From Pseudohongiella sp. (GTDB lineage: Bacteria > Pseudomonadota > Gammaproteobacteria > Pseudomonadales > Pseudohongiellaceae), in contig JAUSCD010000007.1 of assembly GCA_030651695.1 (NCBI GenBank), positions 1 through 44,975 on the forward strand: DNA of 44,975 nucleotides, written 5' to 3'. Of the stretch, positions 1-44,975 are shown piece by piece. The notes beneath the pieces were generated by a model. That model did no database searches. It was given only the letters and a program-made list of their open reading frames with translations, and had not been told where the DNA came from. The stretch's first letter is position 1. The number at the start of each line of letters is the position of its first letter. Both the position numbers and the translations under genes were made by a program.

Positions 1-20
1 CTTGCTCCTCCGTCCCCATC
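1..20. repeat. Right half of a palindromic repeat cut by the window edge
   Basis: Bases 4-17 are the half-site GCTCCTCCGTCCCC, and bases 1-3 (CTT) match the centre of the palindromes seen at 1803-1874 and 9074-9121. The window therefore seems to start at the middle of a full copy lying downstream of smc. The 38 bases that follow, up to the smc stop codon, are C-rich and hold no recognisable gene. Confidence 0.8.
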
Positions 21-58
21 TCCCCCCCACACCTCCGACCCCATCCCATCCCCTCCCA

Positions 59-3000
59 TTACATTGCTGCCAGCTCGGCAGCTTCTTCAATGTCTACGGC
101 AACGATACGGGACACGCCCGGCTCGTGCATGGTCACACCCAGCAACTGATTGGCAATTTCCATGGTCAGTTTGTTGTGTGTGATAAAAATAAACTGTACG
201 TGATCTGACATTTCTTTAACTAGGCGACCATAACGCGCCGTGTTGGCGTCGTCCAGCGGCGCGTCAACCTCATCCAGCATACAGAAAGGCGACGGGTTAA
301 GCCGGAAAATCGAGAACACCAGTGCAATCGCCGTCATCGCCTTCTCTCCACCGGACAACAGGTGGATGGTGCTGTTACGTTTGCCCGGCGGGCGCGCCAT
401 GATCGCTACACCGGTATCCAGCAGATCTTCGCCGGTCATGTCCAGATAGGCATGGCCGCCACCGAACACTTTGGGGAACAGCTCCTGCAGGCCGGCATTG
501 ATCTTGTCGAAGGTCTCTTTAAAGCGGGTGCGCGTTTCGCGGTCGATCTTGCGAATGGCGTTTTCCAGTGTGGCCAGCGCTTTGTCCAGATCTTCGTTCT
601 GGGCGTCCAGGTACGTTTTGCGCTCAGACTGCTGCGCGTACTCGTCAATGGCAGCGAGGTTGATGGCGCCGAGGCGTGCCACACGCTGGCCAATCAACTC
701 CAGCTCATCTTCACAGGACTGAGCCGTCAGTTCCGGCGGCAGCGTGCTTAAAACAGTTTCCAGATCATAACGGGCTTCACGCAGCTGATCGGATAACGCT
801 TCGCGCTTGACCAGATCACCTTCGGTTTTCAGCCGGCCTTCCATCAACTGCTCGCGCACGCCGGCGGCTTTGCGCTCAAAACCCATTCGCTGTTGCTCCA
901 GCGCACGCAGCTGGTGCTCGTTGGCATCGGCAGCGGCTTTGGCTTTATTCATGTGCTCTTCAACGTCCAGCCGTTTTTGCAGCAGCTGCTCCAGCTCCAT
1001 GCGCTTGCCTTCCAGCGGCATATCGGATTCGTTGAGCTGTTTCTCCAGCGATTCGATACGTTCACGCGCACGCTGCACCTGGGTGCTCATGCGGTTTTTG
1101 GCTTCGTCCATGGACGCTATCTGGGTGCGCAGCAACTGTTCGCGCAATCGCATCTGGTGACCCAGATCCTTGTCATGACGGGCTTTCTGGCGAATCTGAT
1201 CGAGCGACTGACGCAGCTCATCACGCTGTTGCAGCAGCGATTCGCGACGATCAACGTCCTGCTCCATGGTGTCGAGGGCGTTCTGCAGATTTTCGCGCGA
1301 GCGGGTAATGTTTTCCTGTTCCACTTCCAGCTGCTTTTGTAGCTCGTCCAGTTCAAACTGCAGACGTTGACGACGCTGGGTGGTCTGCTCTTCTTTCATG
1401 ATCTTGGCGCTGAGGCGCGATTTTAGCTCGCTGTACTCGCGGCTCATCTGGGCGATCTGACGCTGGATGGATTCGCGTTCGCTTTCCAGATCACGCAGGG
1501 CGTCGCGGCTTTGCTGCTGTTGTTCAACCAGTTCATCAACCTGGTTCTGCAGCAACTCCATCTCTTCAGACAGGCGCGTCATTTCGCCTTTGCGGGCAAG
1601 CATGCCTTCGCTGGCGTCGACGGATTTACGGATGCGGATCCAGTTGCGACCCAGCCACAGGCCTTGTCTGGTGACCACGGATTCGCCGGCGGCCAATGAG
1701 GCACGCAGTTTCAGGGCCTCTTCCAGCGTGTCGGCGGTGTGGATGCCTCGCAGGAGCGGAGCCAGATTTATGCTGCTGGTGATTCTGTCCGTGAGCGGGA
1801 AAGATGGGGACGGAGGAAGATTTGGGGACGAAGGAGCTTGCTCCTCCGTCCCCAAATCTTCCTCCGTCCCCATCACAGCCAATGCGCCCGACGGCAACGC
1901 CGACAGCACACCTGCCACTGAATCTATGTCTTCTACGCACAGTGCCTGCAGGGTATCACCCAGCACGGCCTCGACTGCCTGTTCCCAGCCGGCGGCAACT
2001 TTGATGTGTTCGCCCAGACGGCTGCGATCGGCCAGACCGTTGTCGGCCAGCCACTTGTTGAGTTTGTTGTCAGTCTGTCCCAAAGCAGCTTTCTGCAGCG
2101 CTTCAAGGGAGGCAAATTGGCCGGTCTGCCGCTGCAGTTTGCTGCGCGCCTGGTCCAGCTCCTGGCTCAGCTGCTGGCCACGGCTGCGTTCCTGTTCAAT
2201 ACGTGAGGCCATCTCGCTGTTGCGCGACTGCTGCTCATCCACATTTTCTTCCATCTGTGTAAGCTGGATGGACAGCTCCTCGATGACGTCCTGCTCAGGG
2301 TTTTCACCGAGTGCGGCACGCTCCTCGCGCAGACGACCACGGCGCTCGATGCCGCGTTCTACAATTTTTTCCAGTTGCTGGATACGCGACTGCTCTACTT
2401 CAGCAGTCTGCCGTGGCTCTTCCGAGCGGCGGGAAAACTCATCCCACTGCTGCTGCCAGTTCTGCATCTGCTCTTCGGCTTCTTCCAGCCGCACGGCCGA
2501 CTCTTCCTGCGTATGCTCGGCCATTTCCAGATCCGGCGTCAGCGCGTCCAGTTCGTTCTGCAGGGTTTCCAGCTTATAGACGTCTGTGTCCATTTCGGAC
2601 TGTGCGGATTTGAAGTTGCGCTGGTTCTCTTCGAGATCCTGACGCATCTGCTTCATGCGTTCAATGTGGAACTCAATGGCCTGTTCAATACGCGCAATAT
2701 CGCCGCCGATGCTGTAAAAACGCCCCTGCACCTCGGACAGCTGATCGTTCAGATCTGTCTGGTTTAGCAGCAACTGTTCATGTGACGCATCAAGTGCGCG
2801 CTGGTCGGCGATCACCGCTTCAATCTGGATTTCGAGCTCTTGAATGACGGCCTGTTTGGTGCGCACTTCATTGTCCAGAGCACGCCATCTCAACGCGTTA
2901 TATTGCGCATTAAGATCCCGCTCCTGAGCCTTGTATTCCTTGTATTTTTCAGCAGCCTGAGATTGCCTGTGCAGATGCTGTAACTGGCGCCCGAGCTCGT

Positions 3001-3595
3001 CACGGATATCAGTCAGACGCTCGAGGTTTTCGCGGGTGCGTTTGATGCGGTTTTCGGTATCCCGGCGGCGTTCCTTGTACTTGGAAATGCCAGCGGCCTC
3101 TTCGATAAATATTCGCAACTCTTCCGGCTTGGACTCGATCAGTCGCGATACCATGCCCTGCTCGATAATCGAGTATGAGCGCGGGCCCAGACCGGTACCG
3201 AGAAACAGGTCGGTAATGTCGCGGCGACGACACTTGGTGCCGTTGAGCATATAGATGTTTTCGCCATCGCGGGACACACGGCGCTTGATGGAGATTTCAC
3301 CGTATTTTGCATACTCGCCGGTGATGCGGTTATCAGTGTTGTCAAAGATCAGTTCAATACTGGCCTGACCCACCGGTTTGCGTCCGCCGGAACCGTTAAA
3401 AATAACGTCGGTCATGTTCTCGCCACGCAGGTTTTTGGCGGAACTTTCACCCATGACCCAGCGCACCGCATCGATGATGTTGGACTTGCCACACCCGTTG
3501 GGGCCAACCACCGCGCAGAGATTACTGGGGAAGCTCACCGTTGTGGGGTCCACAAAGGATTTAAAACCGGCGAGTTTGATGCTTTTCAGACGCAT
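59..3595 (-). CDS. smc: Chromosome segregation ATPase Smc
   Basis: Smc is the condensin-type ATPase that folds and helps segregate the chromosome; it works as a dimer with kleisin partners. The 1178-residue length is normal for the family. The N-terminal head carries a Walker A motif (GPNGCGKSN, near residue 32). Two long coiled-coil arms rich in Glu, Gln, Arg and Leu flank a hinge at about residues 500-660. The C-terminal head has the signature LLSGGEKAM and Walker B FCMLDEVDAPLDD. The ATG at 3595 is preceded by CAGGG and gives the conserved start MRLKSIKLAGFKSF. Unusually, the hinge contains about 24 residues (about 574-597) encoded entirely by a 72-bp palindromic repeat at 1803-1874, starting MGTEEDLGTEE and then Pro/Ser-rich. 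The frame stays open through it, so the protein is probably made with the insert. Confidence 0.97.
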   Translation of the reverse strand: MRLKSIKLAGFKSFVDPTTVSFPSNLCAVVGPNGCGKSNIIDAVRWVMGESSAKNLRGENMTDVIFNGSGGRKPVGQASIELIFDNTDNRITGEYAKYGEISIKRRVSRDGENIYMLNGTKCRRRDITDLFLGTGLGPRSYSIIEQGMVSRLIESKPEELRIFIEEAAGISKYKERRRDTENRIKRTRENLERLTDIRDELGRQLQHLHRQSQAAEKYKEYKAQERDLNAQYNALRWRALDNEVRTKQAVIQELEIQIEAVIADQRALDASHEQLLLNQTDLNDQLSEVQGRFYSIGGDIARIEQAIEFHIERMKQMRQDLEENQRNFKSAQSEMDTDVYKLETLQNELDALTPDLEMAEHTQEESAVRLEEAEEQMQNWQQQWDEFSRRSEEPRQTAEVEQSRIQQLEKIVERGIERRGRLREERAALGENPEQDVIEELSIQLTQMEENVDEQQSRNSEMASRIEQERSRGQQLSQELDQARSKLQRQTGQFASLEALQKAALGQTDNKLNKWLADNGLADRSRLGEHIKVAAGWEQAVEAVLGDTLQALCVEDIDSVAGVLSALPSGALAVMGTEEDLGTEEQAPSSPNLPPSPSFPLTDRITSSINLAPLLRGIHTADTLEEALKLRASLAAGESVVTRQGLWLGRNWIRIRKSVDASEGMLARKGEMTRLSEEMELLQNQVDELVEQQQQSRDALRDLESERESIQRQIAQMSREYSELKSRLSAKIMKEEQTTQRRQRLQFELDELQKQLEVEQENITRSRENLQNALDTMEQDVDRRESLLQQRDELRQSLDQIRQKARHDKDLGHQMRLREQLLRTQIASMDEAKNRMSTQVQRARERIESLEKQLNESDMPLEGKRMELEQLLQKRLDVEEHMNKAKAAADANEHQLRALEQQRMGFERKAAGVREQLMEGRLKTEGDLVKREALSDQLREARYDLETVLSTLPPELTAQSCEDELELIGQRVARLGAINLAAIDEYAQQSERKTYLDAQNEDLDKALATLENAIRKIDRETRTRFKETFDKINAGLQELFPKVFGGGHAYLDMTGEDLLDTGVAIMARPPGKRNSTIHLLSGGEKAMTAIALVFSIFRLNPSPFCMLDEVDAPLDDANTARYGRLVKEMSDHVQFIFITHNKLTMEIANQLLGVTMHEPGVSRIVAVDIEEAAELAAM
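1803..1874. repeat. 72-bp nested palindromic repeat inside smc
   Basis: Arms 1803-1837 and 1840-1874 (35 bp each, one mismatch) flank the dinucleotide TT. The inner part is the standard half-site, here with one A for G change in the left arm. It is bounded by AGATTT/AAATCT and then by an outer pair of half-sites GATGGGGACGGAGGA and its complement. The structure looks like one palindrome placed at the centre of an older one. Its length is a multiple of three and no stop codon arises in the smc frame. Confidence 0.95.
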
Positions 3596-3819
3596 ATTGC
3601 CCTGCTATGCCCTTTTTTTGTAGGTCGTACGTAAATCACGAGTGCCTTTAAAGTGGGAGAGTGTAGCTGATTTGAACATCAGGCGTACACCCGAAAATTT
3701 CACTGAAATCAGGTCAGCACTTGTCACAAAAGTAGGGGCAGCCAACTCGACAGGCCGAGCTCAGAGAACTTAAGCTGGATACCACTCGATTTCCCTCCTC
3801 AACGACTACCAGCCCGGAC
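3596..3819. promoter_or_regulatory. Divergent intergenic region between smc and an exported-protein gene
   Basis: This 224-bp region separates the minus-strand smc start from the plus-strand gene that follows. It must hold the smc promoter and probably that of the next gene. I do not see a convincing -35/-10 pair, operator or hairpin in it, so no site is placed. Confidence 0.4.
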
Positions 3820-3828
3820 TTGAAACGC

Positions 3829-4995
3829 ATGCAAAACGCCTCATTCCCCACCCTGCACTCACACATAAGGGTCATGGCCATCGTTTCAGCCTACCTGATT
3901 TTGTCTCCCCCTGCCGCACAGGCCCAAACGCCATACGGCTGGATTAGTAACACGCACACCAGCGCCTACACATTGGCACCAGGCGAAATGGAAATAACTA
4001 GCCGCCATGCTCGGGTGAATGACACGCTGGATATAGCAGATTCCAGACAAAAATTTCTCGCTTCAACAACTCGGCTAGGCGGCAAAAGCGGTGAGTATAA
4101 AAGCAACGAGCTAAATCTGCGTATAGGCCTGGTAAACGGGCTCGACGTGTTTTATCAGCAAGGCGAACAACTTCTCACACTGGAAATCAATCCGGCGGCC
4201 CAGCTGAATCTGGTAGACATCGAGGATAAACTGCGCACCAACACGACACGCTACGGACTGCGATGGGTGGTGCGTGAACCCACAATTAAAAACCCACAAC
4301 AGGTGTGGCACTCACTGGCGGCTGAACTCACCGGAGTTCAGAATAAAAGCAAAGACTTTGACGGCAGTATCGAGTCTGTTCAACTCAGCAGCACCCTCAA
4401 TATTAGGTTTGACCCTCCCCAGAGTTTTGCACTCGACCGACTGCGGGACGACGGCTGGCAGGCAAAAATCATTTACGGTATGTCTCTAAATCAAAATACT
4501 GCGATCAACGGCTGGGTTACGTACGCAGAAATGGAGTCCAGTTCAGGCACCTCCTCCCAGATAGATCTGGAGATTATTGCCCAAGCTTTCTCGCAAAGCT
4601 TTCAAAGCAAGGAGAAGCATGCCGGATTCGGCTTTAATCTGAACTGGCAGCGTATACCGCGCATGCCTGTGCAAATTGGCTACGAATTCGTCCAACTTTT
4701 CGAGCGTAAACAAAGCAACTTGACCAGTGACAGCAGCTTGCTACCTTCTTTTCTGAGAGGCAACAACCTCGGACAAAATGTCAATAACAACCATATGGCT
4801 TGGCTTAATGTGTCATGGTGGGCGACGCCCAATGTCTACGTCAGTGTCGGCGGCAAGCTGTTCAAGAATCAGTTTACAGGGGTTATCCCGCATTATTTGA
4901 ACCCTCTCAGTGGCCGGTTTGCGGGCACGACCTATGGCTATGCTGAAGCCAAACTAGGTTTCAGATTCAACCCTTCTACTGCGTTCAGAAATTGA
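3829..4995 (+). CDS. Exported protein, probable outer-membrane beta-barrel, function unknown
   Basis: The protein (about 388 residues) is not a family I recognise. It starts with a signal-like stretch with hydrophobic core VMAIVSAYLILS and a likely cleavage after AAQAQ. The mature part is rich in alternating polar/hydrophobic strands (for example GYEFVQLFERKQ, HMAWLNVSWWATPNVYVSVGGK and, at the end, YGYAEAKLGFRF), which is typical of an outer-membrane barrel. There are no cytoplasmic enzyme motifs. The start is uncertain: TTG at 3820, ATG at 3829 and ATG at 3874 are all in frame. The ATG at 3829 keeps basic residues before the hydrophobic core. No ribosome binding site is strong. The gene stands alone, divergent from smc and 365 bp from the next gene. 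A role in transport or assembly at the outer membrane is inference. Confidence 0.7.
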   Translation: MQNASFPTLHSHIRVMAIVSAYLILSPPAAQAQTPYGWISNTHTSAYTLAPGEMEITSRHARVNDTLDIADSRQKFLASTTRLGGKSGEYKSNELNLRIGLVNGLDVFYQQGEQLLTLEINPAAQLNLVDIEDKLRTNTTRYGLRWVVREPTIKNPQQVWHSLAAELTGVQNKSKDFDGSIESVQLSSTLNIRFDPPQSFALDRLRDDGWQAKIIYGMSLNQNTAINGWVTYAEMESSSGTSSQIDLEIIAQAFSQSFQSKEKHAGFGFNLNWQRIPRMPVQIGYEFVQLFERKQSNLTSDSSLLPSFLRGNNLGQNVNNNHMAWLNVSWWATPNVYVSVGGKLFKNQFTGVIPHYLNPLSGRFAGTTYGYAEAKLGFRFNPSTAFRN

Positions 4996-5360
4996 ACTGG
5001 CCTGAGCATTGGTCCAAAACCAGCTATTAATTGTCCGTGGCGAAACCTTCGATACTCCTCAGAAACCGGCCAGCGTACGATCCCGGGGACTATTGTCGCC
5101 CGGTACTTTGCGTTCTGGTGCCAGATCCCCGACAAGGGGCGGAGGGCTGCCAATCCCGCTGCCCTGGACGTCGTCAACAATGTTCGTTGTTTACCTAACA
5201 TACATAAATGGGGACTTCCCCTAATGTCTGAGCTCGTTATTTCCTGCACATAATCCGGCGGACGCATCAAGCAGATAAATCGGGCTAACAAACCCTTTCT
5301 GCTTGAATTCAATTGCAAGAGCGAATCACTACGCTCAGCCACCGGCATTGAGAGGGAATT
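4996..5360. other. Non-coding gap upstream of the 769-residue exported protein
   Basis: These 365 bp contain no gene I can support. The notable element is a GC-rich palindrome at 5210-5221 (GGGGA, two-base centre, TCCCC) in an AT-rich setting, about 140 bp before the next start codon. It could be a regulator site. The gap ends with a good ribosome binding site, GAGAGGGAATT, directly before the ATG at 5361. Confidence 0.5.
5210..5221. promoter_or_regulatory. Short perfect palindrome, possible operator
   Basis: GGGGA-CT-TCCCC forms a five-base inverted repeat around a two-base centre, preceded by ATAAAT and followed by TAATG. It lies upstream of the 5361 gene on the plus strand. It is unrelated to the GGGGACGGAGG repeat family apart from the GGGGAC start. 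Its function is unproven. Confidence 0.3.
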
Positions 5361-7670
5361 ATGAAAAACAATCCGAGCTGCCAGAAGCGCCTTGCGCAGG
5401 CGATAATTGCGACAATGATGATTGGTTGGGGCGCACACGCCAGTGCAAATGATTTTGCTCTTGTGAACAATGGCTTGACCATATCTGTTAACGATGACGT
5501 TATTGCAAACGCCACACTGACCAATACCGGTGCAGACGCAACCGCCAGCGGCATCCTGACAACTCCGTCGTTACCGCAAGTTGTTGTGAACAGCGCGTCA
5601 CTGTCAACAAGCATTCCGACATTCTCCTTTGATCTGGCGCTGCCGGCCGGCATCGTTCCCGGCAGCCACACTTTCAGAGTGGGGCTTGTTATTGTCGACG
5701 AAGCCAATCCCGCCAATCGCCGCTTCGAAGCCTATATCAATAATCTTGTACTGAATGTTGCCGCCGGGGGAACCGTAACCGGCACAATTGGTGCGCAGGA
5801 TATGTTCGTGGCCGCCCGCAGAGGCGTATCGGCTTTCAGCACTGCACTCACCAATGAATCCCCGAATGGCCCGGTAAGTGTAAACGGCGGCAACATCACG
5901 TTGAGCGGAGCGCGTGCCGTCAATGTGCTGCGTGCACGTAATAATTCTGCTATCAACGCTATCCTCGATGATTTTGCTCTGACCGGAACTTTCACCTTCC
6001 GGGTCATTGTTGAACAAGTGTCCAAAACCGGCACACCGCTGCCGGATGATGCCCGCCTGGTTCTGGCTAATGGTACGGCGCTGTCTACGATTAACGGTGG
6101 CACATTGTTCTCCCTGATGAACAACCCGTTCGGGGCGTCATCTTTTGCAATACAGGGCCGCTTCCAGGCAGTATCCGGAACGGTAACGCCACCGCCAGGG
6201 ACAGTGCCACCTGCCACAATTACCGATATGACAACGGCGGCGAATGACTTTGCTCAGCAGGTTGCCGCTGGCAACCTCTCCGCTGCAGTCAATGCGTTGA
6301 CATCTGTCTCCGGCAATATCAACAGCATTGCCAACAGTGTTCAGGGCGGTGCAACATTGACTGCGGCACAAACGACTGCCGTGCAGAGCGCCGTGGCAGC
6401 TGTGCTGGACAACGCCAGCGCGCTGCTGACGGCAGCAGGCAGCGACTCTGAAACGTTTACCTCTGCGGTGAACACTTTGATTCAGATTCTCGAAGACATG
6501 AAGCGTGCGCTGGTGCCAGCAACGGACGACAGTCTGATTGAAAAAGTGCAAACCGCCGGAGTAGCTGTAGTTAACGCGGTGGTCGAAAACAACCTGACCG
6601 CGCTCGGTCTGCAGCCTGGTGCAAGCAATGCACAGATCAGGGCTGCTCTGGAGAATAACCGCGCCGTTCTGGATGCCGTGCTCGAAGCTGCGCTGCCCAT
6701 TCCACCCTTTGTGGTTGAAAGCCAGGCTGCTGTGAATGCCCGGATTCAGTCTAATTTGCCGGACGGTGCGCCGCCATCACTTGGGGCCAAACTCGGACAG
6801 ATAGTGAGCAGCACCGTGCTGGATCCTGACGCTTTCCGTGTGGGCGGCATGACAGTCGGCGAGATGTTGCGCAATTTGTTTAGCGGGTCGACAACCGCGC
6901 TGACCATAAATGATGAGCGCAACGGCGCTGTATCAGCAGCCACCGTTGGTAAAGTCGGCATTGTGAGCGACCCGGTCTCCGGCGTGGTAAAAATTACGCT
7001 GCCCGATGAAAGCTACGCCGGCATGATCTCCTCTGTGAAGGCGGTAGCTGAGAGCGTCCCGCCGGGCATCAGCTTCCGCCGCAACGGCAGCGCACTGATT
7101 GTAACCAACTCGGTCGCAATCGAATTGTCGCCAATATCTCTCGACCTGATTGCTTTTGCGGCAGCCGTTGAAGGTGCAGGTTATGACTTTGACCTGCGCT
7201 CTGACGGATCACTGTCGTTTGATCTGGGTCAGGGCAATCGTTTTGGCGGAGTGTTTGCCTACGACAATCTTACCGGCCAGGACCTGAGCACCTGCGGTAC
7301 GCTCTCCATTGTTGATCCGACCGGCGAGGAAACCAGCGCTCAATACGCATTTGGCGTCAACTGCTCAAGCGGTATTCAGCAGCGCGTTGTGCCGTATATC
7401 GAAAACGCGAACTTCTTTGCGAGTCTGGATGCGAACAACATCCCCTACTCGGTGGATCGCAATACCGGCATCATCACTTCTGAAGGCAACGGCCGCTTCA
7501 AACCGGGCTTCTTTGTCAGCCCGCGCACATCAGCCGAGACAAGCTTCCACACAGCGAATGCGAATGCTCAGGGCATAGCGTTTGAGGCAGTGGATGTGAA
7601 CGGTGACGGACGCATGGACTTCAAGGTCATCTCCGCTTCCGGCACTCAGATTCTCTTCGGCGTTAACTAG
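5361..7670 (+). CDS. Large secreted protein of unknown function
   Basis: The protein is 769 residues and I do not recognise a family. It has a clear signal peptide with a basic start (MKNNPSCQKRLAQ), a hydrophobic core and likely cleavage after AHASA near residue 29. Residues about 30-270 look like beta-sandwich material, rich in Thr, Asn, Gly and Val. A Pro-rich linker (TPPPGTVPP) near residue 276 leads to an alanine-rich helical segment (about 285-480), then a mixed region. The C-terminus has a calcium-binding-like loop DVNGDGRMDF near residue 750. A pair of cysteines (STCGTLS and VNCSS) may form a disulphide. The start codon has a good GAGAGGG site. wecA follows after a palindromic repeat, so a link to cell-surface glycans is possible, but that is inference only. 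Confidence 0.75.
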   Translation: MKNNPSCQKRLAQAIIATMMIGWGAHASANDFALVNNGLTISVNDDVIANATLTNTGADATASGILTTPSLPQVVVNSASLSTSIPTFSFDLALPAGIVPGSHTFRVGLVIVDEANPANRRFEAYINNLVLNVAAGGTVTGTIGAQDMFVAARRGVSAFSTALTNESPNGPVSVNGGNITLSGARAVNVLRARNNSAINAILDDFALTGTFTFRVIVEQVSKTGTPLPDDARLVLANGTALSTINGGTLFSLMNNPFGASSFAIQGRFQAVSGTVTPPPGTVPPATITDMTTAANDFAQQVAAGNLSAAVNALTSVSGNINSIANSVQGGATLTAAQTTAVQSAVAAVLDNASALLTAAGSDSETFTSAVNTLIQILEDMKRALVPATDDSLIEKVQTAGVAVVNAVVENNLTALGLQPGASNAQIRAALENNRAVLDAVLEAALPIPPFVVESQAAVNARIQSNLPDGAPPSLGAKLGQIVSSTVLDPDAFRVGGMTVGEMLRNLFSGSTTALTINDERNGAVSAATVGKVGIVSDPVSGVVKITLPDESYAGMISSVKAVAESVPPGISFRRNGSALIVTNSVAIELSPISLDLIAFAAAVEGAGYDFDLRSDGSLSFDLGQGNRFGGVFAYDNLTGQDLSTCGTLSIVDPTGEETSAQYAFGVNCSSGIQQRVVPYIENANFFASLDANNIPYSVDRNTGIITSEGNGRFKPGFFVSPRTSAETSFHTANANAQGIAFEAVDVNGDGRMDFKVISASGTQILFGVN

Positions 7671-7680
7671 TTGTTGGGTT

Positions 7681-7720
7681 GTTATGGGGACGGAGGAGCT
7701 GGCTCCTCCGTCCCCATAAC
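7681..7720. repeat. 40-bp palindromic repeat upstream of wecA
   Basis: Perfect 19-bp arms (7681-7699 and 7702-7720) flank TG. The conserved core half-site GGGGACGGAGGAGC is extended symmetrically by GTTAT on the left and ATAAC on the right. It ends 7 bp before the likely wecA start codon at 7728, so a transcript from the upstream gene would carry a strong hairpin just before translation starts. Confidence 0.95.
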
Positions 7721-7727
7721 AATCACC

Positions 7728-8786
7728 ATGGTTGAGAGCACGGATTTAGCGATCATGACCTTGTCAATTCTGATTTTTGCGTTTGCTCTCACAGGTCTGA
7801 CCCTGCTTGCGTTACGCCCGGTGGCGGCAAAAATCGGTCTGCTGGATATTCCGGGCGGTCGTAAAACGCATCAGTCTCCCACACCGCTGATTGGCGGCCT
7901 GGGTATTTATCTGGGCACGCTCTCGATCTGTCTGCTCTCCCCGGTTGTACTCGGTGACTACATGACACTGCTTACTGTATCGGGGCTGGTGTTATTTGTG
8001 GGTGTGCTGGATGATCTTTACGATGTCCGTCCGTCACTGCGTCTGTTCTTGCACTCGGTTGCGGTGACGGTGATGTGTATGGCCACCGGCATTTTTCTTG
8101 AAAGCCTCGGCAGCCTGTTTTTTGGCGGACCCGTTTTGATGGGAATATTGGCGCTGCCTGTCACCATCTTTGCGGTCGTGGGCGTCATCAATGCGGTCAA
8201 CATGAGTGATGGTCTTGACGGATTGTCTGGTGGCCTGGTGGTCATTGCACTGGTGATGTTATCGATAGCAGCCGTTGGTGCAGGGCAAAGCGCCATGCTG
8301 AGTTTTAATCAGATTCTGATCGTGTCCCTTCTGGCCTTTCTGGCTTTGAACTTCCGGGTGCTGTGGAAAAAAAGTGCTCTCATCTATCTGGGTGATGCGG
8401 GCAGCACGCTGCTTGGTTTTATTGTGGCGTGGCTGGTGATTGCAGCATCTCAGGGCGACAGCGCTTTTATTGCGCCGGTTTATGCGCTGTGGTTTCTGGC
8501 GGTCCCGTTGATGGATACCGTCAGCCTGCTTATTCGGCGCCCGTTACAAGGCCGCTCACCCTTTAACGCCGGCAGGGATCATTTGCACCATCGCCTGATG
8601 AGGCTCGGCTACGATGCCCATCAAAGTGTGCTGATCATTCATGGGGCCGCCATAGTGTTTGGCGTGATCGGGCTGGCGGGGCACTTTGCGGGGGCTCCTG
8701 AGGGGCTGATGTTTTTGTTGTTTATGGTTTGTTTTGCGCTGTATCTGCTGGCCTCGAAAATGGTGGGGACGGAGGAGTCCGGGTAA
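7728..8786 (+). CDS. wecA: WecA/MraY-family polyprenyl-phosphate sugar-1-phosphate transferase
   Basis: This integral membrane enzyme moves a sugar-1-phosphate (GlcNAc-1-P in WecA) from a UDP-sugar to undecaprenyl phosphate, starting O-antigen or other surface glycan synthesis. About 352 residues with roughly ten membrane segments fit the family. Visible motifs are the metal-binding VLDDLYD near residue 93, NMSDGLDGLSGG, YLGDAGSTLLG, and the late cytoplasmic motif HLHHRLM near residue 285 that marks the WecA branch. The start is set at ATG 7728 because an upstream in-frame TTG would read through the palindromic repeat; ATG 7755 is also possible. Neither has a clear ribosome binding site. The last six codons and the stop codon (GTEESG-stop) come from a half copy of the same repeat. 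Confidence 0.9.
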   Translation: MVESTDLAIMTLSILIFAFALTGLTLLALRPVAAKIGLLDIPGGRKTHQSPTPLIGGLGIYLGTLSICLLSPVVLGDYMTLLTVSGLVLFVGVLDDLYDVRPSLRLFLHSVAVTVMCMATGIFLESLGSLFFGGPVLMGILALPVTIFAVVGVINAVNMSDGLDGLSGGLVVIALVMLSIAAVGAGQSAMLSFNQILIVSLLAFLALNFRVLWKKSALIYLGDAGSTLLGFIVAWLVIAASQGDSAFIAPVYALWFLAVPLMDTVSLLIRRPLQGRSPFNAGRDHLHHRLMRLGYDAHQSVLIIHGAAIVFGVIGLAGHFAGAPEGLMFLLFMVCFALYLLASKMVGTEESG

Positions 8787-8830
8787 GGGATGGGGACGGA
8801 GGAGCTCGCTCCTCCGTCCCCATCTCTTAC
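8763..8830. repeat. Half repeat plus 48-bp palindrome between wecA and the nuclease gene
   Basis: A half-site (GTGGGGACGGAGGAG, 8763-8777) forms the end of wecA. A palindrome follows with arms 8783-8805 and 8808-8830 around TC, one mismatch. Its outer nine bases (GTAAGGGAT against ATCTCTTAC) are again symmetrical and specific to this copy. The ten bases CATCTCTTAC are then duplicated in tandem at 8821-8840. The palindrome lies between convergent genes and could act as a terminator hairpin in both directions. Confidence 0.92.
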
Positions 8831-8836
8831 CATCTC

Positions 8837-10321
8837 TTACCCCGGCACCACAATCTCCATCGGCCTGCCCGCTTTTTCTGCTAACGCTTTCAGTTCATCA
8901 CGCAAACTTTCACGTGCTCTGCGCTCGCCATGAATGATGCGTACATGCGTGGGCCATTTGTGCATGCGCCTGACAAAGTTGAGCAGGTCTTTTTGATCGG
9001 CGTGTGCACTGTAGCCACCTATGCTGCGGATCATGGCTCTGACTTCGATTGAAACACCGTCGATGGGGACGGAGGAGTAAAGGGGGACGGAGGAGCTTGC
9101 TCCTCCGTCCCCCTTTACTCCATTGCTGGCAATCTGCAGCAGACGATGCCCGGTGGTGCCACGTGCCTGGTAGCCCACAAAAAGAACGCAGTGCGCCGGA
9201 TCGTTCAGCATGGCTTTTAAATAATTCACGATACGCCCGCCCGCCGCCATGCCGCTGGCCGCCAACACAACCGCTGGTTGCCGCGTACGCGCCAGATGCG
9301 AGACCACTTTTTGATGGGCTTCATGGCTGTCGACAGTAATCAGATTTTCGAAGCTTAGAGGGTGCCGGCCAGCGCGAAGTCGTTGCTGCGCCTCGGCATC
9401 CCAAAATGGTTTGAGCTCGCGATAGACTTCATTAAATTTTGATGCCAGCGGCGAGTCCACGATTACCTGCAGCTTGCTCCAGTCGACGGTGTTGTCTGAC
9501 GGGCTTGTTTTTCTCGCCTCAAAAATCATACCTTCCAGCTCGTACAGAATTTCCTGTGTGCGTCCAATGCTGAAGGCGGGAATCATCACCGTGCCCTGAT
9601 TCTGCAAAGCATGTGTGATGACAGCATGCAGCCTTTTGCGACGTTCGCGACGATTCTCGTGCAGGCGGTTGCCGTAAGTACTTTCGATCACCAGCGCATC
9701 ACACCCATGCGGTGCTTTGGGCGCAGGCAAGAGCGGCGCATAAGGTGCGCCCAGATCTCCCGAGAATACAGTGAGGTGGTGGCGTTTTTCCTTTTTATAG
9801 AAGGTATCCACTTCTACATAAGCTGAACCCAGAATATGCCCTGCCCGCTGCAATCTGACTTTGAGCGTGATCTGATCATTATCAGTGACGGTATGCCACT
9901 GTTTGTATGGTATGGGAACCAGCAGATGTTTGACGGCGGCGAGGAACCGTGTGATCAAAGCCTCATCTTTGGTAAATCCGACCTTGAGCGCGTCTTCTAT
10001 CACCAGCGGCAACAACCGCGCGGAAGGTTCACTGCAGATAATCGGGCCTTTGAAGCCAGCAGCCACAAGGTATGGCAGGCGACCTATGTGGTCGATATGT
10101 ACATGTGTGACCAGCAGGGCCTGAATGGCACTGATATCAAACTCAATGCGATGCTGAGCGTGATGGTCTGATTTGGTGACGTCCTGGCCCTGAAACAGAC
10201 CGCAGTCGACAAGCAGATGGGTGTCGGGAGATGCCTCGTAACGATGGCAACTGCCGGTGACACCGCCGGCGGCGCCATGGTGTGTAAATTGCGGGTAAGC
10301 GTGTGTGGCGGGAAGTTCCAT
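8837..10321 (-). CDS. Beta-CASP metallo-beta-lactamase-fold RNase (CPSF/YSH1-type)
   Basis: The protein (494 residues) belongs to the metallo-beta-lactamase-fold nucleases with a beta-CASP domain, related to CPSF-73; bacterial members act on RNA. The metal motif HVHIDH is near residue 75. Other metal and beta-CASP signatures are FSGDLGAPY, VIESTYGNR, PAFSIGRTQEI, VDSPLA, VVLAASGMAAGGRI, FVGYQARGTTG, and SIGGYSAHADQ near the C-terminus. The start is taken at 10321: GGAGG lies about 11 bases upstream and MELPATHAYPQFTHHG is a natural family start. A longer reading would translate a palindromic repeat at 10398-10443. Residues about 401-420 are encoded by another repeat copy, inserted in frame between QIASNGV and GVSIEVRAMI. 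The target RNA is unknown. Confidence 0.92.
   Translation of the reverse strand: MELPATHAYPQFTHHGAAGGVTGSCHRYEASPDTHLLVDCGLFQGQDVTKSDHHAQHRIEFDISAIQALLVTHVHIDHIGRLPYLVAAGFKGPIICSEPSARLLPLVIEDALKVGFTKDEALITRFLAAVKHLLVPIPYKQWHTVTDNDQITLKVRLQRAGHILGSAYVEVDTFYKKEKRHHLTVFSGDLGAPYAPLLPAPKAPHGCDALVIESTYGNRLHENRRERRKRLHAVITHALQNQGTVMIPAFSIGRTQEILYELEGMIFEARKTSPSDNTVDWSKLQVIVDSPLASKFNEVYRELKPFWDAEAQQRLRAGRHPLSFENLITVDSHEAHQKVVSHLARTRQPAVVLAASGMAAGGRIVNYLKAMLNDPAHCVLFVGYQARGTTGHRLLQIASNGVKGDGGASSSVPLYSSVPIDGVSIEVRAMIRSIGGYSAHADQKDLLNFVRRMHKWPTHVRIIHGERRARESLRDELKALAEKAGRPMEIVVPG
9062..9121. repeat. Half repeat plus 48-bp palindrome inside the beta-CASP nuclease gene
   Basis: A half-site GATGGGGACGGAGGAG (9062-9077) runs into a palindrome with perfect 23-bp arms, 9074-9096 and 9099-9121, around TT. 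The symmetrical extension here is GGAGTAAAG/CTTTACTCC. The right side ends in CTCC, where the matching outer half-site would begin, so this also looks like a nested copy that has lost one outer half. The nuclease reading frame passes through it without a stop. Confidence 0.93.
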
Positions 10322-10397
10322 GATCCCTGTGTCCTCCTTGGTTTCGCTCCGGGTAGGCTCGTACGTGCCGGTGGGATGTTCCTCGGAACGGCGCTTT

Positions 10398-10443
10398 ACA
10401 TGGATGGGGACGGAGGAGCAAGCTCCTCCGTCCCCATCCATGT
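10398..10443. repeat. 46-bp palindromic repeat between the porin-like and nuclease genes
   Basis: Perfect 22-bp arms, 10398-10419 and 10422-10443, flank AA. The copy-specific extension is ACATGGAT/ATCCATGT around the common half-site GGGGACGGAGGAGC. It begins 2 bp after the stop codon of the porin-like gene and lies 77 bp upstream of the nuclease start, both on the minus strand. Confidence 0.95.
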
Positions 10444-10445
10444 CA

Positions 10446-11585
10446 TCAGATACTGAGGGTATACCTCAAGTACATGTCTGTCTCCGAGCGCTTGCGTAAT
10501 GCAGCGCGCGCCAGGTGCAGATCCTTGCGTTCGCGCACGCGCGCTTCCAGCAGATGACCGGTCATTGGCACCCAGGCGTAACGCAGCTCGGTCAGGGCGC
10601 TGTTGCTCTGGAAGTCAGTGGACAACAGCCAGCCTGCTTCGGTCTGGCCGTGCACAACAGCCAGGCTGTGGCCGGGGGCAATATTCATCAGATTGGCGGA
10701 AACATGCCAGGAAAAACTGTCGGCCTTGCCCGTGCCGGGCAAACCCGCAAACTGTAACCGTTGCGTCTCCGGCGCCCACGCCAGCTCAACGCCGGTGACC
10801 AGTTTGGTCTGGTCACGTACCGTCACCTGAGTGGCAACACGACCGGTGACACCCAGGTAGTCGCGGTTCTGTCCGGCGGAAACACCGTTGTAATACAGCG
10901 CCGAAGGAATGTAGGTGACATCAATGGAGCGCTGCGCCCACAAACCGCTGGTATCCTGCGCATCAACCGACACGTAATAGGTGGTGCGACTGGACGAATC
11001 ACCGAAGCTCAGCGGCGAACGACGCAAATTGGAGGTGCCATCCTTGTCGTTGTACTCAAGCAGACCCGTCACATTAAAACCGTGTTCCGTGCGATAAATC
11101 GACTGAATGCCATCGGTATAACCCACATCCCAGCCTGTTGAGTTGGTGCGGCTGAATGACTTGGACGCCACACCGAACAGACGGTTATTGGTCTGAAAAC
11201 GGCCAATACGATGATCCCATTTTCCATAACGGGCGCGAACAAAAAACTCATCCAGAGTGGATTCCCCGGCAGCAATACTGCTGGCGCCGGGATTGACGCC
11301 ATCAAACAGCTTTACCCAACCGCTGTTGTTGTCCTTGTTATGCACACGTGCGGCGTATCGGCCTTTGAATGACCAGGTGTCGTCGACGGTCCACAACAGA
11401 CCCGCTCGCACCCGCAGGCGCAACATATCGTCATCAGTCTGCGCATTGTTACGCTCATCGCGCTCAAAGCCGAAGTACCCGAAACGGATATCGCCTGAAA
11501 AATCCAGATTTTGCGCATCAACATCCGATACCACCGTCAGCGCCAGAACCGGCACCAAAGCCAGCAGCAATTGTTTGTGTTTCAA
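10446..11585 (-). CDS. Outer-membrane porin-like beta-barrel protein
   Basis: The protein (about 379 residues) looks like an outer-membrane barrel of the alginate-export/porin type. After a signal peptide (KHKQLLLALVPVLALTVV, cleavage near VDAQ) the sequence is strand after strand, with aromatic girdle residues and turns such as DKDGTSNLRRS and TGKADSFSW. It opens with DIRFGYFGFERDERNN and ends with MYLRYTLSI. The start is set at a TTG (11585) because GGGGAG lies 6 bases upstream and the signal peptide then begins MKHKQ. An ATG at 11609 adds eight residues and has a poorer ribosome binding site. The gene lies downstream of msrA on the same strand after a gap of about 176 bp, so it probably has its own promoter. 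The substrate is unknown. Confidence 0.78.
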   Translation of the reverse strand: MKHKQLLLALVPVLALTVVSDVDAQNLDFSGDIRFGYFGFERDERNNAQTDDDMLRLRVRAGLLWTVDDTWSFKGRYAARVHNKDNNSGWVKLFDGVNPGASSIAAGESTLDEFFVRARYGKWDHRIGRFQTNNRLFGVASKSFSRTNSTGWDVGYTDGIQSIYRTEHGFNVTGLLEYNDKDGTSNLRRSPLSFGDSSSRTTYYVSVDAQDTSGLWAQRSIDVTYIPSALYYNGVSAGQNRDYLGVTGRVATQVTVRDQTKLVTGVELAWAPETQRLQFAGLPGTGKADSFSWHVSANLMNIAPGHSLAVVHGQTEAGWLLSTDFQSNSALTELRYAWVPMTGHLLEARVRERKDLHLARAALRKRSETDMYLRYTLSI

Positions 11586-11761
11586 CTGTTTCTCCCCTTT
11601 CCGGGCCATGGCTTCAGCCACAACCTCACGTTTTTGAATGCTCGTACACGCCGCCACAAACCGGTTGTCATCATCCGGTCACATGACAAAACGATGGCAT
11701 TTTAACTACAGTTTTATGACATTTGCGTGACAATCATCAAAAACGGCTGAAATTTGTGCTT

Positions 11762-12397
11762 TTATGCTGTCCCTATAAGGCAAGGCAAGCCGCGAATTCC
11801 GCAATATCCATTCGGATTTTTGTCGAGATACTGCTGATGATACTCCTCGGCATAATAGAAATCGGCCAGCGCTGCGATATCTGTAGTGATTTGCCCCATG
11901 CCGGCATCCTGCAAGCGTTGTTGTGCCTGTTGTTGGCTGTGAACAGCAATCAGCAGCTGTTCTTCGGAGGTGGCATAGATAGCAGAGCGATACTGCGTGC
12001 CCCGATCATTACCCTGCCTCATGCCCTGGGTCGGATCATGTGAACCCCAGAATACGCTCAGCAACTGCCGATAACTGATCTTCGCCGGATCAAAATTCAC
12101 CAGCACCACCTCGGTATGGCCTGTCTGCCCGCTACAGACTTCTTCATAAGTGGGGTTTGGAGTAAAACCGCCGGCATACCCGACCGCAGTGCTGAATACT
12201 CCCGGCAGCTTCCAGAACACCCTTTCCGCGCCCCAGAAACAGCCCAGCGCAAAAACCGCCTGTTCCAGACCAGCGGGTAGCGGTGGCACCATGGTGTTGC
12301 CGGTGACGGTATGTATCCCTGAAATCGTCACCGCCTGCGCACGGCCTTTAAGAGCGGTATCAGCGTCTGGCATACGGGTTTTGTCTGTGAACCACAT
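11762..12397 (-). CDS. msrA: Peptide methionine sulfoxide reductase MsrA
   Basis: MsrA reduces the S-form of methionine sulfoxide in oxidised proteins, using thioredoxin. The catalytic motif GCFWGAE is near residue 53, followed by GYAGG, the HTEVV motif and [12 protein letters not shown]. Two C-terminal cysteines in [11 protein letters not shown] are probable resolving residues. At 211 residues with a 50-residue N-terminal extension ([16 protein letters not shown], then HTVTGNTM), it matches the long MsrA type of enterobacteria and pseudomonads, which supports the ATG at 12397. GGGAG lies a few bases upstream. It is divergent from argD. Confidence 0.96.
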
Positions 12398-12488
12398 AAA
12401 TAACTCCCGGCGACTGGCGCCTATACACGAATAGCATCGAAGCCTAGAATATCACCATCTTGAACACAGGCTTTACTAGGAAATCGAT

Positions 12489-13664
12489 ATGAGCTCAGCG
12501 TTAATGGCTAACTATGGCCACCCGGAACTGCAATTTGAACATGGAAAAGGTGTTTATCTGTACACCGCCGATCAGCAGCGTTACCTGGATTTTACAGCCG
12601 GCATTGCCGTCAATTGCCTGGGGCATTGTCATCCCCACCTGGTGAAGGCCATTCGGGAGCAGTCCGAACGCCTCTGGCACACCTCCAACCTGTTCAGCAA
12701 TATCCCCACGGAGCGCCTGGCTCAACGTCTGGTTGACCTGAGTTTTGCCGACCGTGTGTTTTTTGCCAACTCCGGTACGGAGGCTGTGGAATGCGGCTTC
12801 AAGATGATGCGCCGTTTCCACTACCATCATGGCCGCAAGCAGCGGGTGCGTATTATTTCCCTGACCCAGTCCTTTCATGGCCGCACACTGGCGCCAGTTG
12901 CTGCCTGTCTGAACCCATTACATACCGAAGGTTTTCTGGTGGGTGACAGTGGATTCGATCAGGTGCCGTTCGGTGATCTGGAGGCGTTGAAAGCCGCCAT
13001 TACCGACCAGACTGCCGGTGTCATCCTGGAGCCGGTACAGGGCGAAGGCGGCATCCGTGCCGTCCCGGTTGAATACCTGAAAGCAGTTCGTCAGTTGTGT
13101 GACGCAAACAACATTCTGCTGATGTTTGACGAAGTACAATCCGGCATGGGTCGTACTGGTTATCTGTTTGCCCACGAAGCACTGGGTGTCACCCCTGATC
13201 TGCTGGCCTCGGCCAAAGGACTGGGCGGCGGCTTCCCTATCGGCGCCTGTTTATCCACTGAGCGCGTTGCGGAAGTCATGACCGCAGGCACACATGGCAG
13301 CACTTTTGGTGGTAATCCACTGGCTACAGCGGTGGGAAATGCGGTACTGGATGTCATTGCGACACCGGAGTTTCTGCAGCAGGTTCAGGCGCGCTCTGCC
13401 CGTTTACGCGCCGGGCTTGATGGCCTCATCAGCAAGTATCCCCAGCTGCTGGCTGAACACACTGGCCTGGGCCTGATGACCGGGCTGCGCTGCGTCTGCT
13501 CCAATGCCGATCTGATCAAGGCCATGCACGGACAAAAGTTGCTGGCGGTGAAAGCCGGTGGCAATTCGGTGCGCTTGTTGCCGCCATTGAATATTACAGA
13601 GACCGAAGTTGACGAGGCTCTGGCTCTGCTGGACAAGGCCTGCGCCACACTGCAGAAGGCCTGA
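12489..13664 (+). CDS. argD: Acetylornithine/succinyldiaminopimelate aminotransferase ArgD
   Basis: This class III PLP-dependent aminotransferase (391 residues) converts N-acetylglutamate semialdehyde and glutamate to N-acetylornithine and 2-oxoglutarate in arginine synthesis; many homologues also serve lysine synthesis. Visible features are DFTAGIAVNCLGHCHP, the PLP phosphate motif NSGTEAVE, the FHGRT loop, EPVQGEGG, the cofactor aspartate in LLMFDEVQSGMGRTG, and the PLP lysine K243 in ASAKGLGGG. HGSTFGGNPLA follows. AGGA lies 8 bases before the ATG. The astC/aruC paralogue of arginine degradation cannot be ruled out from sequence alone, but no arginine-catabolic genes are next to it. Confidence 0.92.
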   Translation: MSSALMANYGHPELQFEHGKGVYLYTADQQRYLDFTAGIAVNCLGHCHPHLVKAIREQSERLWHTSNLFSNIPTERLAQRLVDLSFADRVFFANSGTEAVECGFKMMRRFHYHHGRKQRVRIISLTQSFHGRTLAPVAACLNPLHTEGFLVGDSGFDQVPFGDLEALKAAITDQTAGVILEPVQGEGGIRAVPVEYLKAVRQLCDANNILLMFDEVQSGMGRTGYLFAHEALGVTPDLLASAKGLGGGFPIGACLSTERVAEVMTAGTHGSTFGGNPLATAVGNAVLDVIATPEFLQQVQARSARLRAGLDGLISKYPQLLAEHTGLGLMTGLRCVCSNADLIKAMHGQKLLAVKAGGNSVRLLPPLNITETEVDEALALLDKACATLQKA

Positions 13665-13687
13665 TACTGGAACGGTTAATATTTAGC

Positions 13688-13715
13688 TCAAGCTTTCCGG
13701 ACGGATGTTCGATAA
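13688..13715 (+). promoter_or_regulatory. Possible sigma-28 (FliA)-like promoter
   Basis: TCAAGCTT, a 12-base spacer and TTCGATAA resemble the flagellar sigma-28 pattern TAAAGTTT-N11-GCCGATAA, with six of eight -10 positions matching and a spacer one base long. It lies about 58 bp before the cyclic-di-GMP gene. This is weaker than the one at 16857. Confidence 0.35.
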
Positions 13716-13772
13716 TATAAAAATAACAACAATAACCACAATACGCCGCCAGGAAAGGCAGCCGGATTAACC

Positions 13773-16700
13773 ATGGAACCAAGTTCTACTACAAACCTGC
13801 TCGCGTCAGGCGACTCAGGCTGCCCGCTCATTCTGGGAAAACTCTGTCCAGAGCGTTCTGCCGGGCTGGAAAATCCTCATACAGCGGTTGCGCTGTGTGC
13901 AGACCTTTATTGGCAGGAAGATGCCAACGGCGTTTGCACGGGCATCTGCAGCTACAGTGCGGGCACAGCGCTGACAGCAAAATACCTGTTCAATCGGCAA
14001 CTACGCGCCATTGGTGGTGTTTTCAGTCAAGCGGGCTCGACTCCGCACTGGCAGCAATACCTCGACGCCACCAGCTCGCGCAAACCTTTCCGCCAACTGC
14101 ATTGCCTGATCTCTCTGCAAAATGGCAGTGACTGTTTTTTACAGATCAGCGGCGCACCACAGTTTGATGAACAGGGTGTATTTCTGGGATATGAATGCCT
14201 GGCGATAGATATCACGCGGGAACAGCGTCAGGAAACCAGTCTGCAGCGCTTCCGGGCCGCCATGGATATGTCCATGGATATGATTTACCTGGTAGACCGC
14301 GAAACCCTGTCCTTCGTCGATGTCAACGATACTGCCTGCCAGAATGCCGGCCTCACCCGTCAGCAGATGCTGGCCATGGGGCCGATGGAAATCCTGGGTT
14401 TCACACAGGAAGAACTGATTGCGCGTTACGATCGCCTGATCAACGAAGGCCAAAGCAGTCGTATCGAACGTAAAGTCAAACGTCTTAACGGACAAAGTGC
14501 CATCATTGAAATCCACAGTCGGGCGACCCGCATCAACGGACGCTGGATAATTATCGGCGTCAGCCGCGATATCTCCGAACGTAAAAAAGCCGAGAGTGAG
14601 AGTTTGAAACTGCAGCGGCTTTTTTCTGCGCTCAGTTTGACCAACGAAGCCATCCTGCGCGCTACCACGGTCGATCAGCTCTACGAGCACGCCTGCCAGG
14701 CTGCAGTGTCCAGCGAACTTTTTGCGATCACCAGCGTGCTGATACCGAATGCAAGCGGCCATTTTTATGCGCGCACAACTGCTGGCAATGTGCTGCCGAT
14801 CATGAAAAAAACCCGCGTCAGTTCAGATCCGGGTCAGCCTGAAGGGCGCAGCATGACGGCCATCGCCTATCGCACAGGCAGAGCGCTTTTCTCCAACGAT
14901 TTTCTGAGTGATGAACGCACAGCCGCATGGCATGAACATGCGCGCCTGCATGGCATTGCAAGTGCCGCCGCATTGCCCTTGTTCCAGCAAAAGAAACCGA
15001 TCGCTGTGATGGTGTTTTACTCTGCTGAAAAAGACATGTTTGATGAGCGCACTCAAAGTATTTTGCAAAGCATTGCCGACAACACCTCTTTTGCACTCGA
15101 CAGTTTTGCCAGTGCTGCAGAACAGGCAACGGCGTCAGAAAGAATTCGTCAGAATGAAGAACGGTTTCGCAGCCTGACCAACCTGAGTTCGGATTTTTAC
15201 TGGGAGATGGACAGACATCTGCGGTTTACGCTGTATGAAGGACGTATTATCGGGCACAGTAACAAGTCCGCTGTCGAGAGCGCTATTGGCCATACCCTGT
15301 GGGAAAACCCGGGGGTTGAACCCGACTCCATGAATTGGAAGCAGTTCCGGCGTCAGCTCAAAAAAGAACAGGCATTCCGTGACTTCGAATTTTCGTTCAC
15401 CAATATTGACGGCCATCTGTATCATTTGACACTCAGTGGCGAACCCATGCTTGATTCAGATGGCCAGTTTGATGGCTACCGGGGCGTCACGCGCGATATC
15501 ACTGGCAAAAAACGCATTGCCAACCACATCAAGTTTCTGGCTACCCATGACACGCTGACCGGCTTGCCCAACAGGGTGATGTTCAGCGAGTTGCTCGGCC
15601 AGGCAATACGTAATGCCAACCGTTATAAAGACCAGCGTTTTGCCGTGCTGTTTATAGATCTGGACAGATTCAAGGCAGTGAACGACACCTACGGTCACCA
15701 GACCGGTGACCTGTTACTGACTGAAGTGGCATCACGGCTGAAAGTACCGCTGAGAAATTCCGATATTGTGGCAAGACTGGGCGGCGATGAATTTGTAGTG
15801 CTGCTGCAAAAAGTATCCGACAGAGATCACGCCGGCCATATAGCTTCCAACATCCTGAAAATTTTCGGCCAGCCTATCACGCTGGAGCAACGCGAATTTC
15901 TGATCAGTGCCAGCATTGGCATCAGTCTGTATGGTGTCGACGCCAACAATGAAGAAGCGCTGATGACACACGCCGATACCGCCATGTACGCGGCCAAGGA
16001 AGAGGGTCGCAACAACTATCGTCTTTACTCCGCAGAGTTACATCAACACAAACAGGAGCGCGCCGGACTCGCCATTCAGCTGCGTCATGCATTAAGTCGC
16101 GGAGAGCTGTCGCTGAATTATCAGGCAAAACTGGAGTTGTCCACGGGACGTGTGGCCGGTGTCGAAGCATTGCTACGCTGGCATCATCCTGAGCTTGGCG
16201 AGATCCCCCCGAACCAGTTTATTCCGATTGCCGAGGACAACGGCCTGATTGTGCCAATCGGCGAGTGGGTGATAGCAACCGCATGCCGGCAGGTGCTGGA
16301 GTGGCAGCAAAAAGGCTTGCCGCCTCTGTCGCTTGCCGTCAATCTTTCTGCACGGCAGTTCAACCATCCGGAACTGACGTCTTACATCAGGCAGACACTT
16401 GAATCTGTTGGCTTCCCGGCTGAGCAACTGGAACTGGAGATCACAGAAAGCGTGGTGATGCAAAATCCTGAACATGCCATCAGCCTGATGCAGGAAATGA
16501 AACGTCTGGGAATTCGTTTTGCGCTGGATGATTTTGGTACGGGTTATTCTTCGCTTGGGCAACTGCGACACTATCCTATCGACACCTTGAAAATAGATCG
16601 CGCGTTTATCCGGGATCTGGCGAGCAGCCGCGAAGACCAGGCTATCAGCAAAGCCATCATTTCCATGAGCAAAACGCTGGGCCTGTCGGTGGTTGCGGAA

Positions 16701-16850
16701 GGTGTTGAGAACCTGAAACAAATGGATTTCCTGCGTCATTACCAATGTGATCAGATCCAGGGCTTTTTCTACCACCGGCCGGCCACCGCTGAGAGGTTCG
16801 TCATCTGGTATCACCAGCAGTCGGGTGAGACTATTGCAGCAGGCAAATAA
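13773..16850 (+). CDS. PAS-PAS-GAF-PAS-GGDEF-EAL cyclic-di-GMP signalling protein
   Basis: This 1025-residue, apparently soluble protein can in principle make and break cyclic-di-GMP. In order it has a PAS-like domain (about 40-150), a PAS domain ending GVSRDISERKKAE (about 160-275), a GAF domain (about 290-435), a third PAS domain ending GYRGVTRDITGKKRI (about 455-580), a diguanylate cyclase domain with an intact GGDEF at about residue 670, and a phosphodiesterase domain with EALLRW at about 798, NLSARQF, ITES, DDFGTGYSS, LKIDRAF, AEGVE and QGFFYHRP. All catalytic motifs appear intact. No membrane segment or signal peptide is visible, so sensing is probably cytoplasmic. The neighbouring chemoreceptor and two sigma-28-like promoters suggest a link to motility control. 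Confidence 0.95.
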   Translation: MEPSSTTNLLASGDSGCPLILGKLCPERSAGLENPHTAVALCADLYWQEDANGVCTGICSYSAGTALTAKYLFNRQLRAIGGVFSQAGSTPHWQQYLDATSSRKPFRQLHCLISLQNGSDCFLQISGAPQFDEQGVFLGYECLAIDITREQRQETSLQRFRAAMDMSMDMIYLVDRETLSFVDVNDTACQNAGLTRQQMLAMGPMEILGFTQEELIARYDRLINEGQSSRIERKVKRLNGQSAIIEIHSRATRINGRWIIIGVSRDISERKKAESESLKLQRLFSALSLTNEAILRATTVDQLYEHACQAAVSSELFAITSVLIPNASGHFYARTTAGNVLPIMKKTRVSSDPGQPEGRSMTAIAYRTGRALFSNDFLSDERTAAWHEHARLHGIASAAALPLFQQKKPIAVMVFYSAEKDMFDERTQSILQSIADNTSFALDSFASAAEQATASERIRQNEERFRSLTNLSSDFYWEMDRHLRFTLYEGRIIGHSNKSAVESAIGHTLWENPGVEPDSMNWKQFRRQLKKEQAFRDFEFSFTNIDGHLYHLTLSGEPMLDSDGQFDGYRGVTRDITGKKRIANHIKFLATHDTLTGLPNRVMFSELLGQAIRNANRYKDQRFAVLFIDLDRFKAVNDTYGHQTGDLLLTEVASRLKVPLRNSDIVARLGGDEFVVLLQKVSDRDHAGHIASNILKIFGQPITLEQREFLISASIGISLYGVDANNEEALMTHADTAMYAAKEEGRNNYRLYSAELHQHKQERAGLAIQLRHALSRGELSLNYQAKLELSTGRVAGVEALLRWHHPELGEIPPNQFIPIAEDNGLIVPIGEWVIATACRQVLEWQQKGLPPLSLAVNLSARQFNHPELTSYIRQTLESVGFPAEQLELEITESVVMQNPEHAISLMQEMKRLGIRFALDDFGTGYSSLGQLRHYPIDTLKIDRAFIRDLASSREDQAISKAIISMSKTLGLSVVAEGVENLKQMDFLRHYQCDQIQGFFYHRPATAERFVIWYHQQSGETIAAGK

Positions 16851-16856
16851 TTCGGG

Positions 16857-16883
16857 TCAAGTTTTGTGACAACAGGCCGCTAT
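16857..16883 (+). promoter_or_regulatory. Probable sigma-28 (FliA) promoter of the chemoreceptor gene
   Basis: TCAAGTTT (16857-16864), exactly 11 bases, then GCCGCTAT (16876-16883). The flagellar sigma consensus is TAAAGTTT-N11-GCCGATAA, so 13 of 16 positions match. It lies about 80 bp before the ATG of a chemoreceptor, the expected gene class for FliA control. Confidence 0.65.
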
Positions 16884-16962
16884 TGTCTTTGAACGCACCA
16901 CGATCGCTGGACTGGGTTTTTCAGCACACGTGCAAAGCAGAGCAAGAGAGAGAGCCGCTACC

Positions 16963-18507
16963 ATGTCTGAACGCCGTCAGTTTTCCGCCGCAGAAAAACT
17001 CGTATCAACGACTGACCTGAAGAGTTATATCAAGTACGCAAACAATGAATTTGTAAAGATTTCCGGGTTTGATGAAGCAGAACTGCTGGGTTCGCCGCAC
17101 AGCAAAGTGCGCCACCCCGATATGCCCAAAGAGGCATTCAAGGCGCTGTGGTCCACCGTTGAGTCTGGTCGTCCGTGGATGGGCATGGTCAAAAACCGTT
17201 GTAAAAACGGCGACTACTACTGGGTTGATGCTTACGTCACACCGGTGATCGAAAACGGACAATCCGTAGGCTTTCAATCAGTCCGCGTCAGACCCGATGA
17301 TCAGCATGTCGCAAATGCGGAATCTCTGTATCGCAAAATGCGCAGCGGCGCCTCTGTCAGATTAAACGCCATCATCGGCTGGCGTCAGCGTCAATTGCTG
17401 GTGCAGGCCACCAGTGTCGCAGTGATGCTGGGCCTGATGCTTGTGCCGGATATGGCGATAGGCGTGAAACTGGCGCTGGCAGCGTTGGCTGCTGTGATCG
17501 GCGTCGGCACAAATTGGGCAATTTCATCTCAGCTGGACAGCGTCCTGAGGATCTGCCGCGATATCAGCGACGATCCGATTGCCCGCGCCGTTTACACTGG
17601 CCGCGTCGATGAATTGGGTTGTATTGAGCTGGCATTGAAGTCGCGTAAATCACAGATTGATACCATTCTTACGCGCGTGGACGAGGCAGCAACACGACTG
17701 AACCATCTGGCCGCACAAGCCACGCAAACCGTGAAAGCAACGGATGACGCCATACATCAGCAGGAATTTGAGCTGAGCTCGGTATCCTCCGCTGTCACCG
17801 AGATGAGCAGTGCAATATCAGAGGTCGCCAACAACACCTCCAACACCTCGATCGCAGCGGAAGAAGCTGACCGGAGTGTCTCGGAAGGCCATCAATCCAT
17901 CAAAGAAAGCCTGTCCGCAACAACCCAACTGGCGCAGAATATCGATCAGATTACCACCCTGATTGGCGATCTCGGGGCTGACAGCACAGCCATCGGATCA
18001 GTCATCGAGGTTATTAACGGCATTGCCGAACAGACCAATCTGCTGGCCCTGAATGCGGCCATTGAAGCTGCCCGCGCTGGCGAACAAGGCCGTGGTTTTG
18101 CTGTTGTGGCAGACGAAGTTCGTACGCTGGCACAACGCACGCAGAACTCTACCGTGGAAATCAAGGCGATTATCTCCCGTATTCAGGCAAGCACCCGCAG
18201 CTGCGTGGACAGCATCTCAATCGCCCAGGAAAAGGCGCAGTTGTGTGTCAGCTCCAACCAGACCGCCGGAATGTCTTATACCCATATCAGCAATGCAGTT
18301 TCGGATATCCGTAATATGACCTTCCAGGTAGCCACAGCGGTTGAGGAACAGAGCGCTGTCGCTGAAGAGGTGAATCGCAATGTGGTGAATATTCAGACAC
18401 AATCTGAAAAAACCAGCGAGGCTTCGCGCCTGAATGCTGATACCAGCCACCGTCTGGCCAAGGATATCAATGGCATGCGTGAACTCGTAAAGCAGTTTGC
18501 CGTATGA
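16963..18507 (+). CDS. PAS-domain methyl-accepting chemotaxis protein (Aer-like)
   Basis: This chemoreceptor (514 residues) has an N-terminal PAS domain (about 15-115; [51 protein letters not shown]) of the type found in Aer and BdlA, which senses redox or ligands inside the cell. Two adjacent membrane segments (about 142-190) have only a very short loop, so there is no periplasmic sensor domain. A cytoplasmic signalling domain follows, with the conserved hairpin [20 protein letters not shown] near residue 358 that contacts CheA and CheW. The ATG at 16963 gives [13 protein letters not shown], a typical family start; a GTG at 16930 would add 11 residues. A likely FliA promoter is at 16857. Confidence 0.93.
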
Positions 18508-18524
18508 TGTGAATCAGTTCATTT

Positions 18525-18574
18525 TTGGTTTAGAATCGGTCTCAACAACAATATCAACGTGTTCGAGACCGATT
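18525..18574 (+). promoter_or_regulatory. Candidate promoter with inverted-repeat operator before the isovalerate operon
   Basis: A perfect 10-bp inverted repeat (AATCGGTCTC at 18534-18543 and GAGACCGATT at 18565-18574) extends to 14 bp with one bulged base. The left arm falls between a possible -35 TTGGTT (18525-18530) and -10 CAATAT (18549-18554); the right arm ends 2 bp before the ATG at 18577. That is a usual layout for a repressor site. The same sequence could instead form a hairpin at the end of the chemoreceptor transcript, although only four T residues follow. Confidence 0.5.
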
Positions 18575-18576
18575 TT

Positions 18577-19752
18577 ATGTCAACCCCCCTCCCTCACTAT
18601 CCTCAGCTCAGTTTCGATTTCGACGAAAGCCTGACGATGCTTCAGCATCAGGTTCAGCAGTTTGCTGCCAAAGAAATTGCTCCCCGCGCGGCATCGATCG
18701 ACCAGACCAATGAGTTTCCCGCTGACCTGTGGCGCAAAATGGGTGACATGGGACTGCTGGGCATTACTGTATCCGACGAGTATGGCGGTGCCGGTCTGGG
18801 GTATCTGGCGCATGTAATTGCCGCCGAAGAAATCAGCCGGGCGTCAGCCAGTGTGGGTTTGAGTTATGGCGCCCATTCCAATCTGTGTGTAAACCAGATC
18901 TTCCGCAACGGAAATGCCGAACAGAAAGCACGCTACCTGCCCAAACTGGTCAGCGGCGAATACATCGGCGCGCTGGCCATGAGTGAACACAGCGCAGGCT
19001 CCGACGTTGTCAGCATGAAACTGAGCGCACGCCGCGACGGTGATGACTATGTGCTGAACGGCAGCAAGATGTGGATCACCAACGGGCCTGATGCTCACGT
19101 TTATGTGATTTACGCAAAAACCGATATCGAAGCCGGCCCTCAGGGCATCTCTGCCTTTCTGGTAGAACGCGACACACCCGGTTTTACCCGATCCCCCAAA
19201 CTCGACAAGCTCGGCATGCGCGGTTCAAATACCTGTGAGCTGGTGTTTGAAGATTGCCGTGTGCCTGCGGACAGCATTCTGGGCATCCGGAACGGTGGTG
19301 TGCGCGTTCTGATGAGCGGCCTGGACTACGAACGTGTTGTATTGTCCGGTGGCCCGCTGGGGATCATGCAGGCCTGTCTGGATGTGGTGTTGCCTTACGT
19401 GCACGAGCGTAAACAGTTTGGTGAAGCCATTGGCAATTTCCAGTTTATTCAGGGCAAACTGGCGGACATGTATACCAGCATCAATGCTGCGCGCGCCTAT
19501 GTGTACGCCGTGGCTCGCGCCTGCGACCGGGGTGAAACCACACGCAAGGATGCCGCCGGCGCCATTCTGTTCAGCTCGGATCTGGCCACCAAACTGGCGC
19601 TGGAGGCGATTCAGATACTGGGTGGCAACGGTTACATCAACGACTATGCAACCGGACGTCTGTTGCGCGATGCAAAGCTGTATGAAATCGGCGCCGGCAC
19701 CCAGGAAATACGGCGCATGTTGATCGGGCGCGAGCTGTTTCGGGAGACGTGA
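18577..19752 (+). CDS. liuA: Isovaleryl-CoA dehydrogenase
   Basis: This FAD-dependent acyl-CoA dehydrogenase (391 residues) oxidises isovaleryl-CoA to 3-methylcrotonyl-CoA in leucine/isovalerate degradation, passing electrons to electron-transfer flavoprotein. Typical motifs are [52 protein letters not shown] and, near the end, [20 protein letters not shown] with [12 protein letters not shown]. The catalytic glutamate is placed as in isovaleryl-CoA dehydrogenases, in [14 protein letters not shown], rather than near the C-terminus as in most relatives. An ATG at 18577 is preferred; an in-frame GTG at 18559 would start inside the inverted repeat. Neither has a clear ribosome binding site. The next gene starts at the base after the stop codon. 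Confidence 0.95.
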
Positions 19753-21354
19753 GTGAGTAAAATTCAATCACAGATAAACCGCCTTGACGCGGCCTTCCAG
19801 CAAAACTACGCGCATCACACTGCGCTGCGTGATGAGCTGCACCGCCTGCACGCCAGGCTCGCTCTGGGCGGTGATGAAAAATCGCGTGAACGTCACACTT
19901 CCCGCGGCAAGCTGCTGCCGCGAGAGCGTGTGGAGGCGTTGCTCGATACCGGTTCCCCGTTTCTGGAATTGTCCGCGCTGGCTGCCTATCAGGTTTACGA
20001 GGAGGACATCCCCGGTGCAGGGATGATCAGTGGAATTGGTATGGTGTCAGGCCAGGCCTGTGTCATCGTCGCCAACGACGCCACAGTGAAAGGTGGCACT
20101 TATTATCCTTTGAGCGTGAAAAAACATTTACGTGCGCAGCAGATTGCTGCCGAGAATCATCTGCCGTGTATTTACCTGGTTGATTCGGGTGGCGCCAACC
20201 TGCCGCACCAGGCCGAGGTGTTTCCGGATCGTGAACACTTTGGTCGTATCTTTTTTAATCAGGCGCGATTGTCTGCTGCCGGGATCCCGCAGATTGCTGC
20301 TGTCATGGGCTCGTGTACGGCCGGTGGAGCCTACGTGCCGGCAATGGCAGATGAATCCATTATCGTGCGCAACCAGGGCACAATTTTTCTGGGCGGTCCG
20401 CCGCTGGTAAAGGCCGCCACCGGTGAAATTGTGAGCGCTGAAGAACTCGGTGGCGGCGAAGTACACGCGCAGATTTCCGGTGTTGCTGACCAACTGGCTG
20501 ACAATGATATGCATGCCCTGGCGCTGGTGCGGCGCAGTATTGCACGGTTGAATCGACCGTCGCGTATGATGAATTTGAATGCCCCGGCGCCTGCTTATGA
20601 TCCTGACGAGCTTTACGGCATCGTACCGGCGGATGTACGCCAGCCGTACGATGTGCGGGAAGTCATTGCCCGCATTGTTGATGACTCACGTTTTGACGAA
20701 TTCAAACCCTTGTATGGCAGCACCCTTGTGTGCGGATTCGCAGAACTGTTCGGTCAGACCGTTGGCATTCTGGCCAACAACGGCATTCTTTTCTCTGAAA
20801 GCGCATTAAAGGGCTCGCACTTTATTCAGCTTTGTTGCCAACGCAACATACCGCTGCTGTTTCTGCAAAATATCACCGGCTTTATGGTTGGCAGAAAATA
20901 TGAACACGAAGGCATTGCCAAAAATGGCGCCAAACTTGTTAATGCCGTGGCAACAGCCAATGTACCCAAAATCACCACACTGATTGGTGGCAGTTTTGGA
21001 GCAGGCAATTATGGTATGTGTGGCCGTGCGTACGACCCGCGATTTTTGTGGACATGGCCTAACGCACGTATTTCCGTCATGGGCGGCCCTCAGGCAGCAG
21101 GTGTCTTATCCCAGCTGCGCGGCGAAATGCTGGCAGCCAAAGGTCAGGCCTGGAGCGCAGAGGACGAACAACTTTTTCGCAAACCCATAGAAGAAAAATA
21201 CGAACACGAAGGCCATCCCTACTACGCCAGTGCGCGCTTGTGGGACGATGGCATTATTGCGCCGGCCGATACCCGGACAGTACTGGGTTTGTCATTGTTT
21301 GCAGCCAGTCATGCGCCGCAGCAGAACACCCGTTTTGGCGTCTTCAGGATGTAA
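19753..21354 (+). CDS. liuB: Methylcrotonyl-CoA carboxylase, beta (carboxyltransferase) subunit
   Basis: The beta subunit transfers CO2 from carboxybiotin to 3-methylcrotonyl-CoA, giving 3-methylglutaconyl-CoA. Its 533 residues match the family. It shows [22 protein letters not shown], the oxyanion-type loops [15 protein letters not shown] and [16 protein letters not shown], and later [40 protein letters not shown] and [10 protein letters not shown], all characteristic of MCC beta rather than propionyl-CoA carboxylase. It starts with GTG immediately after the liuA stop codon; GGGAG lies 7 bases upstream. It forms a complex with the alpha subunit encoded two genes downstream. Confidence 0.95.
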
Positions 21355-21359
21355 CTGAT

Positions 21360-22196
21360 ATGAACACCTCTGACAACAATATCGTTGAGCTGACGCGCCC
21401 GGCCCCGGGCATTACTGTGCTTTGGTTAAACCGGCCGGAAAAACATAATGCTTTTGATCCGGCGCTGATTGCAGCCATTCATCAGAATGTGGAACAGCTG
21501 CGCGCTGATGCCAGCACACGGGTGCTGATTCTGGCGGGGCGCGGGAAAAGTTTTTGCTCAGGTGCCGACCTGCATTATATGAAGTCAATGGTGAATTTTT
21601 CACTGGACGAAAATATTGCAGACGCAGGTCGGCTTGCCGCCATGTTGCAGGCCTTGCATCAATTCAACAAACCTATTATTGCTGCCGTGCATGGCAATGT
21701 GTATGCCGGGGCAACCGGTGTGGTGGCTTGTGCAGACTTTGTAATTGCAGCCGATGACGCACGCTTTTGTATCAGCGAAGTCAAACTTGGTCTGGTACCA
21801 GCGGTGATCAGCCCCTATGTGATGGCGAAAATGGGAGTGCATTTTGCGCGTCGATACTTTCTGACAGCAGAAGTCTTTGATGCCAGCGCAGCGCAGCAGG
21901 CCCGGCTGGTACATGAGTGTGTGGCGCCGGGCACCTTGATGGACAAAGCCATGCAGGTTGCGACGCAACTTCTGAACAATGCTCCGGCTGCATTGGCTGC
22001 TACCAAAACGCTGATACGTGAGTTGATTGCTGTTCCGGATCGTGAAGTGATGACGCAGTACACCTGTGAGCTGATCGCGCGTATTCGCGCTGGCGACGAA
22101 GCACAAGCCGGTCTGCAGGCATTTTTTGACAAACAGCGTGCGCCATGGCTGCCTGCTGAACCCAATCAGTCTTCACAAAATGAACCTGCATCATGA
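21360..22196 (+). CDS. liuC: Methylglutaconyl-CoA hydratase (enoyl-CoA hydratase family)
   Basis: This crotonase-fold enzyme (278 residues) would hydrate 3-methylglutaconyl-CoA to HMG-CoA. Family features are LNRPEKHNAFD, the oxyanion-hole GKSFCSGADLHYMKSM, and AAVHGNVYAGATGVVACADFV with EVKLGLVPAVISPYV. The substrate is assigned from its place between the two carboxylase genes, where liuC sits in pseudomonads. The ATG at 21360 is 5 bases after the liuB stop codon with AGGA about 10 bases upstream. The stop codon overlaps the next start by 4 bp (ATGA), indicating translational coupling. Confidence 0.92.
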   Translation: MNTSDNNIVELTRPAPGITVLWLNRPEKHNAFDPALIAAIHQNVEQLRADASTRVLILAGRGKSFCSGADLHYMKSMVNFSLDENIADAGRLAAMLQALHQFNKPIIAAVHGNVYAGATGVVACADFVIAADDARFCISEVKLGLVPAVISPYVMAKMGVHFARRYFLTAEVFDASAAQQARLVHECVAPGTLMDKAMQVATQLLNNAPAALAATKTLIRELIAVPDREVMTQYTCELIARIRAGDEAQAGLQAFFDKQRAPWLPAEPNQSSQNEPAS

Positions 22197-23989
22197 GAAC
22201 AAAAATCCAGACACTGCTGATTGCCAACCGCGGTGAAATCGCCTGTCGCATCATACGCAGCGCGCGTCGCCTGGGCATTAAAACCGTTGCAGTTTATTCA
22301 CAGGCTGATCGCGGCGCACTGCATGCACAGCTGGCTGATATGGCTATTGCGCTGAACGGTTTCAGCGCCGCGGAATCCTATCTTGATGCGGTGCAGTTAC
22401 TGGCTGCAGCTGCTGAATCCGGCGCTGACGCGATCCATCCCGGTTACGGATTTTTGTCTGAAAATGCAGGGTTTGCTCAGTCTGTTGCCGATGCGGGTCT
22501 GATTTTTGTTGGCCCTGACGCCACAGCTATCGAGGCTATGGGTTCCAAGTCACACGCAAAACAGCTGATGACTGAAGCGGGTGTTCCGCTGTTGCCCGGT
22601 TATCACGGCGATAATCAGGATGTCGATTTTCTGCATCAACAAGCCGATCAGATGAATTACCCGGTGTTGATCAAAGCGGTGGCCGGAGGCGGTGGCCGGG
22701 GTTTGCGTATTGTTGAAACATCCGGTGCGTTTGTCGCGGCACTGCACGCGGTCAAACGCGAAGCCAAATCCGCTTTTGCTGATGAACGTGTGTTACTGGA
22801 GAAATATCTGCCGCGTGCCCGCCACGTCGAAATTCAGGTATTTGCCGACCAGCATGGTCACTGTGTGCATTTACATGAACGCGATTGTTCTGTTCAGCGC
22901 CGCCACCAGAAACTGATTGAAGAGGCGCCCGCGCCTGGCCTGCACGCTGCAACCCGTGTTGCCATGGGCGACGCCGCTGTACGCGCGGCCCAATGTATTG
23001 ATTACACCGGAGCTGGCACAGTCGAGTTTTTGTATCAGGATGAAAAGTTTTATTTTCTGGAAATGAATACGCGTCTGCAGGTTGAACACCCGGTGACAGA
23101 AGCCATCACAGGTCTTGATCTGGTGGAGTGGCAAATACGTATAGCCCAAGGCGAGAAACTGCCGCTTGAACAATCCCGGATCAAACGCGATGGCTGGGCT
23201 ATTGAGGCACGAATTAATGCCGAGGGCCCCGCTCCGGATTTTTTACCGTCAACCGGGCTGATAACACGTCTGCAGTGGCCTGAAAGTAATGAGTCATTGC
23301 GGGTGGACGCCGGCTTCCGCGCGGGTGATCGTATCAGCGTGTACTACGACAGTCTGCTCGGTAAAGTCATTGCGTGGGCGCCGTCGCGTGAGCAGGCCAT
23401 CAGCAGATTGTCCGGCGCGTTGTCGGCATTAGAAGTAAAAGGCATTCTGCATAATGCTGATTTTATTGGTGCTGTGCTGGATACCGAGGCGTTTGTCAAA
23501 GGCACTGTACATACCGCATTTTTACAGGAGCATGAGGCAGCGATTGCTGCTGCCTGGGAAAAACGTCAGTGGTCCGCTTCAATCGCTGGCAACGTAAACG
23601 CAAGTGATTGGGGCGCGATTGCCGGGTGGCGCAGCGGTGGACTCAATCCGTTCAGCCGTCAGCATCATCTGCAGGCCCTGTTTAACGGCGGTGAAGCATC
23701 GGCTGCAAGTGATGCCGATACTTTGATCTCGCAGCAGTCAGGTGCATCGCATCAGAGTCAGATCAAAGCACCACTGCCCGGTCGCGTTATAAAACTTTTT
23801 GTGCAACCCGGTGAATCGGTCAGCAAAGGCCAGCCATTGCTGATTATGGAAGCGATGAAAATGGAACACACACTGCGAGCTGGCACGGATGCGGTGATAG
23901 CCGCGCTGCACTGTTCGGAACAACAGATGGTGCAGCCTGACCAATTGCTGATTGAATTTACCCAGTCAAACAAGGCGGATGCTGCATGA
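22193..23989 (+). CDS. liuD: Methylcrotonyl-CoA carboxylase, alpha (biotin-carrying) subunit
   Basis: The alpha subunit carboxylates its own biotin with ATP and bicarbonate. It has a biotin carboxylase domain from the start (LLIANRGEIACRIIRSARRLG, DAIHPGYGFLSENAGF, ATP-grasp loop AVAGGGGRGLRI, HVEIQVFAD, EMNTRLQVEHPVTE) to about residue 445, and a biotinyl domain at about 520-598 with EAMKMEHTL, whose lysine carries biotin. At 598 residues it is roughly 50-70 residues shorter than the MCC alpha subunits I know. The shortage falls between about 445 and 520, where the BT linker domain that contacts the beta subunit normally lies. No frameshift is evident. It overlaps both neighbouring genes by 4 bp. 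Confidence 0.94.
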   Translation: MRTKIQTLLIANRGEIACRIIRSARRLGIKTVAVYSQADRGALHAQLADMAIALNGFSAAESYLDAVQLLAAAAESGADAIHPGYGFLSENAGFAQSVADAGLIFVGPDATAIEAMGSKSHAKQLMTEAGVPLLPGYHGDNQDVDFLHQQADQMNYPVLIKAVAGGGGRGLRIVETSGAFVAALHAVKREAKSAFADERVLLEKYLPRARHVEIQVFADQHGHCVHLHERDCSVQRRHQKLIEEAPAPGLHAATRVAMGDAAVRAAQCIDYTGAGTVEFLYQDEKFYFLEMNTRLQVEHPVTEAITGLDLVEWQIRIAQGEKLPLEQSRIKRDGWAIEARINAEGPAPDFLPSTGLITRLQWPESNESLRVDAGFRAGDRISVYYDSLLGKVIAWAPSREQAISRLSGALSALEVKGILHNADFIGAVLDTEAFVKGTVHTAFLQEHEAAIAAAWEKRQWSASIAGNVNASDWGAIAGWRSGGLNPFSRQHHLQALFNGGEASAASDADTLISQQSGASHQSQIKAPLPGRVIKLFVQPGESVSKGQPLLIMEAMKMEHTLRAGTDAVIAALHCSEQQMVQPDQLLIEFTQSNKADAA

Positions 23990-24930
23990 GTCTGTTGCAA
24001 CACAAAGACGCTTCCGGTAACACGGTGAGCATTGTCGAGATGGGCGCACGCGACGGGTTGCAGAACGAAGCGGCCCATGTCTCTGCCATCATCAAAGCAG
24101 GGTTGGTTGACCGCCTGGCAGCCTCTGGCTTGCAACGCATTGAAGCCGGCAGTTTTGTGTCGCCGCGCTGGGTTCCTCAAATGGCAGATTCCGCAGACGT
24201 TTTTGCGGCGATTACACGTTTGCCCGGCGTCAGATATTCTGCGCTGGCTCCCAATATGCACGGGTTTGAGCGAGCAGTGGCAGCGGGTGCTGATGAGGTA
24301 GCAGTATTTGCTGCAGCCTCCGAAGCCTTCAGCCAGAAGAATATCAATTGCAGCATCAGGGAAAGTATTCAGCGCTTTACTGATGTGTGCGAAGCGGCAC
24401 GTGCACGCGGCATTCCGGTGCGCGGGTATGTATCTTGCGCCATGGGATGTCCCTATCAAGGCAAAGTGCCTGCTGACGACGTTGCAATGGCGGTGACTGA
24501 GCTGCTGGCACTTGGCTGTTATGAGGTTTCTATCGGCGACACCATTGGCGTTGGCACACCGGTATTGGTGCAGCAGGTTTTGAACCGTTGCCTGCAACAG
24601 GCGCAGGCCAGCCAGCTGGCGATGCATTTTCATGATACTTATGGTCAGGCCTTAGCCAATCTGCTGGCTGGTCTTGAGCTTGGCATCAGAACCATCGATG
24701 CCTCAATTGCCGGACTCGGCGGTTGCCCTTATGCCAAAGGCGCCAGTGGCAATGTTTCAACCGAAGATGTGGTGTATATGCTGCACGGCATGGGACTGGA
24801 TACCGGCATTGATCTGGACAGGTTGATTGATACCAGTTACTGGATTTGCACTCAGCTGGGGCGCCGTAATATGTCACGCGTGGCTCTGGCCCGTGCAGGG
24901 TCAGTGCCCGACGAAGGGACCTGTGCATGA
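23986..24930 (+). CDS. liuE: Hydroxymethylglutaryl-CoA lyase
   Basis: The enzyme (314 residues) splits HMG-CoA into acetyl-CoA and acetoacetate, the last step unique to leucine breakdown. Catalytic and metal residues are seen in EMGARDGLQNE (near residue 18), SVSPRW-like SFVSPRWVPQM, the HFHDTYGQ metal histidines (near residue 212), and the signature cysteine loop GLGGCPYAKGASGN (near residue 245). The ATG overlaps the stop codon of liuD (ATGA), and its own end overlaps the next gene by 4 bp, so it is part of one translationally coupled operon. Confidence 0.96.
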   Translation: MSLLQHKDASGNTVSIVEMGARDGLQNEAAHVSAIIKAGLVDRLAASGLQRIEAGSFVSPRWVPQMADSADVFAAITRLPGVRYSALAPNMHGFERAVAAGADEVAVFAAASEAFSQKNINCSIRESIQRFTDVCEAARARGIPVRGYVSCAMGCPYQGKVPADDVAMAVTELLALGCYEVSIGDTIGVGTPVLVQQVLNRCLQQAQASQLAMHFHDTYGQALANLLAGLELGIRTIDASIAGLGGCPYAKGASGNVSTEDVVYMLHGMGLDTGIDLDRLIDTSYWICTQLGRRNMSRVALARAGSVPDEGTCA

Positions 24931-26945
24931 ACGATGCTGTCAGATTACAAGAACCCCGGTTTTCACTTGCTGCCGGAACGCAACATGTCATGGGCGCCTG
25001 CCAACTGGTGGACTTTTGCCGTTGGCTGACAGCCACCCGGGGCCTGCGATTTCACAGTTATCAGGAACTGCACAGCTGGAGCATCAATCAGCGTGTAGAT
25101 TTCTGGCAAGCCTGCATGGATTTCAGCGGGATAATTCTGCAACGGAAGGCGTCCAGTGTATTGAATCCGGGCGAACACTTCTGGCTTGATCGCTGGTTCA
25201 CCGATGCCAAGCTTAATTACGCGCAGAATCTGCTGCATTTTCGCGATGAACATGCCGCACTCGTTTTCTGCGACGAGCAGGGTAATCGCGAAACCGTCAC
25301 CTACGCAGAGCTACACCGCCGTGTTGCACATCTGGCCGCTTGGTTAAAAACGCAGAATGTTACAGCCGGCGATCGGGTTGCGGGATTTGCTGCCAACCGC
25401 ATTGAAACCGTAATTGCCATGCTGGCAGCAACATCGCTGGGTGCCATCTGGTCATCATGCTCGCCGGATTTTGGTGTCGGCGGCATTCTGGATCGTTTTA
25501 CCCAGATTGAGCCAACGGTGTTGTTTGCTGTTTCAGCGCATTGTTATGCCGGTAAAATAATTCAGCATCAGGCAACACTGGAAAAATTGATTGCCGGCCT
25601 GCCATCACTGACATCTGTTGTGTTGATGCCGGATCTTTACTCTAACCAAAACAACAAACCAGCGGCATCATCCACCTGCAAGGTCATTGAATGGCAACGC
25701 ATACCCGGTCTTCTCACAGGCTTTAACAGTGCCCCCTTGCCTACACCTGTTCTCGAATTTTACGCCGCTGACTTTTCTGATCCCTTGTTTATCATGTACT
25801 CCTCCGGCACTACCGGCGTACCTAAATGCATCGTACACAGTGTTGGCGGCACCTTGCTGCAACACCGCAAAGAGCATCAGTTACACCTGAATTTAAAACG
25901 GGATGACGTGCTGTTCTATTTCACTACTTGTGGCTGGATGATGTGGAACTGGCTTGTCAGCGGCCTGGCGTCAGGTGCCACCCTGGTATTGTACGACGGT
26001 TCACCTTTCCATCCTGAACCCGACATTCTGATGCAGATTGCTGCGGAAACCGGTGTCAGTATTTTTGGTACGTCGGCAAAATATCTGGCTGCCGCCGAAA
26101 AAGCCGGTGTCAAAGCGCGCGGTAACCACAAGATTCAGAACATGCATACCCTGCTCTCAACCGGTTCACCATTAAGCGCCGAAGGTTTTGACTATGTCTA
26201 CCGCGACATCAAAGCCGATCTGATGCTGCAATCTATTTCCGGTGGCACCGACATCATTTCCTGTTTTGTGCTGGGAAATCCTGTACAGCCGATTTATCGC
26301 GGCGAAATCCAGTGTGCAGGCCTGGGCATGGACGTCGCGGTATACAACGAAGACGGTCAATCCGAGCAACAACAAAAAGGCGAACTGGTGTGCCGCCAGT
26401 CATTCCCCAGCATGCCGGTTGGTTTCTGGAACGATGCCGGACACAAAAAGTACAAGGCCGCTTACTTTGAACGCTTCCCTGAATGCTGGACCCACGGCGA
26501 CTATGCCGAGCATACCGCGCAGAATGGCTGGATCATCTACGGCCGCTCCGACACCGTGCTCAATCCCGGCGGCGTACGCATAGGCACAGCCGAAATCTAT
26601 CGCCAGGTCGAGCAATTGGATTGGGTACTGGAAAGTGTCGCCATCGGTCAGGAGTGGGACAGTGATGTGCGCGTTGTGCTGTTTGTGCGTCTGCGCGAAG
26701 GACTCACACTGGACGACACACTGCGTGCCGAAATCCGGCAGCAGATCCGCACCGGCGCATCGCCCCGCCATGTGCCCGCCGTGATTGAACAGGTGCAGGA
26801 TATCCCGCGCACCCTCAACGGCAAAATAGCCGAAACCGCCGTGCGCGAAACCATCCACAACCGCCCCGTCAAAAACAAAGACGCGCTGGCCAACCCGACA
26901 TCACTCGTTGAATACGAAGCGCTGGCCGGGCAGTTACAACATTGA
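24927..26945 (+). CDS. Acetoacetyl-CoA synthetase (acetoacetate-CoA ligase)
   Basis: This ANL-superfamily adenylating enzyme (672 residues) joins acetoacetate to CoA with ATP, letting the product of HMG-CoA lyase enter thiolysis to acetyl-CoA. Motifs are the phosphate loop MYSSGTTGVPKCIVHS (near residue 290), the aromatic pocket FYFTTCGWMMWNW, ISGGTDIISCF, HGDYAEHT, YGRSDTVLNPGGVRIGTAEIYRQVE and the C-terminal lysine in RTLNGKIAE. The long N-terminal part with FWQACMDFSG and ERWF-like DRWFTDAKLNYAQN is typical of acetoacetyl-CoA synthetases. It is the last gene of the operon, overlapping liuE by 4 bp. It carries the job that an acetoacetate CoA-transferase does in some relatives. Confidence 0.93.
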   Translation: MNDAVRLQEPRFSLAAGTQHVMGACQLVDFCRWLTATRGLRFHSYQELHSWSINQRVDFWQACMDFSGIILQRKASSVLNPGEHFWLDRWFTDAKLNYAQNLLHFRDEHAALVFCDEQGNRETVTYAELHRRVAHLAAWLKTQNVTAGDRVAGFAANRIETVIAMLAATSLGAIWSSCSPDFGVGGILDRFTQIEPTVLFAVSAHCYAGKIIQHQATLEKLIAGLPSLTSVVLMPDLYSNQNNKPAASSTCKVIEWQRIPGLLTGFNSAPLPTPVLEFYAADFSDPLFIMYSSGTTGVPKCIVHSVGGTLLQHRKEHQLHLNLKRDDVLFYFTTCGWMMWNWLVSGLASGATLVLYDGSPFHPEPDILMQIAAETGVSIFGTSAKYLAAAEKAGVKARGNHKIQNMHTLLSTGSPLSAEGFDYVYRDIKADLMLQSISGGTDIISCFVLGNPVQPIYRGEIQCAGLGMDVAVYNEDGQSEQQQKGELVCRQSFPSMPVGFWNDAGHKKYKAAYFERFPECWTHGDYAEHTAQNGWIIYGRSDTVLNPGGVRIGTAEIYRQVEQLDWVLESVAIGQEWDSDVRVVLFVRLREGLTLDDTLRAEIRQQIRTGASPRHVPAVIEQVQDIPRTLNGKIAETAVRETIHNRPVKNKDALANPTSLVEYEALAGQLQH

Positions 26946-26963
26946 CCGGCTGCAAGTTTGAAA

Positions 26964-26982
26964 TTCCAGTGTAAAACTGGAA
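26964..26982. terminator. Hairpin at the end of the isovalerate operon
   Basis: TTCCAGT and ACTGGAA form a perfect 7-bp stem with loop GTAAA, 19 bp after the acetoacetyl-CoA synthetase stop codon. There is no following T-run, so it is at best a weak or rho-assisted terminator or an RNA end-protecting hairpin. Confidence 0.3.
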
Positions 26983-27106
26983 ACCTACTTACTCGCAGCG
27001 GGTCTTTAGCTCCCGATGCTACGCAGCGTAATCCCGCAAATAGGGATTTATCAGGCTCTGATAAGGGATACCCTTACTTTCCGCCATTTCTTCAGCAACC
27101 GCGGAC

Positions 27107-27122
27107 GCTCCTCCGTCCCCAT
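27107..27122. repeat. Solitary half copy of the palindromic repeat
   Basis: GCTCCTCCGTCCCC plus AT lies 10 bp beyond the mtnC stop codon, between convergent genes. The other half of the palindrome is not detectable on its left (AACCGCGGAC). This is the only copy seen outside the first 10.5 kb. Confidence 0.8.
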
Positions 27123-27131
27123 TTACTTAAG

Positions 27132-27836
27132 TCAGAGCTCCTCAATCCTGATATCAGCAAACGAGCTGACAATCGGATGCCGGGACTTCAGCTTGGTTAC
27201 ATCAGCTCCGGTCTCCTGCGGCCGTACCACCCAGACAGTTTTGATGCCAACGGCGGCCGCTGCATCCAGCTCGGCCTCAACATCTGACAAAAACAGAATG
27301 TCTTCAGGTGGCAATGCTATCCACTCCGCCAGATTGCGGTAAGACTGCACTTCTTTCTTGGGCCCTATCGAGGTATCAAAATAGCCCGCAAACATCAGTC
27401 GCAGATCACCAAACACCGAGTATCGGAAAAACAGGCGCTGCGCTTTTTCTGACCCGGAGGAATATACATAGAGATTGATTCCGGCATCCAGCCACTCGCG
27501 CAGCTTGTCGGGTACATCCGGATAAATATGCGCCTGATACTCACCACGCTGATAACCCATTTCCCAGACCATGCCCTGCAGTGCTTTGAGCTCGGTAGAT
27601 TTGTTATCTTCACGCATCCAGCGACGCAGCTGCTCGATCAGGGCTTCGGTGTTTTTAAGCGGAATTCCCGTATTATCACTCAGACTGCGCAATTGACGTG
27701 CCACGTCGCGCTCTTCTTTGTGTTTGCGGATGAAGTCAGGCAAGAACTGTTCGGCGTATACAAAAAGAATATCTTTCACAAACCGGATCGAGCTGGTAGT
27801 TCCTTCAATATCCGTGACAATTGCAATCGGCTTCAT
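27132..27836 (-). CDS. mtnC: Enolase-phosphatase E1 (2,3-diketo-5-methylthiopentyl-1-phosphate enolase/phosphatase)
   Basis: This HAD-family enzyme (234 residues) both enolises and dephosphorylates diketomethylthiopentyl phosphate in methionine salvage. The nucleophile motif is TDIEGTTSSIRFV (near residue 8); motif II VYSSGSEKAQ lies near residue 122, and motif III FLSDVEAELDAA near residue 175. The start ATG overlaps the stop of mtnD by 4 bp, so the three mtn genes are coupled. It is convergent with the isovalerate operon. Confidence 0.95.
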   Translation of the reverse strand: MKPIAIVTDIEGTTSSIRFVKDILFVYAEQFLPDFIRKHKEERDVARQLRSLSDNTGIPLKNTEALIEQLRRWMREDNKSTELKALQGMVWEMGYQRGEYQAHIYPDVPDKLREWLDAGINLYVYSSGSEKAQRLFFRYSVFGDLRLMFAGYFDTSIGPKKEVQSYRNLAEWIALPPEDILFLSDVEAELDAAAAVGIKTVWVVRPQETGADVTKLKSRHPIVSSFADIRIEEL

Positions 27837-28396
27837 CGTGACTCCAGTCGGGAAAACGAGTCGGCAATAGCATTGCCGGTAAAGTGGGCTACCCAGCCCT
27901 CTGTATTATTAAAGAACCGGATGGCAACGAACTTCGGCCGCGGTCCCATATCAAACCAGTGAGGAGTATTGGCCGGCACGGAGATCAGATCACCCTTCTG
28001 GCACAACACCTCATAAACCCTGTCACCCAGATGCAGAGAGAACAGACCCTGTCCGTCCACAAAAAACCGCACTTCATCTTCGTTGTGACAATGCTCACTC
28101 AAAAACTTCGCCCGCAGCTCAGGCACTTTTGCCTGGACCTCCGGGTTGTCAGTGGCATCCAGACTGATGACGTCCACAGTCTGATAACCCTGCTCGGCAA
28201 TCAGTTTGTCCACATCTGACTTATACGCGGCCAGAACCACTTCCTGGCTGTCTCCGGCTTTAACAGAAGCAGATGCCTGCCATTGTTCAAAACGGATACC
28301 GGCCTTGTTCAGTTCATTGGCAATTTCTGCCGGGCTGCTGCTGTCAAACAGCGGAGCCGACGGGTTTGAGTCGGCATAAATTGTCAGTGTGCTCAT
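27833..28396 (-). CDS. mtnD: Acireductone dioxygenase
   Basis: This cupin enzyme (187 residues) oxidises the acireductone made by MtnC. With iron it yields the methionine precursor 4-methylthio-2-oxobutyrate; with nickel it yields an off-pathway product with CO release. Metal ligands are in EHCHNEDEVRFFVDG (two histidines and a glutamate, near residue 95) and in PANTPHWFD (histidine near 140). The ATG at 28396 has GAGAGG about 6 bases upstream; a TTG one codon earlier is less likely. It lies 11 bp after mtnB. Confidence 0.96.
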   Translation of the reverse strand: MSTLTIYADSNPSAPLFDSSSPAEIANELNKAGIRFEQWQASASVKAGDSQEVVLAAYKSDVDKLIAEQGYQTVDVISLDATDNPEVQAKVPELRAKFLSEHCHNEDEVRFFVDGQGLFSLHLGDRVYEVLCQKGDLISVPANTPHWFDMGPRPKFVAIRFFNNTEGWVAHFTGNAIADSFSRLESR

Positions 28397-28407
28397 CAAC
28401 GCCTCTC

Positions 28408-29076
28408 TTACACTTTTCTCAGCAGCATCTGATGCCAGTAATAATCCAGCAGATACTCCAGCGCCTCAATATGGCGCAAGGTTTCACCCAAATCGCGGCC
28501 CCAGCTATACAAACCATGACCTCTGATCAGATATGCATGCACAGTGCCACTATTACCAACACTGGCGCTCATCCAGCCATCAACCTGCCGGGCCAACGCA
28601 GCGATATCCTGGGTATTGTCAAATACCGGTATTTCAATCCGGCTGTTGTGCGTTTTGACGCCATTGAGTGCTTTCAGCAGCTCCAGACCTTCCAGCACAA
28701 CCGGCCCGTCGCCATTCATCGACACCAGGGCAGCTTTCACCGAATGAGTATGCAGCACAGCACCTATGTTGGCATCACGCAGATACAGCTGCGTATGCAA
28801 CAGGGTCTCGGCCGAAGGGGTATTCCCATCCAGAGAGCGACCATCCATATCCACCAGCATGATATCGCCGGGCTGCAGATTACCTTTATCACGACCAGAA
28901 ACCGTGATGGCACAGCAATGGCCATTGAGTCGTTGAGAGAAGTTGCTGCTGGTAGCCGGGCAATAACCCTGGCTCCACAAGCGCTGCCCGGCTCTGATCA
29001 GCCCCGCAGCCGCCTGCTCAAAACCCTGTGGCCTTAAATCACTGTGTGTCGGATCAATGGTCTGTGCGTCATTCAT
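28408..29076 (-). CDS. mtnB: Methylthioribulose-1-phosphate dehydratase
   Basis: This class II aldolase-fold zinc enzyme (222 residues) removes water from methylthioribulose-1-phosphate. Zinc ligands are the two histidines of VLHTHSVKAA (near residue 105) and a late one in RGHGLYSWG (near 186). CPATSSNFSQRL and LEGLELLKAL are further family marks. It is the first gene of mtnB-mtnD-mtnC; mtnA and the nucleosidase gene are not in the window. No ribosome binding site is visible, and a perfect TATAAT lies only 8 bases upstream of the ATG, which suggests a leaderless transcript. Confidence 0.95.
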   Translation of the reverse strand: MNDAQTIDPTHSDLRPQGFEQAAAGLIRAGQRLWSQGYCPATSSNFSQRLNGHCCAITVSGRDKGNLQPGDIMLVDMDGRSLDGNTPSAETLLHTQLYLRDANIGAVLHTHSVKAALVSMNGDGPVVLEGLELLKALNGVKTHNSRIEIPVFDNTQDIAALARQVDGWMSASVGNSGTVHAYLIRGHGLYSWGRDLGETLRHIEALEYLLDYYWHQMLLRKV

Positions 29077-29084
29077 AGCGCGGA

Positions 29085-29090
29085 ATTATA
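29085..29090 (-). promoter_or_regulatory. Probable -10 box of the mtnB-mtnD-mtnC operon
   Basis: TATAAT on the minus strand ends 8 bases before the mtnB ATG. Position +1 would fall at or next to the start codon. No good -35 hexamer is seen at 16-18 bases, so the promoter may depend on an activator. Confidence 0.45.
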
Positions 29091-29151
29091 GCTGCAAATA
29101 CCCGGCAGCAGTAGCATCACAGAGCGTGTCAGATTCTCACACAGCCGCAAA

Positions 29152-30360
29152 TCAATCGAGCACACACACCAGGCCCTTGAGATAGAGCGATTCGGGGAAC
29201 GGCAGCGCCACCGGATGGTCCTGGGATTGATTCAGGTAGTGCGTGATTCTCCCCTCGCGGCCGGCATCCAGCAGCGCATCGGCGGTAATTTTCTGAAACA
29301 GCGCAGGATCTATGGCGCCTGAGCAGGAAAAACTGACCAGAGTGCCGCCCTTGTTGATCAAATGCGCAGCCTGCATGGCAATGTCTTTGTAAGCACGCGC
29401 CGCTTTCAGAAACTGCGACTTGGTCTCGGCAAACTTGGGCGGGTCCAGCACAACCAGATCAAAGAACCGCCCTTCCTGTTTCAGCTCACGCAGATAGTCA
29501 AACACATTGGCCTGAACCAGATCAGCCTGTTCCGGGCCAAATCCGTTGTGGGCAAGGTTGTTGGCTGCAATTTCCAGCGCCGGGCCGGAGGAATCGACAT
29601 TGGTGACGTGTTCTGCTCCGCCCTTCAGGGCCGCCACACCAAAACCACCGGTGTAGGAAAAACAATTCAGCACGGTTCTGACCGGCGCAGGGCCGTTCAG
29701 ACGATCGCGGCAATACTGCTGCACCAGCGAGCGGTTATCAAACTGGTCCAGGTAATAACCGGTTTTGTGGCCGGTGCGGATATTGATCTCAAAAATACGG
29801 TCCTGTTCGGTGATTTCGATGCTTTCAGGTGGCTCTTCACCCCACAATAAACCGGTTTGTTGTGGCAAGCCTTCATATTTACGGACTGCCACATCTGAGC
29901 GCTCATAAATACCCTTGCACGGCGAGAATTCAGCCAGCGCAGCAACGATGGTGTCACGCCAGAATACCGGGCCCGTGCTCAGAAACTGGCAGGAAAGGTA
30001 ATCACCATAACGATCAACAATCAGACCCGGCAAGCCATCCGATTCTGCATAAATCAGGCGGATTGCAGTACGGGTCGGGCCCAGCAGGTGCGCCCGACGC
30101 TCAACCGCGCGTTGGACACGCGCGCGGATAAACGCTGCATCAACAGTGGCGGCCTCATCAAAGGTCCACATGCGCGCCCTGATCTGTGAAGAAGGCGAAT
30201 AGGCAGCAAATCCCAACGCTTTGCCATCGGCATCCACTACTTTGAGAGTATCGCCGGGTGCGGGACTGCCAGACACGCTGGCGACCCCACCTGAAAAAAT
30301 CCACGGGTGAAGACGGATGAGGGAGCTGTCGCGCCCCTTGTTTAACTGCAGAGTATTCAT
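29152..30360 (-). CDS. rlmI: 23S rRNA (cytosine-5) methyltransferase, RlmI type
   Basis: This SAM-dependent methyltransferase (402 residues) has an N-terminal PUA RNA-binding domain (about 1-80; RLHPWIFSGGVASV), a central EEHEE-type region, and a Rossmann domain from about 200: NCFSYTGGFGVAAL (SAM site), FDLVVLDPPKFAE and SFSCSGAID with the catalytic cysteine. This is the order in E. coli RlmI, which methylates C1962 of 23S rRNA. Its ATG overlaps the stop of the pirin gene by 4 bp, so the two are translated from one message. Confidence 0.92.
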   Translation of the reverse strand: MNTLQLNKGRDSSLIRLHPWIFSGGVASVSGSPAPGDTLKVVDADGKALGFAAYSPSSQIRARMWTFDEAATVDAAFIRARVQRAVERRAHLLGPTRTAIRLIYAESDGLPGLIVDRYGDYLSCQFLSTGPVFWRDTIVAALAEFSPCKGIYERSDVAVRKYEGLPQQTGLLWGEEPPESIEITEQDRIFEINIRTGHKTGYYLDQFDNRSLVQQYCRDRLNGPAPVRTVLNCFSYTGGFGVAALKGGAEHVTNVDSSGPALEIAANNLAHNGFGPEQADLVQANVFDYLRELKQEGRFFDLVVLDPPKFAETKSQFLKAARAYKDIAMQAAHLINKGGTLVSFSCSGAIDPALFQKITADALLDAGREGRITHYLNQSQDHPVALPFPESLYLKGLVCVLD

Positions 30361-31232
30361 AGGTTTACCGGTTTTGAGGTAGGCAATGGGATATGTTCAA
30401 GATCGTCACCAGGCACGGCAGGAAATTCGCCTTTATTCCAGCGGTCACGTGCGGCGTCAATAGTGGCGCGATCATACGCAACAAAATTCCAATTGATATA
30501 GGGAACACGATCAAATTTTTTGCCGCCCAGCAGAACAAAGCGGCTGTTTTCATCGGCTGTGATCTCGCCATCACCCGCATCCAGCAAAACGAAGTCCCCT
30601 GCAATGTAGCGATTTCCCGCAATATTAAGCGCACCGGTAATGATAAACACTGCCGCTTCCATGCTGGTGTCAGGGTGTGCCAATGCCGTGCCTTTGTCAG
30701 CGATTGCATCCAGATAAAACATCGGCGAGAAAGTCCGTACCTGCGAACTGCGGCCATAAGCCTCACCTGCGATCAGACGCATCATCAGGCCCGGCTGGTA
30801 AATACACGGCAACTGCGTTTTTGAGACATGCTGGAAACCGGGTTCGGTGGCTTCGTGCTCGGGCGGAAGAGCCACCCACAACTGCAAACCATGCAACGGA
30901 TGCGGCTGCGAGCGCACTTCCATGGTTTCACGCTCGGAGTGAACAATGCCATGGCCGGCAGTCATCCAGTTCACATCTCCGGGGAAAATCTCCTGCACCG
31001 ATCCCAGGCTGTCGTGGTGCAGCATGCTGCCTGAGAACAGATAGGTCACTGTCGCCAGGCCGATGTGCGGGTGTGGACGCACGTTGATGCCCTCGCCCGC
31101 AGCAAAATGCGCCGGCCCGATGTGATCAAAAAAAATGAACGGCCCCACCATTTTTTTGTCGCGATGCGGCAGTATGCGGGAGACGGAAAATCCGCCCAGA
31201 TCTTTATCATCACCAGTTAGTGCAGTTGCCAT
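30357..31232 (-). CDS. Pirin family protein
   Basis: A bicupin protein (291 residues) with the pirin metal site in the first cupin: RPHPHIGLATVTYLFSG (near residue 52) and TAGHGIVHSERE (near residue 92). Some bacterial pirins have quercetinase-like activity or bind other enzymes; the substrate here is unknown. AGGA lies 8 bases before the ATG. It lies 29 bp after the nitroreductase gene and overlaps rlmI, forming a probable three-gene operon. Confidence 0.93.
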   Translation of the reverse strand: MATALTGDDKDLGGFSVSRILPHRDKKMVGPFIFFDHIGPAHFAAGEGINVRPHPHIGLATVTYLFSGSMLHHDSLGSVQEIFPGDVNWMTAGHGIVHSERETMEVRSQPHPLHGLQLWVALPPEHEATEPGFQHVSKTQLPCIYQPGLMMRLIAGEAYGRSSQVRTFSPMFYLDAIADKGTALAHPDTSMEAAVFIITGALNIAGNRYIAGDFVLLDAGDGEITADENSRFVLLGGKKFDRVPYINWNFVAYDRATIDAARDRWNKGEFPAVPGDDLEHIPLPTSKPVNL

Positions 31233-31261
31233 GTTTGAATCCTGTTTTCCGATCTGTCAGT

Positions 31262-31846
31262 TCATCGGCGCAGCACCTGTGACAAGGGCTTGCGCGCGGA
31301 CGGCTTTTCTTTGGCAGCAACTTCTGCCGGCAGCGCGTCGGGCGTGTCTGCAATGCCAATGACAATGCCGCAGACTACCTTATGATCGTCGTCCAGTGCC
31401 AGATATTCAGCCACCTGCTGGTGGTGGATGCCACCCATGCCATGGGTATAAAGCCCCATTTGACGTGCCTGCAATGACATCGCCATCCACGCAGCACCGG
31501 CATCAAATTCTGCGTAATTGTTGGGTTTTCCGTTGTGTTCAAAAGTTTTTTTAACAACCACAAAACCGATGAGCGAGGCATTTTTTGCCCATATCCGGTT
31601 GCCCTCTGCCAGCAATGACAGATATTTGTCGAAACTCTCGTCTGTCGACAGATGAAACGTCCACGGCTGGGCATTAAAACACGATGGCGCCCAGCGTGCT
31701 GCCTCAAACAGGGTCTGGATATCCTCATCTGCTATTGCTGCCTTCCGGAAGGAGCGTGGTGACCAGCGGTGAGAAATGGTCTGATCAACGCCTGAAGCGA
31801 TATCGCGGGCGGAAAAATCCGGCTTGAGTATGTCGGGGTATTTCAT
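31262..31846 (-). CDS. Nitroreductase family protein
   Basis: An FMN-dependent oxidoreductase (194 residues) of the nitroreductase fold. The FMN phosphate motif HRWSPRSF lies near residue 26, the flavin contact ARWAPSCFNAQPWTF near 50, and the later helix AAWMAMSLQARQMGLYTHGMGG near 117. The physiological substrate is unknown; relatives reduce nitroaromatics, quinones or flavins. GGGAG lies about 9 bases before the ATG. It is the first gene of the nitroreductase-pirin-rlmI group. Confidence 0.9.
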   Translation of the reverse strand: MKYPDILKPDFSARDIASGVDQTISHRWSPRSFRKAAIADEDIQTLFEAARWAPSCFNAQPWTFHLSTDESFDKYLSLLAEGNRIWAKNASLIGFVVVKKTFEHNGKPNNYAEFDAGAAWMAMSLQARQMGLYTHGMGGIHHQQVAEYLALDDDHKVVCGIVIGIADTPDALPAEVAAKEKPSARKPLSQVLRR

Positions 31847-31887
31847 GATTGTTCTCCCTATTGAATTCCTGATCCCATCTTAGCTGA

Positions 31888-32331
31888 TCAGGGCTCCTGA
31901 TACCCCATTGGTCTGAACTCCAGCTGACTCAGCGCAGGGTCGGACGAAAAATACAGACCTATCCGCTGCGTCGAGCTGGCGGGCAGGTAGTCAATAACAG
32001 CCACTGAACTTTCCACATCCCCTGCGTCGCTCGTCAGTCGCATCTCAATGTGGAGTTCAGCTGCTGTACTGTCGCCGGTATTATTTATATCAACAAAAAC
32101 CAGAAATCGATCGCCCAGTTGTTCTGTTCCGACAATTTCGAAATTGAAGTCAGGCGGTCTTTTGTGATTATTTAATGCCGAATACAACAAGAAAAATACC
32201 ATACAGCAGAAAAGCATGAAGCCAGCCAGCCCAATCAGCTTTTCCCACAATGGCGTTTTTGTGAGAAACAAAGGGGATTTGATCGCACGCGAATTTTTAG
32301 AGTGTGCCCTTTTTTTTTGCAAGTTATCCAC
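31888..32331 (-). CDS. Small membrane-anchored protein, TIGR02588-like
   Basis: The protein (147 residues) has a basic N-terminus (MDNLQKKRAHSKNSRAIKS), one membrane segment at about 34-50 (LIGLAGFMLFCCMVFFLLYS) and a beta-rich, probably periplasmic domain (FEIVGTEQLGDRFLVFVDINNTG). I recall this shape as TIGR02588, a family of unknown function found beside TIGR02587 membrane proteins, which matches the upstream neighbour. The outermost start is a GTG at 32331, 2 bp after the upstream stop codon; a TTG at 32322 has better spacing from AGGAG and may be the true start. A short hairpin (31887-31901) covers its stop codon. Confidence 0.75.
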   Translation of the reverse strand: MDNLQKKRAHSKNSRAIKSPLFLTKTPLWEKLIGLAGFMLFCCMVFFLLYSALNNHKRPPDFNFEIVGTEQLGDRFLVFVDINNTGDSTAAELHIEMRLTSDAGDVESSVAVIDYLPASSTQRIGLYFSSDPALSQLEFRPMGYQEP

Positions 32332-32333
32332 TC

Positions 32334-33167
32334 CTAAATAATCAATCGGGCAGCCGCCGCACCAATACCTGAAGGAAACATAAGAACAATGACATTGCCG
32401 ATAAGGGCACCAAAACCCAGACCGTCTGTTTTACCGAACACCCATAACAATAAAACACTGATGGTGGCTGCCACGGTCAATGCCAGACAGGTGTGATAAA
32501 TACGGCCCACAAATGTGTCCGGTGTATCTTTTATTTCAGAGCCTTTGGAATAGCTTCCGGCATGTACAAATATATACATCACAAGACAAGTCATCAGAAA
32601 CAGACCTAACAGATGCCAACGCGACATTTGGTAGGCAATCATCTGAATTTCATCGGTCGGGGCGACATTGAGCGCAAGAAAAAGTGCGCCGACTGCCAGA
32701 ACAACAAATTTATCGGCCTGACTTTTTTCTTCCGCCCTGTCGTGTTCTCCACTCCCAAGTTCACTTCTGCCCAGCAGCGCACCAAGACTTGCGGGTATTG
32801 CCTGCAACATGAATATGGTGAAATTGGTTTCTGCGGCATGCTCGAGCGACGCAGTGTGGAAAAGAATCAGGGAAAGACCTGAGAGCAGAAAACCAAATGC
32901 GTAGGCCACGAACACATCGATTATATTGTCGATCAACTCCCGGCTTTCTGTGAAACCAATAACACTGGATACCCCCACCAGCAAAGGCAGACTGATTATC
33001 AGAAGACATAACAAACGCAAGGGATCAACGTAAAACCCTAACCACCACATCTCCATCGTCATTGTCATCGGCATGCCGAATACCACGGCACCGCCTACCG
33101 CTCTGCCAACCCCCCGCCATTGAGCCGCGCCTGAGTCCACTGATCCGCTGTGAGATGTTGATAACAT
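32334..33167 (-). CDS. Integral membrane protein, TIGR02587/DUF2391-like
   Basis: The protein (277 residues) has about seven hydrophobic segments, for example LLCLLIISLPLLVGVSSVIGF and FVVLAVGALFLALNVAP, and opens its core with FGMPMTMTMEMWWLGFYV, which I associate with TIGR02587/DUF2391. Its function is unknown. A charged loop (GRSELGSGEHDRAEEKSQADK) separates two halves. It is immediately upstream of the small TIGR02588-like gene, and it is divergent from ku with a 239-bp intergenic region. Confidence 0.8.
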   Translation of the reverse strand: MLSTSHSGSVDSGAAQWRGVGRAVGGAVVFGMPMTMTMEMWWLGFYVDPLRLLCLLIISLPLLVGVSSVIGFTESRELIDNIIDVFVAYAFGFLLSGLSLILFHTASLEHAAETNFTIFMLQAIPASLGALLGRSELGSGEHDRAEEKSQADKFVVLAVGALFLALNVAPTDEIQMIAYQMSRWHLLGLFLMTCLVMYIFVHAGSYSKGSEIKDTPDTFVGRIYHTCLALTVAATISVLLLWVFGKTDGLGFGALIGNVIVLMFPSGIGAAAARLII

Positions 33168-33250
33168 GGGCTAAACAGTCTCCGGTTTAAATCTCTCCGG
33201 TTGACCACAGACAGAGGCTGATGGTTCCATTTGCCACAATCATGGGGTGT

Positions 33251-33310
33251 GCTGTAGTGCCGAGCAGTGCCGAGTAGTGCCGAATAGCTCCGGGATGTAC
33301 CGAGATGTGC
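33251..33310. repeat. Six degenerate 10-bp tandem units upstream of ku
   Basis: Units beginning at 33251, 33261, 33271, 33281, 33291 and 33301 follow a consensus close to CGAGTAGTGC, the middle ones best. The period equals about one DNA helical turn. They lie in the divergent gap between the membrane-protein gene and ku, about 100 bp before the ku start. Confidence 0.75.
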
Positions 33311-33406
33311 TCTGACGTGAGGTGACGCGGCATTTAGCACTGAAACTTTCTGATTACTTCCGGGTCATTTGTAATAGGGCCACGCAAAAAAAAAGGAAGG
33401 AGCGTT

Positions 33407-34294
33407 ATGGCAAGGTCGATATGGAAAGGTGCAATAAGTTTCGGGCTCGTTCATATCCCGGTATCACTGCAGTCAGCGACTTCGTCGCAGAATGTCGATT
33501 TCGACTGGCTGGATGAACGCACCATGGACCCTGTGGGTTACAAACGAATCAACAAGACAACCGGCAAGCCGGTTAACAGCGAAAACATTGTCAAAGGCGT
33601 GCAGTACGAAAAAGGCAAGTACGTTATTCTGAGCGAAGAAGAAATAAAAGCTGCCCATCCGAAAGCAACACAGACCATCGAAATTTTTGCATTTGTTGAC
33701 TACCCGCAGATCCCTCTGATTAATTTTAGAAAACCTTATTTTCTGAACCCTGGCCGGCGAGGAGAAAAAGTTTATGCACTGTTGCGCGAAACTCTGGTGA
33801 AAACAAATAAGGTTGCGTTGGCTTACGTGGTGATTCATACCCGCCAGCACCTGGCAGCGCTGCTGCCGCGGGAATCGGCGCTGGTACTGATGTTACTGCG
33901 TTGGCCCGGCGAAATGCGAAGCGTATCGTCGCTGGACCTGCACGAATCAGCAGTTCATCCCGATCTGACAGCTAAAGAAAAAGCAATGGCAGAGCGCCTG
34001 GTTGAAGACATGTCTTCTGACTGGGACGGTGACAACTACCGCAACACATTTGATGAAAACATCATGGCACTGGTGGAAGAAAAAGCCGAGGCCGGTGAAA
34101 TTTCGGCAGTCCATGAGGCTGACGAGTCACCCGAAGAGCGTAAAAGTGCGGATGTTATCGATCTCACTGAACTTCTCAAACGCAGTCTCGGAAAAAAAAC
34201 CAGTGCAAAACCCAAAGCCAAACCAAGCGCTACAAAAACTGCTGCCAAAAAACCCGCCACAAAAACCCGCAAATCCTCAGCAGCCAAAGGATAG
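33407..34294 (+). CDS. ku: Ku protein, non-homologous end joining
   Basis: Bacterial Ku forms a homodimer that threads onto broken DNA ends and recruits LigD. The start MARSIWKGAISFGLVHIPVSL, the fold from residue 1 to about 255 and the pairing with ligD are all typical. The 295-residue protein ends in a Lys/Ala/Thr-rich tail (from about residue 260), like the basic C-terminal extensions that add DNA binding in other Ku proteins. GGAAGGAG lies 4 bases before the ATG, a very strong ribosome binding site. The 16-bp gap to ligD carries the next ribosome binding site, so the two are cotranscribed. Confidence 0.97.
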   Translation: MARSIWKGAISFGLVHIPVSLQSATSSQNVDFDWLDERTMDPVGYKRINKTTGKPVNSENIVKGVQYEKGKYVILSEEEIKAAHPKATQTIEIFAFVDYPQIPLINFRKPYFLNPGRRGEKVYALLRETLVKTNKVALAYVVIHTRQHLAALLPRESALVLMLLRWPGEMRSVSSLDLHESAVHPDLTAKEKAMAERLVEDMSSDWDGDNYRNTFDENIMALVEEKAEAGEISAVHEADESPEERKSADVIDLTELLKRSLGKKTSAKPKAKPSATKTAAKKPATKTRKSSAAKG

Positions 34295-34310
34295 CAGGAG
34301 GTAGTGCGTT

Positions 34311-36734
34311 ATGGCAGCAGGCCAGAGCGATTACACAAGGAAACGGAATTTCGATGTCACCCCGGAGCCGCGCGATGTAGACGCAAAGCAGCCACGACGT
34401 GCAACGTCTGGAAAACTGCTGTTTGTTATACAAAAGCACCATGCGCGGAACCTCCACTATGATCTGCGACTGGAGCTGAATGGGACATTGAAAAGTTGGG
34501 CGGTGCCAAAAGGCCCTAGTCTGGATCCCGATATGAAACGCCTTGCGGTTCATGTTGAGGACCACCCGATCAGTTATGCAAAGTTTGAAGGAGACATCCC
34601 GGAAGGAGAGTATGGTGCCGGCCACATGATCATCTGGGACACTGGCATCTGGAAACCCGAGGGTGACGCACAACAGGGCTACCTCAAAGGCAAACTCAAA
34701 TTTACATTGTTCGGAGAAAAACTCTCAGGCGCCTGGAATCTGATACGCACACGATTCAAGGATTCAGATAAAGATCATTGGCTGCTGATCAAAGAGGAGG
34801 ATTCCGCCGCCCGCAGCAGCGACGACTACGATATTCTGGAAGCGCTCCCGGACAGCGTTGGCAAGCGCTCCAGAAAGCACCCTTCATTCCCGATGGCAAT
34901 AAGCCCTCAATTGGCCACGCTGGTCAGCCAGCAACCAGCGGGAAACTGGTTATACGAAATAAAATATGATGGTTATCGCGTAATGACACGGATCACCCGG
35001 GGCAAGGCGAACCTGTTTACCCGCTCCGGCCTCGACTGGACAGATCGCGTATCTGAATTGGCGCAGGTGCTGGCCTCCATGGGGCTGACAGACAGTTGGC
35101 TGGATGGGGAGATAGTGGTGCTGGATAAAAACGATTTGCCCGATTTCCAGGCTCTGCAAAATGCGCTGGATCGTGGACAAAACAGCAACATTGTTTATTT
35201 TCTGTTTGACGCGCCCTGGCTGAACGGAAAAGATTTACGGAACGCGCCCTTGACAGAACGGCGTGACGCGCTCGAAGCTGCTATGGCAGCCAATCCCCAC
35301 CCGCTGCTGAAATTTTCAGAAGCGTTCTCCGGCGACGACTACCAGAGCATTTACCATAGCGCCTGCAAGATGGCCCTCGAGGGTATCATTGGAAAACGTG
35401 CGGACAGTCCCTACCGTTCTACGCGTAACAATGACTGGGTGAAACTCAAGTGCAAGTTGCGACAGGAATTTGTAATCATCGGGTTCACCGAACCCAGCGG
35501 CAGTCGCGAAGGATTCGGCGCCCTGCTTCTCGGAGTGTACAGCGCCGGGGAAAGCCAGCAGCTGATTTATTGTGGTAAGGTCGGCTCCGGTTTCAACGAT
35601 TCACAACTCAAAGAAATTTATAAAAGCCTGCGCAAACTCGGACGAAAAACCACACCGCTGGAGCAGGAACCGTCAGATCTCACCCGGGGCACAACTGTAC
35701 ACTGGGTGCAACCGAAACAGGTATGCGAAGTCGAATTCGCACAATGGACAACCGGGCATCTGGTTCGCCATGCGGTATTTGTGTCAATGCGCGAAGACAA
35801 ACCGGCAACGGAAATTGTGCGCGAGCGTGCGGCTCATCATTCCAATAAAGTAGCAGGTGTCACCATCAGCAATCCGGAGCGTGTGATTGATGAAAAAAGC
35901 GGCACACAAAAGATAGATCTTGCTGCTTTTTATGAGTCCATTGCTGACTGGCTCCTCCCCCATCTGAAAAGCCGGCCAGTCTCGCTATTAAGAGCTCCGC
36001 AAGGCGTATCAGGAGAAGTTTTTTTCCAGAAACATGCCGAAAATCTCTCCATTCCTGATGTCAGGCATCTGGATCCTTCCCTGGATCCGGGTCACGACAG
36101 TTTGCTTGAGATCACGTCAGTCAAAGCTCTGATTGGCAGTGTGCAGATGGGGACTATCGAGTTTCACACGTGGGGTGCAACAAAAGAGCACATTGAAAAA
36201 CCTGACCGGATCACTCTGGATCTAGACCCCGATCCGGAATTGCCCTGGCAAAAAATGATCGAAGCAACTCAGCTTCTGTGCTCTGTGCTTGATGAACTGG
36301 GCTTACAGTACTACCTGAAAACCAGCGGCGGCAAAGGCATGCATGTAATTATCCCTGTCGCCCGCCACCTGAGCTGGGATGCTGCCAAGCAGTTCGCCAA
36401 GGGCATCAGCCAGTTTATGGCAAAGCAACTACCTGACCGGTTTGTGGACAAAATGGGCCCAAAAAACAGAATCAACAGAATTTTTATCGATTATTTACGT
36501 AACAGCCGTGGGGCGAGCACTGTTACGGCCTATTCCGTACGTTGCAGGCCCGGCTTGCCGGTCTCCGTGCCGGTAACCCGAGATGAGCTGACAGACCTGA
36601 GCAGCGCCGCCCAATGGCATACCGGCAATCTTCGCGAACGGTTGCAGTCGCTTGAAACAGATCCGTGGCAAGGATATGAAAACCGGCAGCGCATCACCAA
36701 AAAAATGTACCAACGACTGGGCATATCTGAGTGA
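34311..36734 (+). CDS. ligD: ATP-dependent DNA ligase D (phosphoesterase-ligase-polymerase)
   Basis: LigD trims, fills and seals broken DNA ends with Ku. The 807-residue protein carries all three domains in the pseudomonad order. First is a 3'-phosphoesterase (about 30-190; NLHYDLRLELNG, HVEDHPISYAKFEG, IPEGEYGAG). Next is the ligase (about 200-510), with the nucleotidyl lysine K218 in YEIKYDGYRV, WLDGEIVVLD, FDAPWLNG, EGIIGKR and WVKLKC. Last is a primase-like polymerase (about 530-800), with LDLDPDPELPW, LKTSGGKGMHV and RIFIDYLRNSRGASTVTAYS. AGGAGG lies about 7 bases before the ATG. No key residue appears lost. Confidence 0.97.
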   Translation: MAAGQSDYTRKRNFDVTPEPRDVDAKQPRRATSGKLLFVIQKHHARNLHYDLRLELNGTLKSWAVPKGPSLDPDMKRLAVHVEDHPISYAKFEGDIPEGEYGAGHMIIWDTGIWKPEGDAQQGYLKGKLKFTLFGEKLSGAWNLIRTRFKDSDKDHWLLIKEEDSAARSSDDYDILEALPDSVGKRSRKHPSFPMAISPQLATLVSQQPAGNWLYEIKYDGYRVMTRITRGKANLFTRSGLDWTDRVSELAQVLASMGLTDSWLDGEIVVLDKNDLPDFQALQNALDRGQNSNIVYFLFDAPWLNGKDLRNAPLTERRDALEAAMAANPHPLLKFSEAFSGDDYQSIYHSACKMALEGIIGKRADSPYRSTRNNDWVKLKCKLRQEFVIIGFTEPSGSREGFGALLLGVYSAGESQQLIYCGKVGSGFNDSQLKEIYKSLRKLGRKTTPLEQEPSDLTRGTTVHWVQPKQVCEVEFAQWTTGHLVRHAVFVSMREDKPATEIVRERAAHHSNKVAGVTISNPERVIDEKSGTQKIDLAAFYESIADWLLPHLKSRPVSLLRAPQGVSGEVFFQKHAENLSIPDVRHLDPSLDPGHDSLLEITSVKALIGSVQMGTIEFHTWGATKEHIEKPDRITLDLDPDPELPWQKMIEATQLLCSVLDELGLQYYLKTSGGKGMHVIIPVARHLSWDAAKQFAKGISQFMAKQLPDRFVDKMGPKNRINRIFIDYLRNSRGASTVTAYSVRCRPGLPVSVPVTRDELTDLSSAAQWHTGNLRERLQSLETDPWQGYENRQRITKKMYQRLGISE

Positions 36735-36776
36735 GTGTTTGATGCTCAACATATCGCAAACAAGGAATCTGACATC

Positions 36777-37865
36777 ATGACAGAGACGTCCCGGATGGCG
36801 GTTGAAAAACCGGTTCAGCACCAGCGCAGGTCCCGTAAGCAGATAATCGTTACCGGCATTGTTGTGCTGGTGCTTATTCTGATTGGCCTTCGTATGGCAC
36901 TTCCCACACTGATGAAGGATTATCTGAATCGACAGATGGCGAATATGGGCGATTATCGCGGGGTTGTTGCAGATGTCGATATTGCTCTCTGGCGAGGCGC
37001 ATACAGTCTGCATGCGTTGAATATCAGCAAAGTTGATCAGGACGTCCCGGTACCTTTTTTCACCGCTGAGATTATAGATCTTGCCGTCAGTTGGGGTGCG
37101 TTGCTGCGCGGCGCCGTGGTAGCAGAAGTGGCGTTTCTGTCTCCCACGCTGCATTTTGTGGATGGCGGAGATCAGGAATCCCAGGATGGTTCCGGCACGG
37201 ACTGGCGTATGGCTCTGCAGGAGATTACTGCCATCAATATTAATGAACTCACTGTCACTAACGGCGAATTACATTTCCATAACTTCCAGTCTGATCCGCC
37301 CGTCAATCTGGCGCTGACGAACCTGGAAGGCAGCTTTACCAACTTGAGCAACGTCGAGCGACGTGACACTCCGATTTACGCAAATTTTAATCTGAGTGGC
37401 CGCATGCTGGACACCGCATCCGCCAGCGTGTCGGGCAATCTGGACCCTCTGGGCGATTTCCGGGACTTTATTATCGCAATGCGAATCACAGACATCGAGC
37501 TGGAGCAACTGAACGATCTCACCGAGGCCTATGGCAATTTTGATTTCGAGTCAGGCAATGGTGACTTTGTAATGGAACTACAGGCGGAGGCCGGGGCACT
37601 GACAGGTTATGCCCGACCGGTGCTTGATAATGTGGCAATTCTGGATCTCGAATCTGATAGTGAAAAAGGTCTCCTCAATGTTGTCTGGGAATCTTTAGTA
37701 GCAGCGATGGGACAAATTTTCCGAAACCAGCCGGCAGATCGCATCGCGGCAGATATAGATATCCGCGGCGATCTGAATCAACAGGACGTCAGTACCTGGC
37801 AGGCATTCCGGTCACTAATACGCAATGCTTTTGTGGAAGCCTATGAAGCGCAATTCAGGCCATAA
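36777..37865 (+). CDS. Inner-membrane-anchored AsmA/DUF748-like protein
   Basis: The protein (362 residues) has a basic N-terminal tail (QHQRRSRKQ), one membrane segment at about 24-42 (IIVTGIVVLVLILIGLRMAL) and a large beta-rich periplasmic part. Stretches such as WRGAYSLHALNISK, VSWGALLRGAVVAEVAFLSPTLHF and ININELTVTNGELHFHNF are characteristic of DUF748, a branch of AsmA-like envelope proteins. The role may be in lipid or outer-membrane homeostasis (inference). The ATG at 36777 is preferred because AAGGAA lies about 9 bases upstream; a GTG at 36735 directly after ligD is weaker. It probably belongs to the ku-ligD transcript. Confidence 0.8.
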   Translation: MTETSRMAVEKPVQHQRRSRKQIIVTGIVVLVLILIGLRMALPTLMKDYLNRQMANMGDYRGVVADVDIALWRGAYSLHALNISKVDQDVPVPFFTAEIIDLAVSWGALLRGAVVAEVAFLSPTLHFVDGGDQESQDGSGTDWRMALQEITAININELTVTNGELHFHNFQSDPPVNLALTNLEGSFTNLSNVERRDTPIYANFNLSGRMLDTASASVSGNLDPLGDFRDFIIAMRITDIELEQLNDLTEAYGNFDFESGNGDFVMELQAEAGALTGYARPVLDNVAILDLESDSEKGLLNVVWESLVAAMGQIFRNQPADRIAADIDIRGDLNQQDVSTWQAFRSLIRNAFVEAYEAQFRP

Positions 37866-37938
37866 CCCTATGAACCTTTCAGATACAAGACGGTCAACCG
37901 CAGTAACACTACATTAACCGACGACGGAAGTACTTACG

Positions 37939-38373
37939 ATGAATGTACAGGATGTTATGACCCGGGACGTTGAGTATATCCCTTCAGATACCACACTCGC
38001 TGAGGCTGCGTTGAAGATGCGCGATAGCGACACAGGCTTTTTACCGATAGGGGATTCGGATCAATCCAAACTGCAGGGCGTCATTACTGACAGAGATATT
38101 GTTGTGCGGGCGATAGCCGCAGGAAAAGATCCAAACAAAGCCACTGTCAAAGAGTTTAAAACGGACAAGGTCCTGTACTGCTACCAGAGTGACAGCGTTG
38201 AATCAGCCGCAGAGAATATGCGGGAGCAACAGGTGTACCGGCTGGTTGTACTTGATAACAAAGATGACAAACGTCTGTGTGGTATTGTCAGTCTGGGTGA
38301 CGTGGTACGTCATGACAATGAAAACCTTGGCGGAAAAACAGCTCGCGGTATCAGTGAGGGGAAGACGCATTGA
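37939..38373 (+). CDS. CBS-pair domain protein
   Basis: A small protein (144 residues) made of two CBS motifs: VQDVMTRDVEYIPSDTTLAEAALKM with GVITDRDIVVRAIAAG (about 3-65), and VKEFKTDKVLYCYQSDSVESAAENM with GIVSLGDVVRH (about 72-132). Such proteins bind adenine nucleotides and often respond to stress or energy state. There is no attached enzyme or channel. GGAAG lies upstream of the ATG. It is the last gene of the ordinary chromosomal part of the window. Confidence 0.93.
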   Translation: MNVQDVMTRDVEYIPSDTTLAEAALKMRDSDTGFLPIGDSDQSKLQGVITDRDIVVRAIAAGKDPNKATVKEFKTDKVLYCYQSDSVESAAENMREQQVYRLVVLDNKDDKRLCGIVSLGDVVRHDNENLGGKTARGISEGKTH

Positions 38374-39404
38374 ACTGCGCTTTTTTTCAGACTGGTTGAG
38401 TTCCGTAACCTTGTAACGGCTGCTGACAAGGGGATGATAAGATGGTGCCCGGGACCGGAATTATAACTCGAAGCTAAGATTATGAATTATATATATTTAT
38501 TTAATTATAAAAAATCACAGGATACAAATAGTATACATAACCTCCTCCCCTTGCCTGTCTTTATAAGCATAGCAGCCCCATTTTTGACGTTTACTGATTG
38601 GGCTTACCGCAGTAACGATCTTTACCTAATTTTCCATCCCACTCTATCTGGACATCAACGCATCAACGCCTGAGACAAGGTGTAGGATTTTTTTTGCTCG
38701 CTAGGGAAGGAAGTTGTCATACCAAATCCGGCTCAAAACCGACCTGAATTTACTAAATTATTCCGCACTAATTTGAACGATTTTCCACACCATTTTTAAT
38801 GTCTAAAAGCAGGACTTACCAGCCGCTGATTTGCAGCTCCTTACTCGTCTTTTGCAAAAGTTGTAAAAACCATCTCCCCTACCCCTTTTTGACCGTCTTA
38901 TATTTCGCCTGTGACACCTGTGACTCTGTGACAGTCTTTTATATCAATAACTTGCAGGCGACTAAAGGCACTTTTTTGTCACAAAGTCACAGATTTTGAA
39001 GGGCCAATTCAATAGTAGCAGCAAAAAAAAGCAAATTTTTACCAAAACCTGTCATAGGTGTCACAGATTTGAAAATGGCGACCTGTGACAAAATATAGGA
39101 TATAAATGAATGAATAATAGTAATTTTTTTTGTTTGTCACAGATGTCACAGGTGTCACAGGTGTTTTTATAAGAGGCTGAATTTTACCCATACCATTCCT
39201 CCTGGCGAGCAGAAAAAATGAACAGGAATAGCGATTGGAATTTCCCCCTGAAACACGTGGGCAAACCTGCTAGTTAGCCGGCGGATAGAGCACCGAAAAA
39301 CCATCCAATAATTGAGCGTGGCATCCAATTTTGTTGTTGAGGCAAAGGCATCAATGATCAGTAGAATTTTGGCTATGCCATTTCGTTCTGTAGGAGAAGA
39401 GGAC
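38374..39404. other. AT-rich gene-free region at the left edge of an island
   Basis: About 1 kb without a supportable gene, clearly richer in A and T than the flanking operons (for example the run of A/T at 38480-38512). It holds an iteron-like array (38909-39160) and ends at a strong terminator. Codon-like sequence is present on the minus strand at 39167-39421, but that reading begins inside the terminator, so I do not call it a gene. The left junction of the island probably lies between 38374 and about 38900; no tRNA or clear attachment site is visible. Confidence 0.6.
38909..39160. repeat. Iteron-like array of TGTCACAG octamers in both orientations
   Basis: Copies as CTGTGACA or close variants start at 38909, 38918, 38926 and 39083. 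Copies as TGTCACAG or close variants start at 38977, 38985, 39059, 39135, 39144 and 39153. Most spacings within clusters are 8-9 bp; the last three are exact and 9 bp apart. The left cluster points one way and the right cluster the other, with A/T-rich DNA between them. This resembles a replication-origin iteron set or a dense regulator-binding region. Confidence 0.8.
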
Positions 39405-39429
39405 AAAAAAAAGCCCCTCAACGGGGCTT
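39405..39429 (-). terminator. Rho-independent terminator of the DUF4258/HTH pair
   Basis: On the minus strand, AAGCCCC, loop GTTGA and GGGGCTT form a 7-bp stem followed by a run of eight T residues. It begins 7 bp after the stop codon of the HTH gene. Confidence 0.9.
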
Positions 39430-39435
39430 ATGGGA

Positions 39436-39894
39436 TTAAGCAGCTTTCGGTTCCCATCCTGAGGGTGTTTCCATAAAGCTCAGTTCTCGCTCCAAGTCTT
39501 GAATCTGGTTATCCAGTGCAACAAACCTGTCCATTAGATCCCTAAATTTGCCATCCACATGACAGTATTCCAAGTAGAACTGGCGGACAGCGCGGTCCAC
39601 TAAATCTGGGATATTGCCACTGCGTTCGTAAAGAGAAATGCTTTGCTCATCCTTTCCCAAAAGCCGCCCAAGTGCTTTCTGGGACATATCCATTTCTAGG
39701 CGCAGAAACCTGAACTCAGCTTCTGTCAATGGAGCTGTGCCTTCGCTAAGGGCCAAACCGATAGCGCGATTCAGGCCATCCACATCATGTATGGAAACGC
39801 CTTCCCCATAAGGGGTTTCCCGGATCTCGAACCCGTTTTCTAGCCAAACATTTGGTAGGCCACATTCGATGTAATGGTATCTGTGATTGCTCAT
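39436..39894 (-). CDS. HTH-domain regulator, probable antitoxin
   Basis: The protein (152 residues) has an N-terminal domain (YIECGLPNVWLENGFEIRETPYGEGVSIHDVDGL) and an XRE-type helix-turn-helix at about residues 62-110 (FRFLRLEMDMSQKALGRLLGKDEQSISLYERSG). The C-terminal 35 residues form a short helix. This family is usually the second gene after a DUF4258 protein, as here, in what look like toxin-antitoxin operons. In such pairs the HTH partner neutralises the toxin and represses the operon. The start overlaps the upstream stop by 4 bp. A strong terminator follows. Confidence 0.82.
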   Translation of the reverse strand: MSNHRYHYIECGLPNVWLENGFEIRETPYGEGVSIHDVDGLNRAIGLALSEGTAPLTEAEFRFLRLEMDMSQKALGRLLGKDEQSISLYERSGNIPDLVDRAVRQFYLEYCHVDGKFRDLMDRFVALDNQIQDLERELSFMETPSGWEPKAA

Positions 39895-40211
39895 AGTATT
39901 CTCCAGGTAGTCACGACGATGACCGTTCGCCTTTCCTCCTCAATTAGTACGGCTTGAACTGCAAGTCGCCTGCCGGCGACGGTATGGAGCAACTCCACTT
40001 GCCAGTTGCTTTTGTCGTTTATAAATCCCTTACCTTGCTGTTGCCCATGCCTGAGACAGCGGTTGACCTCTGAGCGGGTTATCCCGCGTTCAATCATTCG
40101 CTGTTTGGCATGGTTGGTAATGATGATGTTTTCTGACTGCTCGGCCGCCGCCTTGATAGCTCTAGCTACCGTGTACTTGTTTATCGCGGGAATAGGCGTT
40201 GGGTTCGTCAT
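39891..40211 (-). CDS. DUF4258-family protein, possible toxin
   Basis: The protein (106 residues) carries the DUF4258 pattern: IIITNHAKQRMIERGITRSEVNRCLRHGQ, then WQVELLHTVAGRRLAVQAVLIEEERRTVIVVTTWR. The family shares a small-ribonuclease-like fold with RelE/MqsR-type toxins, but activity is inferred only. The start is set at ATG 40211 (MTNPTPIPAINK): a consensus -35 and -10 lie directly upstream and would put transcription start at the ATG. Longer readings would translate the promoter itself. It is translationally coupled to the HTH gene. Confidence 0.78.
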   Translation of the reverse strand: MTNPTPIPAINKYTVARAIKAAAEQSENIIITNHAKQRMIERGITRSEVNRCLRHGQQQGKGFINDKSNWQVELLHTVAGRRLAVQAVLIEEERRTVIVVTTWRIL

Positions 40212-40212
40212 A

Positions 40213-40247
40213 CCCATAATTATTATGGGTTGCGAGTGAATAGTCAA
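40213..40247 (-). promoter_or_regulatory. Promoter and overlapping palindromic operator of the DUF4258/HTH pair
   Basis: On the minus strand there is TTGACT (40242-40247), a 16-bp spacer and TAATAA (40220-40225). The -10 lies inside a perfect palindrome, CCCATAA-TTA-TTATGGG (40213-40229), which ends 1 bp before the ATG. This is the expected site for autorepression by the HTH partner. The geometry implies a leaderless message. Confidence 0.7.
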
Positions 40248-40560
40248 TGTACATTCATAACGGAACAGAAAGCCTGTTTTTACATCCAGCCAGAGTACAA
40301 TCAAAAATCACTAGCCGTCAGCGCTATTACGGGAGATAAGCTGCTGATATTGTTGCAGGAATGCGTAATTTTGAATAAATCCCTCATGCTGCTTAGCCTG
40401 GGCAAGCGGCGATCTTGGTTACTGTCTGCTGAGAGGTCCACCTGCGTAAATAGTAATAGGCAAAGAGCGCAGGCGGGGCGGGGTATTGACGGCGCGCTAA
40501 GGGAGTAAACAGAGAGATGGCTGACTGCGCACAACGCCATGGAGGCGTTGCCACCGTTGC
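40248..40560. other. Gene-free stretch between the DUF4258/HTH pair and the ImmA/IrrE module
   Basis: No gene can be supported here. Open readings on both strands lack ribosome binding sites and family-like composition. One clear hairpin is present at 40532-40550 (CAACGCC and GGCGTTG around ATGGA), without a T-run. Confidence 0.5.
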
Positions 40561-40630
40561 GGCGAAACATTTCTGGCATCTATCTTGTTAAGCGAAACAT
40601 TATAGTGATAAAATCCCGCTTAACGAAACT
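40561..40630. repeat. Three motifs spaced exactly 30 bp apart before the ImmA/IrrE operon
   Basis: GCGAAACATT starts at 40561 and again at 40591; AACGAAACTC starts at 40621. The middle and right copies also form a perfect inverted repeat, GTTAAGCG (40586-40593) and CGCTTAAC (40616-40623), that brackets the -10 region. The exact 30-bp spacing puts the motifs on nearly the same DNA face. Confidence 0.75.
40585..40613 (+). promoter_or_regulatory. Promoter of the 215-residue protein / ImmA-IrrE operon
   Basis: TTGTTA (40585-40590), a 17-bp spacer and TAAAAT (40608-40613) fit the vegetative consensus well. Transcription would start near 40620, about 25 bp before the ATG at 40646. The repeated GCGAAAC motifs cover the spacer and start point, so repression by the HTH-ImmA/IrrE protein is likely. 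Confidence 0.6.
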
Positions 40631-40645
40631 CAACGAGATTAGACT

Positions 40646-41293
40646 ATGCCAATTTCTACGCAAGATTCGATACCTGCACTCTTGGTTCGAGATGTGCCCC
40701 GTGATTTAGTGATGGCCGTTGAGGAAGCGTTAACTGTTGGAGCTCAAAGGGCATTTATAGCATCCACTGGTATGGACAAAGGACACTTGCCTCATGCACT
40801 TGGCCAGCTTCGCCACTTTCACATGAATGAGTCCTTCCATCGAGCGTTAGAGATAGCTTCCGCTTCGCCATCGCCAGTTAAGGGAAACAGTATCGTAACG
40901 GGCCGCACTGGAATATTTGCTCTTGCGCGTTTTAACATTCCCCAGGGGATCTGGGTAAATGGTCGCCGCAGTCGGACTCGCCGCCAGATGTCCGCTGCAA
41001 ATAAGGCCATCGAGCCATTGGTTATAGCAGACCTTCTTGATGAATATGTTACTCCTTCTGCAGCTACGGCGTTTTTTGTTGCCTGCTTCTCAGGCTCATT
41101 AATTTTTCAGCCAGACGTTCCTGTCTCAGTACAAATTGCAGTGCCTAATAGAGATATGACCGGATGGCTTTTCAGAGAACCGCTTAAGGATTTTCTGCAG
41201 CGCTATGAAGAAATACCCACAAGCCAAGAAGATTTGGTTACACCAGTCCTTAAGAAATCTAAAAAGAAAAGTGACGAAGGAATCGAATTATGA
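40646..41293 (+). CDS. Uncharacterised protein coupled to an HTH-ImmA/IrrE gene
   Basis: I do not recognise this 215-residue protein. It has no signal peptide or membrane segment. The middle is basic (GIWVNGRRSRTRRQM) and the C-terminus is strongly charged (LKKSKKKSDEGIEL). LVMAVEEALTVGAQRAFIAST and ADLLDEYVTPSAATAFFVACFSG look like folded alpha/beta segments. Its stop codon overlaps the start of the HTH-ImmA/IrrE protease gene by 4 bp (ATGA), the organisation of protease-regulator pairs in mobile elements and toxin-antitoxin-like modules. It could be the partner controlled or cleaved by that protease; this is inference. The ATG at 40646 follows a good promoter, with only a weak GAGA as ribosome binding site. 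Confidence 0.75.
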   Translation: MPISTQDSIPALLVRDVPRDLVMAVEEALTVGAQRAFIASTGMDKGHLPHALGQLRHFHMNESFHRALEIASASPSPVKGNSIVTGRTGIFALARFNIPQGIWVNGRRSRTRRQMSAANKAIEPLVIADLLDEYVTPSAATAFFVACFSGSLIFQPDVPVSVQIAVPNRDMTGWLFREPLKDFLQRYEEIPTSQEDLVTPVLKKSKKKSDEGIEL

Positions 41294-42495
41294 GTCGCGG
41301 TGGAGTGCTAGGTTTTCAAAGCGATCGCCTAAAACAAATACTGGCTGCACGGCGTCTTACTCAGCTGCAGTTAGCATCATTGGTGGGAGTATCCCCTGGA
41401 ACTGTCAGTAAATGGCGCGCAGGATCTCAAGCGCCTGAACGCAGTGCTTTGGACCGATTAGCTAGCGTTGTGAACGTAGCACCTGAATGGTTTACCAGAG
41501 GGACTCTGAAACCGGTCTCACTCCCTCTTTTTCGGAGTAACGCTTCAGCACATGTTGCTGCTCGTGCGATGTTGGAAGCGCGACTGGAGTGGGCTCAAGA
41601 CTTAGCGTATTCGCTATCTGAATTCGTGGATTACCCACAACTCAATTTGCCAAGAAGGGAATTCCGCAATCCTGACGAGATATCTTCAGAAGATATTGAG
41701 CTCGCAGCGAAAGAGTGTAGAGACCTGTGGCGTCTCGGTAGAACTGCCATACAGGATCTGGCTTTGGCGGTAGAAGGCGCAGGAGTAATATTAGTTAGAG
41801 AGGAAACCGGAATATCTCAGATTGAAGGGCTGTCCGCATGGAGCGAAACGTTAGATAGACCGATGATTCTGTTATCCGCCGACAAGGATAATGGCTATCG
41901 AAGTCGATTTGATCTCGCTCATGAGCTTGGGCATTTGGTTCTTCATCGTTTTATATCCAGAGCAACAGATCGCGAACGTCATAACCAGATGGAAAAGCAA
42001 GCTCATAGATTCGCCGGGGCTTTTTTGTTGCCAGCAGAGACATTTGCTAGCGATGTCCGGACTCCTGTCACGCTTGATGATCTTTTATTGTTGAAAAGAA
42101 GATGGGGGGTGTCTGTGGGTGCTATCGTCATGCGTCTTTGTGCATTGCAAATACTCGATGACGATAGCGCGCAGTTATTGTTTAAACGGCGATCGGCCAG
42201 ATGGGGAGGTAAGTCGGAGCCTGGCGATGCGGATAGGAAGCCAGAGCGTCCAAGGCTTTTAAATCGCACAATTGGATTGCTGGTAGAGGAGAATGTGATG
42301 CCATTAGAGGCTATCCCCAGGCACATTGGGTTATCTCCCCACGATATCGAGAAGCTGGCTGGGTTGCCAGAGGGCTATTTTCAAGGTAAAACAAAAATAG
42401 TTGAACTGGCACGTTTACGGGCACCTTCGAGTGAAGAAGTTGCCGTCGGTAGAAAGAGCGGAACGGTATTACCATTTAAGTTACCGTCGAACTAG
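41290..42495 (+). CDS. HTH-domain ImmA/IrrE-family metallopeptidase regulator
   Basis: The protein (401 residues) joins an XRE helix-turn-helix (about 12-65; LTQLQLASLVGVSPGTVSKWRAGSQAPE) to an ImmA/IrrE zinc peptidase domain with the HEXXH motif in FDLAHELGHLVLHR (near residue 210) and the downstream family block EKQAHRFAGAFLLPAETF. A C-terminal region with LEAIPRHIGLSPHDIEKLAGLPEGYFQG follows. ImmA of ICEBs1 cleaves the element's repressor and IrrE of Deinococcus cleaves a DNA-damage repressor; fused forms are common on mobile elements and defence-like loci. It overlaps the preceding unknown gene and probably binds the repeats at 40561-40630. Confidence 0.92.
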   Translation: MSRGGVLGFQSDRLKQILAARRLTQLQLASLVGVSPGTVSKWRAGSQAPERSALDRLASVVNVAPEWFTRGTLKPVSLPLFRSNASAHVAARAMLEARLEWAQDLAYSLSEFVDYPQLNLPRREFRNPDEISSEDIELAAKECRDLWRLGRTAIQDLALAVEGAGVILVREETGISQIEGLSAWSETLDRPMILLSADKDNGYRSRFDLAHELGHLVLHRFISRATDRERHNQMEKQAHRFAGAFLLPAETFASDVRTPVTLDDLLLLKRRWGVSVGAIVMRLCALQILDDDSAQLLFKRRSARWGGKSEPGDADRKPERPRLLNRTIGLLVEENVMPLEAIPRHIGLSPHDIEKLAGLPEGYFQGKTKIVELARLRAPSSEEVAVGRKSGTVLPFKLPSN

Positions 42496-42500
42496 TCACT

Positions 42501-42722
42501 ATGAATCAGGTCGTCGATCAAGAGCGCGCTCCATCTTTAGCTGTAGTTCCTGCCAAATGGGTGCAGGGAAAGGTATTCGAGGTAATGACCGGTTACAGCA
42601 CTGATGCGCAGGACGCAAAGCGTAAACGAGGCATCTGGGAAGAAGGCGTTATTTGGATAAAAGCACCCGATGGCCGGATCTTGTATAACTGGAAGGCTTA
42701 CGACGCATGGGTAGAGGGTTAG
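42501..42722 (+). CDS. Excisionase-like small protein
   Basis: A 73-residue protein whose body (WVQGKVFEVMTGYSTDAQDAKRKRG, then WEEGVIWIKAPDGRILYNWKAYDAWVEG) matches my recollection of small excisionases of integrative elements, which bend attachment-site DNA and steer a tyrosine integrase towards excision. The gene begins 5 bp after the ImmA/IrrE gene, so it may be cotranscribed. No integrase follows within the window: the next genes run on the opposite strand. The start is supported by position only; no strong ribosome binding site is present. Confidence 0.68.
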   Translation: MNQVVDQERAPSLAVVPAKWVQGKVFEVMTGYSTDAQDAKRKRGIWEEGVIWIKAPDGRILYNWKAYDAWVEG

Positions 42723-42729
42723 ACGGCTA

Positions 42730-42746
42730 CCCGCAACGGGTTTCTT
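42730..42746 (+). terminator. Weak hairpin after the excisionase-like gene
   Basis: CCCG, loop CAA, CGGG, then TTTCTT, 7 bp after the stop codon. The stem is only 4 bp, so termination is uncertain. Confidence 0.3.
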
Positions 42747-42813
42747 ATTAGGTGTAGCTACTTTCGTCAGGCTTGATCCGTCAATTTCAAAATTTCTCAA
42801 TATTAACTAGCGA

Positions 42814-43197
42814 TCAGTAGAATTCCAGAAAGCCTCCATCTTGTGATGATTTTACAGTTATTCCGTGGCAGAGATTGCGCGCGGCGAGCTCGACCTTACA
42901 GGGCGGGCAGAACCAATTGTGAGACTGGTCTATCCTAAAGACTTCCGTACCAATGATCATGATACAGTTGCCATCAATTTTGTCAGTCGCAACCACGCCA
43001 GGGATTCCTTTAGTGGCAAGCCACGATTGCAGGTCTTCTGCGTCACCAATATCCGTTGGTGCGCAAACTAGCTTTACCATTACACCAGTCGCTATCGCTG
43101 CCTTGAGAATACTTAAAGCAGGGATAAGCTGAGAGGAAAGGTCTTGTTGTTCCCCTTTTGGTTCTGGCTTGATGAAAACACCTATCCACGTGGCCAT
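42814..43197 (-). CDS. Uncharacterised island protein with a CxxC motif
   Basis: A 127-residue protein of no family I recognise. It opens MATWIGVFIKPEPKGEQQD, has an alpha/beta-looking middle (KAAIATGVMVKLVCAPTDIGDAEDLQSWLATKGIPGV) and ends with WFCPPCKVELAARNLCHG, in which the three cysteines and the histidine could bind zinc. AGGAT lies upstream of the ATG. It is the last gene of a minus-strand group with the Psu-like and DUF927 genes, starting 9 bp after the former, so the three are probably cotranscribed. Confidence 0.7.
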   Translation of the reverse strand: MATWIGVFIKPEPKGEQQDLSSQLIPALSILKAAIATGVMVKLVCAPTDIGDAEDLQSWLATKGIPGVVATDKIDGNCIMIIGTEVFRIDQSHNWFCPPCKVELAARNLCHGITVKSSQDGGFLEFY

Positions 43198-43206
43198 GAT
43201 CTGATC

Positions 43207-43980
43207 CTACGCAATGACGCCTAAGGCTTTGAGGCGAGACGCCGCCCCCGACGCTGCAAACGCACTGGATTGTTTAGGATGTAACTCGAAAGGCAGTCTT
43301 GGGATCGGAAGCCTTTGTTCCCCAAATACACTGGAGTTGTAAGCTGCACGACAGTGGCGCTCTATGAATTGGTATACAAAATTTTGGACTCGGCGCGTTG
43401 TCATTTCCGATTCAGCCTCATCCACAGAAATTCCAACACTAGGTGCCACACTGGCAAGCTCCTGCACTAAAATATCGGTAGAAAGAATGGATTTCTCTTT
43501 GTTTACTACGTGAAGCAGCAAAGCTGCGAATTCCTTGCCTTCATCGGTTGAAAAAACAGACTCAGCAGCAGCATCCAGAGTTTCCTTGATCCTTATGCTT
43601 TCGACTCGATTAAAGTTGGCAACGTAGGAAGCGCGAAGCTGGCAGGTGAGAATTTGCAGATCACTAAAGTTCGGTTGCAATTCATCGATAAGAACCCTGA
43701 ACTCCTGTTCAGTTTCCCTGGCGATTAATTCGCGGCGTTTCAGCTCCCGAATGTCCTTTGATACTTCGCCGCCAGAGGAAACAAGTGCATTTTTCCATTC
43801 ATTAGCGGCGAGAATCGATTCCTCTTTTGAGGCTTCACACGTTTTCCGGTACTTGGCTATAAGGTCGCCAGTTTGAGATAGTTTCGCTCGGATCTCCAAG
43901 TAATACGACTCACTAGCTTCAAGTGAATTAGCCACTACATGATCTGTACTATTTGACTTAGTTAAGGTTTGAGTTCTCAT
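43207..43980 (-). CDS. Island protein with coiled-coil N-terminus, weakly Psu-like
   Basis: The 257-residue protein is mostly helical and charged; residues about 25-105 look like a coiled coil (EIRAKLSQTGDLIAKYRKTCEASKEES, then ELKRRELIARETEQEFRVL). The order of helices and some positions (DLQILTCQLRASYVANFNRVESIRI, then HPKQSSAFAASGAASRLKAL) remind me of phage P4 polarity suppression protein Psu, a Rho inhibitor and capsid decoration protein. The resemblance is weak and done by eye. AGGAGA lies about 8 bases before the ATG. It sits directly downstream of the DUF927 gene, itself P4-alpha-like, which makes the comparison more reasonable. Confidence 0.65.
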   Translation of the reverse strand: MRTQTLTKSNSTDHVVANSLEASESYYLEIRAKLSQTGDLIAKYRKTCEASKEESILAANEWKNALVSSGGEVSKDIRELKRRELIARETEQEFRVLIDELQPNFSDLQILTCQLRASYVANFNRVESIRIKETLDAAAESVFSTDEGKEFAALLLHVVNKEKSILSTDILVQELASVAPSVGISVDEAESEMTTRRVQNFVYQFIERHCRAAYNSSVFGEQRLPIPRLPFELHPKQSSAFAASGAASRLKALGVIA

Positions 43981-44005
43981 TATATTTCTCCTGCCGTTTA
44001 TGGGT

Positions 44006-44837
44006 TTAGTTTGCTGATTGCAGCTTCTCGGGGTTTACTTGATAGAACCATCCACGCCCCCCACCTGGAAGTCGCTTCTGTACCTGGTTCCATTTATTGC
44101 CTGTTGAAACTTCTCCAGCTTCGATGGCGCTGGCATTCTTCAAAGCCAATAGAATCCTTTCCTTGCTGAAGCCTTTTGCGGCTTCCTTAATCGCGGGTAA
44201 AGTGAAAAAGTAGACGCGATCACCTACACCGAGTGGTTGATCGTAGTAGCCCGCCCGATTATGAACCGAGCGGGGAGAATCCCCGACTTCACGAAGACTG
44301 GAGAACCGGCTGTCTCCATGCGCCGCAATGAAGTCAGCAATGCCTTGCAGTATTTGCCGATCTTCAGAGTTGCCGTTCCCCACAGTCTCGAGCCACTCTC
44401 CAAATAACTTCTTGCAGGCGCTAAGTACAGTGCCTTTCCTCCATGGCAACACCCCCTTACCTATTGCATATTCTCCTGCTGTTGCCACGGCGCAAAAACG
44501 ATCAGCAACACGGCCAGCTTGTGCGCTCCCCGAATCGAAGTGCAGACGTAACGTTCCATAAAGTGCTGGTATCTCTTCTTTGTCTTTACCTTTGAGTAAA
44601 GCTTCGATCAAGGCTGGCCCAGCTTGACCGAATGAGTTTGTAACGGCCACAGATAAGGCCCGATGGAATGCCTCGCCAGTCATTTCATGGGTATTGTCGA
44701 ACGCGCGGAACTTCCGGGTACCGGCATTTATGTCTACCATGCGCAGCTCAGCACCAGCATGAGCTGGATTACCGGACAACGCAGCATGTTCTGTCAGCGG
44801 ACGCTCCCCGCTTGAGAGGAAAAAAAGACGCCAGACC
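44006..44837 (-). pseudogene. 3' part of a DUF927 helicase/primase gene, cut by an IS21-family element
   Basis: About 277 residues of the C-terminal half of a DUF927 protein remain, from WRLFFLSSGE through LTEHAALSG, AELRMVDINAG, AFHRALSVAV, AGRVADRFCAVATAGEYAIGKGVLPW and FGEWLETVGNG to VHNRAGY. DUF927 proteins are superfamily-3-like helicases related to the phage P4 alpha replication protein and are common on integrated elements. The N-terminal part with the Walker motifs is missing: upstream of residue W the frame runs into the end of an IS21-family element at 44838. The open frame continues about 28 codons into the IS and could begin there, but a working helicase is not expected. Confidence 0.8.
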
Positions 44838-44975
44838 TGTTGAATTGCACTTAAAAGTGACCCACTTTCCCCCAAGAATTGCATCGAAAATTGACCCACG
44901 TATAACACTACCCTCGCGACCATTGAGCGGGGGTTTCAGGAGTGATAAACGTGGCATTATTGAGTGTAATTCGAC
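44838..44975 (+). mobile_element. Left end of an IS21-family insertion sequence
   Basis: The end begins TGTTGAATTGC and contains two direct copies of a 24-bp terminal repeat (44842-44865 and 44876-44899; GAATTGCA, then TGACCCAC), spaced 34 bp. Multiple terminal repeats, a TG start and an istA-like gene reading inward are typical of IS21-family elements. The element continues beyond the window. Confidence 0.8.
44951..44975 (+). CDS. istA: Start of the IS21-family transposase gene istA (partial)
   Basis: A GTG at 44951 with AGGAGT about 8 bases upstream opens the reading VALLSVIR, which matches the usual start of some IstA transposases (LSVIRRW, followed by a helix-turn-helix). Only eight codons are in the window, so the identity rests mainly on the terminal repeats before it. 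Confidence 0.6.

Follow-up and report, generated by a model that had tools for sequence, protein, structure and literature searches.

Copy-specific symmetric flanks around a dispersed palindrome in Pseudohongiella, and template switching as a candidate origin

The genome of the aquatic bacterium Pseudohongiella sp. contains a dispersed palindrome with a 30-nt core (GGGGACGGAGGAGNNNNCTCCTCCGTCCCC), most examined copies of which are extended on both sides by flanks that mirror each other across the core and differ from copy to copy, while the corresponding unoccupied places in relatives are free of such palindromes. We propose that these flanks arise when DNA synthesis switches template (snaps back) at a mobile hairpin, an account given an even chance of being right. 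The exact 12-mer half-site was found 191 times genome-wide (0 for a reversed control); because 160 of the 191 lie in the fetched stretches, about one-sixth of the half-sites fall outside the view. The fetched stretches hold 48 full palindromes, four of them truncated by a contig end, and all have loops of 6–7 nt. All five copies in the window (the whole 44,975-nucleotide stretch that was analysed; Table 1) fold into full-length hairpins, with z-scores of -9.0 to -13.0, the copy at 1803 with one mismatch. The copies at 7679 and 8782 lie just past stop codons or between convergent frames, and the flanks of some copies include terminator-like poly-A/poly-T pairs. Of the 11 relatives shown, 8 also carry a palindrome at the intergenic place of the 10398 copy; it is absent from G013 and G020, and the G011 match is uninformative.

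The preliminary description had reported symmetrical flanks particular to each copy, and this was borne out: the arms at 7679, 9074 and 10398 are perfect, and those at 8782 have one mismatch, being 96% complementary with perfect pairing beside the core over just 3 nt (GAT/ATC). Across the 48 palindromes, the perfect symmetric flank averages 9.4 nt, compared with 0.92 nt when flanks are swapped between copies. Perfect symmetry of at least 5 nt beyond the core was seen in 35 of 48 palindromes versus 1.3% of swapped flank pairs, and with 60-nt margins in 28 of 43 versus 1.2%. Nearly every copy in this genome has its own flank, since swapped flanks match in just 1.2–1.3%. The remaining 13 of 48 palindromes fall short of 5 nt, so that copies without symmetrical flanks, which the same description had named as evidence against its view, exist beside the symmetric majority. 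Its claim that direct target-site duplication does not explain the flanks fits all 48 copies, among which no direct duplication across the core was seen on inspection, as distinct from a count. Tandem repeats also occur beside cores: among 179 elements, 45 have a direct repeat of the core-adjacent 6-mer within 30 nt, compared with 6 for 6-mers 40 nt away, and such repeats are scarce in the window genome alone (four right and three left of 43; controls 1 and 0).

Table 1. Palindrome copies, partial cores and genes in the window.
Feature	Position	Strand	Remarks
Half-core at contig start	6–17	-	Half-site search
Chromosome segregation protein SMC	59–3595	-	Split in frame by 1803 copy
Balanced nested palindrome, SMC hinge region	1803–1874		In frame; 35-nt arms, one mismatch
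Palindrome copy	7679–7722		Core 7686–7715; perfect 7-nt flanks TTGTTAT/ATAACAA (repeat search, folding)
Outer half-core	8765–8776	+	No partner on right (half-site search, array count)
Left arm TCCGGGTAAGGGAT	8778–8791	+	Apparent inverted copy of beta-CASP 3' end, stop codon included (alignment by eye)
Palindrome copy	8782–8831		Core 8792–8821; flanks GGTAAGGGAT/ATCTCTTACC, one mismatch (repeat search, folding)
ATCTCTTACC, twice in tandem	8822–8841		Second copy contains beta-CASP stop codon (8837–8839, minus strand)
Beta-CASP metallo-beta-lactamase-fold protein, open frame	8837–10441	-	Split in frame by 9074 copy
Half-core-like sequence	9065–9076	+	One side only; ..SSVPIDG.. in protein, ..NSVLIDG.. 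in G003
Palindrome copy in beta-CASP gene	9074–9121		Core 9083–9112; in frame; perfect 9-nt flanks GGAGTAAAG/CTTTACTCC
Palindrome copy	10398–10443		Core 10406–10435; perfect 8-nt flanks ACATGGAT/ATCCATGT
Single half-core	27109–27120	-	Half-site search

It had also been suggested that insertion takes place in the middle of palindromes already present, and that empty sites should be inspected for prior symmetry; terminator hairpins or older copies would be candidate targets. Among 31 places unoccupied in relatives, the longest inverted repeat was 4–6 nt at 30, close to the average of 4.9–5.0 in random 80-nt windows, and 8 nt at one, the beta-CASP linker of G012, which argues against this suggestion. 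The 31 places comprise the 8783 site in five relatives, eight linkers of the beta-CASP gene and 18 no-trace comparisons; the first test used 11 hand-chosen places, and all 18 no-trace comparisons and four other linkers were then added. All come from other species, about 70% identical to the window genome in the stretch compared, which stand in for the ancestor, and one no-trace place (G003 L172) contains a decayed core-like sequence. In favour of prior palindromes are the A-tract/T-tract pairs of some flanks, reminiscent of terminators, and some orthologous sites at which G003 and G007 have the flank in common and the core not. A permutation test of shared site flanks on 12 pairs chosen from a longer list, other pairs being excluded, gave P 0.10 for G003/G007 (5 pairs) and P 0.20 for G003/G014 (7 pairs), so site-ancestral flanks are suggestive only. 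Nested arrays point both ways. With one mismatch allowed, the fetched stretches contain nine balanced arrays (one at a contig end), each with the inner core central, and 17 unbalanced arrays (eight at contig ends); however, outer copies in the balanced arrays have 5–14 nt on each side of the inner core, where whole loops measure 6–7 nt, and several outer half-cores are partnerless. Taken together, insertion into existing palindromes is considered very unlikely. The related claim that nested copies record insertion into older copies is only one possibility. The array at 1803–1874 is balanced, and the outer half-cores at 9062 and 8783 are one-sided; partnerless half-cores would also result if template copying were repeated or a portion of an array were lost.

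The other suggestion of the preliminary description, that neighbouring DNA is copied in inverted form, finds support at a few sites, where one arm appears to be native and the other new. At 8783, where no core is present in G001, G002, G005, G006 or G003, the right arm includes the conserved beta-CASP stop codon, placed as in relatives, and the left arm TCCGGGTAAGGGAT differs from CCGGGGTAAGAGAT, the inverse of the right arm, by one missing and one changed base (by eye); the right arm looks native and the left like its inverted copy. For the 9074 copy in beta-CASP (site 9062), removal of 36 nt (the core of 30 plus CTTTAC) gave the best summed score against eight relatives (2146, compared with 2067 for the core alone and 2121 for 39 nt) and ungapped alignments with G001, G002 and G006, while in four second-clade relatives removal of 39 nt scored 2–4 points above that of 36. 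The insert is therefore probably the core plus 6 nt, with one arm native, and the half-core-like sequence at 9065–9076 may be native coding DNA. Elsewhere the picture is partial. A G014 copy (L164:5461–5500) has 16-nt flanks at a place that is empty in G012, and the last 5 nt of its right arm, TTACA, read here as the conserved SMC gene end, are the sole part of the arm found in G012. An arm of the G001 SMC hinge copy (L154:8457–8482) matches the coding sequence of G003 and G014 and not that of the nearer G002, G005 and G011, a weak case of a native arm with its inverted copy. At two places empty in G012, neither arm is native: the SMC end in G003 (L162:4878), where the G014 copy also lies, and the place occupied in G003 (L165:8538) and G007 (L168:12537).

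These last two places would be expected if the flanks belonged to the mobile element itself, which would then be a longer hairpin; its outer stem would move along with the core and vary from one lineage of copies to another. The first flank nucleotides recur between copies in G003, G007 and G014 (e.g., aagaat, gtaaa, ttaat), and swapped flanks match at 5 nt in 37% of pairs in G003, 21% in G007, 14% in G001 and 10% in G014, so that in these four genomes some of the flank may move along with the element. In the window genome, however, swapped flanks match in just 1.2–1.3%, and one arm is apparently native at 8783 and probably at 9062; as a general explanation, a travelling flank is possible but doubtful.

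Symmetry is also not shared evenly among relatives, with at least 5 nt in 1 of 41 copies in G002, 2 of 13 in G005, 0 of 10 in G009 and 0 of 3 in G006. The G002 stems are as long as those of the window genome (means of 14.3 and 13.8 pairs; 16–18 in most G002 copies of the GATC family), so a strong hairpin alone is insufficient, which weakens the idea that hairpin strength acts purely passively. Selection for strong hairpins, as transcription terminators or for RNA stability, could instead keep or build symmetric flanks after insertion, as the positions of some copies near stop codons or between convergent frames (7679, 8782) and the poly-A/poly-T flanks would suggest. Against this, G002 copies mostly have no symmetry, and copies lying within coding frames, where a terminator would be harmful, are symmetric over 21 nt in SMC, 9 in beta-CASP, 20 in a GTPase and 5 in a RapA homologue; such selection is judged highly improbable as the cause. 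Loss of the hairpin nuclease SbcCD was considered and rejected, as G013 is the only one of 12 genomes without a match to SbcD; the other 11, among them the window genome, have a homologue.

In the template-switch account, the strand carrying the core would fold back, leaving its 3' end paired at the hairpin foot beside the flank already copied. Because polymerase would extend this paired 3' end along that flank, an inverted copy of one flank would appear on the other side; synthesis would then resume on the regular template, perhaps through a short stretch of common sequence, and repeated rounds or slippage would give tandem repeats of flank plus edge of core and some unpaired outer half-cores. 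Extension by polymerase and when it happens, the switch back through short homology, and the part played by the transposase are inferred. It is also conceivable, but unlikely, that insertion itself writes the inverted copy, rather than later replication. In that case, the transposase would attach the single-stranded hairpin by its 5' end to the cut target, and the free 3' end, paired beside the target flank, would be extended by polymerase, over a length varying from copy to copy, before the second joining. With the flank copied before that step, each insertion would leave the core between a flank and its inverse, an inverted target duplication, in contrast to the direct duplication of ordinary transposons.

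On this account the core is a REP/TIR-like mobile palindrome, and its most likely mover is a short Y1 (RAYT-type) transposase flanked by the same palindromes. Palindromes were found within the fetched locus of the short Y1 gene in 5 of 6 genomes (G000, G001, G002, G003 and G011, not G007), compared with 0 of 12 for the long type. The short protein scores above the cut-off for Pfam Y1_Tnp and, at 77.1 bits, below the cut-off of 80 for NCBIfam REP_Tyr_transpos. In G009, a 162-aa Y1 frame lies between 22-nt inverted repeats with GGGGACGGAGG, whereas elsewhere the flanking repeats are complete palindromes. TIRYT genes, described as Y1 transposases with GGGGWSAS inverted repeats (PMC3733652, PMC6006769), offer a close parallel: the core start GGGGAC/GGGGTC is near the published motif (PMC3733652), and both systems have scattered copies, some dimeric and some self-complementary, with linkage to a Y1 gene (PMC3733652, PMC6006769). 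The present core differs in beginning GGGGACGG (GGGGTCGG in G001), that is GGGGWCGG, agreeing with GGGGWSAS at 7 of 8 letters, and in its complete palindromes, copy-specific symmetric flanks and species-specific cores; the available parts of the TIRYT papers make no mention of symmetric flanks of single copies (PMC3733652, PMC6006769). Like REP/REPIN sequences with their RAYTs, the short palindromes flank a Y1_Tnp (HUH) gene, but the hairpin foot has no constant GTAG/GTGG tetranucleotide (48 copies, by eye) and its base continues into variable symmetric flanks. In-frame palindromic insertions in housekeeping genes are known for CGTC-tagged REPs and Rickettsia palindromic elements (RPE), as far as the portion of the source seen describes them (PMC3733652); the in-frame copies here resemble RPE by description, as distinct from sequence comparison, and unlike in CGTC-tagged REPs, CGTC lies inside the paired 3' arm and forms no unpaired tag at one end.

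That polymerases switch template at inverted repeats is well established (PMC8794818, PMC7202029, PMC8604942), and in quasipalindrome mutations one arm is copied in inverted form beside a hairpin (PMC8794818), as proposed here. As with those, the sites here seem not to have been palindromic before insertion, given the short repeats at the unoccupied places. Here, in contrast, the process would act at many dispersed mobile palindromes and add host flank. Among the literature matches listed, those for GGGGACGGAGG were unrelated and those for GGGGACAGA looked unrelated, and none joined REP sequences, symmetry, flanks and template switching in its title or the start of its abstract.

If one flank is copied in inverted form at each copy, the mobile palindrome would grow by absorbing host DNA, with stop codons and coding sequence among it. 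The many copies would then preserve a natural record of template switches at hairpins, and would help explain the origin and upkeep of long perfect palindromes; an inverted target duplication might also be an insertion signature undescribed for Y1 transposases in the parts of the literature consulted. Across the genus, many species have cores of their own at these same places (the SMC hinge, RapA linkers and gene ends), and the finding therefore bears on repeat turnover inside essential proteins.

A repeat search of the window, which lies at the start of contig C13 in a genome of 3.86 Mb, places the 30-nt core palindrome, GGGGACGGAGGAGNNNNCTCCTCCGTCCCC, in full at five positions (table). Its 12-nt half-site, GGGGACGGAGGA, is matched exactly at 98 forward and 93 reverse positions genome-wide; the reversed half-site, as a control, has no match. 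The stretches fetched from this genome contain 160 of the 191 exact half-sites and, with one mismatch allowed per half-site, 48 full palindromes, four of them truncated by contig ends. Perfect symmetry outside the core averages 9.4 nt in the 48 copies; pairing left flanks with the right flanks of other copies lowers this to 0.92 nt. The symmetry extends to at least 5 nt in 35 copies (13 fall short), against 1.3% of such swapped pairs. The flanks are therefore copy-specific and matched within each copy, as the preliminary description had proposed from four examples; three of these are exact, while the copy at 8783 carries one mismatch in the repeat search.

Palindromes and associated features in the window, in other contigs of its genome and in loci (L) fetched from relatives (G)
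Location	Genome	Feature
6-17	window	half-core at contig start
1803-1874	window	SMC hinge linker, a recurrent in-frame insertion place (relatives, L108-L118; cores differ between species); full palindrome from 1803, inner core with one altered base
7679	window	full palindrome
8782-8831	window	full palindrome (the 8783 copy)
8822-8841	window	ATCTCTTACC twice in tandem
8837-10441	window	beta-CASP protein, with matches to the Cas14 and aCPSF1 models well under their cut-offs
9074-9121	window	full palindrome, in frame in the beta-CASP metallo-beta-lactamase-fold gene
10398	window	full palindrome
27109-27120	window	single half-core, distant from other copies
L075:12515-12593	window genome, C33	two opposed half-cores over 79 nt with long interior, inside RapA homologue gene
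L136-L138, L149	G001, G002, G006, G011	palindromes in two linkers of RapA homologue
L162	G003	about four tandem repeats of CCCCGGCACCTGAG or a close form, no core, between glycosyltransferase-4 and beta-CASP genes
L164:5461-5500	G014	palindrome with 16-nt arms; place empty in G012
L272:~907-2958	G009	extra short Y1 frame (162 aa) between 22-nt inverted repeats containing GGGGACGGAGG

Such flanks would arise if synthesis turned back at the hairpin and copied one flank in inverted form. At 8783 the beta-CASP gene ends in GTGCCGGGGTAAGAGAT with its stop placed as in relatives, so the right arm is native; aligned by eye, the left arm, TCCGGGTAAGGGAT, resembles an inverted copy of it that lacks one base and differs at another. 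At 9074, removal of 36 nt gave the best fit of the protein to eight relatives (summed score 2146, against 2067 for the core alone and 2121 for 39 nt). The printed alignments were then ungapped with G001, G002 and G006, and one gap was needed with G003 and G014; the four relatives of the clade of G003 and G014 scored 2-4 points more at 39 nt than at 36 nt. The right arm of the G014 copy in L164 ends in TTACA, which we read as the conserved SMC gene end, and the remainder of this arm was not found in G012. In the SMC hinge copy of G001, one arm agrees with the G003 and G014 coding sequence; this is a weak native-arm case because the nearer G002, G005 and G011 do not match. Two places that are empty in G012 count against the native-arm reading, since the empty site there has neither arm of the copies in G003 or G007.

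The alternative offered earlier, insertion into the centre of pre-existing palindromes, finds no support at unoccupied places, with other species standing in for the ancestral state. Eleven chosen places (five at the 8783 site, in G001, G002, G003, G005 and G006; two in G012; four beta-CASP linkers) all had a longest inverted repeat of 4-6 nt; 300 random 80-nt windows average 4.9 nt. In stretches of G003, G007, G012 and G014, the orthologous place held a full palindrome in 51 of 74 comparisons, counted in both directions, and no trace in 18. All 18 gave 4-6 nt, several being one place seen twice and two being the G012 places already mentioned. The four remaining beta-CASP linkers gave 4, 5, 8 and 4 nt; overall, the inverted repeat was at most 6 nt in 30 of 31 unoccupied comparisons, a G012 linker having 8 nt.

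Flank sequence, sometimes with the first core bases, is also directly repeated beside cores. In 45 of 179 elements, a core-adjacent 6-mer recurs within 30 nt on the left, the right or both; 6-mers 40 nt away do so in 6 of 179. Relatives supply most cases: of 11 elements in G003, 8 have the repeat on the right and 8 on the left, and of 41 in G002, 5 and 7 do. The window genome contributes 4 on the right and 3 on the left among 43 elements. In the fetched stretches of that genome, with one mismatch tolerated, 30 palindromes are simple, 9 arrays are nested and balanced, 17 are unbalanced (8 of these at contig ends) and 28 half-sites stand alone. For outer half-cores without a partner, repeated copying or partial loss is a better fit than a clean insertion event within an older copy, the earlier reading of nesting. 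Many contigs of this genome (e.g., C3, C5, C8, C9, C14, C17, C18 and C26) start or stop within or next to a palindrome copy. Long perfect palindromes seem to break assembly, and the longest copies may be absent from it.

The relatives share 78-95% identity with one another over the loci used; their identity to the window genome is about 70% in the searched stretch. Core variants are species-specific. In the G003, G007, G012 and G014 stretches, loops at orthologous places are about as distant (0.465) as random between-species pairs (0.493), and loops at different sites within one species are closer (0.355). With elements less than 60 nt from a locus end omitted, perfect symmetry of at least 5 nt was found in 28/43 copies in the window genome, 6/10 in G001, 9/11 in G003, 12/15 in G007, 11/22 in G014, 1/2 in G012, 1/6 in G011, 1/41 in G002, 2/13 in G005, 0/3 in G006, 0/10 in G009 and 0/3 in G010. 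Swapped flanks match in 1.2% of pairs in the window genome, and in 37% in G003, 21% in G007, 14% in G001 and 10% in G014, where the flank is therefore partly common to copies. Stems in G002 are as long as those of the window genome, yet lack symmetry; stem length alone is not decisive.

Copies also lie in frame within genes. The 1803 copy interrupts the SMC hinge region, and further in-frame copies lie in genes that we read as a putative RapA homologue and a putative YlqF-like GTPase. The SMC linker palindrome was present, in frame each time, in 8 of 11 readable relatives and absent from G010, G012 and G013; in a twelfth, G008, it lies next to a run of N, and the search of G006 gave no match.

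The window genome has two Y1_Tnp genes. Among six genomes, five have full palindromes at the locus of the short type (frames of 237-261 aa); for the long type (326-345 aa; in the window genome it has a DnaA-like tail) the figure is 0 of 12. We infer that the short Y1 protein moves the element; in G014, with 22 palindromes in the counted stretches, only a long-type gene was found. Two papers describe TIRYT genes bordered by GGGGWSAS inverted repeats, some self-complementary and some in moderately abundant families (PMC3733652; PMC6006769). The core here shares 7 of the 8 letters of GGGGWSAS, and the palindromes lack both the GTAG tag of REP and the CGTC tag of CGTC REP sequences.

Template switching at inverted repeats is a known class of mechanism (PMC8794818; PMC7202029; PMC8604942); in the titles and abstract openings listed by literature searches, no case was apparent in which it acts on a mobile palindrome and adds host flank to it. 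The native-arm sites, the non-palindromic unoccupied places and the tandem repeats are together consistent with turn-back synthesis, at insertion or later. The flank symmetry is evident in some lineages, not in all relatives.
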